From Taklimakanibacter deserti (GTDB taxonomy: Bacteria > Pseudomonadota > Alphaproteobacteria > Rhizobiales > Aestuariivirgaceae), in the NCBI GenBank assembly GCA_003574785.1, contig QORU01000004.1, positions 248,001 to 312,000 on the forward strand: DNA of 64,000 nt. The letters are read 5' to 3'. Below are positions 1 through 64,000 of this stretch, in pieces. The number at the start of each line of letters is the position of its first letter. The first letter of the stretch is position 1. Under the pieces are notes generated by a model. It searched no databases and was not told where the DNA came from. It saw nothing but the letters and a program-made list of their open reading frames with translations. The position numbers and the translations under genes were made by a program.

Positions 1-393
1 CTGCTTGCCGATCTCCAGGAGCGCCTGAGCCTGACCTATGTCTTCATCGCCCATGATCTGAGCGTCGTGCGCCAGGTATCGACGCGCATCGCCGTCATGT
101 ATCTGGGCTCGATCGTCGAGCTTGGGCAGGCCGGCGACATCTTCGCCAAGCCGAGCCATCCCTATACCCAGGCCTTGATTTCGGCGGTGCCGCAACCGGA
201 TATGAAGAAAGCGGGCCAGCGCAAGCGCATCGTGCTGACGGGCGACGTTCCGAGCCCCATCGATCCCCCGCAAGGCTGCCGCTTCCATCCGCGCTGCATC
301 TACGCGACCGACAAATGCCGCAACGAGCGCCCGGCTCTCTTACCCCTCGCCTCCGGCCGCACCGTCGCCTGCCACTATCCGCTGAACGTCTGA
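1..393 (+). CDS. Oligopeptide/dipeptide ABC transporter ATP-binding protein, C-terminal part (5' end outside window)
   Basis: The first 130 codons seen here are the tail of a peptide-type ABC ATPase that energises uptake of di- or oligopeptides across the inner membrane. The reading frame is open from base 1. The H-loop (IAHDLSVV, about residues 16-23 of the visible part) marks the end of the ATPase core. It is followed by the C-terminal extension typical of OppD/OppF/DppF proteins, with its conserved cysteine segment GCRFHPRC near residue 93 and further Cys residues downstream (oligopeptide_HPY region). Walker A, signature and Walker B lie outside the window. Partner permease genes are presumably upstream. 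Family is clear, exact substrate is not. Confidence 0.9.
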
Positions 394-396
394 ATT

Positions 397-505
397 CTCC
401 CTCCCGCTTGCGGGTACGCCCGGAGGGCGGGGGTGGGGTCTTCCCGCTGGAGAGAGCCCCACCCGGCGCTTCGCGCCACCCTCCCCCGCTTCGCGTGGGA
501 GGGAG
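397..505. repeat. Intergenic inverted repeat, short relative of the mosaic repeats at 13396 and 39002
   Basis: A G+C-rich inverted repeat fills the gap between two genes. Outer arms CTCCCTCCC (397-405) and GGGAGGGAG (497-505) pair, and inner GTGGGG/CCCCAC segments pair as well. The organisation (purine-rich right edge just before a start codon, pyrimidine-rich left edge just after a stop) matches two longer repeats in the window. The right edge lies just before the start of the next gene at 520. Confidence 0.6.
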
Positions 506-519
506 ATCAAGGAGACCGC

Positions 520-1074
520 ATGTCCCAGAACACCGATCGCTTCTTCATCGTCACCGGCGGACCAGGCGCCGGCAAGACGACACTGCTCGATGCCCTGGAG
601 AAAGCCGGCTTCGCCCGGACCATCGAGGCTGGCCGCGCCGTCATCCAGGACCAGGTCGCGATTTCGGGCCCCGCCCTTCCCTGGCACGATCCAAGCCTCT
701 TTGCCGAAGCGATGCTGGGCTGGGAGATGCGCTCCTATCGCCTGGCGCTCGAAGAGCCGGAGCTCGTCTTCTTCGACCGCGGCATTCCCGACACCATCGC
801 CTATTTGCGCCTCATGGATCGTCCCGTGCCGGCGCATCTGACGACGGCGGCATCGGTCTTCCGCTACAATCCGCTGGTCTTCGTCGCCCCCTATTGGGCC
901 GAGATCTTCGCCAATGATGAAGAGCGCAAGCAGACGCCGGAGGAAGCGGAACGGACCTGTCTGAAGATCGTGGAGACCTATCGCGAATTGGGCTTCGAGC
1001 TTGCCATGCTGCCGCTCGCCCCGGTCGACGAACGCCTGCGCTTCGTGCTCGACAGAACTGGCCTCGCTATTTGA
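520..1074 (+). CDS. Small P-loop ATPase / predicted nucleotide kinase (AAA_28-like)
   Basis: A 184-residue cytoplasmic P-loop protein. Walker A is GGPGAGKTT at about residues 12-20, and a Walker-B-like strand ends in LVFFDRGIPD near residue 85. This architecture, a single compact ATP-binding domain of under 200 residues, fits the AAA_28 family of predicted NTPases/kinases; the biological substrate is not known. I chose the ATG at 520 because it is preceded by AAGGAG and because the open frame upstream of it lies inside an intergenic repeat. Its 3' end overlaps by 8 bp the convergent permease gene at 1067. It is probably unrelated to the sugar transporter next door. Confidence 0.75.
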   Translation: MSQNTDRFFIVTGGPGAGKTTLLDALEKAGFARTIEAGRAVIQDQVAISGPALPWHDPSLFAEAMLGWEMRSYRLALEEPELVFFDRGIPDTIAYLRLMDRPVPAHLTTAASVFRYNPLVFVAPYWAEIFANDEERKQTPEEAERTCLKIVETYRELGFELAMLPLAPVDERLRFVLDRTGLAI

Positions 1075-1990
1075 CCGCGCCCGCCGTCAGGCCTTTGACG
1101 ATATAGCGCTCGAGGAACACGCCGATCACCACGAGCGGCGCGATCGCCGCGGTCGCGAGCGCCGCCATCGACCACCAGTTGATGCCTTGCGAGCCGGTCT
1201 GGCTCGCCACCATGACGGGCAGCGTCTTGGCATTGGTGCTGGTGAGGAGTGCGGCGAAGAAATATTCGTTCCAGCACAATATGACCGAGAGGATGAAGGC
1301 CGCCACCATGCCGGGGAGCGCGATCGGGATGACGATGCGCAGGAACGCGCCCCACACCGAGCAGCCGTCGACAAGGGCCGCCTGCTCGAGCTCGATCGGG
1401 ATCGTGTCGAACTGGTCGCGCATGATCCAGATCACGATCGGCAGCACCATCAGCGTATAGATGAGGATGAGCCCGATGCGGGTGTCGAGCAGCGCCAGCT
1501 CCTTGTAGAGGACGAGGAACGGCATGGCGAGCACCACCGGCGGCAGGATGAGCTGCGACAGGAAGAAGAAGGAGATGTCCTTGTTGCGCATCCAGCCGAA
1601 TTTGTAGTCGAAGCGGCTCAGGCCGTAGGCCGCGAGCGAGCCGATCACCACCGCCAGCGCCGAGGCGCCGAGCGAGGCGACGATGCTGTTCTCGAAGCGC
1701 TTCAGGAATTCATCGCGGACCGTCGAGATCTGGCCGATCGTGTCGGGCGACAGGCCGAGCGAGCGCCAGCCCTTCCAGTCGGGCGTGAAATCGACGAAGG
1801 GAATGAGATGGCCTTGCGTGACATTGACCGCGGTCTTGAACGACGTCGTCAGCGTCCAGTAGATCGGGAACAGCGAGATGAAGGTCCACAGGATGAGCGC
1901 GCCATAGATCAGGACGCGCGTCGAGATGCGCGCCGCATCGGCTGTGCCGCTCTGCGCGCGTTTCGCCTGCCTCTCCGCGACGGCGCTCAT
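1067..1990 (-). CDS. Carbohydrate ABC transporter permease, MalG type
   Basis: A 307-residue inner-membrane permease with about six transmembrane segments, of the MalG/UgpE branch of binding-protein-dependent transport permeases. The EAA loop that docks the ATPase is visible as LEQAALVDGCSVWGAF followed by IVIPIALPGM in the C-terminal half. It is the last gene of a minus-strand operon (binding protein, MalF-type permease, this gene), starting 1 bp after the upstream permease gene ends, so translation is probably coupled. With the partner permease at 1992 it should form the heterodimeric channel driven by the ATPase at 5899. Substrate is a carbohydrate or polyol; the sequence alone does not say which. 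Confidence 0.92.
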   Translation of the reverse strand: MSAVAERQAKRAQSGTADAARISTRVLIYGALILWTFISLFPIYWTLTTSFKTAVNVTQGHLIPFVDFTPDWKGWRSLGLSPDTIGQISTVRDEFLKRFENSIVASLGASALAVVIGSLAAYGLSRFDYKFGWMRNKDISFFFLSQLILPPVVLAMPFLVLYKELALLDTRIGLILIYTLMVLPIVIWIMRDQFDTIPIELEQAALVDGCSVWGAFLRIVIPIALPGMVAAFILSVILCWNEYFFAALLTSTNAKTLPVMVASQTGSQGINWWSMAALATAAIAPLVVIGVFLERYIVKGLTAGAVK

Positions 1991-1991
1991 G

Positions 1992-3110
1992 TCAATTCGT
2001 CCTCTGCATGAAGCGGCTCACGAATTTGAGCAGCAAGGTCACGAAGATGATGATGATCACCAGATAGAATTCCGCCAGCATCGTGCCATAGCCGACATTG
2101 GAGCGGTCGCGATATTCGCGGAAGATGAAGCTCGACACCGTGTCGGTGGCCCCGCCCGGACCGCCCGCCGTCACGTTGATCACGATATCGGCAAGCTTGA
2201 GCTGGAAGATGACCTTGAGCACGATCGCCGTGACGCTGACCGGCAGCATGAGCGGAAAGGTGATCTGCCAGAAGGACTGCCACGGGCTGGCGCCGTCGAC
2301 CTTGGCCGCTTCCTGCACTTCCTTCGGCAAGGCCTGGAGGCCGGCGAGCAGCAGGATCATGATGAAGGGTATCCACACCCAGGCATCCATGAGGGCGATG
2401 CTGAGGCGCGCGATCCAGGGCGTGGTGAAGAAGGCGGGATTGTCCCAGCCGAGATGCCGCGCCAGGGTCGCCGCCGGGCCGAAGCGGTATTCCATCAGCG
2501 ATTTGCCGATCATCCAGCTCACCGCCACGGGGCTCAGCATGAACGGCAGGAGGAAGGCGACCCGGAAGAATTTGCGCGCCTTGATCTCGGCATTGAGGAG
2601 CAGCGCCAGGCCGAAGGCGATCGCATATTGGACGAGCACGAACAGCACGTAATAGACCATGTTGCGCAGCGCGTTCCAGAAATAGGCATCGCCGAGGAGT
2701 GCCCGCAGATTGTCGAGGCCGTTGAACTGAGGTCCCGCCAGCGAGCTCAGGTTCCAGTTCATGAAAGCGAGATAGAGACCGAAGAAGGTCGGGAAGATCA
2801 CCATGGCGACGGTGAAGGCGACGGCCGGCAGCACGAAGAGCGCATGCTTGCCGCGCTCGCCACGGATGAGCACTTGCGCGGCGCCGACGGCCACCGCCCA
2901 CAGGAGGAAGGCGTAAAGGACGGGGCGCCAGTTGTCGAAGCCCGTCGCCACCACTTGCGCCTTGAACAGAACCTGCCAGAGCACGATGGCGGCAAGGCCG
3001 AGCGAGGCCGCCCACAGAAGCGATCGCCCTAAGGGTGCGGCAGGCTCGACGGCGGCGCGCGGTGGCGGCTCATGCACCTTGCCGGCGGTTTCGGGCAGCG
3101 CTGTCGTCAT
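1992..3110 (-). CDS. Carbohydrate ABC transporter permease, MalF type
   Basis: A 372-residue MalF/UgpA-type permease, somewhat longer than the usual 300 residues because of an extra N-terminal stretch with additional hydrophobic segments (about residues 25-105). The EAA loop is seen as VQEAAKVDGASPWQSFWQI in the C-terminal third. It follows the binding-protein gene after an 84-bp gap that contains a perfect 31-bp hairpin (3141-3171) and precedes the MalG-type gene with a 1-bp gap. It forms half of the membrane channel of this sugar importer. Family assignment is firm; substrate is not determined. Confidence 0.92.
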   Translation of the reverse strand: MTTALPETAGKVHEPPPRAAVEPAAPLGRSLLWAASLGLAAIVLWQVLFKAQVVATGFDNWRPVLYAFLLWAVAVGAAQVLIRGERGKHALFVLPAVAFTVAMVIFPTFFGLYLAFMNWNLSSLAGPQFNGLDNLRALLGDAYFWNALRNMVYYVLFVLVQYAIAFGLALLLNAEIKARKFFRVAFLLPFMLSPVAVSWMIGKSLMEYRFGPAATLARHLGWDNPAFFTTPWIARLSIALMDAWVWIPFIMILLLAGLQALPKEVQEAAKVDGASPWQSFWQITFPLMLPVSVTAIVLKVIFQLKLADIVINVTAGGPGGATDTVSSFIFREYRDRSNVGYGTMLAEFYLVIIIIFVTLLLKFVSRFMQRTN

Positions 3111-3140
3111 GAAAACCAGAATATCCGAATGGAATAGGGA

Positions 3141-3171
3141 ATTCTGGTGGCGCAGGCTGCGCCACCAGAAT
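3141..3171. repeat. Perfect hairpin between binding-protein and permease genes
   Basis: Arms ATTCTGGTGGCGCA (3141-3154) and TGCGCCACCAGAAT (3158-3171) are perfectly complementary around a 3-base loop. The element lies 24 bases past the stop of the binding-protein gene and 30 bases before the permease start, on the minus-strand transcript. No T-run follows, so it is more likely a 3'-end stabiliser or partial terminator than a full intrinsic terminator. Such elements are known to raise binding protein over permease in maltose-type operons; that role here is inferred. Confidence 0.8.
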
Positions 3172-3194
3172 GATGCATGTCAAATGCGTGTGCT

Positions 3195-4859
3195 TCAGGC
3201 GCCGGCGCCGAGCGACGCCTTGTAGAGCTTGATCTGATTCTCGCGTCCGATCTGGTCGGTGATCTTCTCCCAGGCGGCCGCGATCGCATCGGCTCCCGCT
3301 TGCGCCGTGGCGCCGCCGGCAAAGATCTTGGCGAGTTCGTCCTCCGCGACGCTGTAATATTGGAAGATGCCGGGGATACGGGGCTCGATCGCCGCATTGG
3401 GATGATTGTAGGAGTCGGACTGCGACTTGAGATAGGACGAGATGAAGGCCTCGTCATAGCCCGCCGCCACCCATTCCGGGATGTTGAAATGGCTGTTGCG
3501 GTAGGGCTGGAAGCCCGACGGATAGGCGGCCGTCCACAGCGAGATGTCCTTGCCGCCGAGGTGGGCCGCGGCACTCCAGGCCGCCTTCTGCTTGACCGGA
3601 TCGCTGTCGACTCTCGCCATCACATAGACGCCCCAGCCGATATAGGCCATGTTCGGCGCGAAATTCGGACCCGTTGACAGCTTGTCCCACTGGCCGGTCT
3701 TCGCGTTATAGACATCGTCCGAGCCCGGCAGGATGGAGAAGGCGACGGTGTCGCCGATGACCGAGCCGTCGCTGGTCTTGGCCATCGAGCCGACATCGCC
3801 CCACCAGGCGAGCATGGAGCCCGTTCCGGCGAGGAACTGCTGGAAGGCGGTCGTGCCCGGATCGGCATTGAGCTGGTCCGCAGGCTCGGCCGGCAGCGCA
3901 TCGATCACATCCTGGATGGCGCGCACGAAGGCCGGGTTGTTGACGCGCGGCTTCATCGTGTCGATGTCGAAGAGCCAGGCCTTGTCGTCCGGATGCTTGG
4001 CGTAAGCCGTGGCGCGGCTTTCGAGGAAATAGAAGCCGAAGCCGCCCCAGCCCTTGGCCGGATCGAGATAGCCATAGGCGTCCTGCCCGGCGGCCTTCTT
4101 GCCTTTCAGGAACTTGGTGACCTCCTGCACCTTCTGCCAGGTATTGGGAACGGCCCATTCGCCCTGATGGCCTTCGTCCTTCCAGGCCTTGGCGAGCTCG
4201 GCATCGGAGAAGACGTCGGTGCGGTAATTGAAGGTGTGGCAGTCGCCGTCGATCGAGATGCGATAGGTCTTGCCGTTCCAGGTGCCGACCGGGGCTTTCA
4301 GATAGCCGACATAGTCGTCCATCTCGATCTGCGTCTTGACCCAGTCGGGCATCTCGGAAGCGAGGCCCTTGCCGCAGACATCGCCTTCGAACGGCGCTCC
4401 CATCTCGACAATGTCGAAATCGACCGTGCCGGTCGCGATCGATTGCTGGAGTCTCGCATTGTAGTCGGCCTGGGCGAGATCGATCCAGCTGATCTTGGCG
4501 CCGGTATAGGCTTCCCATGGCTTGAGGAAGCCGCGGAACAGGAGATTGTGCAGGTTCTGATTGTTGAGGCCCATGAAGGTGAGCTCGACGCCCTTGAACT
4601 CGCCCTCCTTCACATTGGCCTTGGTGGCGCCGAGGCACAATTCACCGACCTTCTGCCAGTCGGCATCGGTCGGCGATCCCTTGCCGACACCCGGAACCTT
4701 CAGGAGCTCGGTGCGCAGATCCGATTGCGCGAAAGCCGGGGTGCTGAGAGCGGTGACCCCGCCGGTCGCGGCGAGCGCCGACAGGGCGGCAGCACCTTTG
4801 AGCATGGTACGGCGGCTGGCTTGCAGCGCCAGCAGCGTTTCATATTGGTTGAGCTTCAC
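3195..4859 (-). CDS. Extracellular sugar-binding protein of ABC importer, Tat-type signal
   Basis: A 554-residue periplasmic solute-binding protein of the bacterial extracellular solute-binding family, long for the family (usually 400-450). The N-terminus has a twin-arginine pattern (ASRRTMLKG, Arg16-Arg17), a hydrophobic stretch and an AFA cleavage site near residue 44, so export in folded form by Tat is likely. It captures the substrate and hands it to the permeases at 1067-3110. It is the first gene of the operon: a strong promoter with an overlapping palindrome (4890-4922) lies directly upstream, and a GGGAGG ribosome site precedes the ATG. Ribokinase is encoded next to it, suggesting a sugar that is phosphorylated after entry. 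Confidence 0.92.
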   Translation of the reverse strand: MKLNQYETLLALQASRRTMLKGAAALSALAATGGVTALSTPAFAQSDLRTELLKVPGVGKGSPTDADWQKVGELCLGATKANVKEGEFKGVELTFMGLNNQNLHNLLFRGFLKPWEAYTGAKISWIDLAQADYNARLQQSIATGTVDFDIVEMGAPFEGDVCGKGLASEMPDWVKTQIEMDDYVGYLKAPVGTWNGKTYRISIDGDCHTFNYRTDVFSDAELAKAWKDEGHQGEWAVPNTWQKVQEVTKFLKGKKAAGQDAYGYLDPAKGWGGFGFYFLESRATAYAKHPDDKAWLFDIDTMKPRVNNPAFVRAIQDVIDALPAEPADQLNADPGTTAFQQFLAGTGSMLAWWGDVGSMAKTSDGSVIGDTVAFSILPGSDDVYNAKTGQWDKLSTGPNFAPNMAYIGWGVYVMARVDSDPVKQKAAWSAAAHLGGKDISLWTAAYPSGFQPYRNSHFNIPEWVAAGYDEAFISSYLKSQSDSYNHPNAAIEPRIPGIFQYYSVAEDELAKIFAGGATAQAGADAIAAAWEKITDQIGRENQIKLYKASLGAGA

Positions 4860-4889
4860 GATAGTCCTCCCTTTGCAATCTGTTCTTGC

Positions 4890-4922
4890 CTAACATGTTA
4901 GTATGTGCAGCACGCCTGTCAA
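4890..4922 (-). promoter_or_regulatory. Sigma-70-type promoter with palindromic operator over the -10 box
   Basis: On the minus strand, TTGACA (4922-4917) and TAACAT (4900-4895) are separated by 16 bp, followed by a leader of about 30 bases to the binding-protein start at 4859. A perfect 12-bp palindrome, CTAACATGTTAG (4890-4901), covers the -10 box. A repressor bound here would block RNA polymerase; the GntR-type regulator at 7086 is the obvious candidate, by inference. Confidence 0.65.
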
Positions 4923-4948
4923 TCGAAAGCGAGAACGGCGGCAGCGGA

Positions 4949-5881
4949 TCAGATAGCTTTCTTCAGCAGCGCGTCGACTTCGTGGCGGCTCGGCATGGAA
5001 GGCGCTGTTCCCGCCCGCGTGACGGAAATGCCGGCGACCGCCGAACCGAAGCGTGCGGCTTCGAGCGCCGAGGCGCCTTCGGCGAGCGCCGCGGCAAGTC
5101 CGCCATTGAACGCATCTCCTGCCCCCGTCGTCTCGACCACGGGGCCCGCCTTGAACGCCGGCACCAGCACCGATTGGCTCGCCGAATGGAGATAGGATCC
5201 GGCCTCTCCCAGCGTGATCAACGCTGCCTTGGCGCCTTTCTTGAGAAAGACATCGCCGGCCTTGCGCGCGTCATCGGCGGTCCTGACGGTGATGCCCGTC
5301 AACAGGGTGGCTTCGCTTTCATTCGGCGTGACATAGTCGCATAGGCCATAGAGCGCATCGTCGAAGCGCTCCGCCGGCGCCGGGTTGAAGATGGTGATGG
5401 CGCCCGCGGCCTTGGCGATCTCGAGGCCGCGCCTGGCGGCCGCGACCGGCTGCTCGAGCTGGGTGATGAAGACCGACGCCTCGCGGATTGCACTTTCCGC
5501 CGCTTCGACGTCGCTCGCGCCGATCGTCGCCGCCGCCCCCGGCACGACGATGATGGCGTTGTCGCCATTCACCTCATTCACATAGATGAAGGCGGCACCC
5601 GTCGGCTGATCCGTCATCTCGATGACGCGCGGCGTGATTCCTTCCTTTTTCCAGGTGGCGAGCGCGATGGCGCCGAATTCATCGCGGCCGATCTTCGAGA
5701 TGAAGGTTACTTGGGCTCCGGCGCGCGCCGCGGCGACCGCCTGGTTGGACCCCTTGCCGCCGGGACCGACCTTGAAGCCTGAGCCCGCGATCGTCTCGCC
5801 GATGCCCGGCAATCGCCCGGCGCGGAAAGCGAGGTCGGCGACGAAGATTCCGAGGATGGCGACGCCTTTGCGCTGGCCCAT
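4949..5881 (-). CDS. rbsK: Ribokinase (PfkB-family sugar kinase)
   Basis: A 310-residue cytoplasmic sugar kinase that phosphorylates ribose or a related sugar with ATP. The substrate-binding motif GGKGSNQA (residues 41-48) and the ATP/anion-hole motif TTGAGDAFNGG (251-261, catalytic base Asp256) are both intact. The stretch TPNESEATLLTG also fits ribokinases. It sits between the ATPase gene at 5899 (17-bp gap) and the binding-protein gene, all on the minus strand, so it is likely to act on the sugar imported by this ABC system. A related pentose or deoxysugar kinase activity cannot be excluded from sequence. Confidence 0.85.
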   Translation of the reverse strand: MGQRKGVAILGIFVADLAFRAGRLPGIGETIAGSGFKVGPGGKGSNQAVAAARAGAQVTFISKIGRDEFGAIALATWKKEGITPRVIEMTDQPTGAAFIYVNEVNGDNAIIVVPGAAATIGASDVEAAESAIREASVFITQLEQPVAAARRGLEIAKAAGAITIFNPAPAERFDDALYGLCDYVTPNESEATLLTGITVRTADDARKAGDVFLKKGAKAALITLGEAGSYLHSASQSVLVPAFKAGPVVETTGAGDAFNGGLAAALAEGASALEAARFGSAVAGISVTRAGTAPSMPSRHEVDALLKKAI

Positions 5882-5898
5882 GGTCGCTTCGCGCGCGG

Positions 5899-6963
5899 TC
5901 AGTTGAGCCTGAGCCCGGTCTCCTTGTCGAAGAGATGGACGGATTTGGGATCGGGCGCCATCGGCAGGTCCTCGCCCGGACGCGCTGCGATGCGCTCGCG
6001 GAACACGCCGACGACCTTCTGCCCGCCGAGCTTGGCGAAGACCTGGGTTTCCGATCCCGTCGGCTCGATCACCGATACTTCCGCCTTGAGGCTCTGGCCG
6101 CCAAGCGCGAAATGCTCGGGGCGGATGCCGTAGATCGCCGGGCGGCCATCCGAATCGCGCGGCGCCGCGGCGAGCGGCAGGTCGAGGCCGTCATCGGTGA
6201 CGAAGCTCGCTTTGCCGTTGACCTTGATCTTGCCCTTGAGAAGGTTCATCGCCGGCGAGCCGATGAAGCCCGCGACGAAGATATTGGCGGGGCGGTCATA
6301 GAGCTCGAGCGGCGAGCCCGACTGCTCGACGATGCCGTCATGCATCACCACGATGCGGTCGGCCATGGTCATGGCCTCGACCTGGTCATGGGTCACGTAA
6401 ACGGTTGTCGTCTTCAGGCGCTGATGCAGCTCTTTGATCTCGGCCCGCATCTGCACCCTGAGCTTGGCGTCGAGGTTGGACAGGGGCTCGTCGAACAGGA
6501 ACACCGCCGGATCGCGCACGATGGCGCGGCCCATGGCGACGCGTTGGCGCTGGCCGCCGGAAAGCTGGCGCGGATAGCGGTCGAGATAGGGCACGAGGTC
6601 GAGGATCTCCGCCGCCCGCTTCACCCGGGTCTCGATCTCGGGCTTGGGGGCGCGGCGCATCTTGAGCGCGAAGCCCATATTCTCGGCCACCGTCTTGTGC
6701 GGATAGAGGGCATAGGACTGGAACACCATGGCGATGTCGCGGTCCTTGGGCGGCAGGTCGTTGACCACTTTCTCGCCAATGCGGATGTCGCCCGAGGTGA
6801 TGGGCTCGAGGCCGGCGATCATGCGCAGCAAGGTCGACTTGCCGCAGCCCGAAGGTCCGACCAGGATGACGAACTCGCCGTCCGATATGCCGATCGACAC
6901 GCCATGGATCACTTCCTGGTTGCCATAGGCTTTGCGCACATCAACGACATCGACCGAAGCCAT
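5899..6963 (-). CDS. Sugar ABC transporter ATP-binding protein, MalK/UgpC type
   Basis: A 354-residue ATPase of the carbohydrate importer class 1. Walker A GPSGCGKST (residues 36-44), signature LSGGQRQR, Walker B VFLFDEP, switch YVTHDQVEAM and a C-terminal TOBE/regulatory region (GIRPEHF) are all present. I chose the ATG at 6963 rather than one 18 bases upstream because GGGAGGAG precedes it at good spacing. It heads a minus-strand group ending in the two permeases, and is divergent from the GntR regulator at 7086 across a 122-bp gap. It powers the importer formed by 1067-4859. Confidence 0.93.
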   Translation of the reverse strand: MASVDVVDVRKAYGNQEVIHGVSIGISDGEFVILVGPSGCGKSTLLRMIAGLEPITSGDIRIGEKVVNDLPPKDRDIAMVFQSYALYPHKTVAENMGFALKMRRAPKPEIETRVKRAAEILDLVPYLDRYPRQLSGGQRQRVAMGRAIVRDPAVFLFDEPLSNLDAKLRVQMRAEIKELHQRLKTTTVYVTHDQVEAMTMADRIVVMHDGIVEQSGSPLELYDRPANIFVAGFIGSPAMNLLKGKIKVNGKASFVTDDGLDLPLAAAPRDSDGRPAIYGIRPEHFALGGQSLKAEVSVIEPTGSETQVFAKLGGQKVVGVFRERIAARPGEDLPMAPDPKSVHLFDKETGLRLN

Positions 6964-7085
6964 AAAGCTCCTCCCACGCATATTTTTTGAGCCCGCGAAC
7001 GTTATTGCATCTTTTCCGGATGGTCCAGCACGGATCGCAGGGACCCGAGTGCCAACCTGCCCGCAAATCGCTAGACTGACGAATC

Positions 7086-7784
7086 ATGGCCGGACCCGCC
7101 CCGAAGCGAATGATCATGCCGCCGACGCGCGCCTCGGCCGCCGCCGATGAATTGCGGCGCCGTATCCTCGAAGGCGAATATCCGGCCGGCATGCCTTTGC
7201 GGCAAGCGGTCCTGGCCGAGGAGCTCGGCATCAGCCGCATCCCCTTCCGCGAGGCCCTGATCCTGCTCGAGGCCGAGGGCCTGGTGCAGATGGAGGCGCA
7301 TAAGGGAGCGGTGGTCGCCGGCTTTTCGCCCGAAGAGGTCGAGGAGCTGTTCGAATTCAGGGCGCTGCTCGAGCCGGCGCTCCTGGAGAAATCGGCGCCC
7401 CATCTGACCGATGCCGATTATGAGAAGCTCGACGCGATCCTCACCGAATATAGCGACGAGCTCAGGACCCAGAATCCGGGCCGCTGGGGCGCCCTCAATA
7501 CCGAGCTCCACACCGTCCTCTATCGCCGCGCCAGAAGTCCGCGCATGCTGGCGACCGTCGATCAGCTGCTCACGAGCACCGACCGCTTCGCGCGCATGCA
7601 GCTGGCTTACACCGATGGGCGCGAGCGGGCCGAGCGCGAGCATCGCGAGATCGTGACCGAGTGCCGGGCGGGAAACGTAAAGAAGGCGTCGCGGCTCTTG
7701 CGCCAGCATATATTGGCGGCGGGAGACGCCCTGGTCAGGCTGCTGCGGGAGCGCCAGCAGGCCGCCGAACTCGCCAAGGCTTGA
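7086..7784 (+). CDS. GntR-family transcriptional regulator (FCD subfamily)
   Basis: A 232-residue repressor-type regulator. The N-terminal winged helix (about residues 16-80) contains the GntR pattern ADELRRRILEGEYPAGMPL, followed by LGISRIPFREALILLEAEGLV. The C-terminal FCD ligand domain is all-helical, with FEFRALLEPALLEKSAP near residue 90 and a later EHREIV segment; His and Asp residues in such domains commonly hold a metal. It is transcribed divergently from the sugar importer ATPase and most likely controls that importer in response to the sugar or its phosphate. The start lacks a strong ribosome site; ATGs at 7110 and 7116 are alternatives. Confidence 0.85.
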   Translation: MAGPAPKRMIMPPTRASAAADELRRRILEGEYPAGMPLRQAVLAEELGISRIPFREALILLEAEGLVQMEAHKGAVVAGFSPEEVEELFEFRALLEPALLEKSAPHLTDADYEKLDAILTEYSDELRTQNPGRWGALNTELHTVLYRRARSPRMLATVDQLLTSTDRFARMQLAYTDGRERAEREHREIVTECRAGNVKKASRLLRQHILAAGDALVRLLRERQQAAELAKA

Positions 7785-7789
7785 TCCGT

Positions 7790-8464
7790 TCAAATGGGGA
7801 AAGACTGGCGTTCCATGACATGGACGCCGTTGATCCCGGTGAGCGCGGCTGCGACAGCGTCGATCAGACGCTCGACATCCTGCCTGCCCGTGGCATGCAT
7901 CGCTTCGGCGACTATCAGCGCCGTTGCGGTCGTCGCGCGAATGGCGGAGCGGCCGCTTTGCCGGTTCGTCCACCGCCGGGCGTGGGCATTGCCGCCAGCA
8001 TCGGCATAGATGACTTCCTCTGGCTCCGGATGCTCGATCGCGCCCGAGAAGCTTTCGTAGATCTCGGTCCCTTTGGCGCGGCGCACTTCGAGCCGGCCTG
8101 TCATCATGGCCATGTCGATGACGGCGACGGGAATTGCAAAAGCGAGCGAGATGGCGTTGCAGAGATCGACCAGTGGATGGATTCGGGGCAAGGCACCCTC
8201 CTTGCGCAACCGCCGCAGCAGGGCTTCCGAGGCGCAGCGATATTGTGTGGGCTTCAATCCCATCTTGGCGAAAGCGCGCCGCCAGGCCTGGATCTCCGGC
8301 AGATCGGATTCCGTTCGGGGGCCCAGGCGCTCAGTCGCCACTGCGGTAAAGCGGGAAAGCTGACCTGAGACCTCCGTGCCGGGCGTGATACCGCCGACCA
8401 GAAGCGCCTCCACCGCAAGCTCGGGGAAGTCCGCCCTGATCTCATCTGCATAGCCGAAATCCAT
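7790..8464 (-). CDS. B3/B4 tRNA-binding-domain protein
   Basis: A 224-residue protein made mostly of a B3/B4 domain, the fold found in the beta subunit of phenylalanyl-tRNA synthetase where it edits mischarged tRNA. Typical segments are FAKMGLKPTQYRCASEALLR, LPRIHPLVDLCNAISL and the later IYADAGGNAHARRW. Free-standing B3/B4 proteins may act as aminoacyl-tRNA editing factors; function here is inferred from the family only. The open frame extends to 8674, but I place the start at 8464, where GAGGAAAGGG precedes the ATG and the family homology begins. It is convergent with the GntR gene (5-bp gap) and divergent from the FadR-type regulator at 8643. Confidence 0.72.
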   Translation of the reverse strand: MDFGYADEIRADFPELAVEALLVGGITPGTEVSGQLSRFTAVATERLGPRTESDLPEIQAWRRAFAKMGLKPTQYRCASEALLRRLRKEGALPRIHPLVDLCNAISLAFAIPVAVIDMAMMTGRLEVRRAKGTEIYESFSGAIEHPEPEEVIYADAGGNAHARRWTNRQSGRSAIRATTATALIVAEAMHATGRQDVERLIDAVAAALTGINGVHVMERQSFPI

Positions 8465-8607
8465 GGGCCCTTTCCTCGCAAGGCCGAAGCTCGTCGTCTT
8501 GTACGAAATTGCACCGTCGCAACTTCCAGGATCACTTTCGCTTCTTCCCACAACTTCCTGAAAAGAATCATCGTTTCCGGTCCCGCGAGATTCCCGCTTT
8601 TGCGCTC

Positions 8608-8658
8608 TTGACGCCGTCCCGGCTTCGGTTAACGTAGCTGGTATGACAGGTATACCAG
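8608..8658 (+). promoter_or_regulatory. Promoter and FadR-type operator overlapping a leaderless start
   Basis: TTGACG (8608-8613) and TAACGT (8630-8635) are spaced 16 bp apart, placing the transcription start at about 8642-8643, the first base of the regulator's ATG. There is no Shine-Dalgarno sequence before that ATG. An inverted repeat CTGGTAT-N7-ATACCAG (8638-8658) covers the predicted start site and the first codons. TGGT...ACCA half-sites are the sort bound by FadR-family regulators, so autoregulation is likely. Confidence 0.6.
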
Positions 8659-9380
8659 CCGAGAGCCGGCCCATACGCCCGCAGAAGCTCTATGAGCAGG
8701 TCGCGGCGCGGCTCGAGGCTCGCATCATCGAGAGGACCTATGACATCGGTGACCTGCTCCCGTCCGAACGCGACCTGATGCGCGAATTCGGCGTCGGCCG
8801 CCCCGCGATCCGCGAGGCCCTCGCTCACTTGCGCAATATGGGACTTGTCGAGCTGCGCTCGGGCGAGCGCGCGCAGGTCATCCAGCCGACCGCCGAGGTG
8901 GTGGTCGAGGCCTTGTCGGGCGTCGCCAAGCATATGCTTTCCGCGCATGACGGCGTGCGCAATTTCCAGAATGCGCGCCTCTTCTTCGAAGTGGGCCTCG
9001 CCCGCCATGCCGCTGCCCATGCGACGGAAGATGACATCGAGCAATTGCGCTTGGCGCTCGAGATCAATCATGCCGCTTTGAGCGACCTTGCCCGGTTCGA
9101 GAAGACCGACGTCGCCTTCCACTATGTGCTGGCGATCATCCCGCGCAATCCGATCTTTCCGGCGATCCATGCGGCCATCGCCGAATGGCTGGTGCAGCAG
9201 CGCCACATCACGCTCAACTGGCGCGGCCGCAAGGGCACGGCCGAGAAAGCCTACAAGGCCCACAAGGCCATCTATGAGGCGATCGCCGCGCGCGATCCGG
9301 AGAGGGCCGAGAGAGCGATGCGCGATCACCTCGCTCATGTCGAAAGCGTGTTCTGGGAAGCGATGGAGTCCGATGCATGA
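8643..9380 (+). CDS. FadR-type GntR-family transcriptional regulator
   Basis: A 245-residue regulator with an N-terminal winged helix (about residues 15-80; LYEQVAARLEARI, LLPSERDLMREFGVGRPAIR) and a C-terminal FCD ligand domain. The pattern is that of the LldR/PdhR/UxuR-like branch that senses organic or sugar acids. It overlaps the next gene by 4 bp (ATGA) and heads a plus-strand set containing ABM monooxygenase, aldolase, dehydrogenase, sugar importer and lactonase-like genes, which it probably controls. The transcript appears leaderless and an operator-like dyad spans the start codon (8638-8658). No better downstream start exists before the DNA-binding helix. Confidence 0.88.
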   Translation: MTGIPAESRPIRPQKLYEQVAARLEARIIERTYDIGDLLPSERDLMREFGVGRPAIREALAHLRNMGLVELRSGERAQVIQPTAEVVVEALSGVAKHMLSAHDGVRNFQNARLFFEVGLARHAAAHATEDDIEQLRLALEINHAALSDLARFEKTDVAFHYVLAIIPRNPIFPAIHAAIAEWLVQQRHITLNWRGRKGTAEKAYKAHKAIYEAIAARDPERAERAMRDHLAHVESVFWEAMESDA

Positions 9381-9685
9381 CCGGCTATGTGATCCTGGTC
9401 GATTTCCTGCTGAAGCCTGGAAGCAAGGCGGAGTTCCGCCGCGCCATCGACGTCAATGCCCGGGCCTCCTGCGCGACCGAGCGCGGCTGCAGCCGCTTCG
9501 ACGTGGTCGAGCCGCAAGGCGAGCCCGACCGCATCCTGCTCTACGAGATCTATGACGACCGCGCGGCCTTCGAGGAGCATCTGAAGACGCCGCACCTCGC
9601 CGCCTTCGAGGCGGCCAGCAATCATCTGGTGACGAAGAAGACGGTGATTGCCGGCGATCTCGTCTGTGAAGGTTCAAGAGAATAG
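9377..9685 (+). CDS. Antibiotic biosynthesis monooxygenase (ABM) domain protein
   Basis: A 102-residue single-domain protein of the ABM/YgiN/LsrG dimeric alpha-beta barrel type. Typical features are the N-terminal strand YVILVDFLLKPG, the segment GCSRFDVVEP near residue 38, and YEIYDDRAAFEEHLKTPHL near residue 57. Members act as small cofactor-free monooxygenases or isomerases on quinols or on phospho-sugar-like signals. Overlap of 4 bp with the upstream regulator and 17 bp before the aldolase gene put it in the sugar-acid operon, so a role in an isomerisation or detoxification step of that pathway is more likely than antibiotic synthesis. Confidence 0.82.
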   Translation: MTGYVILVDFLLKPGSKAEFRRAIDVNARASCATERGCSRFDVVEPQGEPDRILLYEIYDDRAAFEEHLKTPHLAAFEAASNHLVTKKTVIAGDLVCEGSRE

Positions 9686-9702
9686 ATTTGGGAGGATAAA
9701 GT

Positions 9703-10485
9703 ATGAGTGTTTCCGGCCTCAAGGCCATGGCCAAGACGAAATCGCCGAAATTCGGGCATTTCATCGTCGAATTCGCCACGCCGGGCATCGGCCATATCAT
9801 GAAATCGGCGGGCTGCGACTTCACTCTTTTCGACCTCGAGCATTCGGGCTTCGGCTTCGAGACGGTGAAGAGCGCCTTGCGCTATTTCGAGGCCGCCGAC
9901 CTCCCGGCAATCGTCCGCGTGCCGTCGCGCGAATACCATCACATCGCGCGCGCCATGGACATGGGGGCCGAAGGCCTCATGCTGCCCATGGTCGGCAATG
10001 TCGATGAGGTGCGCCACATCGTCAATTCGATGAAATACCATCCGCAGGGCAAGCGCGGTGTGGCGCTGCAGGTGGCGCATGACCGCTACCGCCCGGGCAG
10101 CGTTGCCGAGAAATTCACCGCCGCCAACAGCCGCACGACCCTGTTCTGCCAGATCGAGACGGCGGAAGGGGTCGAGAATGCCGAGAAGATGGCGGCGATC
10201 GACGGCGTCGACTGCCTGTGGGTCGGCCATTTCGACCTGTCGGTGTCGCTCGGCATTCCCGGCCAGTTCGACCACAAGGATTTCAAGCGCGCCATCGAGC
10301 GCACCATTGCCGCGACCAAGAAGCACAAGAAGGCGTTGGGCCGTCTGGTGCCCAATGTCGAGCTCGGCATCGACATCTACAGCCAAGGCTTCGATTTCGT
10401 CTGCTATTCGGGCGATGTCTGGCTGCTGCATGCGGCCCTCGAGGACGGCATCAAGAAGCTGCGCGCCGGTTGCAAGAAGAAATAG
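9703..10485 (+). CDS. HpcH/HpaI-family class II aldolase
   Basis: A 260-residue metal-dependent pyruvate-type aldolase. The substrate/metal region is visible as FCQIETAEGVENA (Glu as metal ligand) and LWVGHFDLSVSLGIPGQFDH (Asp as second ligand), and the loop ARAMDMGAEGLMLPMV contains the conserved GA.G..LP. Such enzymes split 2-keto-3-deoxy sugar acids or 4-hydroxy-2-oxo acids to pyruvate plus an aldehyde in the cytoplasm. Upstream neighbour is the ABM protein, downstream (9 bp) the 2-hydroxyacid dehydrogenase, so it likely performs the cleavage step of the sugar-acid pathway encoded here. Exact substrate unknown. Confidence 0.9.
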   Translation: MSVSGLKAMAKTKSPKFGHFIVEFATPGIGHIMKSAGCDFTLFDLEHSGFGFETVKSALRYFEAADLPAIVRVPSREYHHIARAMDMGAEGLMLPMVGNVDEVRHIVNSMKYHPQGKRGVALQVAHDRYRPGSVAEKFTAANSRTTLFCQIETAEGVENAEKMAAIDGVDCLWVGHFDLSVSLGIPGQFDHKDFKRAIERTIAATKKHKKALGRLVPNVELGIDIYSQGFDFVCYSGDVWLLHAALEDGIKKLRAGCKKK

Positions 10486-10494
10486 GAGGCATCG

Positions 10495-11541
10495 ATGCCG
10501 GCACCTTTCCGCGTCGCACTGTCCGGTGATTTCAAGAAGGCCGACGGCTCGCCGACCTATCCCGATTTCGACCTGGGCCCGCTCACCTCGGCACCCAATG
10601 TCGAGATGGCCTTCCTCGAGCCGAAGAACCCCTTGCGCGCCGAGCAGCTCGAGGATTTCGATGCGCTGATCCTGCTCGCTCACCGTTTCACCCAAGACAG
10701 CGTGCCCAAATCGGGCCGCCTCGCCGCGGTGGCGCGTTTCGGCGTCGGCTATGACACGGTCGACGTGCCGGCCTTGAGCAAGGCCGGTATCGCCCTCGTC
10801 ATCACGCCCGACGGCGTGCGCCGCCCGGTCGCCGTCTCGATCATCACCCTCATGCTCGCTCTGACCGGCAAGCTCATGATCAAGGACAAGCTGACGCGCG
10901 AGGCCGCGGCGGGCTTCGCCAAGCGCTCGGATCACATGGGTGTGGGCCTCGTCGGGCGCACTTTGGGATCGGTCGGCATCGGCAATATCGGTGCCGAGAT
11001 GTTCCGCATGGCGAAGCCTTTCGACATGAAGTTCATCGCCCATGATCCTTTCGCCGACCGGCAGGTCGCGGCCGAGCTCGGCATCGAGCTCGTGTCGCTG
11101 GAGGATGTTTTCCGCAAGGCCGACATCGTCTCGGTGAGCTGCCCGCTGACATCCGAGACCCATCATCTGGTCAATGCCGAGCGCTTGGGCCTGATGAAAC
11201 CCACGGCCTATTTCATCAACACGGCGCGCGGTCCCATTGTCGACCAGAAGGCGCTGACCAAGGTTTTGCAGGACAGGAAGATCGCCGGCGCCGGCCTCGA
11301 TGTCCTGGAGCAGGAGCCGCCCGACGCGGACGATCCCATCCTCAAGCTCGACAATGTGATCCTGGCGCCGCATGCGCTGTGCTGGACCGACCAGTGCTTC
11401 GCCGGCAACGGTGCCGCCGATGTCAAGGCGGTGCTCGACATCCAGAAAGGCCTGGAGCCGCGCGGCATCGTCAACCGCGATGTGCTGAAGCATCCGGACT
11501 GGCAGCGGCGCCTCGCCGATTTTCGCAAGCGCTACGCATGA
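10495..11541 (+). CDS. D-isomer-specific 2-hydroxyacid dehydrogenase
   Basis: A 348-residue NAD(P)-dependent dehydrogenase reducing or oxidising a 2-keto/2-hydroxy acid. The dinucleotide fold motif GIGNIG (about residues 160-165) and the catalytic trio are visible: Arg in NTARGPIVDQ, Glu in LEQEPPDADDP and His in LAPHALCWTD. The family includes glyoxylate/hydroxypyruvate reductases and phosphoglycerate dehydrogenase-like enzymes. It follows the aldolase gene by 9 bp and probably converts a pathway intermediate or the aldehyde/keto acid product. Its TGA stop is provided by the first arm of a palindromic repeat (11536-11580). Confidence 0.9.
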   Translation: MPAPFRVALSGDFKKADGSPTYPDFDLGPLTSAPNVEMAFLEPKNPLRAEQLEDFDALILLAHRFTQDSVPKSGRLAAVARFGVGYDTVDVPALSKAGIALVITPDGVRRPVAVSIITLMLALTGKLMIKDKLTREAAAGFAKRSDHMGVGLVGRTLGSVGIGNIGAEMFRMAKPFDMKFIAHDPFADRQVAAELGIELVSLEDVFRKADIVSVSCPLTSETHHLVNAERLGLMKPTAYFINTARGPIVDQKALTKVLQDRKIAGAGLDVLEQEPPDADDPILKLDNVILAPHALCWTDQCFAGNGAADVKAVLDIQKGLEPRGIVNRDVLKHPDWQRRLADFRKRYA

Positions 11542-11580
11542 TCCGGAAAAGTGGGTACCGGTTTTCCGAAAAGATCATGC
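11536..11580. repeat. Nested palindromic intergenic repeat, copy 1
   Basis: A 45-bp nested dyad: outer arms GCATGATC (11536-11543) and GATCATGC (11573-11580), inner arms CGGAAAA (11544-11550) and TTTTCCG (11562-11568), with GGTACC near the centre. The same 45-bp design recurs at 40504-40548 and, with other outer arms, at 54464-54513. The upstream gene uses the TGA inside the left arm as its stop codon. Confidence 0.9.
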
Positions 11581-11710
11581 GCAAGCAAATGGAGATCAAT
11601 AAGAAGAAGAGTCGTTTTCAAGAAACTCATACCGGCCCAGCAGAAAGCCGGTTCGATCCAAGAAACACAGCGTGCCGAAACGGACACTCAAACTGGGAGG
11701 ATTGACCATC

Positions 11711-13366
11711 ATGAATGATCGCGAGAAACGTGATTTCGAAGCCGGCCTCAATGCCGAGGTCGACGCCTGGCTTCGCGGCGACAACACCCGCCGCAGCTTC
11801 ATCAAGAAATTCGGCCTGATGACCGGGCTTCTCGCCACATCGGGCGCCATATTGAGTCCTTGGGCCGAGAATGCCCTGGCGCAGGCTGCCGTCGATCTGG
11901 CCGACCCTTCGACGCCTCTGGGCAAGGCGCAGGCCGCGGCGATGAAGGCCTCGACCGAAGGTCCGGCGGATGGCTCGGCCTATCGCGCCGTCCAGGCGGC
12001 CAAGCAATATGGCGGCATCACCCTCAACATGACCTATGAAGCGGGCCTTCAGGCGCTCGACCCGCGCAACTATTCAGGGCCTGTCTGGGAACAGCTCACC
12101 GGCATCAAGTCGAATGTCGTCGAGCTCTCCAACCCCGATCAATATTCGAAAGCCGTTGCCGAGCATATTGCCGGATCCGGCGCCTATGATGTGCTCGACA
12201 TCTCGCCCGCCTGGACGCCGTCGATGGCCGATGGCGGCGTGATCGCGCCGCTTGATGACTACATCGCCAAATACATGAATCCGGCGGACCTCGAGGACTA
12301 CCATCCGCTCTACAAGGCCTTGCCGACCTACAAGGGCAAGATCTGGGGCTTCTTCGACGACGGCGACATGTTCGCCCTCTATTATCGCAAGGACATCTTC
12401 GAGGATCCGAAGCTCAAGGAGGCCTATCAGGCGAAATTCTCGAAGGCGCTCGAGCCGCCCAAGACCTGGGAGGACTATTCGCAGGTCGCGCAGTTCATCA
12501 CCGACAACCTGGCGCCAAATGTCTATGGCGCGGGTCATTTCCGCAAGGCCGGAAGCCCGGGCAACCAGTTCGACTTCCTGCAGCAATACCGCGCCAATGG
12601 CGGCGTGCTGTTCGGCGACGACATGAAGGCGGGTCTCGACTCCGATGCCGGCATGAAGACGCTGACCAACATGCTGGCGGCGAATGCGGCCTCGATCCCC
12701 GGCAATAACGAGCTCGATGCGGTCTCGCTGTGGGCGGCGTTCCTGCAGGGCAAGGTGGCGATGATCTATTCATGGCCGCCGACGGGACGCATGTGCGCGA
12801 ACTATTCGCAAAGCGCCAAGGCCATCAACTTCATCCCGCAGTCTTCCATTGCGGGGAAAGTCGGCTATGCCGTGGTGCCGGGCAACCCCGAGCATGCGAC
12901 GGGCTACAACAAGGCCTTGTCGGCGGATTCGCCCAATGCGGAAGCGGCCTATCTTTTCATGCAATGGGCGACTTCGCCGCCGGTGTCGCTCGCCCGCGTG
13001 ATGCTGCCCTATGCGCTGCGCGATCCCTATCGCCTGTCGCATTTCAAGTCGGACCTCTATGGCGATCTGTTCCCGAGCGCCAAGGAATATCTGATCAACC
13101 TCAACAACTCGGCCAATGTCGGCCTGCTCGACATCATCATGCCGGGGGCCCAGGATTATTTCCTGAGCCTCGACCGTCTGTGCACGTCGGTCTGGGCCGG
13201 CACCGATCCCAAAGCGGCGCTGGCGACGGCTGCCGCCGAATGGGACCAGACGACGGAGCGCCTCGGCGTCGATCAGCAGAAAGCCTTCTATGCCGAGTTC
13301 AAGAAGCTTCCCGGCGCCACGGCCGACAATACGGTCGAGAAGCTCGGCATGGCCGTGAAGCTCTGA
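11711..13366 (+). CDS. Extracellular sugar-binding protein of second ABC importer, Tat-type signal
   Basis: A 551-residue periplasmic binding protein of the extracellular solute-binding family, again longer than usual and similar in size to the one at 3195. A short acidic N-region precedes the twin arginines (NTRRSFIKKFG, Arg27-Arg28), a hydrophobic core and an ALA cleavage site near residue 56. I chose the ATG at 11711, preceded by GGGAGG, rather than the frame opening at 11672. It delivers substrate to the permeases at 13589-15327, from which it is separated by a 222-bp gap holding a large mosaic repeat. Placement within the FadR-headed set suggests a sugar acid, lactone or uronide-type substrate. 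Confidence 0.92.
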   Translation: MNDREKRDFEAGLNAEVDAWLRGDNTRRSFIKKFGLMTGLLATSGAILSPWAENALAQAAVDLADPSTPLGKAQAAAMKASTEGPADGSAYRAVQAAKQYGGITLNMTYEAGLQALDPRNYSGPVWEQLTGIKSNVVELSNPDQYSKAVAEHIAGSGAYDVLDISPAWTPSMADGGVIAPLDDYIAKYMNPADLEDYHPLYKALPTYKGKIWGFFDDGDMFALYYRKDIFEDPKLKEAYQAKFSKALEPPKTWEDYSQVAQFITDNLAPNVYGAGHFRKAGSPGNQFDFLQQYRANGGVLFGDDMKAGLDSDAGMKTLTNMLAANAASIPGNNELDAVSLWAAFLQGKVAMIYSWPPTGRMCANYSQSAKAINFIPQSSIAGKVGYAVVPGNPEHATGYNKALSADSPNAEAAYLFMQWATSPPVSLARVMLPYALRDPYRLSHFKSDLYGDLFPSAKEYLINLNNSANVGLLDIIMPGAQDYFLSLDRLCTSVWAGTDPKAALATAAAEWDQTTERLGVDQQKAFYAEFKKLPGATADNTVEKLGMAVKL

Positions 13367-13395
13367 GGCTTCTCACAGTGAGCGAGCCCTCACCG

Positions 13396-13563
13396 ATTTT
13401 TCCCCTCTCCCGTTGCGAAGCAATGGGAGAGGGTGCCCGAAGGGCGGGTGAGGGCTCTTCGTCTCAGCTGAGAATATTCGTCGAGATCAGAGCACACGGT
13501 ACGAAAGAGCCCTCATCCGGCCTTCGGCCACCTTCTCCCACGCTGCGCGCGGGAGAAGGGAAA
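13396..13563. repeat. Mosaic intergenic repeat with two terminal hairpins, copy 1
   Basis: About 168 bp between the binding-protein and permease genes. The left hairpin has arms CCCTCTCCC (13403-13411) and GGGAGAGGG (13425-13433). The right hairpin has arms CCTTCTCCC and GGGAGAAGG ending near 13559. A long-range pair GAGGGCTCTT/AAGAGCCCTC joins the two halves, so the whole can fold into a three-branched structure. A close copy lies at 39002-39170. It ends about 26 bp before the permease start. Confidence 0.85.
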
Positions 13564-13588
13564 TGATGGAGAGTGCGGGATAAGGTTT

Positions 13589-14500
13589 ATGAACGACACC
13601 CACACCACCCACCTCGACTCCCTCTCCGAATGGTCCGACCGCCATTTCAAATGGCTCCTGGTCGCGCCCGCGGTGCTCCTGATCCTGGCGCTCTCGGTCT
13701 ATCCCCTGCTGTTCTCGGTCTGGGTGCTGTTCGTCAATTACGACTTCACCGTGCCGGGCCACGCTTTCGTGGGCTTGCGCAACTTCACCCGGGTGCTTGC
13801 CGATCCGGTGGCGCGCTGGTCGCTGTGGGTGACGGTGCTGCTCTCCACCATCAATGTCGCCCTCGAATTCCTGCTCGGCCTCGCTCTGGCGCTCGCCATG
13901 GTGAAGAATTTCCGCGGCCGCGGCATCATCATGTCGCTTCTGATCATCCCGCTCTTCATCAGCCCGGTGATCGTCGGGCAGGCCTGGGCGCTCCTGCTGC
14001 AGCGGCCTTTCGGACCGACCAACTACATATTGAGTCAGATCCTCGGCTACGAAGTGACCATTGGCTGGCTCACCCAGGCGCCGTGGAACTTCATCGCCCT
14101 CATCCTGGCCGATGTCTGGCAGTGGACGCCCTTCATGTTCGTGATCCTCTTGGCCGGACTCACCGCCATCCCGCCCAATCTCTACGAGGCGGCCGAGCTC
14201 GACGGCGTCGATGGTTTTCGTGCCTTCTGGTGGATCACGCTCCCCTTGCTCGGTCCCATGATCCTGCTCGCCGTCACTTTCCGCATCCTCGATGCGGTGC
14301 GACTGTTCGACACGATCTTCGTCATGACCGGCGGCGGCCCCGGCACCAACACCTATACGAGCTCCTTCTATCTCTACACTCTGGGCTTCACCCAGTTCCA
14401 TCTCTCGGAGGCGACCGCCGGCGCCTGGATCTTCCTCGTCCTCACCGCCATCCTCATCACCTTCCTGGTGCGGCGCCTGCTCAAGGCGGAGCCGACATGA
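13589..14500 (+). CDS. Carbohydrate ABC transporter permease, MalF type (second importer)
   Basis: A 303-residue inner-membrane permease with about six transmembrane helices. The EAA loop for ATPase docking is LYEAAELDGVDGFRAFWWI followed by TLPLLGPM, near residue 195. It overlaps the next permease gene by 4 bp (ATGA), so the two are translationally coupled and should form a heterodimer. The gene follows the mosaic repeat at 13396 and is in the same orientation as its binding protein at 11711. Substrate not identifiable from the sequence. Confidence 0.93.
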   Translation: MNDTHTTHLDSLSEWSDRHFKWLLVAPAVLLILALSVYPLLFSVWVLFVNYDFTVPGHAFVGLRNFTRVLADPVARWSLWVTVLLSTINVALEFLLGLALALAMVKNFRGRGIIMSLLIIPLFISPVIVGQAWALLLQRPFGPTNYILSQILGYEVTIGWLTQAPWNFIALILADVWQWTPFMFVILLAGLTAIPPNLYEAAELDGVDGFRAFWWITLPLLGPMILLAVTFRILDAVRLFDTIFVMTGGGPGTNTYTSSFYLYTLGFTQFHLSEATAGAWIFLVLTAILITFLVRRLLKAEPT

Positions 14501-15327
14501 GGAAGAGCTCGTTCACCCGGGCCAACATTGCAAGGACGCTGCTCCTGGGCGGCTTCCTCGCCTTCACCTTCGTGCCGCTCTATTGGATGTTCATCACCTC
14601 GATCAAGCCGAGCGATGATTATCTGGCCGTGCCGCCGGTGTGGTTTCCGACCGAGCCGACGATTTTGCATTACACCGCCGCCCTCTTCGCCTATCGCGGC
14701 TTCGACGGCCTGATCAACAGCATCATCATCTCGCTCGCCGCGACGATCCTGTCGACGGCGCTTGGAACACTGATGGCCTATAGCCTCGCGCGCTTCAACA
14801 CCGGCGGGCAGCATCTTTCCTTCTGGGTGCTGTCGCAGCGCTTCCTGCCGCCCATCGCGACGGTGCTGCCGATCTTCCTGATCTACCGCGCGGTCGGTCT
14901 CCATGACACGCATTTCGGCCTCATCATCGCCTATACGGTCTTCACGCTCCCGGTGACGGTGTGGATGATGTTCGCCTACTTCCGCCAGATGCCGAAATCG
15001 CTGGAAGAAGCCGCGCTCGTCGATGGCTGCACGCGCTGGCAGTCGCTGTGGCGGGTCGCCATTCCCTTGGCCGCCCCCGGCATCGTCGCCGCCGCCGTCT
15101 TCGCCTTCATCGCCTGCTGGACGGAATTCTTCTTCGCCCTCATCCTGACGAGCCGCACCGCCTTCACGCTCCCCACCGTCTTTCGCGCCTTCCTGGGCTT
15201 CCAGGGCGCCCAATATGGCGAGGCGAGTGCCCTGGCCATGGTCTCGCTCGTCCCCTCGATCATCTTGGGAATCCTCGTCCAGCGCCATCTGGTGCGCGGG
15301 CTGACGCTTGGCGCCGTGCGCGGTTAG
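14497..15327 (+). CDS. Carbohydrate ABC transporter permease, MalG type (second importer)
   Basis: A 276-residue permease of the MalG branch. The EAA loop reads LEEAALVDGCTRWQSLWRV, then AIPLAAPGI, near residue 170. The open frame extends far upstream of the true start; I place the start at the ATG at 14497, which overlaps the stop of the preceding permease gene, because the typical N-terminal transmembrane helix (LLLGGFLAFTFVPLYWMF) begins shortly after it. The ATPase gene follows after 9 bp. It forms the second half of the membrane channel. Confidence 0.92.
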   Translation: MRKSSFTRANIARTLLLGGFLAFTFVPLYWMFITSIKPSDDYLAVPPVWFPTEPTILHYTAALFAYRGFDGLINSIIISLAATILSTALGTLMAYSLARFNTGGQHLSFWVLSQRFLPPIATVLPIFLIYRAVGLHDTHFGLIIAYTVFTLPVTVWMMFAYFRQMPKSLEEAALVDGCTRWQSLWRVAIPLAAPGIVAAAVFAFIACWTEFFFALILTSRTAFTLPTVFRAFLGFQGAQYGEASALAMVSLVPSIILGILVQRHLVRGLTLGAVRG

Positions 15328-15336
15328 GAAAAGAAA

Positions 15337-16425
15337 ATGGCTCACGTCACCATCAAGGGACTGCACAAGCACTTCGGCGCCGTCCATGTCGTCAAGGGCA
15401 TCGACCTTGCCATTGCCGATGGCGAATTCGCGGTGCTGGTCGGTCCTTCCGGCTGCGGCAAGTCGACCCTGCTGCGCACCATTGCCGGCCTCGAGACGGC
15501 GAACGAGGGCACGATCGAGATCGGCGGCAAAGTTGTCAACGACATGCGCCCGCGCGACCGCGACGTCGCCATGGTGTTCCAGGATTACGCGCTCTATCCG
15601 CATATGACGGTGGCCGAGAATATCGGCTTCGGCCTGCGCGCCCGCAACTTTCCCAAGCCTGAGATCGAGACCCGGGTCAAGCGCGCCGCCAGGATGCTGA
15701 ATATCGAGCAATTCCTCGAACGCCTGCCGCGCCAGCTCTCGGGTGGCCAGCGCCAGCGCGTCGCCATCGGCCGCGCCATCGTGCGCAATCCGCAGATCTT
15801 CCTGTTCGACGAGCCGCTGTCCAATCTCGACGCCCAGTTGCGTGACGAGATGCGGAGCGAGATCAAGCGCCTGCATCAGGAGCTCGGCGCCACCATGATC
15901 TATGTGACGCACGACCAGATCGAGGCGATGACGCTCGCCGATCGCATCGTGCTCATGAATGCCGGCCAGATCGAGCAGTCGGGAAGCCCGCTCGAGCTCT
16001 ATGAAAGGCCGCGGACGCGCTTCGTCGCGGGCTTCCTGGGCTCGCCCAAGATCAATTTCATCAGGGCCACGCTGGCCGAGTCGGGCGTCGTCTTCACCGA
16101 CGGCCAGACGCTCCGCCTGCCGCAGAGCGCAATCAACCGTTACAAAAATCATCTGGGCAAGGCGGTCGTTTTCGGGATAAGGCCACAGCATATCGATCGT
16201 GCGGGCGATGGCAGGACGGCCAGTATCACAAGCCGCATCGATCTCGTGCAGCCCACGGGCGCGCGCACCTATGTGACATTCGCGATAGGCCAGGAGCCCG
16301 TGATGGCGGAGCTTGACGCACATGATGCGGGCAAGCCTGGCGATGAGCTGAAGGTCGCCTTCGATCTCGATCACTTCATTCTGATCGAGCCGGAAAGCGG
16401 CAATGTGCTGGGGAATGGGTCATGA
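15337..16425 (+). CDS. Sugar ABC transporter ATP-binding protein, MalK/UgpC type (second importer)
   Basis: A 362-residue ATPase with intact Walker A (GPSGCGKST, about residues 36-44), signature LSGGQRQR, Walker B IFLFDEP, and switch YVTHDQIEAM. The C-terminal regulatory region (FGIRPQHI, then TGARTYVTF) is of the MalK type. It overlaps the following large gene by 4 bp (ATGA), tying transport of this substrate to that enzyme. It powers permeases 13589 and 14497. Confidence 0.93.
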   Translation: MAHVTIKGLHKHFGAVHVVKGIDLAIADGEFAVLVGPSGCGKSTLLRTIAGLETANEGTIEIGGKVVNDMRPRDRDVAMVFQDYALYPHMTVAENIGFGLRARNFPKPEIETRVKRAARMLNIEQFLERLPRQLSGGQRQRVAIGRAIVRNPQIFLFDEPLSNLDAQLRDEMRSEIKRLHQELGATMIYVTHDQIEAMTLADRIVLMNAGQIEQSGSPLELYERPRTRFVAGFLGSPKINFIRATLAESGVVFTDGQTLRLPQSAINRYKNHLGKAVVFGIRPQHIDRAGDGRTASITSRIDLVQPTGARTYVTFAIGQEPVMAELDAHDAGKPGDELKVAFDLDHFILIEPESGNVLGNGS

Positions 16426-18380
16426 GCCAGAAAGAACCTTCGCGCGCGGTGCGCCTCTGCGGCACCGAGGAAGACGTCGCAGCCCCGCAGATCGTCAAGG
16501 CGGGTGAGCTAACCGCTGAATTCGAGGCCGGCAATCTGCGTTACATCAGATTTGCCGGCCTGGAGATGATCCGCGCGGTGTCCTTCATCGTGCGCGATCG
16601 CAACTGGGCGACCTATACGCCGCAACTCTCCAATCTCCTCATCGAGCAGGACAGCGACGGCTTCGCCATCAGCTACGACGCGGAGACGAAGGACAAGGAA
16701 CAGGCCTTCCGCTATTCGGCGAAGATCACCGGCTCGGCCAAGGGCACAATCGAATTTGCCGCGGTTGGTGTCGCGGTCAGCGATTTCGTCACCAACCGCA
16801 CCGGCTTCGTCGTCCTGCATCCGATCGCGGGCGTGGCCGGCGCACCGGCCGTGGTCGAGACGGCCGACGGCAAGAAGCTCGACACGAAATTCCCCGAGCT
16901 CATCTCGCCCTCGCAGCCGATCATGAACATGCGCGCCATCACCCATGAATTCGCGCCCGGCGCGAAAATCGTCTGCCGCATGGAAGGCGACGTCTATGAG
17001 ATGGAGGACCAGCGCAACTGGATGGACGCGTCCTACAAAACCTATGTCCGCCCATTGGCGAAGCCTTGGCCCTACACGCTGAAGGCGGGCGAGCGCGTGG
17101 CGCAGAAGGTTTCGCTGAAGCTCGAGGGCAAGCTCCCAGCGCCATCCAGGCGGACGAAAGCCGTGCAGCTCAAGATCGGCAGGCGCATCGGCGTGGTGCC
17201 GCCGCTCGGCGTCGGCCTTAGCCCAGAGGATGCGGCGACGGCGCTCAAATCGGCAAGTACCTTAAGCAAGATCAAGCCGGCCTATGTCATTTGCCATTAT
17301 GACACACGTCTCGGCCATGATCAGAAGTCCTTGAAGGACATGCTGAAGGTCGCGGCCGCCCTCAAGGCCGAGGCCTGGCTCGAGGCGGTGGTGACGACGG
17401 TCGACGGCTTCGAGACGGAGATCGCCAAGCTGGCCAAGATCGTCAGCCGGCTGAAGTCACCCTTCAGGGCGGTCTTCCTGTCGCCCGCTTCCGACATGAA
17501 GAGCACCCAGCCGACCGGGCCCTGGCCGCCCTGCCCGCCTTTGGCCGATATCTACAAGCTCGCCCGCTTGCTGTTCCCGGATACGCGCATCGGCGGCGGC
17601 ATGATGAGCTATTTCACCGAGCTCAACCGCAAAAGGCCGCCGGCCGGATTCGCCGACTTCATCACCTTCACCAATTCCGCCCTCGTCCATGCGGGCGATG
17701 ACCGCTCGGTGACCGAGGGCCTCGAAGCCTTGCCCGCCATGGCCAAGAGTGTCGGCGCTTTCGGCGGCGGCAAGCCTTTCGTTGTGGGTCCGAGCGCCAT
17801 CGGCATGCGCTTCAATCCCTATGGTGCCGCTCCGCAGGCCAATCCGAAGGATGTCCGCCAGGCCATGAACCGCAATGATCCGCGCCAGCGCGGCCTCTTA
17901 GGCGCGGCCTGGAACCTCGCCTATTTCGCGCATTTCGCCCGCAATGGCGCGCAATCGGTAGCACTCGGCGGCCTCACCGGGCCTTTCGGCGCCGTTTACA
18001 GCAAGACGGCCTGGCCGCAGGCCTGGTTCGACGGGGTGAAAGGCGGCGTCTATCCCGTCTTCCATGTTCTGCGCGGGATGAGCCGGCTCCAGGGCGCCGA
18101 TCTTTTTGACATCGGCATCAGCCGGCCGCGCGATGTCCAGGCGCTCGCCGCACAGCGCAAGGACGGCAAGATCGAGTTATGGATCGCCAACCTCACCGGC
18201 GATCCGGTGACGGTTGATCTTGGACGGAAATTTGTGGATAGCCGGGCCGCCGTGCTGGATGCCGAGCGCTTCGTTCGGGCGGCGGAAAAGCCGGAATTTC
18301 TCGACAGGGTCAATACCACGCTCGCGGTTCCGCGGATGGAACTCGGCCCCTATGCCGTCTGCCGGTTGATTTCACCTTGA
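16422..18380 (+). CDS. D-apionate lactonase-like three-domain protein
   Basis: A 652-residue cytoplasmic protein without signal peptide. Three regions are visible: an N-terminal beta-rich domain (about residues 25-235; RYIRFAGLEMIRAVSFIVRD is the most distinctive stretch), a middle region that looks like a TIM barrel (about 245-570; IGVVPPLGVGLSPEDAATAL, then VGPSAIGMRFNPYG), and a C-terminal beta domain. This organisation and the N-terminal stretch resemble the D-apionate lactonase (ApnL) family, which opens D-apionolactone during apiose catabolism; this is family recall, not a search result. It is translationally coupled to the ABC ATPase. No clear apiose dehydrogenase or apionate oxidoisomerase gene is nearby, so a related lactone may be the substrate. 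Confidence 0.62.
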   Translation: MSQKEPSRAVRLCGTEEDVAAPQIVKAGELTAEFEAGNLRYIRFAGLEMIRAVSFIVRDRNWATYTPQLSNLLIEQDSDGFAISYDAETKDKEQAFRYSAKITGSAKGTIEFAAVGVAVSDFVTNRTGFVVLHPIAGVAGAPAVVETADGKKLDTKFPELISPSQPIMNMRAITHEFAPGAKIVCRMEGDVYEMEDQRNWMDASYKTYVRPLAKPWPYTLKAGERVAQKVSLKLEGKLPAPSRRTKAVQLKIGRRIGVVPPLGVGLSPEDAATALKSASTLSKIKPAYVICHYDTRLGHDQKSLKDMLKVAAALKAEAWLEAVVTTVDGFETEIAKLAKIVSRLKSPFRAVFLSPASDMKSTQPTGPWPPCPPLADIYKLARLLFPDTRIGGGMMSYFTELNRKRPPAGFADFITFTNSALVHAGDDRSVTEGLEALPAMAKSVGAFGGGKPFVVGPSAIGMRFNPYGAAPQANPKDVRQAMNRNDPRQRGLLGAAWNLAYFAHFARNGAQSVALGGLTGPFGAVYSKTAWPQAWFDGVKGGVYPVFHVLRGMSRLQGADLFDIGISRPRDVQALAAQRKDGKIELWIANLTGDPVTVDLGRKFVDSRAAVLDAERFVRAAEKPEFLDRVNTTLAVPRMELGPYAVCRLISP

Positions 18381-18725
18381 AAACACGGGCTGTTTCAAAA
18401 CCGGACATCTGGCAAGGATCGGCAAATCATTGTCCTAACGTTAGCTTTTCACAGCAAAGTTAATTAGTTTTTAGTAGAAAATTCGATTGACGTAGCGTAG
18501 CATGCATGTGGGATGGCGAGTACGTGCATGTGTTTTCTTTTTGGTCTGTTGGCCGTAGCCGAAAGCGTGGTCTTGCGCTGGGACACCTTTACCCTTCCGG
18601 CAAGACGATTGGCTCGGCGACGCCGGCCGAGTTCTTACGTTGCGCAAGAATGGCGCGACGATTGCATGGCGCTTCCCGTCGGACCTCGACTGATCCGAAA
18701 CCGGATAACAGCGCGGAAGTAGCCC
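18381..18725. other. Gene-free stretch before the glycan island
   Basis: A 345-bp region where base composition becomes more A/T-rich. It holds a weak hairpin directly after the preceding stop (TTGAAA-ACA...TGTTTCAA, about 18378-18400), a 10-bp palindrome CTAACGTTAG (18435-18444) whose half-sites resemble the operator at 4890-4901, and a TTGACG box at 18487-18492 without a convincing -10. A short open frame at 18513-18722 has no recognisable features and I do not call it a gene. Confidence 0.5.
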
Positions 18726-19793
18726 ATGCTCGATCGCCCTTCAACTCCCCGGACTTCCGGCTGGTCACTCGGCAGCAAGATGCCGGCCCGGCTCGGCAAC
18801 CTTCTGGTGCTCGGCGGCGCCGGCTTCGTCGGCTCGCATTTGTGCGAGAGGCTGGTGAGCGAAGGCCATCATGTGACCTGCGTCGACAACTTGGCGACCG
18901 GGTCGCTCGCCAATATCCGGCATCTGATGAAGACCAATCGCTTTTCGATGGTCCAGTGCGATGTCGCGAAGCCGATGAAGTTCTCCGGCAAGTTCAATCA
19001 GATCTACAACCTTGCCTGCCCCGCCTCGCCGCCTGCCTATCAGGCCGATCCGATCCAGACGGTCAAGACCAGCGTGCTCGGCGCCATCAACGTGCTGGAA
19101 CTGGCGCGCGAGCATGATGCGCCGGTCTTCCAGGCCTCGACATCCGAGATTTATGGCGACCCGCTGCATCACCCGCAACATGAAGCCGACTGGGGCAATG
19201 TCAATCCGATCGGCCCGCGCGCCTGCTACGACGAGGGCAAGCGTTGTGCCGAGACCCTGTTCTTCGACTACCACCGCGTTCATGGCGTGAGTATCCGGAT
19301 CGCCCGGATTTTCAACACCTATGGCCCGCGCATGGCCATCAATGACGGTCGCGTCGTGTCCAACTTCATCGTCGCCGCCTTGCAGGACAAGCCGATCACG
19401 GTCTACGGGACCGGTGCCCAGACCCGGTCATTCTGCTATGTCGATGATCTCGTAGACGGCATTGTGCGCCTGATGAATGCACCCGACGATGTGACCGGCC
19501 CGGTCAATCTCGGCAATCCGGAGGAGTTTACGGTGCGGGATTTCGCCGAGCTGGTGATCAGCCTCACCAATTCACGCTCCGAAATCGTCTATCTGCCGCT
19601 TCCCACCGACGATCCGCGCCAGCGCCGGCCGGATATCGGCCGTGCTGCGGAACTTCTTGGCTGGCGGCCCACCATCTCAGTCGAAGCCGGCGTCCGCCGG
19701 ACGATCGCGTATTTTGACGCAATTCTGCAAAGGCCGGATCGAGCCTACTGCGTTAACCAGAGCAACGTCGAGTTGTCTCAGTTAAGCTACTGA
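18726..19793 (+). CDS. UDP-glucuronate decarboxylase-like NAD-dependent epimerase/dehydratase
   Basis: A 355-residue short-chain dehydrogenase of the extended class that probably converts UDP-glucuronate to UDP-xylose. The dinucleotide motif is [10 protein letters not shown] (about residues 30-39); the catalytic centre comprises [10 protein letters not shown] and [11 protein letters not shown], with the Tyr-x3-Lys pair near residue 168. The stretches [11 protein letters not shown] and [14 protein letters not shown] are hallmarks of the UXS group within the family. It opens a cluster with glycosyltransferases, so it likely supplies a UDP-pentose for a surface glycan. Start at 18726 has a GGAAG site; an internal ATG at 18780 is an alternative. 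The N-terminal 20 residues are extra relative to the minimal fold. Confidence 0.85.
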
Positions 19794-19843
19794 AAAATAA
19801 AAAATATTTAAGGTATGGCGAATGTCTTTTCCTTTCTGAATTA

Positions 19844-19873
19844 TTGACGACCTGTACCAAAATAGGCTATACT
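19844..19873 (+). promoter_or_regulatory. Sigma-70-type promoter for the small secreted protein gene
   Basis: TTGACG (19844-19849) and TATACT (19868-19873) with 18-bp spacing, in an A/T-rich stretch, about 75 bases before the ATG at 19950. The predicted leader contains a small dyad CGGCA/TGCCG (19881-19900). Confidence 0.6.
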
Positions 19874-19949
19874 TACCCAACGGCAACCCCGCAACTGCCG
19901 ACAAAAAAAGAAAGTGCGTTTTTGTTGTGCCTGACTGGTGGAGTGACAA

Positions 19950-20258
19950 ATGACGGCGATTAGACACTGGCTTGCGACCCTGAGTGTTTTCGCATTCGGA
20001 ACCGCAACACAATCCTATGTACAACCGGCTGAAGCCAAGGTGACTGCAGCTGAAATCGAGCGAGCCTGCGAGAAAGCCTTGCGGGCGAATACGATCGAAG
20101 CGCTGGAGCACTTTCTCCATAAGTATCCGCCCAGCAAGTATCGCAATGATGTCGCTTGCTATGCGCTTGCTTTGGATGCGCTTGGCGATTTCGAAGGCAG
20201 CAGCAACGGTAGCCGCAATCCTTCCGGTAACCGCGTCGACGGCGGTTATGGGAGCTGA
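19950..20258 (+). CDS. Small secreted protein with TPR-like segment (paralogue of 26683)
   Basis: A 102-residue protein with a Sec-type signal peptide (about residues 1-30, ending QPAEA) and a short mature part. The core, EIERACEKALRANTIEAL then EHFLHKYPPSKY, resembles one helix-turn-helix repeat of the tetratricopeptide or Sel1-like kind, and two Cys residues (in RACEKAL and VACYALAL) flank it, possibly forming a disulfide in the periplasm. The tail is Ser/Asn/Gly-rich. The gene at 26683 on the opposite strand encodes a clear paralogue with the same Cys spacing and the same -ALR-NT-EAL-FL-KYP- core. A strong promoter lies upstream (19844) and GGTGGAG precedes the ATG. Function unknown. Confidence 0.75.
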   Translation: MTAIRHWLATLSVFAFGTATQSYVQPAEAKVTAAEIERACEKALRANTIEALEHFLHKYPPSKYRNDVACYALALDALGDFEGSSNGSRNPSGNRVDGGYGS

Positions 20259-20595
20259 TCCGAGTTCGTAAACTCGGCTGATGTGGCAGGTTGGCTGGAT
20301 CCCGACGCCATCGAGCGGTGGGAGTGAGGGATTGTTGTCGGGAACTTTCCGGCGCCCTAGATCTCGGGGCTTACTCCCCGGTTCGAGCAGTCTGACACAT
20401 AGTCCGACTGCTGAGCTTTTTTACCATTGGCAACGATTGCAGTCCTATCCGATGCCTCTGATTTTGCTGGCATCTGAATTGCATTTATAAGAATGAGAAT
20501 GAGGATTGCACCACCTTGCGTCGGAATATCCTTGGCCGCAGGCCGGTCGCACTCCAGTCATTCTACGAATTGAAACGACCGGTAGCCAGCATCAA
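20259..20595. other. Gene-free stretch with hairpins
   Basis: A 337-bp gap. A perfect hairpin CCGAGTT-CGTA-AACTCGG (20260-20277) follows the upstream stop codon directly and could end that transcript, although no T-run follows. A second small hairpin CGGGG...CCCCG lies at 20365-20380. A TTG at 20506 could extend the next gene upstream, but its GAGG motif is too close to be convincing. Nothing else recognised. Confidence 0.5.
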
Positions 20596-21606
20596 ATGCC
20601 GTCAATCTCGGTAATCATTCCGGTATTCAATACCCGTGCACACATAGACCGGTGCATTGCATCAATTCTGGAGCAGAGCTTTTCGGACTTCGAGGTCATT
20701 TTCATCGACGATGGCTCGAGCGACCGCAGCGGCCAGGTGGTGAGGCAGTTTGCCAGATTGGACTCGCGGATAATTCTACACGAGCACGCCGCAAACCTCG
20801 GTCCGGGGGCCGCCCGCAACACGGGAGTCGCCAAAGCGAGGGCGAGTTATCTCACATTCATCGACAGCGACGACTATGTCGATTCGAACTTTCTCAAAAG
20901 GCTGCATGACGCTTCCGACCGCGGATATTTCGATATCGTCGAATCCGGGTGCCGAGCCGTCGACGACGCCGATGAGATCCTATGGCAATACACACCAGAT
21001 GTCGCCGAATTTAGGGATCTGCAATCCATAAGTGACAGCATCCTTCTTCTCAAGGAAACAGGAACGACGCAAAAATTGTGGAAGAGGTCGCTGTTCATTG
21101 AGAACCACATTCGTTTTCCGCAGGGCATGTTTTGGGAGGACATCGCCGTCGTGCCGGTTCTGGTGCTCTGCGCGCGCAGCCTCTCCAAAATCGATCTCGT
21201 CGGGTACAATTACCTGCAGCGCGCTCAGTCGATAACCAACACCCGCTCCGTCAAGCACGTCACCGATCTCTTCCGGGCGCACGAATATTTGCGGTCATTT
21301 CTCACAAGCCGGGGAATATATGAGAAGCATCGAAGCGCTTTTGAAAAGTCGGTGAACAGAAACGTCCAATACCTTCTCGAGCACATGCAGTCGCGCCATT
21401 CGTCAGGGCAGTCAAAAAAGCTTGCCCGCATTTGCGGTATCATGGCCAACGAGTACCTGACCGACAACGGCATCATAGAGCGCATTACCTCGGCCCGCCT
21501 GGACGCGATCGTCGAAGGCTTCCTGGCTCTCGACTTCAGCCAGCCGGACGCAACACTCAAGTCAGCAGCAAGACGTATTTGGGAATCCAACCGTGTCTAT
21601 CAGTAA
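20596..21606 (+). CDS. Family 2 glycosyltransferase
   Basis: A 336-residue cytoplasmic or membrane-associated glycosyltransferase of the GT2 (GT-A fold) type. The N-terminal strand ISVIIPVFN, the nucleotide site VIFIDDGSSDRSG and the metal-binding DxD region FIDSDDY (about residues 88-94) are all intact. It transfers a sugar from a nucleotide donor to a growing glycan; donor and acceptor cannot be read from sequence, but the UDP-glucuronate decarboxylase upstream suggests UDP-xylose availability. It overlaps the next, much larger glycosyltransferase gene by 14 bp, so the two are coupled. I chose the ATG at 20596 because homology begins there; a TTG at 20506 would add 30 residues. Confidence 0.85.
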   Translation: MPSISVIIPVFNTRAHIDRCIASILEQSFSDFEVIFIDDGSSDRSGQVVRQFARLDSRIILHEHAANLGPGAARNTGVAKARASYLTFIDSDDYVDSNFLKRLHDASDRGYFDIVESGCRAVDDADEILWQYTPDVAEFRDLQSISDSILLLKETGTTQKLWKRSLFIENHIRFPQGMFWEDIAVVPVLVLCARSLSKIDLVGYNYLQRAQSITNTRSVKHVTDLFRAHEYLRSFLTSRGIYEKHRSAFEKSVNRNVQYLLEHMQSRHSSGQSKKLARICGIMANEYLTDNGIIERITSARLDAIVEGFLALDFSQPDATLKSAARRIWESNRVYQ

Positions 21607-24600
21607 CGCGAAAGAAACGACGCCCGCCAATTCGGTCTGTGTCATAACGACCGATATCGCCGTACATGACCTGCTCCAGGAAGCGTCCATTTCCATGATT
21701 GCATTGGCGCAAAAACTGGCGAGCGCGGGAAATGACGTCACCTTGCTCTGGGTACCGCCCGGCGGTCCCAAGCGAGCAGAAGAGGCGACAAAGGAAGTCG
21801 AATACTTCGCCGCCGTCCACGGCATCAAGCTCGAAATCTTCCGGCATGCCAGCGAGAACGTGAGTGAATTCTACGGTCCCGAGTATCGATCCTTCGGCAT
21901 TTACAGATACCTGAAGCAAAACACGTTCGGCAGCGTCTATTTCCCGCTGGAAGGTGGCCTCCCCTACTATACCTTGCTCGCCAAGGAGACCGGTGTCTAT
22001 CCGCACAGACCTCGTCTCGTCGTCGTAGCGCATTCACCGCTGCAATGGCAGGAAGGTGCGGATCGGTTTTTCCTCGCGAACACCGAGCAGGCAAAGATTG
22101 CCTTCATGGAAAAATACAGCGCGCAAGAGCCCGACAGGCTCGTCTGCGTTTCCGCCGAGCTGCAGAAGTGGTTTCGCGAAAGAAAATGGACGCTGCCACA
22201 GGACTGCAGGGTTGCACCGGCCCTCACGCCCTCCGAATGGCTGCGGACGGGAGAAGTCGCCGGCGGCCAGATCATCACACGCCCGCGCGAGTTGTTCCTG
22301 ATCGCCAGTCATCGCTTCAGGGACGGCATGACCCTGTTCTGCGACATGCTGGACGAAATCGCCAGCCAGGGCATCGATGACCTGCGGATCACCGTGATCG
22401 GAGAGTTCGGTCAAATTCTTGGAGAACACACGGGCGGCATGTTCGTCCGGCGCGGAAGGCAATGGCGCTTTCCGATAAGATTTCGGCCGGATCTTTCGCT
22501 TCCCGACGGCATACGCCATGCCGGACGGCTTGGCGGGACCGCCATCATCCCCAACTTTGAAAGCGCGACGGGCTATTGTGTGTCCGAGTGCATTCGGCTC
22601 GGTGTGCCTTTCGTCGCGACCGCCGTCGGGGGCAATATCGAGCACGTCGCGCCCGACAACGCTGGAAAATGCCTGGCGCAACCCAGCGCAGCTTCATTGG
22701 CATCGACCTTGCTCAAGCAGATCAAGGAGCGGCCCGGCGGCGTACAACGCTGGGGCGCCCAGGGGAAGGAGGAGCAGTGGCTCGACAAGAGCGAGGACGC
22801 GAAGGCTGCGCCGCGAAAGAACGAGCCACGCAAGGCCGGCCGGAAAACCCATCCGCTGGTTTCCGTCATCGTCACCCATCATGATAGGCCGCAGTATCTG
22901 ATGCAGGCGATCGCATCCGTGAAAGACCAGGATTATCCGAATTTTGAGGTGATCCTGGTCGATGATGGCAGCAAACTGCCGGAATCGCACACCGCGCTGG
23001 ACAAGCTTGAAAAGGAATTCCGCCGAAAGAGCTGGAAGATCATCCGCAGCGAGAACAAATACGTGGGTGCGGCCCGCAATACCGGTGTCCGGGCTTCGCG
23101 CGGTGAGATGGTCGTGCTGCTCGACGATGACAATGCGCTGTATCCGGAAGCTCTGAGCACCTTTGTTCACGCCCTGGAGAGCTCGCGATCGGATGTATGT
23201 ATGGCGTTGGCCAAGAGCGTATTTCAGTCGAACATTCCCGGCAGCGATCGCACGAGCTACCTCACGCATCTGCCTTTGGGCGGATGTCTCGATCTGGGCA
23301 TGCTGGCCAATGTATTTGGCGACACGATCTCGATTTATCGCAGGGACGTGTTCGACAAAGTCGGTTTTCAAATGGAGAAGCGCAACTACCGCGTTGAGGA
23401 CTGGGAGTTCTTCGTCAGGCTGACGCAAGCTGGACTTAAGCTGAGGCTGATCCCCGAATTCCTTTTCTGGTATAGGATCAGTACCGAAGGAAGATACAGG
23501 ACGTCGCACTATCACGACAACCTGACACCCATAGTCGAGGTTATGGCGAAGCACGGCTTCAAGGGGCTCGAATATTTTCACCACATATTTGTGAGCCAGA
23601 ATGTTTCTCAGTATCAACTGGACAGCGCCCGTTCGAACTTCTGGTACTCTCCTTCGGATACGCGGCACTTCGACTTGGCCAAGCTCGATCCGAACGCGCC
23701 GCAGGCGATCACCTTGCTCGCAAAAATTGCCGCGACCGAGAACCGCGAGGACACTGCCGTCGGCCTCTTGGCACAAGCAGGAGGCAACGATTTCGGCAAC
23801 GCCGCCGCCGCGGCTATGGACGAGCAGCCGGACTCGCTGACCGCCGTCCGGCTCGCCGGCGCTTCGCTGACGGCCGATCGCCGGCTTACCGGCGATGAGC
23901 TTCTCGTCATGGAAACCTGGTCGACCGACCCGAACGTGACACCTATTTCCTATGTCGAGAAGCCCGATCGCCTCTTGCTCGAATCGAAAGGGGGCACTTT
24001 GACCGCGGCAGTTCTCGCTGCCGGCTGCCCGTCATCGACGATCTCCGTTATGAGCATGGTATCGCTGTCGGATTCTGCAAGCGGGCCGGCGGAATTCCTG
24101 CTGTTGCTCTGCCCAATGCATGAAGATCCCGTCATTGCCGCCAAGTCGGCGCTCAAGGCCAAAAAGGATGGTACGAGCGGCTGGGTGGAAGTCTCCGCGC
24201 CGTTCAAGCCGACCCTGCTGGAGGCGCATTTGGCGATTCCGAGTTCGGCCCCAATGAACCTCGTTCTTGCGGTTCGCACGCCGGCGACGAGCAAGGGAGG
24301 CGCCTTGGGCTGTTTTGCCGGGACCATCGTCAGGACCTCGGTGGAAGACCGTCTCGCCAGGCGGCCTCGCCTCGGACCGCCGCCGTTCAAGCGACGGGCT
24401 CGAATTTGGACGGACGAGGAGCGCCGCAGCGCGCAGCTGGCGACCAACTATCAAAGCGATTTGCCGCTTCTGCTTTTCCCGAAGGAGCTGGATGGCGGAA
24501 TATTCATCAGGCCATCCACCGCGGGCCCGGTGGCGGCGGTGCTGTGGGGCGGATTTCCGGCGTTTGCCCGGGAAGTAATAGCCACAGTCGAGGTCGCGCA

Positions 24601-24871
24601 TGACGAAGCCCCTCCTCTGGACTTCGCGCTGGCCTTGACTCTGCCCTCAGGAACTCTCGACTGGCGCAGCGAAGGGCCCATCAAGCCGATTGCATTCTCA
24701 GGCTGGACCAGGATTGAGCAGAAATTCAAACTGCACGAAATCAAACTGGCGGTACGCGATCTGATTCCGAACTCGCTGGCGGTAAGCGTCGCGGTGAGAT
24801 TGCCGCGCGGGTCGAAACCGAGTCCGTCGAATGCTTTCTTCAGATCGCTGGCCTTCTCCTGGGACCAGTGA
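21593..24871 (+). CDS. Large bifunctional glycosyltransferase (GT4-like + GT2) with C-terminal beta-rich region
   Basis: A 1092-residue protein without signal peptide. Residues about 10-400 look like a GT4 (GT-B fold) transferase: N-terminal ALAQKLASAGNDVTLLWVPP and the donor-binding region FESATGYCVSECIRLGVPFV near residue 325. Residues about 419-650 are a complete GT2 domain: LVSVIVTHHDRPQYL, VILVDDGSK, LLDDDNALYP (DxD near 508) and VEDWEFFVRL (near 600). Residues about 690-1092 have no recognisable family; strand-rich pattern and repeated phrases such as LPLLLFPKEL suggest one or two beta-sandwich domains. Two transferases in one chain imply consecutive sugar additions. Start is GTG at 21593, within the upstream GT2 gene. 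More A/T-rich than flanking metabolic genes. Confidence 0.8.
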   Translation: MSISNAKETTPANSVCVITTDIAVHDLLQEASISMIALAQKLASAGNDVTLLWVPPGGPKRAEEATKEVEYFAAVHGIKLEIFRHASENVSEFYGPEYRSFGIYRYLKQNTFGSVYFPLEGGLPYYTLLAKETGVYPHRPRLVVVAHSPLQWQEGADRFFLANTEQAKIAFMEKYSAQEPDRLVCVSAELQKWFRERKWTLPQDCRVAPALTPSEWLRTGEVAGGQIITRPRELFLIASHRFRDGMTLFCDMLDEIASQGIDDLRITVIGEFGQILGEHTGGMFVRRGRQWRFPIRFRPDLSLPDGIRHAGRLGGTAIIPNFESATGYCVSECIRLGVPFVATAVGGNIEHVAPDNAGKCLAQPSAASLASTLLKQIKERPGGVQRWGAQGKEEQWLDKSEDAKAAPRKNEPRKAGRKTHPLVSVIVTHHDRPQYLMQAIASVKDQDYPNFEVILVDDGSKLPESHTALDKLEKEFRRKSWKIIRSENKYVGAARNTGVRASRGEMVVLLDDDNALYPEALSTFVHALESSRSDVCMALAKSVFQSNIPGSDRTSYLTHLPLGGCLDLGMLANVFGDTISIYRRDVFDKVGFQMEKRNYRVEDWEFFVRLTQAGLKLRLIPEFLFWYRISTEGRYRTSHYHDNLTPIVEVMAKHGFKGLEYFHHIFVSQNVSQYQLDSARSNFWYSPSDTRHFDLAKLDPNAPQAITLLAKIAATENREDTAVGLLAQAGGNDFGNAAAAAMDEQPDSLTAVRLAGASLTADRRLTGDELLVMETWSTDPNVTPISYVEKPDRLLLESKGGTLTAAVLAAGCPSSTISVMSMVSLSDSASGPAEFLLLLCPMHEDPVIAAKSALKAKKDGTSGWVEVSAPFKPTLLEAHLAIPSSAPMNLVLAVRTPATSKGGALGCFAGTIVRTSVEDRLARRPRLGPPPFKRRARIWTDEERRSAQLATNYQSDLPLLLFPKELDGGIFIRPSTAGPVAAVLWGGFPAFAREVIATVEVAHDEAPPLDFALALTLPSGTLDWRSEGPIKPIAFSGWTRIEQKFKLHEIKLAVRDLIPNSLAVSVAVRLPRGSKPSPSNAFFRSLAFSWDQ

Positions 24872-24895
24872 CCCGGACGTCATGACCTTGACGTG

Positions 24896-26632
24896 CTATG
24901 CGGAGACGCGTGCGCGCGGCGTGCTGGAGACTCGGGCATAGCGCGTCTCGCTCGTCCACGGATAGCCGATCTCGCCGAACGAGCGATGAAGTTCGCTGTG
25001 CACATCGGCAAATTTCTGCGCGCGAGTGACGTCCAGATCATTGGTGAAGAGCATGAACCGCCGAATCGCTTCCGGCCGTGGCATGCCTTCTAGGGTCTCG
25101 AGGTGATCGGCGACACTGAGAACCTGGTGCAGATTTGCCTGCCGACACCCGTTGTCGGCATATTCACGAAGGCGCTCGGCCGCGAGAAGGCGCGCCGCGG
25201 GCGGCATGAGAGACAAGCGAAGCTGCTCTGGCCAATGCAGGATGTTGCTGAGCGTGAAATCCAGGCCAAGGTCATCGCAATAGCGGCAAAGGTCGGCGAG
25301 GTTCAACGCATTGTAGATCTGGACAACCGGAGTCACGCAAATAAAGGCATTCGGCAACTGTTGCAGAAGCCTGACGTTCTGATCCACGACCTTCCACTTG
25401 GCCGGGAATCTTATGTATTCATATGTGTCTCCAACACCGTCAATGCTCAAGGCGATGTTGAGGGAATCGAACCGGCCAAGCTTCTCCAGAATCTCGGAAC
25501 TCACCTTCGTGCAGTTCGTGTTGAATTCCAACAGGATGTGGTTGTTCTTGGACTGAATAAGAAAGTCGACTATTTCCGTTACCCTCTTCATCAAGAGAGG
25601 TTCGCCACCGGTGATATACAAGCGATCGATCTTGCCGGGATTCCTAAACAACTCGCCGAATATGAACGAATCTTCGTTCTCCCACAGCGTTCGTCCCGGC
25701 AGGCGGCTATAGAGCATCCGATTTGGCAACTCGGTCGCGGCGGACGGCTGGCGGAATAGGCGTATTTCCTCGACCGCCATCCCTTTATGATCCAAAGCGG
25801 CCTTGCCACCTGGGCTGGTTACCCGGATTTGGACCTGCAACGCTCCACTGAGTTTCGTATGGCGCAGATCGATTTTCACCTGCCGGTTCCCACGCGTTGC
25901 GGATTGCCGCGCGTGGACGACGCCATTCACCAGTACATCGAACATCTGATCCCGTTGCCCGGCTTCGTTAAGTTTGATTTCGAGCCGATTGGGAATCGTG
26001 GCTTCATCAAGTTTGAGATCGATCCCGGCACAATCGCCGGTCCAGCAATAACGATGCTCGGCGGCTTTTTCGGTTGCAGAGAATCCGCTTTGCGACACAC
26101 CCACCAGGGGATGCGGTCCGATGATTGCGGAGTCGGCGTTCCACACGACCAGAGGGATGCCGTCGAAACTCCAGCTGGGCGCCCAGCGGCTGTGCACAGG
26201 GTCTCGCTCGATCTGTGAGCTGGTCAAGGAGCCGCACATGCGGCATTCCAGATTGCACAGGCTTCCCAGCTCCAATTTGAAGAAGTTGGGCTGCTCGTCC
26301 ACCCGGAATTCATTCGCCACGGTCTCCTTGCGCACTTCCTCGACCGGTCGATCCATCATGCTGGCAGCGACTGTCGTCCGATAGCTTTGTCCTGACGCTG
26401 CTTCGTTCTTGTAGCAGCCCTGGCAATCAGGCACCGCTTCTCCCGCAAGCATCGCTCGCCGAACATCGCGCATATAGTCGGAGTTCCAGGCCTCCTCCAG
26501 GCTATGGTGGTAGACGGACATGGGGGCGCCGCCTTCGGTCATGACCTTGTGCGCCATGCAACACAGCTTGTAAGCCCCTTCAGTGCCGACGGTCAGATGC
26601 TTCCAAGGCAGGATACAGAATTTATCGGCCAC
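24896..26632 (-). CDS. Radical SAM enzyme (twitch/SPASM-like) with inserted beta-rich module
   Basis: A 578-residue cytoplasmic radical SAM protein. The cluster-binding motif is CNLECRMC (Cys126, Cys130, Cys133) and the SAM-binding glycine motif is ITGGEPLL (342-345). An N-terminal Cys module (FCILPWKHL with Cys6, Cys24-Cys25, then CQGC at 70-73) resembles the twitch/SPASM auxiliary cluster found in 'twitch domain-containing' radical SAM proteins. Oddly, about 200 residues separate the two core motifs instead of roughly 50; residues about 150-310 look like an inserted beta-sandwich (IPNRLEIKLN, MFDVLVNGVV, LQVQIRVTSPGG). Such proteins often sit with glycosyltransferases. Convergent with the GT fusion gene (24-bp gap) and 50 bp downstream of the small secreted paralogue. 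Confidence 0.8.
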   Translation of the reverse strand: MADKFCILPWKHLTVGTEGAYKLCCMAHKVMTEGGAPMSVYHHSLEEAWNSDYMRDVRRAMLAGEAVPDCQGCYKNEAASGQSYRTTVAASMMDRPVEEVRKETVANEFRVDEQPNFFKLELGSLCNLECRMCGSLTSSQIERDPVHSRWAPSWSFDGIPLVVWNADSAIIGPHPLVGVSQSGFSATEKAAEHRYCWTGDCAGIDLKLDEATIPNRLEIKLNEAGQRDQMFDVLVNGVVHARQSATRGNRQVKIDLRHTKLSGALQVQIRVTSPGGKAALDHKGMAVEEIRLFRQPSAATELPNRMLYSRLPGRTLWENEDSFIFGELFRNPGKIDRLYITGGEPLLMKRVTEIVDFLIQSKNNHILLEFNTNCTKVSSEILEKLGRFDSLNIALSIDGVGDTYEYIRFPAKWKVVDQNVRLLQQLPNAFICVTPVVQIYNALNLADLCRYCDDLGLDFTLSNILHWPEQLRLSLMPPAARLLAAERLREYADNGCRQANLHQVLSVADHLETLEGMPRPEAIRRFMLFTNDLDVTRAQKFADVHSELHRSFGEIGYPWTSETRYARVSSTPRARVSA

Positions 26633-26682
26633 AGTGGGTTACCTCTTCCTATGCGGTTGCCGGTGAAACGGCGGTTACCGGT

Positions 26683-26997
26683 TTAGCCATTCGACTGAGA
26701 GCCACTGGGCTCGGCAGGCGAACGCACATCATCCAGCCCCTGACCATCAGGCTCTTCATTCAGAGGCGGCACAGCGAGCGCCGCACAAGCCGTGTTCCCA
26801 TGGGTTGTGCTCTGCGGATACTTCCTCAGAAATTCTTCCAAGGCTTCGACGGTGTTCTGCCGGAGTGCTTCTTCGCAGGCGCACTCTTCGGACGCGCAGG
26901 ACCGGGACGCGCTTTGTACCGAAATGGCACTGACGCTGACGCCCAGCCCTAAGGCACCGAGGGCCAGCACGAGCTGAGTGAATTTCATCGCCGTCAC
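26683..26997 (-). CDS. Small secreted protein with TPR-like segment (paralogue of 19950)
   Basis: About 104 residues with a Sec-type signal peptide (MKFTQLVLALGALGLG core, cleavage near the SVSA/SVQSA region) and a mature part whose core ACEEALRQNTVEALEEFL then RKYPQS matches the protein encoded at 19950. Cys residues are more numerous (SCASEECACEEAL plus TACAALAV). The tail is Pro/Glu/Gly/Ser-rich. I set the start at the GTG at 26997 because it aligns with the paralogue's MTAI start; ATG at 26988 is almost equally likely. It is the first gene of a minus-strand pair with the radical SAM gene 50 bp downstream. Function unknown. Confidence 0.7.
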   Translation of the reverse strand: MTAMKFTQLVLALGALGLGVSVSAISVQSASRSCASEECACEEALRQNTVEALEEFLRKYPQSTTHGNTACAALAVPPLNEEPDGQGLDDVRSPAEPSGSQSNG

Positions 26998-27147
26998 ACC
27001 ACTCACAATGGGACGAATTTTAACACTTCATTAACCTATAATCTACCCCTGGGTAAGATCATGGTTACCTGGCTTTCAGAGCAATTGTTGGGCCAAATTC
27101 CGCCTGGCAGGCAGCTGCGGTGGGATTTAATGATGCCAGAATGCAGT

Positions 27148-27168
27148 GGGGCCCCTCTTGGGGGCCCC
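27148..27168 (-). terminator. Strong G/C hairpin downstream of the ClpP-like gene
   Basis: GGGGCCCC (27148-27155) and GGGGCCCC (27161-27168) around a 5-base loop, 29 bases past the stop of the minus-strand gene ending at 27197. No T-run follows, so it is terminator-like rather than a classical intrinsic terminator. Confidence 0.45.
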
Positions 27169-27196
27169 TAATGCAAACTCAGGACGAGCGGATCGA

Positions 27197-27730
27197 TCAG
27201 CCGTCGGCCGGCTGGCGTCGCGGAGACCCTCGTCTGGCAACGGCGGAGGTTCCGCACGGCTTGATGAACCGGCTGGCATAGCCGTAGCTCATCGTCTTGA
27301 TGCTGCCGGACAGGCCGCCCCGGCTGCGAATCCAGGACCTCACCCAGCCGGGATAGTTCCGCATCATGAAAGCCTGTGCCACGCGGTTGCCGCGGCTCGA
27401 GGCGCCGAAAGGCGAATGGAAGCCGAAGGATGCGCCCGGGCTGATACAGGTCTGGCTCGACGCCAGTCCCAGATAGAGCGTGCAAGCCGACCGGCAGCTT
27501 CCGCTGAAGCGCACTTTCGTGCCGTTCTGCCGCCATCTCAGCATGCGCAGGCCGTAGTTGATCACCACGCCGCCGCTGTCGGAGCCGATCGATACGGCTC
27601 GCGGCGAATAGTCGTTGTTCGATGGCAGGCTGGCGAGCCTGACTTTCTTCCCGGCCAACGCGCCGTCGCCGCACACGGCGACCAGACAAGCCGTCAACAG
27701 CAAGGCGCGCACTGCTTTCGTGTTAATCAT
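27197..27730 (-). CDS. Secreted ClpP/COG3904-like protein of unknown function
   Basis: A 177-residue exported protein. With the ATG at 27730 (GGGAA upstream) it starts with a clean signal peptide ending GALA near residue 26; the open frame extends 29 codons further upstream but without such a signal. The mature part has DSGGVVINYGLRMLRW, then VRFSGSCRSACTLYLGL and SPGASFGFHSP. The pattern S-x-C-x-S-A-C followed by G-F-H recalls periplasmic ClpP/crotonase-fold proteins of the COG3904 kind, in which the Ser and His could be catalytic. Five Cys in the mature part suggest disulfides. Family assignment is by pattern only. The gene is alone between the small secreted paralogue and the lyase-like gene. 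Confidence 0.55.
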   Translation of the reverse strand: MINTKAVRALLLTACLVAVCGDGALAGKKVRLASLPSNNDYSPRAVSIGSDSGGVVINYGLRMLRWRQNGTKVRFSGSCRSACTLYLGLASSQTCISPGASFGFHSPFGASSRGNRVAQAFMMRNYPGWVRSWIRSRGGLSGSIKTMSYGYASRFIKPCGTSAVARRGSPRRQPADG

Positions 27731-27957
27731 AAGCGAGATTCCCGTTCCCGAATATGACGCACAGTAATCGCGGACCTCACTGATCGGCGTTAGCAAAACC
27801 GCTACAATCCGAGACAACTTGCCAGCTGACTATTAGGTGCTTAATTGCGCATTGCTCAATACATTTAAGTTTAATGAAATTTTCCATCAAAATGACGAGC
27901 GTTTATCCGTAGCAATACGGAAACAGTAGACTCGAAGGGAAGCAGATCGCGGACGCT

Positions 27958-29790
27958 CTATTTCGGCAGCACGCCGGCTATGGACCTGGCTCTGCTTTCG
28001 GGCGGCTGCGGCCCGCCCGGATAGAACTTCGTCGCCGGATTCTCCTGCATGAAGTCATAGGCGACCATGCCCAGAGGCCGCTTCGGCCGGTCGGCCGGCG
28101 CCTGCCGCCAGGGGATCACCTGGCGCAGCGCCGCAAGCGCTGCCTCAGGCGCTGCACCGAACTTGCGCTCCGGCTTCTGGGCCTTGCGCACCTCCATCCA
28201 ATAGCTCGCGGTCAGGAGGTCCTGGGCCAGGAGGTGGAAGGAGAGATCGACCGCCTGACGGGCGCGCTGCGTCTTGAGGCGGGTCTGCGCCTCGAGATCC
28301 TCGACCGTCGCGACGATCGCCTGGCCGTTGGGCGTCACCGGCGTTCCGAGCGCTGCCAGCTCCTGCCACAGATCGGTCGGCAGATAGCCGTCGAAGCTCG
28401 GGATTTCCTTGCGCAGCTCGGGCGAAAGCACGTCGGCGGGCTTGACGACCGTGAAGAAGGGATTGCGGAAGCGCTCGATGCGTTGCGCCACCGCCACGCC
28501 GAGATTGGTGAGTGCCAAGGTGAAGGCCTCCACCTGGTTCGCCATCGGATAGGGATCCCAATTGGCGTTGGAGAGGATATAGCCGGACTTTCCGTTACTT
28601 AAGGGGCCGCCCTTGATGTAATACTTCATGAATTGCGGTGTCGCGAGCTCCGGCGCGCTTTCGGGCGTCAAGCCCGGCAGCACCGCCGGATTGTGATCCG
28701 ACGAATTGATCGACAGCAGCACCGAGTCCCTGAGTTCCGCCCAGGCCTGCCAGGCCGAGCCCTGGCGCTGGCTCGAGGCGCGCAGGCTTTCCGGATCCTG
28801 GATGATGCGGGCCGGATCATCATCGAACAGATAGCTGCCCTTGATCATGTCCATCACCCGCGCCGCATCCCAGGTCAGCCATTCATAGGGCCGCATCGCC
28901 TGCACCGGCGCCGCGATCGGCGTGACGCTGGAATTCATGCCGAGCAGGCTCATGGCATGGCTGAGATCGGTCCATTCGAGGAGCCGGCGCGCATCCGCGA
29001 CGAGCAGCACGGCCTGCGCCTGGGCATAGGCGTTGGTGCTGATGAGGGCGGCCTGATCGGCGGCGAAGGGCTCGAGCGGCTTGAGCCCTGCTTCCGTGAG
29101 CGCCTGGGCGGCCGGCATGCGCACGCCTTTGTGATAGGCATCGCCCTCGCCCACCATGGCGGCGGCGATATTGCCCATGGTCGGCAGGTCGCCCTCGCCC
29201 AGCGTGCCGCGCGACTGCACCACCGGCGTCACCCGCTTGTTGAGCATGTCGACCAGCATATGGGTCAATTGCGGACTCGCCGCCTCATAGGACATGGTAT
29301 TGGCGCGAATGGCCATAATGGCGCGGACCAGCGCTTCTTCTGAGAGCTCAGGCCCATAGCCCCGCGCGACGCCGCCCTTGAAGCGCTGGAGCTGCTGCTC
29401 GCTCAGGAGCTTCTTGTTCTCGGGCGATGTCGGATCGCCGGAGAAGATCACCGTCTCGCGCTGGTCGCCGGCGCCGCGGTTGAACCAGTAGATGGTGACG
29501 CCTTCCGCCGCCCCTTGCAGCAGCAGCCCATAGGCATCGGCCGAGCGCTGCAGCGCCTCGGCGCTGAGCTCGGCCTTGGCGCCGTTGCGCGCGACGTCGA
29601 TCACTTGCTCGATGGTGAGATCACGCCCCGTCAGCGTCACCGTCTTGTCGGCCATCGTCTCGCTGATCGGCTGATAGATCTGTGTCGGCTCGAAGGCTGG
29701 CGCGACGGAAGGCGCCAGCAGGAGAGCCGTCGCCAAAGCGAGTGAAAGCAGCACAATCCTGGATTTGCGACACACGATCAGATCGCTCAT
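27958..29790 (-). CDS. Secreted aromatic amino acid lyase (HAL/PAL) homologue lacking the MIO triad
   Basis: A 610-residue member of the histidine/phenylalanine ammonia-lyase superfamily. Diagnostic regions are IYWFNRGAG (Tyr101, matching the catalytic Tyr loop of the family), RGTLGEGDLPTMGNIAAAMV (194-213), QDPESLRASSQRQG (331-344, matching Q-D-x-Y-S-L-R-C-x-P-Q) and NSSDHNPAV (362-370). The Ala-Ser-Gly that cyclises to the MIO electrophile in ordinary members is absent: where GASGDL is expected the sequence reads GEGDL. A signal peptide (hydrophobic 11-30) indicates export, unlike the cytoplasmic lyases. So this is probably not a normal ammonia-lyase; isomerase, binding or a new lyase chemistry are possible. 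Confidence 0.8.
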   Translation of the reverse strand: MSDLIVCRKSRIVLLSLALATALLLAPSVAPAFEPTQIYQPISETMADKTVTLTGRDLTIEQVIDVARNGAKAELSAEALQRSADAYGLLLQGAAEGVTIYWFNRGAGDQRETVIFSGDPTSPENKKLLSEQQLQRFKGGVARGYGPELSEEALVRAIMAIRANTMSYEAASPQLTHMLVDMLNKRVTPVVQSRGTLGEGDLPTMGNIAAAMVGEGDAYHKGVRMPAAQALTEAGLKPLEPFAADQAALISTNAYAQAQAVLLVADARRLLEWTDLSHAMSLLGMNSSVTPIAAPVQAMRPYEWLTWDAARVMDMIKGSYLFDDDPARIIQDPESLRASSQRQGSAWQAWAELRDSVLLSINSSDHNPAVLPGLTPESAPELATPQFMKYYIKGGPLSNGKSGYILSNANWDPYPMANQVEAFTLALTNLGVAVAQRIERFRNPFFTVVKPADVLSPELRKEIPSFDGYLPTDLWQELAALGTPVTPNGQAIVATVEDLEAQTRLKTQRARQAVDLSFHLLAQDLLTASYWMEVRKAQKPERKFGAAPEAALAALRQVIPWRQAPADRPKRPLGMVAYDFMQENPATKFYPGGPQPPESRARSIAGVLPK

Positions 29791-29900
29791 GAGATGAGCC
29801 TCCCCGGCTGACCGTCCTCACGAGAGACTATCGACCGCAGAGCGCGCGTCAATCCTTGCACAGAGTGTGGCAGGTCTTCTTTGTCGTCATGACTTGCGTT

Positions 29901-30506
29901 TCAGGGCAGCCACATCGGGATGATCGACAGCGCGAGAAATGCACCGAGCAGCATGTTGGTCAGCCGCCATTGCCAGTCGGCGGTGAGAAACCGCGCCAGC
30001 AGCTGGCCGGCGACGCACCAGAGCGACAGCGAAAGGATGGCCGCCGCTCCGAAGGCCACGCCGAGCAACAGCGCCAGCGCGCTTGGGTTGTTGGCGAGCG
30101 CCGCAAAGGACAGAGCGGCGGCACTGGTCATCGCCCAGCCTTTGGGATTGACCCACAAGAGCCATATGCCGGTGATGAACCGCGTCGGCCGCGCCATTTC
30201 CTCGGCCAGACGCGGCGGTCCGCTCATGGCGATGCGCCAGGCGAGCCACAACAGATAGAGCGTGCCGATCGTCTTCATGGCGAGCTGCAGGGACGGCACC
30301 GCGATGAGCAGGCTCGCCAGGCCAATCGCGGCGGCGGCCGCCATCGATGCGAGGCCAAAGGCGATGCCGACCATCAAGGGCAGCGACCGGCGATAGCCGA
30401 AATGAGCGCCGGACGCGGTGGCGAGCGTCGTGGCGCCTCCCGGGGTCACGGTAGCCACGAGGGCGAAAAGGATGAGCGGCAGAAGCTGGTCCATGATCCA
30501 TGGCAT
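29901..30506 (-). CDS. LysE-family amino acid exporter
   Basis: A 201-residue inner-membrane protein with about six transmembrane helices. The N-terminal VATVTPGGATTLATASGAHFGYRR (conserved TPG) and the mid-protein LLWVNPKGWAMT (conserved NPK) are hallmarks of LysE/RhtB exporters of amino acids or their analogues. I place the start at 30506, preceded by GGGAATG, rather than at 30554. It is divergent from the LysR gene at 30574 across 67 bp, the usual arrangement for LysE exporters and the regulators that sense their substrate. Confidence 0.85.
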   Translation of the reverse strand: MPWIMDQLLPLILFALVATVTPGGATTLATASGAHFGYRRSLPLMVGIAFGLASMAAAAAIGLASLLIAVPSLQLAMKTIGTLYLLWLAWRIAMSGPPRLAEEMARPTRFITGIWLLWVNPKGWAMTSAAALSFAALANNPSALALLLGVAFGAAAILSLSLWCVAGQLLARFLTADWQWRLTNMLLGAFLALSIIPMWLP

Positions 30507-30573
30507 GCGGCATTCCCAGACATTAGGGAAATGAATGTTGAAAATGCCTGCCATTAGAGTTCATAATGCCGTC

Positions 30574-31443
30574 ATGGCACGCAATCTCGACATCGACCTG
30601 ATCCGGACCTTCATCGCCGTCGCCGATCATTCCAGCATGACCGCGGCCGGGAATGCCCGTTACCTGACCCAGAGCGCCGTCAGCCAGCAGATCCGGCGGC
30701 TCGAGGACACGCTGGGCCTTGCCCTGTTCGAGCGCGACCGGCGCGGCCTCAAGCTGACGCCCTCAGGCGAGCAACTGCTCGCCAAGGGCCGCAGGCTCAT
30801 CGCCCTCAATGACGACATTTGGGGGGAAATGACGGCGGGCCATGTGCAGGGCAAGGTCCGCCTCGGCCTGCCCTATGACCTGGTCGAGCCCTGCATCGCG
30901 CCGGTGATCAAGGCCTATGCCTCGGCCCATCCGCAGGTCGAGATTTCGCTGACCTGCGCCGCCTCGCCCGATTTGATCGCAGGGCTCGCCGAAGGTGCCA
31001 TCGATCTCGCCGTCGTCGAGGAGCCGCAAGGGCCGAGCGCCGGCGAATGCCTGCGGGTCGAGCGCCTGGTCTGGGTGGGCGCTCGAAATGGCGGCGCCTG
31101 GCTCAAGACGCCTTTGCCGGTTTCGATGGTCGCCGACACCTGCGCCTTCCGCCCGGCCGTGCTCGCGGCCCTGGAGCGGCAGGACCGCGCCTGGCGTACC
31201 GTCTTCGAGAACGGCAATATCGAGGCGACCACCGCGACGGTGCGTGCCGATCTCGCGGTCACGGCCTGGCTCGTCTCGACCGTGCCCGCCGACCTCGAGA
31301 TATTGGGGCCCGACAAGGCGCCGACCGATCTGCCGCTCTTCGCCATCAATTTGCATCTGCCGAAAGGCGGCCTTGCCCGGCCGGCCGCGGAAATGGCGCG
31401 CTATCTGCGCGAGGGTTTCGCGCGCATGCACCACGCGGCGTGA
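30574..31443 (+). CDS. LysR-family transcriptional regulator (of the divergent exporter)
   Basis: A 289-residue regulator: N-terminal winged helix (residues about 5-65; LIRTFIAVADHSSMTAAGNA, then SAVSQQIRRLEDTLGLALFER) and a periplasmic-binding-fold ligand domain. It is divergent from the LysE gene and probably activates it when the exported amino acid accumulates. Start at 30574 puts the helix at the usual distance from the N-terminus; ATGs at 30535 and 30544 are possible. It runs convergently into the GH3 gene with a 3-bp gap. Confidence 0.88.
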   Translation: MARNLDIDLIRTFIAVADHSSMTAAGNARYLTQSAVSQQIRRLEDTLGLALFERDRRGLKLTPSGEQLLAKGRRLIALNDDIWGEMTAGHVQGKVRLGLPYDLVEPCIAPVIKAYASAHPQVEISLTCAASPDLIAGLAEGAIDLAVVEEPQGPSAGECLRVERLVWVGARNGGAWLKTPLPVSMVADTCAFRPAVLAALERQDRAWRTVFENGNIEATTATVRADLAVTAWLVSTVPADLEILGPDKAPTDLPLFAINLHLPKGGLARPAAEMARYLREGFARMHHAA

Positions 31444-31446
31444 CGG

Positions 31447-33600
31447 TCAAACGACCACATGCACTTCGGCCTTGAGCAGATCCTCGTCTCGGGCCGACGG
31501 CCCGGCGAAGAACTCGATGACGCCGGGCTCGAGCCGCGGCGCATAGTCGGTCCCGGGGAAGGCGAGATCATCCGTCGACAGAGTGATCTCCACCGTCTTC
31601 GTCTGCCGGGGCTCGAGCCAAGCCTTGCCCATGCCCTTGAGTTCCAGCACCGGGCGCGACACGCTCGCCACCGGATCGCGCAGGAAGAACAGCACCGTCT
31701 CCTCGCCGGCAACCGGCCCGTCATTGCGGACGCTGACGGAGAGCGTGACCTTGGCGCCGGCGCGCAATTCGCTGGGACTCACATTGAAATCGCGATGCGT
31801 GAAGCGCGTATAGGAAAGCCCGTGGCCGAAGGGAAACAGCGGCTCGTTGGGCAGGTCGAGATATTTGCTCGAATAGCGGTTCGCCGGGGCCATCGGCCGT
31901 CCGCTCGGACGGTGCGCGTAGAAGACCGGGACCTGCCCTCGATCGGCGGGCCACGATACCGGCAGCTTGGCGGAAGGCGACCACTGGCCGGTGATGACGT
32001 CGGCCACGGCATGGCCGGCCTCGCTGCCGAGGAACCAGGTGGCGAGCACCGCCTGCGCCACTTCGAAGAGCCAGGGCACGATGAGCGGGCGGCCGGAGGA
32101 GAGGAGCACGATGACGGGCTTGCCCGTAGCGAGGACTGCTCTGGCAAGCGCTTCCTGATGGCCGGGAAGATCGGGCCGGGCGCGGCTCGCCGCCTCGCCG
32201 CTCATATAGCGCTCTTCGCCAAGACACAGGAGAACGATGTCGGCGCGCTCGGCAAAGCCGACGGCCGCCTCGATACCTTTGGTGTCGCCGCCTTCGATCG
32301 AGACGCCGGGTGCGTAGAGGATTTCGCTCTCGTGCCAGGCGGCCCGCATGCCGGGCAGGAACGGCACCATGTCCTCGATGAGCCCTGCCCCCGACCACGG
32401 GCCCAGCATCTCGGCCTGGGCATTGGCGAGCGGGCCCAGCATCGCGACGCGCCGCGGCGGCTGGGTGACGGGCAGGATATTGCCGCGGTTGCTGAGCAGC
32501 ACGATCGAGCGGCGCGCCGCATCGCGCGCGATATCGCGATGCTCGACACGGCGCGCCTTGTGATCGAACTTGACCGCGGCATCGCGATAGGGGTCGTCGA
32601 AGAGGCCAAGCTCTTCCTTGAGCATCAGCACACGCTGGGCTGCCTGGTCGATATGCTCCATGCTGACCGCTCCGCTCTGCAGCGCCTTGGGCAGGCCCTC
32701 CACATAGGCCAGTCCCATCAGGTCGATATCGACGCCGGCTTTGAGCGCCAGCGCCGCGGCCTCGGTGACGTCGGCAGCGACCCCGTGCGGCACGAGTTCG
32801 TTGATGGCGGTGTAGTCGCTGATGATGACGCCTTCGAACCCCCACTGCCGGCGCACCATGTCGCGCAGGATCGCGACATGGGCCGTGAGCGGGATATTGT
32901 CCATGTCGGTGAAGGCCGGCATGATCGCCGCGACCCCGGCGGCGACCGCCGCCTCGAAGGGCGGCAGATAGACTTCATGCAGACTGCGCTCGGAGACCTC
33001 GACTTGAGCATAGTCGCGCCCCGCCACCGACGCGCCATAGGCCGCGAGATGCTTGGCGGTCGCGGCGATCGACAGCGGCGATTTGAGATCATCGCCCTGG
33101 AAGCCTTTCACCTTGGCGATGGCGAAACGCGCGGTGAGCCACGGGTCCTCGCCGCCGCTCTCGGCCATCCGTCCCCAGCGCGGATCGCGCGACACATCGA
33201 GCATCGGCGCGAAAGTGAGCGTCAGTCCTTCGGCCGCGGCCTCGAGTGCTGCGATGCGCGCGGTTCGCTCCCACAATGCTGGATCGAATGCTGAAGCTTC
33301 GGCCAAGGGGATGGGGAAGATCGTCCGGTGACCGTGGATGACGTCATAGCCGAAGATGAGCGGAATGCCGAGGCGCGTTTCCTCCACGGCAATGCGCTGC
33401 ACTTCGCGCACCTGGCCGCGCCCGAAGAGGTTGAGCAGGCTTCCCACACTTCCCGCCTTGAGCGCCGCCATATAGTCGCCGGGCTCTCCGGGTCCCGTCA
33501 CGACGAGTCCGCCCGAGAGCATGTTGAGCTGCCCGATCTTCTCATCGATGGTCATGGCGCGCATCAGCCGCGCGACGCGATCGGTCAATCTCGCTGACAT
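31447..33600 (-). CDS. Glycoside hydrolase family 3 beta-glucosidase, cytoplasmic
   Basis: A 717-residue GH3 enzyme of the BglX type. N-terminal TIM barrel with FGYDVIHGHRTIFP, LDVSRDPRWGRMAE and TAKHLAAYG; the nucleophile Asp is in GVIISDYTAI near residue 260. The second alpha/beta domain (ILLCLGEERYMSGEAASRA) and a C-terminal fibronectin-III-like domain (FGHGLSYTRF onward) complete the fold. BglX proteins are usually periplasmic, but this one begins directly with MSARLTDRVARLMRAMT and has no signal peptide, so it acts on imported oligosaccharides. A GGAGGA site fixes the start. It is divergent from the BacA-like transporter/glucanase operon at 33944, suggesting one beta-glucan utilisation unit. 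Confidence 0.92.
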   Translation of the reverse strand: MSARLTDRVARLMRAMTIDEKIGQLNMLSGGLVVTGPGEPGDYMAALKAGSVGSLLNLFGRGQVREVQRIAVEETRLGIPLIFGYDVIHGHRTIFPIPLAEASAFDPALWERTARIAALEAAAEGLTLTFAPMLDVSRDPRWGRMAESGGEDPWLTARFAIAKVKGFQGDDLKSPLSIAATAKHLAAYGASVAGRDYAQVEVSERSLHEVYLPPFEAAVAAGVAAIMPAFTDMDNIPLTAHVAILRDMVRRQWGFEGVIISDYTAINELVPHGVAADVTEAAALALKAGVDIDLMGLAYVEGLPKALQSGAVSMEHIDQAAQRVLMLKEELGLFDDPYRDAAVKFDHKARRVEHRDIARDAARRSIVLLSNRGNILPVTQPPRRVAMLGPLANAQAEMLGPWSGAGLIEDMVPFLPGMRAAWHESEILYAPGVSIEGGDTKGIEAAVGFAERADIVLLCLGEERYMSGEAASRARPDLPGHQEALARAVLATGKPVIVLLSSGRPLIVPWLFEVAQAVLATWFLGSEAGHAVADVITGQWSPSAKLPVSWPADRGQVPVFYAHRPSGRPMAPANRYSSKYLDLPNEPLFPFGHGLSYTRFTHRDFNVSPSELRAGAKVTLSVSVRNDGPVAGEETVLFFLRDPVASVSRPVLELKGMGKAWLEPRQTKTVEITLSTDDLAFPGTDYAPRLEPGVIEFFAGPSARDEDLLKAEVHVVV

Positions 33601-33943
33601 AATTCCTCCGCAGGCTGACGGCTAGCGTGCCAAATCTCACAGCGCCTTCTCGCTCGAAAGAATATAAGCACACTCATGGAACTTTCCGTTCAGGCTCCAT
33701 TCAGGCGATTCATGGCACGCTGTTTGCCTGACAATTGCTCATGTTCCAAGCGCGGAACTCGATCGGAACTGTGTCTTTGCCGTCACAGTTCCGGGAATAA
33801 TGGGGGTTTTGGTCCCGTACAGCAAGTTTACATAAAGCGTTTACTGGCTGGGATCATCATCTTCGACTAACATGCTTGACTGCGAGATGGGTGAGAATCA
33901 AAAAGAAGAAGAAAGACGGAAGCAAAAGGGCTGTTCATAGCCA
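33601..33943. other. Divergent intergenic region between GH3 gene and transporter-glucanase operon
   Basis: A 343-bp A/T-richer region carrying the control elements of both divergent units. A TTTACA and a TTGACT box occur around 33828-33880, but I cannot assign a convincing -10 partner. A polypurine run before 33944 (AAGAAGAAGAAAGACGG) lies upstream of the start codon. No gene seen. Confidence 0.45.
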
Positions 33944-35770
33944 ATGGAACTAGCTGATACAGCGTCGGATGAGGCACGTCCGGCGCACGGAAAACTCCGT
34001 GCCGAGACGAATGACGGCCAGTTCTGGGCGCAGGCACTGCCTTTGTTGCGCGCCCTCAACGCCTCGAGCTACCGCAACAAGCTTGCTTGGATGTTCGGCG
34101 GCATAACTCTCGTCATCATCACCAATACTTTCGGCCAGATCAAGCTCAATGCCTGGCTCGGCTCCTTCTATGACACGCTGGTCCAGCGCTCGCTGAGCAC
34201 GCTGGCGCATGAGCTCCTCATCTTCCTGGTCATCGTCGGCGGCCTCCTGTGCCTCGTGGTGGCGCAGACCTGGCTGCAGGAAACCATGAAGGTCAAGCTG
34301 CGTGAATGGCTGACCCATGATCTGATGGACCAATGGCTGAAGCCGCGGCGGGCTTATCTTCTGACCCAGGCCGGCGAAGACGGCGCCAATCCCGATCAAT
34401 ATATCCAGGCAGACGCCAGGCATCTCGCCGAAACGTCGGCGAGCCTCCTCATCGGCCTGTTCCAGGCCACCTTGCTGCTGGCGAGCTTCATCGGCGTGCT
34501 GTGGGCGCTGTCGAGCCAGGTGGTCTTCACCTGGGGCGACAGCAGCTTCACCATACCGGGCTACATGGTTTGGTGTGCGCTCGCCTATGCGATCACCGGC
34601 TCCTGGCTCACTTGGCTCGTCGGTCATCCCCTCATCAAGCTCAATGCCGAGCGCTACGCCAAGGAGGCGGATCTGCGCTTCGCCATCGTGCGCATCAATG
34701 AGACCGCCGAGGCCGTCGCCCTGGGGCGCGGCGAGGCCGATGAGCGGCGCACCGCCGACAGCTCGATCACCAGCGTGATCGACCTCGGCTGCAAGCTCGC
34801 CAATGGCTTGTCGAAGCTCACCTGGATCACCTCGGGCTATGGCTGGCTCGCGATCATCGTTCCGATCCTGGTGGCGGTGCCGGGCTTCTTCTCCGGCAAG
34901 CTGACGATCGGCGGCCTGATGATGGTGGTCGGCGCCTTCAACCAGGTGCAGAACTCGCTGCGCTGGTTCGTCGACAATTTCCCCGCCATCGCCGACTGGC
35001 GCGCGACCTTGCTGCGCGTCTCGCGCTTCCGCAACGGCCTGTACGAGCTCGAGCCCAATCCCGAGACCGGTCCGAGCGGCATCACCGTCGGACCTCACCC
35101 CGCGGGCCAGATGAGCTTCGAAGATCTGTCGCTCGATCAGCAGGGCAGCACGGTATCCTTCGCGACCTCGCGCATCGAGGTGCGCCAGGGTGAGCGCGTC
35201 CTCATCGAGAACGCCCCTGATTGCGACAAGACCCTGTTCCTGCGCGCCATGGCCGGATTGTGGACGGAGGGCACCGGATCCATTCTGCTGCCGCCGGCGG
35301 AGAGCATCATGTTCCTCCCGGCGCGGGCGCATTTCCGTATCGGCACCTTGCGCGAGGCGATGACCTATCCCTCGGGAGAGGGCGTCTTCGATGACGCCAT
35401 GGTTTCGGCCGCTCTCGTGCGCGTCGGCCTCATACATCTGGTCGAGCGGCTGGACGACAAGGGCCGCTGGGACAGGGCACTGCCCGCCCATGAGCAGCAG
35501 CGTCTGGTCCTGGCCCGCCTCGTCCTGCACCGGCCGGACTGGGTTCTGTTCGAGGATATCGCCACGACCGCCAATGAGCGGGATATCCCCCTCTTGCGCT
35601 CGGTCTTCACGCGCGAGCTGTCGGCTTCGGCGGTGATCGGCGTCGGTGACTCCCCGGCGCTCAACGGCTTCTTTGCCCGCCGTTTGCGGATGGCGCGGCA
35701 TATGGACGCCGTCCCCCGCCCCAATGCGCCTGCCCCTGCGATAGGGCGCCCTCTCGAAGCGGCAGAATAA
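33944..35770 (+). CDS. BacA/BclA-like ABC transporter half with degenerate nucleotide-binding domain
   Basis: A 608-residue ABC protein of the ABC_membrane_2 (SbmA/BacA/YddA) type: about six transmembrane helices in residues 45-330 (TFGQIKLNAWLGSFYD and FNQVQNSLRWFVDNF are family marks), then an ATPase domain. The ATPase domain is damaged: the Walker A position reads NAPDCDKT (about 423-430) with none of the glycines, the signature reads LPAHEQQR instead of LSxGEQQR, and the Walker B end reads LFED rather than LxDE. It therefore probably cannot hydrolyse ATP alone. The next gene encodes a paralogue with intact Walker motifs, implying a heterodimer with one working site. First gene of the glucanase operon. 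Confidence 0.87.
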   Translation: MELADTASDEARPAHGKLRAETNDGQFWAQALPLLRALNASSYRNKLAWMFGGITLVIITNTFGQIKLNAWLGSFYDTLVQRSLSTLAHELLIFLVIVGGLLCLVVAQTWLQETMKVKLREWLTHDLMDQWLKPRRAYLLTQAGEDGANPDQYIQADARHLAETSASLLIGLFQATLLLASFIGVLWALSSQVVFTWGDSSFTIPGYMVWCALAYAITGSWLTWLVGHPLIKLNAERYAKEADLRFAIVRINETAEAVALGRGEADERRTADSSITSVIDLGCKLANGLSKLTWITSGYGWLAIIVPILVAVPGFFSGKLTIGGLMMVVGAFNQVQNSLRWFVDNFPAIADWRATLLRVSRFRNGLYELEPNPETGPSGITVGPHPAGQMSFEDLSLDQQGSTVSFATSRIEVRQGERVLIENAPDCDKTLFLRAMAGLWTEGTGSILLPPAESIMFLPARAHFRIGTLREAMTYPSGEGVFDDAMVSAALVRVGLIHLVERLDDKGRWDRALPAHEQQRLVLARLVLHRPDWVLFEDIATTANERDIPLLRSVFTRELSASAVIGVGDSPALNGFFARRLRMARHMDAVPRPNAPAPAIGRPLEAAE

Positions 35771-35859
35771 CGCCTAAATCTCCTTGATAAATTCCCCTCC
35801 CGCTGATGCGGCAGGGGTGCGAGGATGCGCCTTGCAAAGATCGAGGAATCAGAACCGCG

Positions 35860-37680
35860 ATGACAGATCAATCCGCTCAGCTCGCCGATGCCGCGACCGA
35901 CATCGACGAAGCTGCCCATGCCGGTCTCGTGCCACAGCTTTCCATGATGGTCGGTGCCCTCTTCGCCTCGCCGGTGCGCAATACCCTATTGGCGCTGGGC
36001 GGAGGTCTCGTCGCCGTCATCCTGTTGACCGCCTATGGGCAGATCCGCCTCAACGCCTGGAATCAACCGTTCTATGACGCTCTGTCCCGCCGGGACCTCA
36101 CCGATTTCATCGTGCAGCTCGGCGTCTTCGCCATGATCGCCGGCAGCCTCCTGGTGCTGAATGTCTTCCAGACCTGGCTGAACCAGATGATGAAGCTCAA
36201 GCTCCGGGAAGGACTTGTGCTCGACCTGGTTGGCCAATGGCTCATGCCGCTCCGGGCTTTCCGGCTGGCCAATGCCGGACCGATCGGCGTCAATCCGGAC
36301 CAGCGCCTGCATGAGGACGCCCGCCACCTGACCGAGCTCTCGGCTGATCTCGGCATCGGTCTGTTTCAGGCGACGATTCTGCTCGTCAGCTTCATCGGCG
36401 TCCTGTGGGCGCTGTCGGCGGGCTTCATCTTCCATATCGGTGACCGCAGCTTCGACATTCCAGGATACATGGTCTGGGCGGCGCTCATCTATGCGGGCCT
36501 GGCGTCGCTCCTCAGCTACTGGGTGGGCCGGCCCCTCATCGAGCGCAATGCCGAGCGCTATCAGCGCGAGTCGGATTTGCGCTTTTCGATGATGCGGCTC
36601 AATGAGCACATCGACGCCGTGGCGCTCTTCGGCGGCGAGTCGGATGAGAAGCGGCGCATCGTGATCAGTCTCTATTCCGTTTTGGAAGCCACGCGCAGCA
36701 TCCTCATGCGGGTCACCGGTCTGACCTGGGTCACGGCAGGTTACGGCTGGATCACCCTCGTAGCGCCGATCCTGGTGGCGGCGCCCGTCTATTTTGCCGG
36801 CAACCTGTCCTTCGGCGGCTTGATGGTGGCGGTCGGCGCCTTTAATCAGGTGCAGAATTCGCTGCGCTGGTTCATCGACAATTTCAGCGCCATTGCCGAT
36901 TGGCGGGCCACGCTGTTGCGCATCGCCAGTTTCAGGAGCGCCGTGCTCAAGACCGATGTGCTGCACACGGTCGAGAGCCGCATCGAATTCGTCCAGGGCG
37001 AGAAGGGCAAGGTGCTCATCGAGGATCTCGAGATCGCCTCGCCTACCGGCTGCACCATGCTCAAGGAGAAGAAAGTCGAGATCAAGGCCGGCGAGCGCAT
37101 CGTCATCGTCGGCGATTCCGGCACCGGCAAGACGCTCCTGTTCAGGACGCTTGCCGGTCTGTGGCCCTGGGGCGACGGCCGCATCTCCTGGCCCAAGGGG
37201 GAAAGCATCCTTCATATGCCGAGGACGCCCTATTTGCCGCCCGGCACTTTGCGCGAGGTCTTGGCCTATCCTTTCGCCGTCGACAAATACGAAGCGGCCG
37301 AATTTCCGGCCGCGCTGAAGGCGGTCGGCCTCGACGGCCTCCTGGGCAAGCTCGACATGCACAAACGCTGGGACAAGAAGCTCTCCGAAGACGAGCAGCA
37401 TGCGCTCGCCTTTGCCCGCGTCAGGCTGCAGAAGCCCGATTGGCTCCTGGTTGACGAGGCTCTCGATTCGATCGAAGAGGCGACCCATCAACGGGTCGTG
37501 GAAATGCTGGACAAGGAATTGAAACACACGGGCGTCATCCATATCGGCAAGGCCGACGCCCATGATCATCTCTTCAGCCGTGTCTTTCATCTGATAAAGG
37601 ATCCGGAGACTCATACTCTCGAGCGCAAGCCCATGCCGGATATCAGGCCCAAGGCACGCTTCCCGGAAACCGTCCGATGA
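35860..37680 (+). CDS. BacA/BclA-like ABC transporter half with functional nucleotide-binding domain
   Basis: A 606-residue paralogue of the preceding protein. The membrane domain has the same marks (YGQIRLNAWNQPFYD, FNQVQNSLRWFIDNF). The ATPase domain has a canonical Walker A, GDSGTGKT (about residues 417-424), and Walker B LLVDEAL; the signature is LSEDEQHALAF, an acidic variant of LSxGEQQR. ABC_membrane_2 proteins take up peptides and other bulky solutes across the inner membrane. I chose the ATG at 35860 with GAGGAAT upstream; the frame opens at 35806. It overlaps the glucanase gene by 4 bp (ATGA). Expected partner: the degenerate half at 33944. Confidence 0.88.
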   Translation: MTDQSAQLADAATDIDEAAHAGLVPQLSMMVGALFASPVRNTLLALGGGLVAVILLTAYGQIRLNAWNQPFYDALSRRDLTDFIVQLGVFAMIAGSLLVLNVFQTWLNQMMKLKLREGLVLDLVGQWLMPLRAFRLANAGPIGVNPDQRLHEDARHLTELSADLGIGLFQATILLVSFIGVLWALSAGFIFHIGDRSFDIPGYMVWAALIYAGLASLLSYWVGRPLIERNAERYQRESDLRFSMMRLNEHIDAVALFGGESDEKRRIVISLYSVLEATRSILMRVTGLTWVTAGYGWITLVAPILVAAPVYFAGNLSFGGLMVAVGAFNQVQNSLRWFIDNFSAIADWRATLLRIASFRSAVLKTDVLHTVESRIEFVQGEKGKVLIEDLEIASPTGCTMLKEKKVEIKAGERIVIVGDSGTGKTLLFRTLAGLWPWGDGRISWPKGESILHMPRTPYLPPGTLREVLAYPFAVDKYEAAEFPAALKAVGLDGLLGKLDMHKRWDKKLSEDEQHALAFARVRLQKPDWLLVDEALDSIEEATHQRVVEMLDKELKHTGVIHIGKADAHDHLFSRVFHLIKDPETHTLERKPMPDIRPKARFPETVR

Positions 37681-38975
37681 ACATGCCCCGTTCCCTCAAA
37701 TCCAGGAAGGACGCCTCATTGCCCAATCCGAAGCTTGCGGATGACGAACTGCTCGAAGCCGTGCAGCGCCAGACCTTCCGCTATTTCTGGGAAGGCGCTC
37801 ATCCGGTGAGCTTCATGGCGCGCGACCGCAGCTTCCAGACCTCGGATCCTCAGGACGACAAGGTCGCGATCGGCGGCACCGGCTTCGGCGTCATGGCCAT
37901 CATCGTCGCGGTCGAGCGCCGATGGGTCACGCGCGAGGAGGCCTTGCAGCGCTTGAGCGGCATGCTCGACGTGCTGGAGGTCGCCACTTGCTATCACGGC
38001 GTCTTTCCGCATTTCATGCACGGCACGACTGGCGCCACCATTCCCTTCTGGCGCAAGGACGACGCCGCCGACCTGGTCGAGACATCGTTTCTCTTCCAGG
38101 GTCTTCTCTGTGCCAAGCAATATTTCGATCGCGACACGCCGGCCGAAAGGCGCTTGCGCGGCCGCATCAATTTCCTGTGGCTCGAAGTGGAGTGGAACTG
38201 GCACACACGGGACGGACGCAAGGCGCTCTACTGGCATTGGAGCCCGAACAATGGCTGGAGCCTCGGCCATGAAATCCGCGGCTGGAACGAGTGCCTCATC
38301 ACCTATGTGCTCGCCGCCGCGGCGCCGCGGTACGGGATCGATGCGGATGTCTATCACGATGGCTTTGCCATGGGCCGCGACTTCCTGAACCGCCGGACCT
38401 ATGACGGCATCGAGCTGCCTTTGGGCCCGGCCTTCGGCGGTCCCCTCTTCTTCACCCATTATTCCTTCCTGGGCCTCGATCCGCGCGGCCTCAAGGACCG
38501 TTATGCCGATTATTGGGAACAGAACCGCCGTCATGTCCGCATCAATTATGAGCATTGCGTGCGCAATCCGGGCGATCACGCGGGCTATGGCAAATCCTGC
38601 TGGGGCCTGACGGCAAGCGATGATCCCGACGGCTACAGCGCCCATGCGCCGGACAATGACAACGGCACGATCTCCCCGACCGCAGCCTTGGCGAGCTTCC
38701 CCTATGCGCCCAAGGAATCGATGCGCGCCTTGCGCCACTTCGTGAAGCAGGGCGACAAATTATGGGGACGCTTCGGCTTCATCGACGCGTTCAACGTTGA
38801 GCGCAACTGGTATGCCGACACGTTCCTTGCGGTCGATCAGGGCCCGATCATCGTCATGATCGAGAATTACCGCTCGGGCCTGTTGTGGAATCTGTTCATG
38901 AGCATTCCGGAAATCCAGGCGTCCCTGAAGAAGCTCGGCTTCATGAGCCCGCATCTCGAGGAACGGATCAGCTGA
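37677..38975 (+). CDS. GH144-type endo-beta-1,2-glucanase (glycoamylase-like), cytoplasmic
   Basis: A 432-residue (alpha/alpha)6-barrel enzyme of the glycoamylase-like family (PF10091), to which GH144 endo-beta-1,2-glucanases belong. Recognisable segments are LLEAVQRQTFRYFWEGAHP near the N-terminus, YWHWSPNNGWSLGHEIRGWN (about 178-197), GPLFFTHYSFLGLDPRG, and GFIDAFNVERNWYADTFLAV near the C-terminus. It would cut beta-1,2-glucan, such as the cyclic glucans of rhizobia, into oligosaccharides. There is no signal peptide, so it works inside the cell, which requires import of its substrate. Its start overlaps the stop of the transporter gene (ATGA). Substrate assignment is by family. Confidence 0.82.
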   Translation: MNMPRSLKSRKDASLPNPKLADDELLEAVQRQTFRYFWEGAHPVSFMARDRSFQTSDPQDDKVAIGGTGFGVMAIIVAVERRWVTREEALQRLSGMLDVLEVATCYHGVFPHFMHGTTGATIPFWRKDDAADLVETSFLFQGLLCAKQYFDRDTPAERRLRGRINFLWLEVEWNWHTRDGRKALYWHWSPNNGWSLGHEIRGWNECLITYVLAAAAPRYGIDADVYHDGFAMGRDFLNRRTYDGIELPLGPAFGGPLFFTHYSFLGLDPRGLKDRYADYWEQNRRHVRINYEHCVRNPGDHAGYGKSCWGLTASDDPDGYSAHAPDNDNGTISPTAALASFPYAPKESMRALRHFVKQGDKLWGRFGFIDAFNVERNWYADTFLAVDQGPIIVMIENYRSGLLWNLFMSIPEIQASLKKLGFMSPHLEERIS

Positions 38976-39001
38976 TGTGCGCGAACTGCAAATGCCTGAC
39001 T

Positions 39002-39170
39002 GTTTTCCCCTCTCCCGTTGCGAAGCAATGGGAGAGGGTGGCCGAAGGCCGGGTGAGGGCTCTTTGTCTCAGCAAGGAATTATCGTTGAGATCATGACAC
39101 ATTGCGCGAAAGAGCCCTCATCCGCCCTCCGGGCACCTTCTCCCACGCTCTGCGCGGGAGAAGGTGAAAG
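39002..39170. repeat. Mosaic intergenic repeat with two terminal hairpins, copy 2
   Basis: Close copy of the 13396-13563 element between the glucanase and glucoamylase genes. It shares the left hairpin CCCTCTCCC/GGGAGAGGG, the long-range pair GAGGGCTCTT/AAGAGCCCTC and the right hairpin CCTTCTCCC/GGGAGAAGG. The central 40 bases between the halves are the most divergent part. It ends about 20 bp before the next start codon. Confidence 0.85.
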
Positions 39171-39189
39171 ACGGCATGCGGGACGATAA

Positions 39190-40509
39190 ATGCCGGACAC
39201 ACTCGATACCTGGATCGACCGGCAATATGGTCTTTCCGCCAAGGCGATGCTCACCGCCGTCTCAGCCGTCGGCATCGTCAAGACGCGGCCGGGCTTCGGC
39301 CAGACCGTCAGGCCCAGACCCGGCTCGATCGTCGCCTCTCCGGTGCTCGCATCCTGGGATCCCGATCCCGACTATTTCTTCCACTGGTTCCGCGACTCCG
39401 CCATCGTCATCGACGCGCTGCGTGTCCTCCATCAGGACGGGCCGATCGGACCGGAAGCGCTCACGCACTTTCGTGACTTCATCGATTTCTCCCTGTCGCT
39501 GCGCCGTCTCGAGGGCAAACCCTTGGTCGAGGACAAGTCCTGGCGCTCGCGCACCACCGCCCAATTCCAGCAGTATCTGCGATCCGACGAAGAGCTTGCC
39601 GCCGTAACCCCCGATACCGTGGTGGCCGAGACGCGCGTCAATCCCGACGCCACGCTCGATATCTCGCGCTGGTCCAGGCCACAGCATGACGGGCCGGCTC
39701 TGCGCATCCTGGTGGTGCTGCGCTGGCTCGGGGGCGGCATCGCTCTCGACGATGACTGCCGCAGATCGGCCGCCCTCCTCCTGCATGGCGACATCGACTT
39801 CATCCTCGCGCATTGGGACGAGCCCGATTTCGACATGTGGGAAGAGGAGAAGGGAGAGAATTACTACACCGACCGCCTCTCAGCCTCGGCCCTCGAACAG
39901 GCAGCCCTCTGGCTCGACCGGCAGGCGCGCAATGAGGACCGGCGCAAGGCGGCCGCTTGCCGGCATGCCGCTTCCCATATCCGCCGAAGGCTCGACGACT
40001 ATTGGCTGGAAAGCGAAGGTTTCTACCGTTCGCGCCTCAGCGGCACGCCGTCGAAATATCTCGATATCTCCGTCATCTTCGCCATCATCCATTCGGGCGA
40101 AGACGGCGCCTCACATGGACTTCGCGATGCGCGCGTGCTTGCCACGCTGGCGAAACTCGAAGCGCTCTTTGCCAAGGACTATGCGATCAATCACGGGCGC
40201 CCCGAAGAGCGCGCACCCGCCCTTGGCCGTTACTCGGGCGATGTCTACTTCTCGGGCGGCGCCTATTATTTCTCGACCCTCGCCGCGGCTGAATTCTATT
40301 ATCGCCTGGCGGCGGTTCTGCACGATCGCACCTACAGAGCGCGCGGCGATGCCTTCCTCGAAACGGTGCGCGCCTACACCCCTGAGAATGGTGAGCTTTC
40401 CGAGCAATTCGACCGCGTCACCGGCCGGCAGACTTCGGCGAAAAACCTGGCCTGGAGCCATGCCGGCTTGATCACCGCGGTCGCGGCGCGACGAGCGCTT
40501 GGCGCATGA
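39190..40509 (+). CDS. GH15 glucoamylase (glucan 1,4-alpha-glucosidase), cytoplasmic
   Basis: A 439-residue GH15 enzyme releasing glucose from the non-reducing end of alpha-glucans. Conserved regions are YFFHWFRDSAIVIDAL (about 62-77), RPQHDGPALR (about 163-172), DMWEEEKG (about 215-222, containing the general acid Glu) and ELSEQFDRVTG (about 399-409, containing the general base Glu), then AKNLAWSHA. No signal peptide is present and length matches the bacterial catalytic domain alone. It follows the GH144 gene after the mosaic repeat and ends in a stop codon lying inside a palindromic repeat (40504). It may help degrade an imported or stored alpha-glucan beside the beta-glucan route. Confidence 0.88.
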   Translation: MPDTLDTWIDRQYGLSAKAMLTAVSAVGIVKTRPGFGQTVRPRPGSIVASPVLASWDPDPDYFFHWFRDSAIVIDALRVLHQDGPIGPEALTHFRDFIDFSLSLRRLEGKPLVEDKSWRSRTTAQFQQYLRSDEELAAVTPDTVVAETRVNPDATLDISRWSRPQHDGPALRILVVLRWLGGGIALDDDCRRSAALLLHGDIDFILAHWDEPDFDMWEEEKGENYYTDRLSASALEQAALWLDRQARNEDRRKAAACRHAASHIRRRLDDYWLESEGFYRSRLSGTPSKYLDISVIFAIIHSGEDGASHGLRDARVLATLAKLEALFAKDYAINHGRPEERAPALGRYSGDVYFSGGAYYFSTLAAAEFYYRLAAVLHDRTYRARGDAFLETVRAYTPENGELSEQFDRVTGRQTSAKNLAWSHAGLITAVAARRALGA

Positions 40510-40548
40510 TCCGGAAAAGTGGGTACCGGTTTTCCGAAGAGATCATGC
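40504..40548. repeat. Nested palindromic intergenic repeat, copy 2
   Basis: Same 45-bp design as 11536-11580: GCATGATC (40504-40511), CGGAAAA (40512-40518), GGTACC core, TTTTCCG, GATCATGC (40541-40548). It supplies the TGA stop of the GH15 gene. A second hairpin GATGGC/GCCATC (40570-40575 and 40589-40594) follows. Together they fill the gap between two convergent genes and may act as a two-way terminator. Confidence 0.9.
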
Positions 40549-40606
40549 GCAAGAAAAAAAATAAAGCGCGATGGCGACTCGAAGAAAAGCCATCATGCTT
40601 TAGCGC

Positions 40607-43600
40607 TCAATAATCCCATTCGGCGCCGATGCCGACCTCGGTGCTGCCATCGGCGCCGGTCGCCCCTTGCGCCCTGATATTCTTGGTGATGTCGACATCG
40701 ATCGTGACCTTGCTCGAATTGGGCTGCGCCCCCTGCTTCACCCCGAGATAGATCCGGTCATTGAGCCTCTTGCCCATGCCGACCTCACCGCCATTCTCGG
40801 TGCCGACATCGAGACTGTCGACGCCCAAGGATCTCCGCATCTTGTCGAGCACGCCCGGCCCCGATCCCGACAATTGCGCGACCGTCTGGGCGAGCTGTGC
40901 CGCCTGGCTGAGCGTCAATTCGCCGGCCCCCTTGTCGAACAGGATGCGCGCGATCACCTCGTCCTGCGGCAATTGCGGCGTCGAGGCGAAGCTGATCTTG
41001 GGCTCTGAGGCAGGGCCCGTGATGAGGATCTGGGCGGTGATGCCCTCGCTTTCGGTCTGCGCCACGAAATCGAGATCGGGATCGAGCGAGCCGTTGAAAG
41101 AGATCAGGCCCTTGGTGAGATCGAGACGCTTGCCGAAACCTTCGAACCGGCCGCGCTTGGTCGTAAAGCCGCCTTGCGAGCGGGGAGCCGCGCTCGTGCC
41201 GCGCACAGTGAGATCGCCGCCGAGCTCGGCCTCGACACCCATGCCGCGCACGAAGATGCCATTGGGCGCCGAAAGCGTCACGTCGAGATCGGCGATGAAG
41301 CCTGAGCCGGCCGCCGCATTCTCTTTCGCCTTCTTCGCCGGAGCGAGCTTGGCGCCGGCGAGCTTCTTGCCTTTGGGCGCCCCGACATGACGGACCTCGA
41401 TCGGCTTGGTGGCACCCGACAGCCTGTCCGGCAGGTTGATGTCGAGCCGCTTGATGTCGACGCGCCCGGTGATCTTCGGGCGCGTCATGATGGGACCTCG
41501 CGTCTGCACTTTGCCATCGGCGATGAGCCGCGCCGTCTCGCTCGAAACCAGCGCCGCATTGGCGAAGGAGACATCGATATCGGCCGGGATGCCGGCATTG
41601 GGATCGATGGTGGCGCGTCCCGCGAGCGTGACGGTCCCGCCATTCACGGTCTGGCCGCGGATGTTCTGCAGGACGAGCGCGCGGCCGTCGCCGGCGATAT
41701 CGCCATTGATCTTGGTGATGGTGACGCCATTGATCAAATCGTCGAAGCGCCCGTCGGAAAGCCGCACTGTTCCCTTGATCGCGGGCGCCGCAAGCTTGCC
41801 GGTTACCGTGGCATCGATCGCGGCCTTGCCCGCGAGACGATTGCCGGACGCGGCCAGGAATGCATTGGCGAGCGACAGGTCGACCGCGCCCTGCGCGGCA
41901 AGGTCGAGCGTCGACTGGGCCAGGGCGAGCGAGCCCTTGACCCGCATGTCCTGGAGCCGCGGATTCTTCATCACCATCGCAAGTCCCACACGGCCGCCTT
42001 TCACCTCGCCTTCGGCCGCGATGTCGAAGGTGCCGGCACCGCTGCGCACGATATCGGGATTGCTCAAGTTCGTGATCTTGAGATCATAGCGTCCGTCCGG
42101 TGTTTGCGGGCGGCCTGAGATCCTGATCGTTCCATCGAGCGTGCCCCCGATGTCATCCTCATAGCCACCGAGCCGGGCGAGCGACAAAGGCAGGCTCGCG
42201 AGCTTCACGTCGAGCGCGAGGGACTCAGGTCCGGCCCTGCCCGAAAGCGCAGCGCGACCTTTGCCGGTCGAAAGCGCGAAATTGTCGATGGTCACGGTGC
42301 TTTGGGCGAAGCGGATTTGCGAAGGCGCCACAAGCGCCGCGCGGATGCCGTCGCGCGCCAGGCTGAGGGCCCGGAGATCGAGCGATGTCGCTGCCTCGGC
42401 GATGGTGGCCTTTCCTTCGGCCTTGATGCTCGTGCCATCGACGAGCGCGTCGAGAGCGAGGTCGCTCTCACGTCCGGTGCCATTGGCGGTGAGCTTGGCG
42501 CGTTCGACCTTGACCCCGCCAGCCGCCATGTTGGCGACATCGAGATCGCCGATGAACAAGGGCACGCCGAATACGTCACGCAAGGTGCCGTCGACCGACG
42601 CTTTGCCAATGGCCTGGCCCGCAGCACGCAAACCCGAGGCCTGCGCCTTCACGGCGACATCCTGCTTGCCCTGCTCTGGTGAGAACGTGACATCGGCCGT
42701 AAGCTTGCCCGCCATCGGCATGAGCGCCAGCGCTGAAAGATCGGCGAGATCGTCCGCCGCGATCTTGAGCGTCCCGCCGATGAGGCCGCCCTCTACGAGC
42801 TCGAGCCCGCCCTTCGCCTTGTTCGCGCCGACGGTGAGATCGATGGTCTCGAAGCGATAGAAGTTCTGGGCCAAGGTCGCGAAACGCACGAGGCCTTTGG
42901 CCTCCTTGTCGGCGATGCGCCCGGCAAGGGTGAGATCGCCCGAAGGTCTGCCGGTGAGATCCTGGGCTTTGACGGTGACGGCGAGATCCTGGACGGGCTT
43001 GCCCATGGCGCGGCCGGCCGGCACGGTCAGCTCGGATACGAGGTTCAACTTGTCGAGCGTGCCCGAGAAGGAGGCCGTGGCCTTGGCCGCCCCGCTCACG
43101 CGCGCATCGATGAGAGCCAGATCGCTGAGCGAGAGATCGGCCTTGAGATCGGCGGCGCTGCGGTCGATGCGGCCGGCGACGGTCAGCGCCGCGTCCTTCG
43201 CCTTGAGGCTCGTATCCTCGACGATAATGACACCGTCGGCGCCGCGCTGGACACTGCCCGAGAGCTCGGCCGGCCCCTTGAGCAGCCCATCGACGGCGGC
43301 AATGCCGGTGATGACACCGATCGAGCTTCCACGGCCCGAGACGCGGATCAGCGTCTCGGTCATGTCGACATCGGCATCGAGGGAGACCTGGCCACCGAGC
43401 GGGCGCCCGGCGAGCGGCGAGAAGGCCGCGAGATCCAGCCGTCCGAGACGGAGCTTGCCTTTCACCGCTTCCGCTGCCGCGGCACCGGTGAATTCCGCGG
43501 CGAGCGGTGCCAGCTTGATCGTGGCTGCAGACAAGGCCGGCTTTCCGGCCTTGTCGATCAGCCCGGTGAGCGCGAAATCGAGAGTCTCGCCAAGCGCCGC

Positions 43601-44878
43601 CGCGACCTTGGGATCATCGGCGGTCAAGCCCTTGGCATTGCCATCGCTGGTGAGCGCGAAGGCGCCGTCGGCCTGCGGCACCATTTCCACATTGGCGCTC
43701 ATCATCTGAGCGCCATAGCCTTGCGCCCGGGGCTCGGTCACCGTGATCGCCGCCTTGACCTCCGGCCGTTCGATGAGGCCGTTGAGCGTGCCGTCGACGA
43801 ACCAGTCCTGCCACCGGGCTTGCGGGACCAGTTGGGCAAAGCGCTCGGCGGCGCCGCCGATCACCGTGTAGCGCAATTGCGCCTGGCGCGCTCCCGTATC
43901 CACCGTCCCCTTGAGCGTCGCGCCGATGCCGGCCGCCTCGAGCCTCGCATCTTCGATGGCGACGCGCTGGGCCGCATCGACGGTAAGCGCGGTGTTGATT
44001 TTCGTGGTCCCCTCGAATAGCGGCGCGGCGGCAGCCGGCAGCAGGCCTGCGATCTTACCGGCAAGGGCGAGCTTGACCGCATGGCCCTCGCCTGCGCGCT
44101 TAACACCGGCGTCGCCTTTCGCCTGGATGGCGGGACCAGCCGTAAAATTCAGTGATGCCGTGAAGTCGTCGAGCGATCCCTTGCCCTTCACCGCAAAACG
44201 GACCGGCGGCCGGCCGGCAATCTGGGCCAGCCCGGCAATAAGCCCGCCTTCGGGCTCGTCCGCGGCGACATCGATGTCGAGCGTTTGGGCCTCAGGCACG
44301 AAGATCACCTTGCCGGCGATTTTTCCGGCGATGTCGCGGCGGTCGAGCGCGAAATCGAGGAAGAGCCCCTCGGCAGGATCGGTGAGACGCGCCGAGCCCG
44401 CGAAAGACAACCGCATCGCCTGGCCGATCACCGGGTCCGCGATATCGATTTCAGCCACGGCAAGACGCTGGATGTCGAGACGCGGCAGTGCCGGGCTCGC
44501 CGCCGGCGTGTTTTCCGGCGCGGGCGGCAGCTCCGGCTGGCGCAGGACGGAGATTTTACGCGCACCGATCGCTTCGGCCGACACCATGCCGCTGGCGAGC
44601 GCCAGCGGGCTCCAGGATATCTCGAGCCCTTCGACGATGGCGAATGTGCCCTTGGCATCGGCGAGCGCGATGCGCCCGATTCCCATGCGGGACGGCACGA
44701 AACCTTCGATGTCGGATATCTGGATGATGAGGCCGTTGCCCGAAGCGAGCGTGCCCGCTCTGCTGGCGAGGAAGCTTTTGCCGGGTCCGGTCTGGAGGGC
44801 GCTGAAGGCGGCGGCGATGAGAAGAACCAGCCCCGCAAGGGCGAAGAGGAAATATCTTAAGACCTTGCGCAGCCGCAT
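40607..44878 (-). CDS. tamB: Translocation and assembly module inner-membrane-anchored protein TamB
   Basis: A 1423-residue protein anchored by an N-terminal transmembrane helix (about residues 8-28; YFLFALAGLVLLIAAAFSAL) with a very long, strand-rich periplasmic part. The C-terminal ~350 residues are the TamB domain (DUF490), with GSGFIADLDVTLSAPNGIFV, LDPDLDFVAQTESEGITAQI and a final strand pattern ending IGAEWDY. It forms a bridge across the periplasm for outer-membrane protein or lipid transport, working with TamA. Its ATG overlaps the tamA stop (TGATG at 44876-44880). Size and order match alphaproteobacterial tam operons. Confidence 0.93.
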   Translation of the reverse strand: MRLRKVLRYFLFALAGLVLLIAAAFSALQTGPGKSFLASRAGTLASGNGLIIQISDIEGFVPSRMGIGRIALADAKGTFAIVEGLEISWSPLALASGMVSAEAIGARKISVLRQPELPPAPENTPAASPALPRLDIQRLAVAEIDIADPVIGQAMRLSFAGSARLTDPAEGLFLDFALDRRDIAGKIAGKVIFVPEAQTLDIDVAADEPEGGLIAGLAQIAGRPPVRFAVKGKGSLDDFTASLNFTAGPAIQAKGDAGVKRAGEGHAVKLALAGKIAGLLPAAAAPLFEGTTKINTALTVDAAQRVAIEDARLEAAGIGATLKGTVDTGARQAQLRYTVIGGAAERFAQLVPQARWQDWFVDGTLNGLIERPEVKAAITVTEPRAQGYGAQMMSANVEMVPQADGAFALTSDGNAKGLTADDPKVAAALGETLDFALTGLIDKAGKPALSAATIKLAPLAAEFTGAAAAEAVKGKLRLGRLDLAAFSPLAGRPLGGQVSLDADVDMTETLIRVSGRGSSIGVITGIAAVDGLLKGPAELSGSVQRGADGVIIVEDTSLKAKDAALTVAGRIDRSAADLKADLSLSDLALIDARVSGAAKATASFSGTLDKLNLVSELTVPAGRAMGKPVQDLAVTVKAQDLTGRPSGDLTLAGRIADKEAKGLVRFATLAQNFYRFETIDLTVGANKAKGGLELVEGGLIGGTLKIAADDLADLSALALMPMAGKLTADVTFSPEQGKQDVAVKAQASGLRAAGQAIGKASVDGTLRDVFGVPLFIGDLDVANMAAGGVKVERAKLTANGTGRESDLALDALVDGTSIKAEGKATIAEAATSLDLRALSLARDGIRAALVAPSQIRFAQSTVTIDNFALSTGKGRAALSGRAGPESLALDVKLASLPLSLARLGGYEDDIGGTLDGTIRISGRPQTPDGRYDLKITNLSNPDIVRSGAGTFDIAAEGEVKGGRVGLAMVMKNPRLQDMRVKGSLALAQSTLDLAAQGAVDLSLANAFLAASGNRLAGKAAIDATVTGKLAAPAIKGTVRLSDGRFDDLINGVTITKINGDIAGDGRALVLQNIRGQTVNGGTVTLAGRATIDPNAGIPADIDVSFANAALVSSETARLIADGKVQTRGPIMTRPKITGRVDIKRLDINLPDRLSGATKPIEVRHVGAPKGKKLAGAKLAPAKKAKENAAAGSGFIADLDVTLSAPNGIFVRGMGVEAELGGDLTVRGTSAAPRSQGGFTTKRGRFEGFGKRLDLTKGLISFNGSLDPDLDFVAQTESEGITAQILITGPASEPKISFASTPQLPQDEVIARILFDKGAGELTLSQAAQLAQTVAQLSGSGPGVLDKMRRSLGVDSLDVGTENGGEVGMGKRLNDRIYLGVKQGAQPNSSKVTIDVDITKNIRAQGATGADGSTEVGIGAEWDY

Positions 44879-46830
44879 CAGAAGGCCTGTCCGATGCTGA
44901 CATAGATGCCATAGCCGTCATCGTCGGAGCGTGGATTGAGCGGGATCGCCGCATCGAGGCGGATCGGCCCGATCGATGTGTAGTAGCGAAGCCCGAGGCC
45001 CGCCGCATAACGAAGGCCGGAGAAATCCGGCACCTCGTCCTCGAAGGCGGCCCCCATGTCGAAGAATGGCACGACGCCGATCGTGTCGGTGACCTTCACG
45101 CGCAATTCCGCCGACGCCTCGAAGAAGCTCAAGCCGCCGATGATGTCGCCGTTACTGTTGCGCGGGCTGACGGACTGGTATTCATAGCCGCGGATCGATC
45201 CGCCGCCGCCGGCATAGAAGCGCCGCGCCGGCGGGACATCGGTGATGTCGGCGCCGACCAGGCTGCCGCCCGCCACGCGGCCCGCGACGATGAAGCGGTC
45301 GCGCTCATCGAGGGCCTGGTATCCCGAGAGCGAGCCTTTGGCGAGCACCGGCCCCGCGCCGGCTTCGCCCAGGAACACGAAGGGCTCGACCCGGGCGCTG
45401 GCGCGGATGCCCTCGGTCGGATCGAGAAGCGAGTCGGTCGAATCATAGATGACGTCGACCGGGATACCGGCCACGAAATCATCGCGCTTGCCGAAACTGT
45501 CCTCGACGAAGGCCTGCTCGAAATCGACGCCCACTTGCACCGAGAGATGATCGTCGAAACGGTGCCGGACGCCCGCGGTCAAGGTGACGGCATCGCGCAC
45601 ATAGGCGTCCGTCACCTCGCGCAAGATGGCGGCCTCTGAGATGAGATCGTCATCGACGCTGAAGATGCCGGGCTTGCCGAAGCTCACGGTCAGCGCATAG
45701 CCGAAAGGATCGGCATCGGGCACTGCGTCGGGCTCGCCGCCAAACCACGACACCTGGCCGTCGATGCGCAAGGTCTCGGCCCCGCCGAAGAGATTGCGAT
45801 GTCCCCAATAGGCGTTGGCCGCGGTGCCGTCGGTGCTCGAATATTTCGTGCCGAAGCCGAAATAGCGCGGCTTGCGCTCGCTGACCTCGACATCGACGGG
45901 AAGCAGGCCTGAAGAATCGAGCTGCTCCGCCTCTTTCAGCCTGACGCCGCCGATGATAGGATAGGAGGTAAGGCGCTTGCGCAGCTTTTCCAGGCGTTTC
46001 GGCGAATAGGGTTCGCCCTCTTCGACATCGATGCGGCTTACGACGAATTCAGGATCGAGGCCTTCGGTTCCCGACACCTGGAAGCGGCCGAAGCCGGCTC
46101 TGGGGCCCGCATCGACGAAGAGCGTCACATCGAGCCGCAATGTATTGTGGTCGGCCGCGACGTCTTTGCTGGCGATCTTCGCGAAGGGATGACCCTTGTG
46201 GCGCAAGTCGTTGACGATGATACGCTCGGCGCCGGCAATGGCAGGGCTCCGCGCCACCTCACCTTCGATGAGATCGCTATCTTCGATATCCGGCACATCC
46301 GGCATCGGCCGATGCGTCTTCGCATCCAGGATCCGCACCTTGCCGAAGCGGAATTGCGGGCCGACATCGACGGATATATCGACCGGCACGGCGCCTTTAC
46401 GCCGCGCCTTCTCGGCGGCATCGAAGACCCGCATGTCGTCGACCGGCACGCCGGCGATGCGGATACTGGTCTCGCCGGCATAATAGCCGTTCTCATAGAG
46501 GATCGCGGTGATGCCCTCGTAATCGGCAAGTGCGCGCTGTACCAGCCCGGCGGCGCCAGGTGCGGCCTTGTCCTGCAATGTCACCAGGCTCGAGCCTTCC
46601 TCGATCTGCGATTTGAGATCGCTCTCGGCATGATCGACCCTGATCGAAACCCTATAGGCAAGCGCATCGGCCACGGGCTCATCCGTTTCTTCGCCCCCGA
46701 ACCAGGAGAAGATGTCGTCAAGGACGGTCTTGCTCGCAACAGGCGTGGCGGTCAGGACTGAAAACATCGCCGCTGCGATGCCCATCACCCAGAAGCCACC
46801 CGCAAATCCCGAATCCACTCGCCGACGCAC
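44878..46830 (-). CDS. tamA: Translocation and assembly module outer-membrane protein TamA (Omp85/BamA family)
   Basis: A 650-residue outer-membrane protein with a signal peptide (about residues 1-33), POTRA domains (about 50-310; repeated ideas such as GFGRFQVSGTEGLDPEFVVS) and a C-terminal 16-strand barrel. Barrel motifs include GGGGSIRGYEYQSVSPRN, the lid-lock-like GG.GS.RGY region of Omp85 proteins, and a terminal Phe (IYVSIGQAF) as the beta-signal. It inserts substrates into the outer membrane with TamB, encoded directly downstream and overlapping. Start is a GTG at 46830; an ATG at 46785 would shorten the signal peptide. Confidence 0.92.
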   Translation of the reverse strand: MRRRVDSGFAGGFWVMGIAAAMFSVLTATPVASKTVLDDIFSWFGGEETDEPVADALAYRVSIRVDHAESDLKSQIEEGSSLVTLQDKAAPGAAGLVQRALADYEGITAILYENGYYAGETSIRIAGVPVDDMRVFDAAEKARRKGAVPVDISVDVGPQFRFGKVRILDAKTHRPMPDVPDIEDSDLIEGEVARSPAIAGAERIIVNDLRHKGHPFAKIASKDVAADHNTLRLDVTLFVDAGPRAGFGRFQVSGTEGLDPEFVVSRIDVEEGEPYSPKRLEKLRKRLTSYPIIGGVRLKEAEQLDSSGLLPVDVEVSERKPRYFGFGTKYSSTDGTAANAYWGHRNLFGGAETLRIDGQVSWFGGEPDAVPDADPFGYALTVSFGKPGIFSVDDDLISEAAILREVTDAYVRDAVTLTAGVRHRFDDHLSVQVGVDFEQAFVEDSFGKRDDFVAGIPVDVIYDSTDSLLDPTEGIRASARVEPFVFLGEAGAGPVLAKGSLSGYQALDERDRFIVAGRVAGGSLVGADITDVPPARRFYAGGGGSIRGYEYQSVSPRNSNGDIIGGLSFFEASAELRVKVTDTIGVVPFFDMGAAFEDEVPDFSGLRYAAGLGLRYYTSIGPIRLDAAIPLNPRSDDDGYGIYVSIGQAF

Positions 46831-46890
46831 AACGCCCCACTACATTTCTCTTTGTGCAGTAAGAGCTTGCGGCAAAAATCCGGTTAAAAT

Positions 46891-46929
46891 GTGTTCCCAT
46901 TTACGCAATGTTCAAAACATTGCGGGAAC
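46891..46929. promoter_or_regulatory. Interrupted dyad upstream of tamA
   Basis: CGCAATGTT-CAA-AACATTGCG (46903-46923) is a perfect hairpin/palindrome; outside it TGTTCCC (46891-46897) and GGGAACA (46923-46929) extend the symmetry with a five-base bulge on one side. It lies about 60-100 bp upstream of tamA. Operator or transcript hairpin; not resolvable from sequence. Confidence 0.45.
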
Positions 46930-47139
46930 ATGGGTCCGCGTTTCATGAGTGAAACAGGCGTTCCATGCTCAAATATTCCCTAGAGTCAATCACTGTGCAC
47001 GTAGCTGCCATCGCAAATCAGGGTCTTTGCGCAGCGGCACGATCTTGCGATACTTGCTTTAAGCAAGGCTTAAACTCGCCCTAGCGGCAGAGTTTCTAAA
47101 ATGATCGAAAAAGGCAGCCGGATAATTTTATGTCCGACT

Positions 47140-47151
47140 GTATAATTATAC
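47140..47151. promoter_or_regulatory. Palindrome containing a consensus -10 box, upstream of importer operon
   Basis: GTATAATTATAC (47140-47151) is a perfect 12-bp palindrome and contains TATAAT, the -10 consensus, about 60 bp before the binding-protein start. No good -35 box is found at 16-18 bp, which fits a promoter needing an activator. The XRE-cupin regulator encoded at the end of the same operon is a candidate ligand, by inference. Confidence 0.45.
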
Positions 47152-47211
47152 TTGCCAGCCCTTGGCTTGTCGGTCAAGCTGCGCCCCAAAAGAGCAGCAA
47201 GGGAGCGCAAA

Positions 47212-48312
47212 ATGACATCCATCCTTCAGGACAGCCTGTCGATCGTTGCGGAAAAAGTGCGAACGGGGCGGATGTCGCGCCGGCGCTTCCTGGAGGTTCT
47301 GGCGGCGCTCGGCGCGGTCGGCGCCCTGCCCGCCTGGCGCGAGGCTCATGCCGAGACGAAGGAGCTCGTCTTCTGCATGTGGGGCGGCGATGCCGAGGAT
47401 GTCTATCGCAAGGCCTGGAACGAACCCTATGAGGCAAAGACGGGCATTGCCATCGCGCTCGACGGCTCAGGTCCGACCCGCGGCAAGATCCGCGCCATGG
47501 TCGAATCGAAGAATGTCACCTGGGACGTGTGCGACAGTGGTCTCGGCACCCAGTCGTCGCTCGGACCCGAGGGCCTGCTCGAGCCCATCGATTACGCGAT
47601 CGTCGACAAGAGCAAGATCGTTCCGGGCCTCGCCTATCAATGGGGCTCGACCGGCTATATCTACAGCTCGGTCCTGACCTGGGATGCCCAAGCTTTCGGC
47701 GGCGAAGAGCCCAAGACCTGGGCCGATTTCTGGGACCTGAAGCGCTTCCCGGGCAAGCGCGTCCTGTGGAAATACATGGTAGGCGTGCTCGAGGCCGCAC
47801 TCATGGCCGACGGTGTCGCACCCGACAAGGTCTATCCGATCGACATGGATCGCGCTCTCAACAAGATCAAGGAAATCAAGGATCATCTCGTGCTCTGGGA
47901 CAATGGCGCCTCGAGCCAGCAGGTCTTCCGCGACGGAGAGGTCACCATGGGCCAGATCTGGCACACGCGCTCGACCATGCTCGGCGATGAATCGCAGGGC
48001 CGTTTCAAATACACCTTCAACCAGGGCGTAGTGCAGCCGGGCGTGTGGGTGGTGCCGAAAGGCAATCCCGGCGGCAAAGCGGTGTTCGATTTCCTCGCTT
48101 CGATGCAGGAGCCCGAGAAGCAGCTCATCCTCTTGAAGGAGCTGAGCCAGGGCCCGGCGAACCCCGAGACCGCCAAGCTCGCGCCGGAGCTCGCAGGCCG
48201 CAATCCGGCCTCGCCCGAGAACCTGGCCATCCAGGTCTTCCAGAACGAGGAATGGTACGCCAAGAACCACCAGGACGCCGAAAAGCGCTACCTCGACGTG
48301 GTGTCGTCGTAA
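47212..48312 (+). CDS. Periplasmic binding protein of polyamine-type (PotD-like) ABC importer
   Basis: A 366-residue exported binding protein of the spermidine/putrescine class. The N-terminus has a twin-arginine signal (GRMSRRRFLEVL, Arg23-Arg25) ending in AHA near residue 46; the mature start LVFCMWGGDAEDVYRKAW and the later KTWADFWDLKRFPGKR are typical of PotD-like proteins. I chose the ATG at 47212, with AAGGGAG upstream, over the frame start at 47152. First gene of an operon with two permeases, an amidohydrolase, an ATPase and a cupin regulator, so the ligand is probably an amine, amide or related nitrogen compound. Confidence 0.9.
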   Translation: MTSILQDSLSIVAEKVRTGRMSRRRFLEVLAALGAVGALPAWREAHAETKELVFCMWGGDAEDVYRKAWNEPYEAKTGIAIALDGSGPTRGKIRAMVESKNVTWDVCDSGLGTQSSLGPEGLLEPIDYAIVDKSKIVPGLAYQWGSTGYIYSSVLTWDAQAFGGEEPKTWADFWDLKRFPGKRVLWKYMVGVLEAALMADGVAPDKVYPIDMDRALNKIKEIKDHLVLWDNGASSQQVFRDGEVTMGQIWHTRSTMLGDESQGRFKYTFNQGVVQPGVWVVPKGNPGGKAVFDFLASMQEPEKQLILLKELSQGPANPETAKLAPELAGRNPASPENLAIQVFQNEEWYAKNHQDAEKRYLDVVSS

Positions 48313-48324
48313 AAAGTGCCGTCG

Positions 48325-48340
48325 CCCCGCTTCAGCGGGG
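48325..48340. repeat. Short hairpin between binding-protein and permease genes
   Basis: CCCCGCT-TC-AGCGGGG (48325-48340) lies in the 43-bp gap between these genes. Together with the following GAGAGGGTG it looks like a truncated edge of the mosaic repeat family (compare CCCTCTCCC...GGGAGAGGGTG at 13403 and 39008). The purine-rich right flank also serves as the ribosome site for the permease at 48356. Confidence 0.6.
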
Positions 48341-48355
48341 AGAGGGTGAAAAACC

Positions 48356-49180
48356 ATGATGTATTTTCTCTTCGTCCTGCCGGCGGCGCTCCTTCTGTTC
48401 TTTCTCTATCTGGTGCCGCTGGCGCGCATCCTGGTGATCAGCGCCACCGATGGCCAGGGCCTCATCGCCAATTACGGCGCGGTGCTGACCTCGGCGCCGA
48501 TCCACCGCATGATGTGGACGACGGTCGAGATCTGCGTCATCACCACGGCGGCCACCCTCCTCATCGCCTATCTCATCGCCTATGTGCTGGTCCAGGCCTC
48601 GGAACGGGCGCGGCTGTGGCTCATGCTCTGCATCCTGGTGCCGCTCTGGGTGTCGGTGCTGGTCCGCGCCTTCGCCTGGATCGCCGTCCTCAACAACAGC
48701 GGCCCTCTCAACAGCCTGCTCGTCGCCTCAGGGCTCATCGACCAGCCAGTGCAATTCGTGCGCAACCAGTTCGGCGTGATGCTGGGCATGGTCCATTACA
48801 TGCTGCCTTTCGGCATCCTGCCGCTCTATGCGGCGATGAAGGGCATCGATCCCAAGCTCGTCTCGGCGGCGCGCGCTCTGGGCGCCCACCCCTTCACCGC
48901 CTTCCGCCGCGTGTTCCTGCCGCTGAGCCTTCCCGGCCTCTACAGCGCCTTCGTCATCGTCTTTATCTTCTCGCTCGGCTTCTATGTGACGCCCGCCATA
49001 TTGGGCGGCGGGCGCATCGTGATGATCGCCGAATATATCAGCCTTCTCATCCAGCAAGGCTATGACTGGGGCATCGCCGCGGCACTCGCCACCTTGCTGC
49101 TCGCGGTGGTGACGGCGGTCGTCTTCATCGCCGGCCGCTTCGCCGACTGGGATTCGGTGCTCGGAGGCTCGCGCCGATGA
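48356..49180 (+). CDS. Polyamine-type ABC transporter permease, PotB-like
   Basis: A 274-residue inner-membrane permease with about six transmembrane helices. The EAA-type loop LVSAARALGAHPFTAFRRVF followed by LPLSLPGL (about 165-192) matches the PotB branch. It overlaps the PotC-like gene by 4 bp (ATGA). It forms half of the channel for the substrate bound by the protein at 47212. Confidence 0.9.
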   Translation: MMYFLFVLPAALLLFFLYLVPLARILVISATDGQGLIANYGAVLTSAPIHRMMWTTVEICVITTAATLLIAYLIAYVLVQASERARLWLMLCILVPLWVSVLVRAFAWIAVLNNSGPLNSLLVASGLIDQPVQFVRNQFGVMLGMVHYMLPFGILPLYAAMKGIDPKLVSAARALGAHPFTAFRRVFLPLSLPGLYSAFVIVFIFSLGFYVTPAILGGGRIVMIAEYISLLIQQGYDWGIAAALATLLLAVVTAVVFIAGRFADWDSVLGGSRR

Positions 49181-49974
49181 GGTGGCCCAAATCGCTCCCC
49201 GGCAACATCCTGCGCGGCCTCGCCTGGGCCGGTGTGCTGTTCCTCATCGCGCCCCTTCTGGTGGTGATCCCGGTCTCCTTCACGCCCGAGCGCTATCTCT
49301 CCTTGCCGAGCGATGCGCTGTCGCTTCGCCACTATGAGACGTTGATCTTCGATCGGCGCTGGTCCGGCGGCATCCTGACGAGCCTTCTCATCGCCAGCGT
49401 CACCACCTTGCTCTCGGTCGTCATCGGCACGCTGTGCGCCGTCGGCATGTGGCGCATCGGCGGGCGCAGCATGCAATTGCTCCGCCTCATGATCCTGGCG
49501 CCATTGATCGTGCCCTCGATCGTCCATGCGCTCGCCTTCTATCGCACCTGGATCGACCTCGGCTGGCTCGACACGGTGTGGGGCGTCATCGTCGCCCACA
49601 CCACGATCTGCGTGCCCCTGGTGATGATCACCGTCTCGGCGGCGCTGTCGGGCTTCGATTACCGGCTCGAATATGCGGCGCGCTCATTGGGCGCGCGTCC
49701 CTTCACCGTGCTCTGGCGCATCATCCTGCCCAATATCGTGCCGGGCGTCGTCTCGGGTGGCGTCTTCGCCTTCATCACCTCATGGGACGAGATCATCACC
49801 GTGCTCTTCATCACCGCCCGCAAGGTCCGCACTTTGCCGCAGACCATCTGGTCGAGCATCATGGAAAGGGTCGACCCCGCGGTCGCCGCCGTTTCGACCG
49901 TCATGATCGCCTTGACCCTTGCCGCCGTCATCATCAGGCTCACGCTGGCGAAGCGTGCGCCGTCGCAATCTTGA
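49177..49974 (+). CDS. Polyamine-type ABC transporter permease, PotC-like
   Basis: A 265-residue permease. EAA-type loop: LEYAARSLGARPFTVLWRII then LPNIVPGV (about 165-190). The preceding permease gene overlaps it and the amidohydrolase gene follows after 23 bp. Partner of the PotB-like protein at 48356. Confidence 0.9.
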   Translation: MRWPKSLPGNILRGLAWAGVLFLIAPLLVVIPVSFTPERYLSLPSDALSLRHYETLIFDRRWSGGILTSLLIASVTTLLSVVIGTLCAVGMWRIGGRSMQLLRLMILAPLIVPSIVHALAFYRTWIDLGWLDTVWGVIVAHTTICVPLVMITVSAALSGFDYRLEYAARSLGARPFTVLWRIILPNIVPGVVSGGVFAFITSWDEIITVLFITARKVRTLPQTIWSSIMERVDPAVAAVSTVMIALTLAAVIIRLTLAKRAPSQS

Positions 49975-49997
49975 GACCACAAGAAGAGGAGCGCCAT

Positions 49998-51635
49998 ATG
50001 GTCAAGAGCCGGCCCATCGAGAAGATCGTCATCAATGGCAAGATCGCCACCATGGAAGGCGACGGCCACTTCGTCGAGGCGCTCGCCATCCGCGCCGGCC
50101 GCGTGGCGGCGCAGGGCACGACGGCGGAGATGCGCGACCTCGCCCCCCATGCCGAGGTCATCGACTGCCGCGGCCGCACGGTCTTGCCGGGCTTCATCGA
50201 CAGCCACTGCCATCCCGACATGCATGGCGCGAGGCTCGGCCGCTGGACCGACCTGTCGGAGGGACTTGCAAGCAAGGAAGACCTCCTCGCGCTCATCCGC
50301 AAATCGACCGAGGGCACACCTCGGAACCGCTGGTTCGTCGGCTTCCGCTATGACGATCTGCGCCTCGGCGGCTATCCGACCCGGGACGAGCTCGATGCCG
50401 CGGCGGGCGGCCGGCCCGCCTTCCTCTATCGCCGCGACGCGCATCTGGGTTTCGCCAATAGTGCTGCGCTCAAGCTCGTGGGCTATACGAAAGAAAGCCA
50501 GGATCCGCCTTTCGGCCGCCTCGACCGCCATCCCGAAACCGGCGAGCTCACCGGCCTTTTGCGCGAGACCGCAGCGCATGAGGTGGTGAACTACAACCAG
50601 GCCGATTTCTCTTCCGACGATTTCGCCCAAGGCCTCGTCAAGGTGTTCGCCGATTTCTCCACTTACGGCATCACCTCGGTCCATAACAGCCTGTGCTCCA
50701 CGCACGGCATCATCGCCTATCAGAAGATGCGCGAGGCGGGCGATCTCAAGATGCGCGTCGGCCTCCTGGCCTCGGGCCGCGAGGACGAGCTCATCGAGGC
50801 GATCATCCGCTCCGGCTGGCGCACCGGCTTCGGCGATGAATGGGTGAGGCTGACCGGCGTCGAATGGTGCCCCGACTGCTCGACCAGCGGCCGCACCGCC
50901 GCCTATTACGACCCCTATGTCGGCCAGAAGGTCCTGGGCGAGCCCGACGACAATCGCGGCATGCTGCTCTATGAGCTCGAGGACTTCAAGCAGCGCGTGC
51001 TCAGGGCGCATCAGTCGGGCCTCCTGGTCGGCGCCGACGGTGTCGGCGACCGCGGCATCGATTTCGTGCTCGATGCCTATGAGCATGCCCTCCATCATCA
51101 CCCCGTCGATGATCACCGCCTGAGGGTCGAGCATTGCTGCAACGTGACCCCTAAGATCCTTCAGCGCCTGAAGCGCCTCAAGGTGATCTGCTCCTCGGCC
51201 TCGGGCTTCGCCTATGACCTGGGCGATGCCTATCGCCGCAATCGCGGTGCTGAAGCCATGCGCTATATGTGGCCGCATCGCAGCATGATCGATGCGGGCG
51301 TCGTGGCGCCCGGCCATTCCGATTCGCCCGTCTGCCATCCCAATCCACTGCGCGGCATCCATTCGCTGGTCAATCGCGTCACCGACACCGGCGCCGATCT
51401 CGACCAGCGTGAGGCGATCAGCGTCTATGAGGCGATCGAGGCTTATACGACGCTCGGCGCCTATTGCGGCAAGGAAGAACATCTGAAAGGCGATCTCGGC
51501 CTCGGCAAGCTCGCCGACTTCATCCTCCTCGAGGAGGACATCTTCACCATGGACAAGAAGCGGCTCGACGGGCTGCGCGTCATGGAAACCTATATTGCGG
51601 GCGACCCGGTCTATCGGCGCGAGGCCAAAGCGTGA
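49998..51635 (+). CDS. YtcJ-like metal-dependent amidohydrolase
   Basis: A 545-residue cytoplasmic hydrolase of the amidohydrolase superfamily, YtcJ/amidohydro_3 branch. Metal ligands are visible as DSHCHPD (about 69-75), later HCCN within RVEHCCNVTP (about 376-385) and GHSDSP (about 439-444). Members hydrolyse N-acyl amides and related C-N bonds. The frame is open far upstream, but the ATG at 49998 with GAGGAGC before it begins the conserved N-terminal beta-sandwich (IVINGKIATMEGDG). Lying between permease and ATPase genes, it likely acts on the imported compound. Its stop overlaps the GTG of the ATPase gene. Confidence 0.88.
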   Translation: MVKSRPIEKIVINGKIATMEGDGHFVEALAIRAGRVAAQGTTAEMRDLAPHAEVIDCRGRTVLPGFIDSHCHPDMHGARLGRWTDLSEGLASKEDLLALIRKSTEGTPRNRWFVGFRYDDLRLGGYPTRDELDAAAGGRPAFLYRRDAHLGFANSAALKLVGYTKESQDPPFGRLDRHPETGELTGLLRETAAHEVVNYNQADFSSDDFAQGLVKVFADFSTYGITSVHNSLCSTHGIIAYQKMREAGDLKMRVGLLASGREDELIEAIIRSGWRTGFGDEWVRLTGVEWCPDCSTSGRTAAYYDPYVGQKVLGEPDDNRGMLLYELEDFKQRVLRAHQSGLLVGADGVGDRGIDFVLDAYEHALHHHPVDDHRLRVEHCCNVTPKILQRLKRLKVICSSASGFAYDLGDAYRRNRGAEAMRYMWPHRSMIDAGVVAPGHSDSPVCHPNPLRGIHSLVNRVTDTGADLDQREAISVYEAIEAYTTLGAYCGKEEHLKGDLGLGKLADFILLEEDIFTMDKKRLDGLRVMETYIAGDPVYRREAKA

Positions 51636-52738
51636 CGGCAGGCTTTCTCGAGATCCGCAACCTGGTCAAGCGCTATGGTTCGGCGGCGGCCGTCGATGGC
51701 GCGTCGCTCTCGATCGGCAAGGGTGATTTCCTCACCCTTCTCGGCCCCTCGGGGTCGGGCAAGACGACGATCCTCATGGCGATCGCGGGCTTCGTGAAGC
51801 CGACCGAGGGCGAGATCGTGCTGTCGGGGCGCGATCTCGTGCCGCTCGAGCCCGAGGAGCGCGATCTCGGCATCGTCTTCCAGGGCTATGCGCTCTTTCC
51901 GCATATGACGGTCGCCCAGAATGTCGCCTTCCCGCTCGAATTGCGCAAATGGAAGGCGGAGGATATCCGTAAGCGGGTCGATGAGACGCTGGCGCTGGTC
52001 GATCTCGCCCGCTATGCCGACCGCCGGCCGGCACAGCTTTCCGGCGGCCAGCAGCAGCGTGTGGCCCTGGCGCGTTGCCTGTCCTACCAGCCCGACCTTC
52101 TGCTGCTCGATGAGCCGCTCTCCGCCCTCGACCGGCAATTGCGTGCCAGACTGCAGGACGAGCTCAAAGCCCTGCACCAGAGGGTCGGGGTCACCGTGGT
52201 CAATGTCACCCATGACCAGGACGAGGCGCTGTCGCTCTCGACCCATATCGCGGTCATCAATCACGGGCGCATCGTGCAATATGGCACGCCGGACGAGATC
52301 TATGAGAAGCCCAAGACCCGCTTCGTCGCCGAATTCATCGGCCGCAGCAATGTTCTCGCCGTCGAAGAGGTGGAACAGTCGGGCGGCGGGACGCGCGCCC
52401 GGATCGGCGGGCAATGGATACCGGTCGGCGCCGGGACGGCGCTCGATGGCCGGCACGCCTTCTCGCTGCGCCCGGAGATGATCGACATAAGGCCTGAAGG
52501 TGCCGCCTCAAGCGCCACCGGCGATCGGAATGTCGTCATGGACGCTCGGATCGAGAATTGTGTATATCACGGCAGCACCACGACTCTGGATATGCGCACC
52601 GCTATCGGGGCATTGCGGGCCGAGACGCCGACCAGCCGCTTGGGTCTGAGGCCCGCGATCGGCGGCGCCGTGCAGATTCTCTGGCCGGTGCAGGCGGGGC
52701 GCATCATCAATGAGGACGGCACACACCTTGATCAATAG
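51632..52738 (+). CDS. Polyamine-type ABC transporter ATP-binding protein, PotA-like
   Basis: A 368-residue ATPase. Walker A GPSGSGKTT (about residues 33-41), signature LSGGQQQR, Walker B LLLLDEPLSALD and switch VTHDQDEAL are present, with a C-terminal TOBE region (FSLRPEMIDI). It starts at a GTG (51632) overlapping the amidohydrolase stop; the open frame extends upstream inside that gene but the GTG begins the family homology (LEIRNLVKRYG). It drives the importer of 47212-49974. Its 3' end overlaps the XRE regulator gene by 29 bp. Confidence 0.9.
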   Translation: MTAGFLEIRNLVKRYGSAAAVDGASLSIGKGDFLTLLGPSGSGKTTILMAIAGFVKPTEGEIVLSGRDLVPLEPEERDLGIVFQGYALFPHMTVAQNVAFPLELRKWKAEDIRKRVDETLALVDLARYADRRPAQLSGGQQQRVALARCLSYQPDLLLLDEPLSALDRQLRARLQDELKALHQRVGVTVVNVTHDQDEALSLSTHIAVINHGRIVQYGTPDEIYEKPKTRFVAEFIGRSNVLAVEEVEQSGGGTRARIGGQWIPVGAGTALDGRHAFSLRPEMIDIRPEGAASSATGDRNVVMDARIENCVYHGSTTTLDMRTAIGALRAETPTSRLGLRPAIGGAVQILWPVQAGRIINEDGTHLDQ

Positions 52739-53285
52739 CGATTTCGATGTCGGACAGACGCTCCGCCTGAAGCGCGAGCAGGCTGGTCTGTCACAAAGGC
52801 AGCTCGCGGAGCTCGCCGAGCTCACTCATGCGACCGTCGCCAATGTCGAGAACAACCGCACCGCGCCCTCGGTCGCGACACTGGCGCGGCTGCTCGATGT
52901 GCTGAAGCTCACCTTCTCGGAGTTCTTCGCGCCCGATCTGCCGAGCATGGAGAAGATCTTCTACCGCAGGAGCGACTTCGTGCAGCTCGCCGCCGGCGCC
53001 TGCGAGATCATGCAAGTGGGTCCGGGCCGCGGCATCGCCAGGCTGCAGGTGCTGCGCACCCGCTACAAGCCCGGGGCCGAGACGGGCCCCGAAATGCTCA
53101 AGCACGAGGCGGAGGAAGGCGGCGTCGTCATCTCGGGCGAGATCGAGCTCACCGTCGGCGATCGCACCGAGATCCTGAAGGCCGGCGACGGCTATCTCTT
53201 CCGCTCCAACCAGCCGCACCGCTTCCGTAATGTCGGCAATACGGATTGCGTCATGGTCGCCGCCTGCACGCCGCCCTATCTCTAG
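52710..53285 (+). CDS. XRE-family regulator with cupin domain (PuuR-like)
   Basis: A 191-residue regulator: N-terminal helix-turn-helix (about residues 16-72; LRLKREQAGLSQRQLAEL, then THATVANVENNRTAPS) and a C-terminal cupin (about 115-188; GGVVISGEIELTVGDR, then SNQPHRFRNVG) that binds a small ligand. The PuuR-type regulators of polyamine breakdown share this architecture, agreeing with the polyamine-type importer upstream. The ATG at 52710 overlaps the ATPase gene by 29 bp; a TTG at 52728 is an alternative. Its stop TAG shares four bases (CTAG, 53282-53285) with the stop of the convergent esterase gene. Confidence 0.88.
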   Translation: MRTAHTLINSDFDVGQTLRLKREQAGLSQRQLAELAELTHATVANVENNRTAPSVATLARLLDVLKLTFSEFFAPDLPSMEKIFYRRSDFVQLAAGACEIMQVGPGRGIARLQVLRTRYKPGAETGPEMLKHEAEEGGVVISGEIELTVGDRTEILKAGDGYLFRSNQPHRFRNVGNTDCVMVAACTPPYL

Positions 53286-54244
53286 CTCTCCAGCCGCCGG
53301 ATGGCGCGCTCGATCTGCTGCAGCGCCGCTTCGGCTTGCGGCAGCACCGCGCCCATAGTGAGAAAGCCGTGCAGCATCTCGGGGAAGTGGATTTCCTGGA
53401 CCGGGACGCCGGCGAGCTCGAGCCTTTGCGCATAGGCCGAAGCCTCGTCACGCAAAGGATCGAAGCCGGCCCTGAGGATGATGGCCGGCGCGACATCCTT
53501 GAGGCCTGAAGCAAAGAGCGGCGAGATCCGCCAGTCGGTCGGATCGCGGTCCCCTATGTAGTTCCTGCGATACCAGCCATAGATCTCGCGCGTCAGCAGA
53601 TAGCCGCTGCCAAGCGTGCGATGCGAAGGGTAGCTCGCGGTCAGGTCGAGGCAAGGATAGATCAGGATCTGGCGCTCGAAATTCCAGCCGAGCTCCGATT
53701 TGCGGTTGAGGAGCGCCAGCACGGCCGCGATATTGGCGCCGGCGCTGTCGCCGAAGAGCGAGATGCGGTTGGGATCTAGCCCAAGGCTGCCGGCATGGCT
53801 GAAGATGAAGCGTGCCGCGGCAACGGCATCATCGAGGGCGGCGGGATAGGGATGCTCCGGCGCCAGCCGATATTCGACCCAGACGATGTTGGCGCCGAGC
53901 CGGTTCGCCAGCCGACGGCACAGCGGCTCATAAGTGGCGAGATCGCCCAGCGTCCAGCCACCGCCATGGAAGAAGATGTAGGTGTCGCGCTCATGCGACA
54001 AGGGTGCCAGCGGCCGGAACAGGCGCAAGGCCGGCGTGCCGTCATGATTGCGCGCAATCGATGTGACATTGCCCACCGTATCGAGCGGCCAGACATAAGG
54101 CTTGCGCGCCAGGTTGTAGGCGCGCCGCGCCGTCGCCGGATCGAGCCTATCGACATCGCCCGCGAAGGTGAGCTTCGGGATCAACCGATAGGCACGCGGA
54201 TCGAGGCGGGTTTGGAAATTCAGTTCGGCTGTTGCTGCGAGCAT
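53282..54244 (-). CDS. Alpha/beta hydrolase, hormone-sensitive-lipase-type esterase
   Basis: A 320-residue esterase. The oxyanion-hole motif FFHGGGWTLG (about 91-100), the nucleophile elbow GDSAGANIA (about 165-173), the Asp region RAGFDPLRDE and the His region MLHGF are all in place, typical of type IV (HSL) carboxylesterases acting on short-chain esters in the cytoplasm. No signal peptide. Convergent with the XRE regulator; no functional link to neighbours is apparent. Confidence 0.9.
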   Translation of the reverse strand: MLAATAELNFQTRLDPRAYRLIPKLTFAGDVDRLDPATARRAYNLARKPYVWPLDTVGNVTSIARNHDGTPALRLFRPLAPLSHERDTYIFFHGGGWTLGDLATYEPLCRRLANRLGANIVWVEYRLAPEHPYPAALDDAVAAARFIFSHAGSLGLDPNRISLFGDSAGANIAAVLALLNRKSELGWNFERQILIYPCLDLTASYPSHRTLGSGYLLTREIYGWYRRNYIGDRDPTDWRISPLFASGLKDVAPAIILRAGFDPLRDEASAYAQRLELAGVPVQEIHFPEMLHGFLTMGAVLPQAEAALQQIERAIRRLES

Positions 54245-54463
54245 ACAGGGCCTCCTCTCGAGCTCTAGCGATACGCGCAGGATTTGAGCATCGAACGAGT
54301 CGAAGCAAGCGAGCTAAACTTGCGGCTGCCGTTAGCTTTCCTGCCCCGCTAAAATAACTTTCCTTTGGTCATGATTTTTCTCAACGCCGGCCTGAGCGAA
54401 GGCTGCTAATCTTTCGGTCGTGGCAATGACCCCGGAAAATACTGCGGGGCAATTCTCCTCCTC

Positions 54464-54513
54464 GGCGCGTGATCAGGAAAAGTGGGTACCGGTTTTCCGT
54501 CCGATCACGCGCC
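54464..54513. repeat. Nested palindromic intergenic repeat, copy 3 (variant arms)
   Basis: The core GGAAAAGTGGGTACCGGTTT and following TCC (54476-54498) matches the copies at 11536 and 40504, but the outer arms are GGCGCGTGATC (54464-54474) and GATCACGCGCC (54503-54513). Here the element is fully intergenic and supplies no stop codon. Confidence 0.88.
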
Positions 54514-54526
54514 AAACTATGAATCC

Positions 54527-54574
54527 GATCACGTTATCCCTTCAGATCGATTTCGATCTGAAGGGATCGTGATC
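54527..54574. repeat. Long bulged hairpin
   Basis: Left arm 54527-54550 and right arm 54553-54574 pair over 22 bp with a 2-base bulge (TT at 54534-54535) and a 2-base loop. The inner part is TTCAGATCGA-TT-TCGATCTGAA. It lies 13 bp after the palindromic repeat and 10 bp before a terminator-like hairpin. Confidence 0.8.
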
Positions 54575-54584
54575 TAGGACTTCA

Positions 54585-54616
54585 CACCCGGTCAGACTGC
54601 TGGCCGGGTGCTTTTC
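54585..54616 (+). terminator. Intrinsic-terminator-like hairpin with no gene upstream
   Basis: CACCCGGTCAG (54585-54595) and CTGGCCGGGTG (54600-54610) form an 11-bp stem with one mismatch and an ACTG loop, followed by CTTTTC. In plus orientation there is no protein gene for 340 bp upstream, so it may end a small RNA or act as a leader terminator for the LysR gene. Confidence 0.6.
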
Positions 54617-54697
54617 CCATGTGTGGAGGAATATATCCCAAATCTGTTCTTTATTTCTTACAGAAAGTTCTTTACTTCGAACATTAATCATAGTTAG

Positions 54698-54714
54698 TCT
54701 ATAAACATTATAGA
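54698..54714. promoter_or_regulatory. Dyad upstream of LysR gene, likely regulator binding site
   Basis: TCTATAA-ACA-TTATAGA (54698-54714), a perfect 7-bp dyad in A/T-rich DNA, 26 bp before the LysR start codon. It fits an autoregulatory site. Confidence 0.45.
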
Positions 54715-54740
54715 GTTTAAAACCAACCGGGGAGCCTGCC

Positions 54741-55709
54741 ATGACCCGCACCTTGCCGTCCTTGAACGCCTTGCGCGCCTTCGAAGCCGCCGCCCGCCAT
54801 CTCAGCATTGCCGGCGCGGCGGATGAATTGCATGTCACGTCGGCCGCGATCAGCCACCAGATCCGTCATCTCGAGGATCATCTCGGCATGCCCGTCTTCC
54901 AGCGCAATGGCCGCAACCTGATCATGACCGATGCCGGCCAAGCCGGCCTGCCTTCGATCCGCGAGGGTTTCGCCCTCCTCACCGCGGCGATGGACGCGAT
55001 CGATTCGCTGGGCGAAACCGGCTCGCTGTCGATCAGCGTCGCCCCCTCCTTCGCCACCAAGTGGCTTCTGCCGCGGCTCCACCGTTTCGAGGTGCTGCAT
55101 CCCGAGATCGACATCAAGGTCAATGCTTCCATGCAGCTGTGCGACTTCGCCAAGGACGGCATCGATGTCGCCATTCGCTATGGCGCCGGGAGCTATTCCG
55201 ATCTCATGTCGGAAAAGCTGATTCAGGAATCGCTGATTCCCGTTTGCAGTCCCGAATTGCTCGCCTCGGGCGCGCCATTGCGGCGGCCGGACGACCTCAA
55301 GAACCACACGCTCTTGCATGACGAGAGCCCCGACAACGATCCGTCCTGCCCGAACTGGGAGATGTGGCTGCGCGCCGCCGGCGTCCACGACATCGATGCG
55401 AGCCGCGGCCCTCGCTTCAACCAGTCGAGCATGGTGCTCGAGGCGGCCATGCTCGGCCGCGGCATCGCGCTCGCCAAGTCGACGCTCGCCGCAGCCGACA
55501 TCGCCAGCGGACGGCTGGTGCGGCCGCTCCCCGGCCACAGCCCGGTCGGCTTCGCCTATTATCTCGTGGCGCCGAAGTCGAAGCTCAATCTGCCGAAGGT
55601 GTCGTTCTTCCGCGACTGGCTGTGGGAAGAGGTCGGCCGCAAGGACAGCGACGTGCCGCGCCTCGATCTCGGCCGGCCGAGCGTCACCTTGCACGCCCGC
55701 GCCAGCTGA
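54741..55709 (+). CDS. LysR-family transcriptional regulator, GcvA-like
   Basis: A 322-residue regulator. The N-terminal winged helix is of the GcvA kind (LPSLNALRAFEAAARHLSIA, then TSAAISHQIRHLEDHLGMPV), and the ligand domain has the typical LSISVAPSFATKWLLPRLHRF. GcvA-like proteins regulate amino acid or antibiotic-resistance genes, so the target cannot be named. GGGGAG precedes the ATG and a dyad lies just upstream. It is convergent with the cupin gene (4-bp gap). Confidence 0.9.
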   Translation: MTRTLPSLNALRAFEAAARHLSIAGAADELHVTSAAISHQIRHLEDHLGMPVFQRNGRNLIMTDAGQAGLPSIREGFALLTAAMDAIDSLGETGSLSISVAPSFATKWLLPRLHRFEVLHPEIDIKVNASMQLCDFAKDGIDVAIRYGAGSYSDLMSEKLIQESLIPVCSPELLASGAPLRRPDDLKNHTLLHDESPDNDPSCPNWEMWLRAAGVHDIDASRGPRFNQSSMVLEAAMLGRGIALAKSTLAAADIASGRLVRPLPGHSPVGFAYYLVAPKSKLNLPKVSFFRDWLWEEVGRKDSDVPRLDLGRPSVTLHARAS

Positions 55710-55713
55710 GGCG

Positions 55714-56181
55714 CTATTGCTCCGTAGGCGGACGATGGATGGGATCGATCCACAGGACCGATTCCGGCTTCTCGATCGGCTCGATGTCGAGATTGACCAC
55801 CACCGCCTCGCCGTCGCTGCGCACCAACACGCATTCCAGCACCTCGTCGGGGCTGGCATTGATCTCCTGATGCGGCACGAAGGGCGGAACATAGATGAAG
55901 TCGCCGGGGCCTGCCTCGGCGACGAATTCGAGCTTTTCGCCCCAGCGCATGCGGGCCTTGCCCTTGACCACATAGATGACGCTCTCGAGCGGCCCGTGAT
56001 GATGCGCGCCGGTCTTGGCATTGGCATGGATGGTGACGGTTCCCGCCCATAATTTCTGCGCGCCGACGCGGGCGAAATTGATGGCGGCACGCCGGTCCAT
56101 GCCCGGCGTCTGGGCCGTATTGGTGTCGAGCGATCCCGCCGGGATGACGCGCACGCCGTCATGCTTCCAAGGTGCTGGCAT
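55714..56181 (-). CDS. Single-domain cupin protein
   Basis: A 155-residue cupin. The first metal motif is HHHGPLESVIYVVKGKAR (about 61-78) and the second is PPFVPHQEINASPDE (about 100-114), so a bound metal is likely. Single-domain cupins include small dioxygenases, isomerases and ligand sensors; nothing here decides between them. AGGAG precedes the ATG at 56181. It is divergent from the 2-oxoglutarate/iron oxygenase gene at 56333. Confidence 0.82.
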   Translation of the reverse strand: MPAPWKHDGVRVIPAGSLDTNTAQTPGMDRRAAINFARVGAQKLWAGTVTIHANAKTGAHHHGPLESVIYVVKGKARMRWGEKLEFVAEAGPGDFIYVPPFVPHQEINASPDEVLECVLVRSDGEAVVVNLDIEPIEKPESVLWIDPIHRPPTEQ

Positions 56182-56332
56182 TTCTTCTCCTTTTTCTCGC
56201 TTAATTGTCGGCCAGATCGCCGGCACTTTCAACTTTCAAAAAATCTACAGCAAGCCTTTAGGATAAGTGCTTTGCCCCTTGGGCTCGGCCCATGCGATTC
56301 AACCGGCAACGCCCAATTGCACGAGGATCGCC

Positions 56333-57388
56333 ATGGCGAGGGATCACCATCCGGAAAAACTTCCCGTTCTCGATCTGGCCGAGCTCGACAAGGCGGGAAG
56401 CCGCCAGGCTTTTCTCGATAACCTGCGCGCCACCGCGCATGGCATCGGCTTCTTCTATGTCACGGGCCACGGAATCCCGCAAAACCTGATCCGTGACGTG
56501 CTGGTGCAATCCCGTCTCTTCTTCGCGCTGCCGGAGGAAGACAAGCTCACCATCGGCATGGTGAACTCGCCGCAATTCCGCGGCTATAACCGCGCCGGTC
56601 TCGAGCATACGCGAGGCTTGCCCGACTGGCGCGAGCAGATCGATATCGGCCGCGAATTGCCGGCGCGCCCGATCGATCCGGCAGCGCCGCCCTGGACGAG
56701 GCTGCAAGGCCCCAATCAATGGCCCGCCGCTCTGCCTTCGCTCAAGCCGATCGTCCTCAACTATCTGGACCAGGTGACGGCGCTCGCCATCCGCATCACG
56801 CGCGCTTTCGCCGAGGCGCTGGAGCAGCCGGCGGATATCTTCGAGCCAATCTATAAACCTGCCCCCAACCAGCTTCTCAAGATCGTGCGCTATCCGGGCC
56901 GCGAGAAGGTCGACGGCGATCAAGGTGTCGGCGCCCACAAGGACAGCGGTTTCGTGACCGTCCTCCTCCAGGACGTCCAGTCGGGCCTCGAGGTCGAGGG
57001 CAAGTCCGGCTGGATCGCGGCGCCGCCGATCCCGGGGACCTTCGTCATCAATATCGGCGAGGTCCTCGAAATGGCGTCCAACGGCTATTTACGCGCCAAT
57101 GTGCATCGCGTCGTCTCGCCGCCCGCCGGCGCCGACCGCCTCTCGGTGCCCTTCTTCTTCGGTGCCAGGCTCGACGCCACCATTCCCGTCCTCGATCTGC
57201 CGCCGCATCTCGCGCGCGCTGCGCAAGGCGTCACCCAGGATCCGCGGAACCCGCTCTTCCGCGATGTCGGCAAGAATTATCTCAAGAGCCGGCTCAGGTC
57301 CCATCCCGACGTGGCGCGTCGCCACCATGCCGACCTTCTCGAGCCCAAAGAGCGCGACGGCGCGCTCACGGTCGCCTCCGCTTATTGA
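56333..57388 (+). CDS. Isopenicillin-N-synthase-like 2-oxoglutarate/Fe(II) oxygenase
   Basis: A 351-residue non-haem iron oxygenase. The N-terminal DIOX region (LPVLDLAELDKAG, FFYVTGHGIP) and the C-terminal jelly roll carry the metal triad: His and Asp in GAHKDSGFVTVL (about His202, Asp204) and the distal His in NVHRVVSPP (about His258); RLSVPFF gives the Arg that holds 2-oxoglutarate. Members hydroxylate or oxidise small molecules. The ATG at 56333 (GAGGATCG upstream) fits the family start. It lies 26 bp before metY and the sulfonate-type importer, so it may oxidise an organosulfur compound. Confidence 0.88.
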   Translation: MARDHHPEKLPVLDLAELDKAGSRQAFLDNLRATAHGIGFFYVTGHGIPQNLIRDVLVQSRLFFALPEEDKLTIGMVNSPQFRGYNRAGLEHTRGLPDWREQIDIGRELPARPIDPAAPPWTRLQGPNQWPAALPSLKPIVLNYLDQVTALAIRITRAFAEALEQPADIFEPIYKPAPNQLLKIVRYPGREKVDGDQGVGAHKDSGFVTVLLQDVQSGLEVEGKSGWIAAPPIPGTFVINIGEVLEMASNGYLRANVHRVVSPPAGADRLSVPFFFGARLDATIPVLDLPPHLARAAQGVTQDPRNPLFRDVGKNYLKSRLRSHPDVARRHHADLLEPKERDGALTVASAY

Positions 57389-57414
57389 TCAGTCACGCAC
57401 AGGGGAGAACTGAA

Positions 57415-58749
57415 ATGACTGCCGACACCAAGCATCCCGAGACGCTGGCGCTGCATGGCGGCACCTATCGTTCGGACCCGGTCTCGGGCGCCGTTGCGGT
57501 GCCGCTCTATCAGACGACCTCCTACCAGTTCCAAGACACGGGCCACGCCGCCCGCCTCTTCGCGCTGGAGGAGATCGGCAACATCTATACCCGCGTCCAG
57601 AATCCCACCCAGGACGCCTTCGAGCAGCGCATCGCCGCGGTCGAAGGCGGTGTCGCCGCCTTGGCGCTGGCTTCAGGCCAGGCGGCCTCCGCCTATTCGG
57701 TGCTGAACCTCGCGCAAGCGGGCGACAATATCGTGTCCTCGACCGATCTCTATGGCGGCACCGTCACGCTCTTCTCCCAGACCTTGAAGCAGTTCGGCGT
57801 CGAGGTGCGCTTCGTCGCTCCGGCGGATCCCGAAAACTTCCGCCGCGCCACCGATGCGAAGACCCGTGCCTATTATGCCGAGTCGCTGCCCAATCCCAAG
57901 CTGCATGTCTTTCCGGTCGCCGAGGTTGCCGCGATCGGGCGCGAATTGGGCGTGCCGCTCATCATCGACAACACCGCCTCACCTCTGATCCTCAGGCCCT
58001 TCGATCATGGTGCGGCGGTCGTCGTTCATTCGACCACCAAATATATCGGCGGCCACGGTACCTCGATTGGCGGCGTCATCATCGATGGCGGCAATTTCCC
58101 CTGGGAAGCCCATGCCGAGCGCTTCCCGCTCTTGACCGAGCCCGACGCTGCCTATCACGGCGCCGTCTGGACCGAGGCCACAAAGCCCTTGGGGCCCATC
58201 GCCTATCTCTTGCGCGTGCGCGTCAAGCTCTTGCGCGACATCGGGGCCGCCGCCTCGCCCTTCAATGTCTGGCAGTTCATCCAGGGGCTCGAGACACTGC
58301 CTCTGCGCATTCGCCAGCATAATCAAAACGCGATCAGGGTCGCCGAATTCCTGTCTCATCACAAGGACGTCGCTCATGTGATCTTCCCGGGCTTGCAGAC
58401 CGGTAAGCCGCGCCAGCGCGCCGACAAATATCTGAAAGGCGGCTATGGCGCGCTTGTCGGTTTCGAGCTCAAGGGCGGCATCGAGGCGGGCCGCAAATTC
58501 ATCGACTCGCTGAAGCTCCTCTATCACGTCGCCAATATCGGTGATGCGCGCTCGCTCGCCATTCACCCGGCCTCGACCACGCATCAGCAGCTTTCGCCCG
58601 AAGAGCAGCTCGCCGCCGGCGTGACGCCCGGCTATGTGCGGCTTTCGGTCGGCATCGAGCATCCCGACGACATCATCGCCGACATCAGCCAGGCCCTCGA
58701 CAAGGCGGGCCGGGCGGATGTCTCGCCCAAGGTTCCACGCGCTGCCTGA
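57415..58749 (+). CDS. metY: O-acetylhomoserine aminocarboxypropyltransferase / sulfhydrylase (PLP enzyme)
   Basis: A 444-residue Cys/Met-metabolism PLP enzyme that makes homocysteine (or methionine) from O-acetylhomoserine and sulfide (or methanethiol). The N-terminal ETLALHGGTYRSDPVSGA, the phosphate loop SGQAASAYSVL, LIIDNTASPLI and the PLP-lysine motif HSTTKYIGGHGTSIGG are all characteristic; the length (longer than MetB/MetZ) points to MetY. GGGGAG precedes the ATG at 57415. Encoded directly before a sulfonate/nitrate-type importer, it could fix sulfide released from an imported sulfur source. Confidence 0.9.
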   Translation: MTADTKHPETLALHGGTYRSDPVSGAVAVPLYQTTSYQFQDTGHAARLFALEEIGNIYTRVQNPTQDAFEQRIAAVEGGVAALALASGQAASAYSVLNLAQAGDNIVSSTDLYGGTVTLFSQTLKQFGVEVRFVAPADPENFRRATDAKTRAYYAESLPNPKLHVFPVAEVAAIGRELGVPLIIDNTASPLILRPFDHGAAVVVHSTTKYIGGHGTSIGGVIIDGGNFPWEAHAERFPLLTEPDAAYHGAVWTEATKPLGPIAYLLRVRVKLLRDIGAAASPFNVWQFIQGLETLPLRIRQHNQNAIRVAEFLSHHKDVAHVIFPGLQTGKPRQRADKYLKGGYGALVGFELKGGIEAGRKFIDSLKLLYHVANIGDARSLAIHPASTTHQQLSPEEQLAAGVTPGYVRLSVGIEHPDDIIADISQALDKAGRADVSPKVPRAA

Positions 58750-58766
58750 CAACAAGGAGACATCGC

Positions 58767-59771
58767 ATGACCATCTCTCGTCGCAAGCTTCTCAAGGTTT
58801 CAGGCGCCGCGGGTGCGGCTGCCTCTCTGGGTCTCGCCGGAGCCAAGCTCTATGCGCCGGCGATCGCCGGCCCCGCGCCCAAGGTGCGCCTCGCCTGGAC
58901 CGAGGTCGCCGCCTGCCATTCGCCCTTGGGCTTCGGCCTGGCGAAGGGCTTCTATGCCAGGCACAATGTCGACGTCGAGCTCTTCTATCAGGGCGCCAGC
59001 GGCCAGACGCTCATCCAGGCGCTCGCCACCAACAAGGCCGATGTCGGTGCAGGCCTGGTGCTCGACTGGCTGAAACCGCTCGAGCAGGGTTTTGACGTGA
59101 AGCTTTTCGTCGGCTCGCATGGCGGCTGCCAGAGGCTCCTCGCCTCCCCCGCTTCCGGCATCACCGATCTCGCTGGGCTCAGGGGCAAGCGGATCGCGAT
59201 CTATGATCCGGGCTCACCGCCCAAGATCGCCTTCGCGGTGACGCTCGCCAAGGCCGGCTTCGATCCCGAGCAGGATTTCACCTGGCAGGTCTTCCCCTTC
59301 GATCTCCTGGGTGAGGCGGTCAATCGCGGCGATGCCGATGCCGCCGCGCATCTAGATCCCTGGGCCTATGCGATCCAGAAGCAGCACAATCTCGTGCAGC
59401 TCGCCGACACTCAGACCGGTGTCTATGAAGGCCGCGTGTGCTGTGTCCTCGGCGCCAATGGGCCGTTCCTCGAGGCCAACAAGGACGCAGTGAGGCGTGT
59501 CGCCGCCGCCAATCTCGAGATCCACGAATATACCGCCAATCATCCCGATGAGGTGGCGCAATGGTATGTCGAGAACCTGAAGCCCGGCATCTCGCATGAG
59601 GATCTGACCAAGAACCTCTCGACCATCGTCTTCCACAACCACCCGGTGGGCAAGGAGCTCATCGAGCATATCCGTCTCTCGATCGAGGACCTGAAGCTCA
59701 CCAAGGTGATCGAGCCCGCGACCGATCCGGCCGAGCTCGCCAACCGCATCACCCTGGATATCTTCGCCTGA
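58767..59771 (+). CDS. Sulfonate/nitrate/taurine-type ABC binding protein
   Basis: A 334-residue periplasmic binding protein of the SsuA/TauA/NMT1 type. A Tat-type signal (TISRRKLLK, Arg5-Arg6) ends near residue 33. The mature start VRLAWTEVAACHSPLGFGLA, the segment LIQALATNKADVGAG and the later YDPGSPPKIAFAVTL are typical. It serves the permease and ATPase encoded next (5-bp and then 1-bp overlap). Substrate is likely an organic sulfur compound, judging from the metY neighbour; nitrate or a pyrimidine precursor are alternatives. Confidence 0.87.
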   Translation: MTISRRKLLKVSGAAGAAASLGLAGAKLYAPAIAGPAPKVRLAWTEVAACHSPLGFGLAKGFYARHNVDVELFYQGASGQTLIQALATNKADVGAGLVLDWLKPLEQGFDVKLFVGSHGGCQRLLASPASGITDLAGLRGKRIAIYDPGSPPKIAFAVTLAKAGFDPEQDFTWQVFPFDLLGEAVNRGDADAAAHLDPWAYAIQKQHNLVQLADTQTGVYEGRVCCVLGANGPFLEANKDAVRRVAAANLEIHEYTANHPDEVAQWYVENLKPGISHEDLTKNLSTIVFHNHPVGKELIEHIRLSIEDLKLTKVIEPATDPAELANRITLDIFA

Positions 59772-59776
59772 CGCAT

Positions 59777-60817
59777 ATGAGCGATGCGGTACAAACGATA
59801 GAGGAAGGCGCGCTGGCGCATCGGACCGAAACCGGACAATTCGATGCGCTCAACACACAGATCGAGCGTTCGCCGGTCTCTGCGATCTGGACGAATGGCC
59901 TGCTTGCGGCCGGCGCCTGGGCGCTGGCCGCGATCGTGACCTTGGCTCTTCCCGATGTCATTCCATGGGGCGGCACGCGTCTCTTCGCCATCCTTGTCGG
60001 TGTGGGCGCCGCTCTTCTGGCGATGCTGTCGGTCAGCGTCCATCATCTGGGCGCCGCCGGCCGCACCCTCATCCATTATGGGCCATGGTTCATCGCCCTT
60101 GGCCTGTGGTTCACCTTCTGGGAGCTCTCCACCGCCAAGCTCGGCTGGTTGCCGAAACCCTTCTTCTCGCCGCCGCAAGGCCTGCTCAATGTCTATGTGG
60201 TCGACTGGCAGCGCCTCCTCCTCTGCATCCTCTATACGTTGCGCCTGTGGGCCATCGGCTTCGGCAGCGGCGTCGTCATCGGCTATGTGATCGGCATCGG
60301 CCTCGGCTGGTCGAAGCGCTTCAGCTATTGGGGCATGCCGGTCTTGAAGCTCATCGGCCCGGTGCCGGCGACCGCCTGGATCCCCTGCACCTTCTTTTTC
60401 TTCCCCACCACCTTCGCCGCGAGCTGCTTCATCGTGGCGCTCGCCTCCGGCATCCCGGTCGCCATCCTCACCGCCTCGGGCGTAGGCTCGGTCAATCGCG
60501 CCTATTATGATGTCGGCCGCATCCTCGGCGCCAAAAACTGGTATCTCATCCGCCAGATCGCGATTCCCGCCTCGCTGCCGCATGTCTTCGTCGGCCTGTT
60601 CATGGGCCTCTATTATTCCTTCGCGGTCCTGGTCGTCGCCGAGATGCTCGGCGCCAAATACGGGCTCGGCTGGTACATCCAGTTCCAGACCGCCTATTCG
60701 GCCTATGCCAATGTCTATGCCGCGCTCCTCATCATGGCCTTCCTCTGCGCCTCGATCGTCCGGCTCCTCTTTTTCTCGCGCGACCGCCTGCTCGGCTGGC
60801 AGAAAGGCTTCATCTGA
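59777..60817 (+). CDS. SsuC/TauC-type ABC transporter permease with N-terminal extension
   Basis: A 346-residue permease, about 90 residues longer than typical SsuC. The extension (about residues 30-115) adds two or three hydrophobic segments. The C-terminal core carries the ATPase-docking loop: YYDVGRILGAKNWYLIRQI then AIPASLPHV (about 235-262). Its stop shares one base with the ATG of the ATPase gene at 60817. It forms the channel, probably as a homodimer. Confidence 0.88.
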   Translation: MSDAVQTIEEGALAHRTETGQFDALNTQIERSPVSAIWTNGLLAAGAWALAAIVTLALPDVIPWGGTRLFAILVGVGAALLAMLSVSVHHLGAAGRTLIHYGPWFIALGLWFTFWELSTAKLGWLPKPFFSPPQGLLNVYVVDWQRLLLCILYTLRLWAIGFGSGVVIGYVIGIGLGWSKRFSYWGMPVLKLIGPVPATAWIPCTFFFFPTTFAASCFIVALASGIPVAILTASGVGSVNRAYYDVGRILGAKNWYLIRQIAIPASLPHVFVGLFMGLYYSFAVLVVAEMLGAKYGLGWYIQFQTAYSAYANVYAALLIMAFLCASIVRLLFFSRDRLLGWQKGFI

Positions 60818-61614
60818 TGTCGCTTCCCGAAAGACGCAATATCGCCGTCGATATCCACAAGGTGAGCCACCATTTCGATCTCGAAGGCGAAGCCCTTCCG
60901 GTCCTCGAAACGATCGACCTCACCGTGGCGCCGGGCGAGTTCATCGCTTTGCTCGGCCCATCCGGCTGCGGGAAATCGACCTTGCTCAGGCTCCTCGCCG
61001 GCCTCGAAAAGCCGGCCCGCGGGAAAATCCATGCCGATGGCCGGCCCATCTCGGCCCCCGATTGCTCGCGCATCCTGGCCTTCCAGGACCCGACCTTGTT
61101 TCCCTGGCGCACCGTCTGGAAGAACGTCGCCACCGGCCTCGAGGCGCAAGGGATTCTCGATGAGCAGCGCGGGCGCGTCGATGACGCCCTCGCTCTGGTG
61201 CGGCTGGAGGATTTCGCTTCCGCCTATCCGCATCAGCTCTCGGGCGGCATGGCGCAGCGCGTCGCGCTCGCCCGCGCTCTGGTCAACGAGCCCAAGCTCC
61301 TGCTGCTCGATGAGCCCTTCGGCAAGCTCGATTCCTTCACCCGCATGGCCATGCAGGCGGAATTGCTGTCGCTCTGGCAGCGCCAGGCCTTCACCGCCAT
61401 CCTCGTCACCCATGACATCGAGGAAGCACTTCTCCTCGCTTCGCGCGTGATCCTGTTGAGCGACCGGCCGGCGCGCCTTGTGCATGAGGTGCGCGTCGAT
61501 CTCGATTATCCGCGCCGGCGCGACCAGCCGACAATCATCAAACTGCGCCGGCAGATCGCGCAGGAGCTCGGCCTCGATGACCTGGCCATCGTGGAAGACC
61601 GGGTCCCGTCGTGA
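60817..61614 (+). CDS. SsuB/TauB-type ABC transporter ATP-binding protein
   Basis: A 265-residue ATPase with Walker A GPSGCGKST (about 47-55), signature LSGGMAQR, Walker B LLLLDEPFGKLD and switch VTHDIEEAL. The AFQDPTLFPWRTVWKNV Q-loop region is typical of the sulfonate/nitrate group. It overlaps a small membrane-protein gene (GTGA) at 61611. Energises 59777. Confidence 0.92.
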   Translation: MSLPERRNIAVDIHKVSHHFDLEGEALPVLETIDLTVAPGEFIALLGPSGCGKSTLLRLLAGLEKPARGKIHADGRPISAPDCSRILAFQDPTLFPWRTVWKNVATGLEAQGILDEQRGRVDDALALVRLEDFASAYPHQLSGGMAQRVALARALVNEPKLLLLDEPFGKLDSFTRMAMQAELLSLWQRQAFTAILVTHDIEEALLLASRVILLSDRPARLVHEVRVDLDYPRRRDQPTIIKLRRQIAQELGLDDLAIVEDRVPS

Positions 61615-61904
61615 CCGGCAGACGGGTCTCGCTCATTCTGGCGGCGCTCGGCCTCGCGGCGCTCATTCTCGCCGCCGCCTGGTGGTGGGTCGTCTTCCGG
61701 CAAGTGATCGCCAATGGCTATATGGGCTGGAGCCAGGCAGTGGTCTGCGCCGGCAGTAAATCGGCCATTTGCGATCTCGCCATGGCGCTCTGCGGCGCCA
61801 GGCACCCTTTCGGCATCGACACCTATTCGGCGAGCCTCTTCTGGCTGGCGCTGGCGAGCCTCTGCGGAAGCCTCGCCACCAGCGCCTATTCCCGCGTCAA
61901 CTGA
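61611..61904 (+). CDS. Small two-helix membrane protein, unknown function
   Basis: A 97-residue protein starting at a GTG overlapping the ATPase stop. Two hydrophobic helices (about residues 6-30 and 76-92) flank a loop with several Cys (AVVCAGSKSAICDLAMALC). Translational coupling to the importer operon suggests an accessory or stability role, but no family is recognised. The 3' end overlaps the convergent Aap-type permease gene by 8 bp. Confidence 0.6.
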   Translation: MTGRRVSLILAALGLAALILAAAWWWVVFRQVIANGYMGWSQAVVCAGSKSAICDLAMALCGARHPFGIDTYSASLFWLALASLCGSLATSAYSRVN

Positions 61905-63000
61905 CCGTCTGCAGCCTTTGCGCCACCGATTCGACGCTCGCCCGCGAATCCTTCTCTTTCTCCACCGTCAGCGGTCGAAGATAAGCCTCGAGCCACAGGC
62001 TGTAGCGCGAGGCAGCGTAAGCAAAGGCGAAATAGACCGCGGCCGTCACCGCATAGGCCTCGTGATAGAAGCCGAGCCACTGCGTGTCGGTCGTGGCTAC
62101 CCGCGCGGTGTTGAGGAAATCGAAGAGCCCGATGACGCTCACCAGCGAGGTGTCGAGGAAGATGCCGATGCCGAGCGTCACGAAGGCCGGAATGACCGCG
62201 CGGAAGGCCTGCGGCAGGACCACCAGGCGCAGCGTCCGGGCCGCCGACAGGCCGAGCGATTGCGCCGCCTCATATTGGCCGTTGGGGACCGCCTCCAGTC
62301 CGGCCCGGACGATCTCGGCGATATAGGCCGAGACGAACAAGATGAGCGCCACCTGGACGCGCAGCAGCTTGTCGATCGAGGCGCCGGCCGGCAGCATCAG
62401 CGGGAACAGCAGGGTCGAGACATAGAGCACGGCGATGATGGGGACGCCGCGCATCGCCTCGATGAAGCCGATCGAGAGCATGCGCACGCCCCCCATCCGT
62501 GAGCGCCGGCCGAGGGCGAGCAGGACGCCGAGCGGAAACGCTCCGGCAAAGCCCAGGACGGCGAGCAGCAAGGTCAGCGGAAAGCCGCCCCAGAGCTGGG
62601 TCGAGATCGACGAGCCGGAGATCCAGCCGGACATGAGAACGATGGCCGAAACGATCGACAGGAGCCAGAGCGTCAAAAGCTGCCGATGCCAGAAGCGCGG
62701 TATGGCGGTTGCGACCACCGGCAGCGCGATGAGGAGTGTCGCGGTGATGGCCTGCCACTGGCGCTCGCGCGGATAGAGGCCGAAAAGCATGAAGCGGAAT
62801 TTTTCGCCGATGAAGGCCCAGCAGGCGCCGGTGCCGGCGGCACAGGTCTCGGCCGTTCCCGTCCAGGTCGCATCGATGAGCGCCCATCGCAGGAGCGGCA
62901 CGGCGATCAGCACCAGTGCGGCCGAGACGGCGACGGTGATGGCGGCATTGAGCGGCGTGCCGAAGAACTGCCGGGCGAGCGGCTTCGATTGATCGATCAT
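61897..63000 (-). CDS. aapM: General L-amino acid ABC transporter permease AapM-like
   Basis: A 367-residue permease of the His/Glu/Gln/Arg/opine family with an N-terminal extension holding extra helices, as in AapM of rhizobia. The core motif EAMRGVPIIAVLYVSTLLFP (about 178-197) and the docking loop AAQSLGLSAARTLRLVVLPQ (about 244-263) are characteristic. It lies 4 bp downstream of the AapQ-like gene. Together they form the channel for broad-range L-amino acid uptake; binding protein and ATPase genes are presumably outside the window. Confidence 0.88.
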   Translation of the reverse strand: MIDQSKPLARQFFGTPLNAAITVAVSAALVLIAVPLLRWALIDATWTGTAETCAAGTGACWAFIGEKFRFMLFGLYPRERQWQAITATLLIALPVVATAIPRFWHRQLLTLWLLSIVSAIVLMSGWISGSSISTQLWGGFPLTLLLAVLGFAGAFPLGVLLALGRRSRMGGVRMLSIGFIEAMRGVPIIAVLYVSTLLFPLMLPAGASIDKLLRVQVALILFVSAYIAEIVRAGLEAVPNGQYEAAQSLGLSAARTLRLVVLPQAFRAVIPAFVTLGIGIFLDTSLVSVIGLFDFLNTARVATTDTQWLGFYHEAYAVTAAVYFAFAYAASRYSLWLEAYLRPLTVEKEKDSRASVESVAQRLQTVS

Positions 63001-63004
63001 GGCG

Positions 63005-64000
63005 TCAGCGGGTGATGAGGGCGTGGCGGGCGTGATAATGGTTCATCAGCAGCGACACCGTGAGGTTGATGGAGAGATAGATCGCCATCATGATCAGGAT
63101 CGCCTCCAGCGCCTGGCCGGTCTGGTTGGCCGTCGTGTTGATGATGCTGACCAGGTCCGGATAGCCGATGGCGACGGCGAGGCTCGAATTCTTGGTGAGG
63201 CTCAGATAGTTGGAGGTGAGGAGCGGGATCATGATGCGGAGCGCCTGCGGCAGCACGATGAGCCTGAGGATCTGGCCCTGATGCAGGCCCATGGCGCGCG
63301 CCGCCTCCGCTTGCCCGTTGGGCACGGCCTCTATGCCGCTGCGCACGATCTCGGCGATGCCGGCCGAGGCATTGATGGCGAGCCCGAACAGGAGGGCGGC
63401 GAATTCAGGCGTGCTGGATAGCCCGCCCGTGACATTGAAGCCTTTCCTTTCCGGCCACTCGATGGTGAGGCCGCCGGCGAACGCGACCAGCACGAGCCCC
63501 GCCAACGCGGCAAGCAGCAACATGATCCGCCCCTTCAGCCTTTGGCGCGGATTGTCCTTCAGGCGATGACTGAGCAAAAGCCAGCAACCCCCGAGAATGA
63601 CTCCGAAAATGGCAAGGGCGACAGTCCAGCCGCCGGTCGCCGAGGTGAGCGACGGCAGGAACACGCCGCGATTGCTGAACAGCACGCCGGGCAGCGGCTC
63701 GAAGGCGCGGCGGATGGCCGGCAGGGACTGGACCGTGGCGCTCCAGAAGAAGAGTTGTAAGAGGAGCGGCGTGTTGCGGACCGCCTCGACATAGGCCTTG
63801 ACCAGACCGGCAAGCAGCGGATTGCCGGAGAGCCGCGCTATGCCGAGCATCAGGCCCAGCGCCGTCGCGAAGACGCAACCTGCGAAAGAGGCCATGAGGG
63901 TGTTGAGGGCGCCGACCAGGATGGCGCGGCCAAAGCTCATTTGCGAGGAATAGGCGATCAGGCTCTCGCCGATCTCGAAATTGGCCGGCCGCCAGAGGAA
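63005..64000 (-). CDS. aapQ: General L-amino acid ABC transporter permease AapQ-like (5' end outside window)
   Basis: The last 331 residues of an AapQ-type permease are visible. The frame stays open to the window edge, and residues upstream of the first internal Met (RPANFEIGESLIAYSSQ) match the periplasmic loop of AapQ, so the internal ATG at 63940 is not the start. Core motifs are AYVEAVRNTPLLLQLFFW and AARAMGLHQGQILRLIVLPQ. A central loop between helices (about 60 residues) is larger than in GlnP-type permeases, as known for AapQ. Confidence 0.87.
   Translation of the reverse strand, partial: FLWRPANFEIGESLIAYSSQMSFGRAILVGALNTLMASFAGCVFATALGLMLGIARLSGNPLLAGLVKAYVEAVRNTPLLLQLFFWSATVQSLPAIRRAFEPLPGVLFSNRGVFLPSLTSATGGWTVALAIFGVILGGCWLLLSHRLKDNPRQRLKGRIMLLLAALAGLVLVAFAGGLTIEWPERKGFNVTGGLSSTPEFAALLFGLAINASAGIAEIVRSGIEAVPNGQAEAARAMGLHQGQILRLIVLPQALRIMIPLLTSNYLSLTKNSSLAVAIGYPDLVSIINTTANQTGQALEAILIMMAIYLSINLTVSLLMNHYHARHALITR

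Follow-up and report, generated by a model that had tools for sequence, protein, structure and literature searches.

The gene at positions 27958..29790 (minus strand, ATG start) of the window, the whole 64-kb stretch of DNA analyzed here, encodes a 610-aa, MIO-less lyase of the PF00221 (Lyase_aromatic) superfamily with a signal-peptide-like N-terminus. The window lyase probably represents an exported, ergothionase-like type, and its chemistry is not categorically new, the known precedent being ergothionase, which, according to PMC13405746, works without MIO and splits off and releases trimethylamine from a substrate of the histidine betaine class. Judging from its sequence, the window protein is likely to be catalytically active, exported, and independent of MIO. 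We infer its activity and substrate with somewhat better than even confidence: an exported ergothionase-type enzyme, independent of MIO, that most likely eliminates trimethylamine from an aromatic or heteroaromatic amino-acid betaine.

Triad loss and probable export

The window protein scores 332.6 bits against the Pfam profile PF00221 (cut-off 27.3), and the HAL/PAL-family motifs quoted in the original prediction, namely, IYWFNRGAG with Tyr101, QDPESLRASSQRQG, and NSSDHNPAV, are all present. Against the HutH model TIGR01225, it reaches 183.7 bits, far under the curated cut-off of 539.15, and an assignment as an ordinary hutH was rejected on this score. By sequence, the closest PDB entry is that of ergothionase, 6s7j (155.9 bits), ahead of HAL 7tqr (95 bits). 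Structure prediction and comparison, initially suggested as a check, were carried out and gave a predicted HAL/ergothionase fold, for which Foldseek likewise ranks 6s7j first (E = 3.5e-27).

At the triad site, the protein reads GEGDL (29185..29199, minus strand), one residue shorter, where the original prediction expected GASGDL, close to the region of 29190-29210 that it had indicated. One residue is lost in frame, and Glu199 takes the place of the Ala-Ser pair, followed by Asp201 (HAL Asp145). Because the protein reads GE-GD and carries no Ala-Ser-Gly, no MIO is expected in it. Among the 115 aligned window-clade homologs (those longer than 540 aa among the best 120 of 2807 matches), GEGDL is found in 107 and GE[AS]D[IL] in 8, and Ala-Ser-Gly in none. 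Nor does Ala-Ser-Gly occur in 120 relatives from a second MIO-less group, denoted group B (the best 120 of 1738 relatives of a Polaromonas protein). The 12 HAL-type rows used for comparison, which come from PF00221 proteins of related genomes (45 matches, 15 genomes), all retain a triad, which is Ala-Ser-Gly in 11 of them and Ala-Cys-Gly in the remaining one, L087. In keeping with the original prediction, no homolog combining a signal peptide with Ala-Ser-Gly was found among these 115 window-clade and 120 group B proteins, the closest matches, beyond which triad-bearing exported proteins may exist.

A sequencing or assembly error at this site was considered and rejected. Nothing was found in favor of such an error, and the triad is gone in 115/115 aligned homologs, including P0001, a 98% identical protein from a separate record that is the closest among the best 120 of 2807 matches. 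Since the one-residue loss is common to the relatives, a base-calling error is excluded, and the probability that we assign to any error of this kind is negligible.

The putative signal peptide spans residues 1-32 (29695..29790, minus strand), with cleavage after APA placed by eye. The signal peptide that was originally claimed was recognized here by a simple home-made rule that looks for a hydrophobic core, positive charge ahead of the core, and small residues after it. This rule was positive for 91/120 window-clade, 78/120 group B, and 0/120 ergothionase-like proteins; the HAL-type rows were left out of the scoring because of uncertain starts. The 29 rule-negative window-clade homologs include truncated entries and, by eye, evident signals missed by the rule. 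Apparently genuine signal-less starts are found in a GE[AS]DI subgroup (P0045, P0048, P0049, P0052, P0053, P0055, and P0061), and the window-clade relative from Rhizobium ruizarguesonis also starts without a signal peptide. Judging from these N-termini, export is the rule in the window clade but has exceptions, and the window protein is probably exported to the periplasm.

Active-site residues and proposed reaction

Residues were counted, after thinning, in 153 window-clade, 122 group B, 106 ergothionase-like, and 12 HAL-type rows; the window-clade counts omit four locus rows, two from other groups and two treated as fragments. The HAL numbers 145, 280, and 329 were taken from mutant names in PDB titles, and 53, 195, 283, and 414 follow standard HAL numbering. 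All motifs described in this section lie on the minus strand. Tyr101 (HAL Tyr53), in the IYWFNRGAG loop (29467..29493), and Arg337 (HAL Arg283), in QDPESLR (28780..28800), are kept throughout all four groups. Asp201 is present in 121/122 group B rows and in all rows elsewhere, and Glu497 (HAL Glu414), in VEDL (28294..28305), is kept in all groups, with 146/153 in the window clade. Tyr101, Arg105, Glu199, Asp201, and Arg337 are each found in 153/153 window-clade rows.

Several residues are common to the window clade and ergothionase and occur in none of the 12 HAL-type rows: Arg105 of the same loop and Glu199 (each in 104/106 ergothionase-like rows), Asn286 (153/153 window-clade and 105/106 ergothionase-like rows), Glu421 (153/153 and 106/106), and Ser251 (141/153 and 98/106), which occupies the place of HAL Asn195. 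Both HAL Asn195 and HAL Tyr280 are replaced in nearly all window-clade and ergothionase-like rows; the window protein has Ser251 and Glu334, the latter in QDPESLR. The window protein also combines, like ergothionase, a GE[GA]D sequence in place of the triad with an NRG loop. The differences between the window clade and ergothionase include Arg111 for Lys (at ergothionase Lys64, Arg in 153/153 window-clade rows vs Lys in 106/106 ergothionase-like rows), Glu at the HAL Tyr280 place in 142/153 window-clade rows vs Leu in 103/106 ergothionase-like rows, Trp411 for Phe, and Asp412 for Glu. The last two lie in NANWDPYP (28546..28569), where Trp411 corresponds to HAL Phe329 and Asp412 to a His in HAL and mostly to Glu in ergothionase. 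In addition, the window protein has an insertion of ~28 residues (373-400; 28591..28674) compared with both ergothionase and HAL. From this residue pattern, the window clade may carry out a reaction of the ergothionase kind on a substrate with another side chain.

In the reaction that we propose, the enzyme, without an electrophile to activate an ordinary ammonium group, would act on a substrate whose amine is itself a good leaving group, most likely trimethylamine on an aromatic or heteroaromatic amino acid that is N,N,N-trimethylated. The beta-proton could be abstracted by Tyr101 or by a residue close to it, Arg337 could hold the carboxylate, and Glu199 and Arg105 would fill the former MIO site, close to the quaternary ammonium. 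The products would be a cinnamate- or urocanate-type acrylate and the amine, both of which could be taken up and used; for many relatives, delivery of the substrate to the periplasm could be the task of a TonB receptor.

Taken alone, the loss of MIO would also fit a non-catalytic binding or structural protein, as the original prediction allowed. We consider such a pseudoenzyme very unlikely, given the five catalytic-type residues invariant in the clade and the precedent of ergothionase, an enzyme that is catalytic despite the same loss (PMC13405746). In line with the companion idea, the Tyr loop is kept and the pocket appears to be still in use. As for the suggestion of different chemistry in the periplasm, the different chemistry is supported and its novelty is not, owing to ergothionase; the underlying premise that all HAL-type enzymes build MIO is out of date (PMC13405746).

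The protein could also be simply an exported ergothionase, with ergothioneine or its sulfonate as the natural substrate. Ergothionase is the nearest characterized relative by both sequence and fold, the GEGD and NRG motifs are the same, and distant exported kin are found in a hut operon. However, the pocket-type positions 111, 334, 411, and 412 differ as listed above, the window clade forms a long separate branch, and no hutI, hutG, or hutU match is found within the 64-kb window, which makes this explanation rather unlikely.

Gene neighborhoods

The neighbors of the window gene itself are a LysE-type exporter gene just upstream (29901..30554, minus strand; PF01810, 44.4 bits) and a divergent LysR-type regulator (30535..31443, plus strand). 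This gene order (LysR divergent, LysE, lyase) recurs in L001 (Aestuariivirga) and L064. At 27197-27739 (minus strand), the window encodes a small protein whose start resembles a signal peptide and which matches no Pfam profile at E 0.001; a similar protein adjoins the lyase in L001 and L064. A promoter and terminator scan of 27600-30800 gave counts near chance. The window also encodes a radical SAM protein with a twitch domain (24896-26632, minus strand; NF033640, 308.8 bits against a cut-off of 170) and a TamB- and TamA-like pair (40607-46830, minus strand), both under the curated cut-offs.

We fetched 76 loci with the clade alignment (the best 80 of 82 matches kept), which together with the window make 77, some of them short. 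Genes were called with a home-made gene caller, and flanking genes were counted by similarity to one representative per family. A LysE-type gene is located no more than two genes from the lyase in 15/77 loci, 10 of these from Mesorhizobium. The flanks contain TonB receptors in 25/77 loci (with an additional TonB cluster in three loci of acetic acid bacteria), TPR-sulfotransferase-like genes in 17/77, PhnD-type binding proteins in 12/77 (8 directly downstream), DMGDH/SDH- or GcvT-type genes in 17/77, FolD in 10/77, flavin oxidoreductases in 6/77, and MTTB-family genes in 6/77. Adjoining double copies of the exported lyase are present in L016, L022, L026, L028, L029, and L059, and in L016 and L028, one of the two copies carries the diverged motif GE-ADG. 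Window-clade lyases were also found in MAGs assigned to Eremiobacteria and Solirubrobacterales (L050, L055, and L057).

In 50 of the 77 loci, for which 46 genomes were searched, 7 MTTB genes were observed near the lyase against 0.64 expected, and 12 DMGDH/SDH-type proteins of more than 600 aa (9 with strong scores) against 0.75 expected; genome sizes were rounded to 0.1 Mb for these expectations, and due to the kinship of the loci, nominal p-values overstate the excess. No MTTB match was found in 12 of the 46 genomes; seven of these 12 are from sphingomonads and acetic acid bacteria (G004-G010), and six of the seven yielded no FAO_M match either. The 64-kb window contains no detected relative of MTTB, DMGDH, FolD, TonB, or flavin oxidoreductases, nor of the hut genes mentioned above. 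The MTTB-less genomes and the window without partner genes count against a betaine substrate. An alternative is an MIO-less lyase with another leaving group or reaction, involving no loss of a quaternary amine and a non-betaine substrate: N-methyl-amine genes are near only some loci (MTTB in 6/77) and absent from the window, and the recurring TonB, TPR-sulfotransferase, PhnD-type, and desaturase-type neighbors spell no betaine pathway. This possibility appears unlikely to us in view of the residues common with ergothionase and the excess of N-methyl-amine genes.

Two further neighborhoods bear on the product of the proposed betaine lyase. In R. ruizarguesonis, the relative that lacks a signal peptide comes after genes for an ABC transporter, apparently of Opp/Dpp-like make-up with two permeases, two ATPases, and one binding protein, and for a protein with acyl-CoA-ligase domains, a setting in keeping with an acrylate product. 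In Komagataeibacter, a member of the TonB cluster precedes the exported lyase, and past a regulator, on the opposite strand, a lyase of the MIO-less GAxD group is grouped with a flavoprotein, presumably UbiX-like, and a UbiD-family gene. Both operons would be compatible with an aromatic acrylate as the product.

Family tree and known systems

Careful trees of 68 and 75 rows were built with the triad columns left out and are unrooted; the rows are the most distant ones from a set thinned from 366 to 283, plus added rows, with L087 placed on the triad side. The window clade is supported at 100/100 in both trees and ergothionase at 100/99 (68 rows) and 100/100 (75 rows). The main split, between window clade, group B, and ergothionase on one side and GAxD, HAL, and GYL on the other, received 100/99 and 100/98, respectively. 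Beyond this split, the MIO-less GAxD group stands together with the MIO enzymes, and nested inside the MIO side (100/99 in both trees) is the three-residue-deletion group SxGY---L (GYL). A long branch (1.48 and 1.38) leads to the window clade. In the 75-row tree, group B joins ergothionase at 95/75, with the window clade beside them; window clade and ergothionase as one clade were not rejected (AU p = 0.366), and the window clade held with HAL and GYL was only just not rejected (AU p = 0.0505).

On these unrooted trees, two changes between triad and no triad suffice, and MIO gain and loss are not separable. A rather unlikely scenario is that MIO is derived: the HAL/PAL fold would have started out in lyases that acted on quaternary-amine betaines without MIO and in many cases were exported, and Ala-Ser-Gly would have arisen once later, opening ordinary amino acids to the fold. 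The window clade would then represent living betaine lyases of the periplasm that use aromatic substrates other than ergothioneine.

Group B includes proteins from Achromobacter, Bordetella, Polaromonas, and a Sinorhizobium meliloti plasmid. Its two rows in the 68-row tree join at 97/90; as a single group it has weak support in the 75-row tree (50/93 for 16 rows) and is not one side of a branch in a quick tree. On a Paracoccus saliphilus plasmid, an MIO-less lyase (L122:7917-9605; GE-AD) whose N-terminus is signal-like lies immediately after annotated hutI, hutH, hutG, and hutU genes, the setting expected for an exported enzyme that feeds a (thio)urocanate-type product into histidine breakdown. 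In the quick tree, this lyase and a P. denitrificans protein are nearest to the group B rows, yet distant (path 1.7 to the S. meliloti row), and group B together with these two is not one side of a branch either. That the hut-operon protein is only distant group B kin, together with the lack of partner genes in the window, lowers our confidence in the betaine-lyase assignment.

On the MIO side, four HAL-like SxGY---L proteins (L093:1405-2967, L094:1420-2955, L104:1387-2958, and L040:788-2317), with three triad residues gone and no Asp145 equivalent, form one clade nested among MIO enzymes. The MIO-less GAxD group, with GA-[AGS]D, comprises L058:12794-14305, L096, L097, L105, L106, L107, and L108; such a lyase adjoins a LysE gene in Aestuariivirga (L112) and is found near a HutH-type lyase and a DMGDH-type gene in L108.

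What seems to be new, judging from the literature searched, is the extent and export of MIO-less lyases, with at least two mostly exported groups, one of which has pocket-type residues unlike those of ergothionase. No description of an exported MIO-less lyase was found in the open-access literature searched, and the accessible part of PMC9002059, on MIO-enzyme evolution, contains no occurrence of "ergothion"; PMC10924467 and PMC10719396 proved to deal with other matters. The names given to window-clade proteins in source records, where there are any, are histidine ammonia-lyase and aromatic amino acid ammonia-lyase, which denote a reaction that these proteins probably cannot perform; the group B records seen read histidine ammonia-lyase or HAL/PAL/TAL family ammonia-lyase. 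If our assignment is correct, there are at least two exported MIO-free lyase families, here mostly from Proteobacteria and their MAGs, and the release of trimethylamine or a similar amine from aromatic betaines would be an unmapped route of carbon and nitrogen turnover. The MIO-free families would also allow a natural comparison of the HAL/PAL fold at work with its electrophile and without it.

Among known systems, HAL (TIGR01225; PDB 1b8f) resembles the window protein in its fold and in the equivalents of Tyr53, Asp145, Arg283, and Glu414, whereas the window protein lacks Ala-Ser-Gly, has Asn195 and Tyr280 replaced, and carries a putative signal peptide. Group B is likewise MIO-less and mostly has a signal peptide (78 of the best 120 of 1738), with Arg105 in 114/122 rows, but differs in having mostly GE-AD or GQ-AD, Phe at 411, and Lys at 111 in 110/122. 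Ergothionase of Treponema denticola (6s7j/6s7q) shares with the window protein the PF00221-type fold, GEGD instead of GASGD, the NRG loop, Ser at HAL Asn195, the absence of Tyr at HAL Tyr280, and the Arg283 and Glu414 equivalents. It is ~500 aa long, and none of its 120 relatives examined is positive by the signal-peptide rule, whereas the window protein has a putative signal peptide, an insertion of ~28 residues, and, in the pocket region, Arg in place of Lys64, Trp in place of Phe, and Glu in place of Leu.
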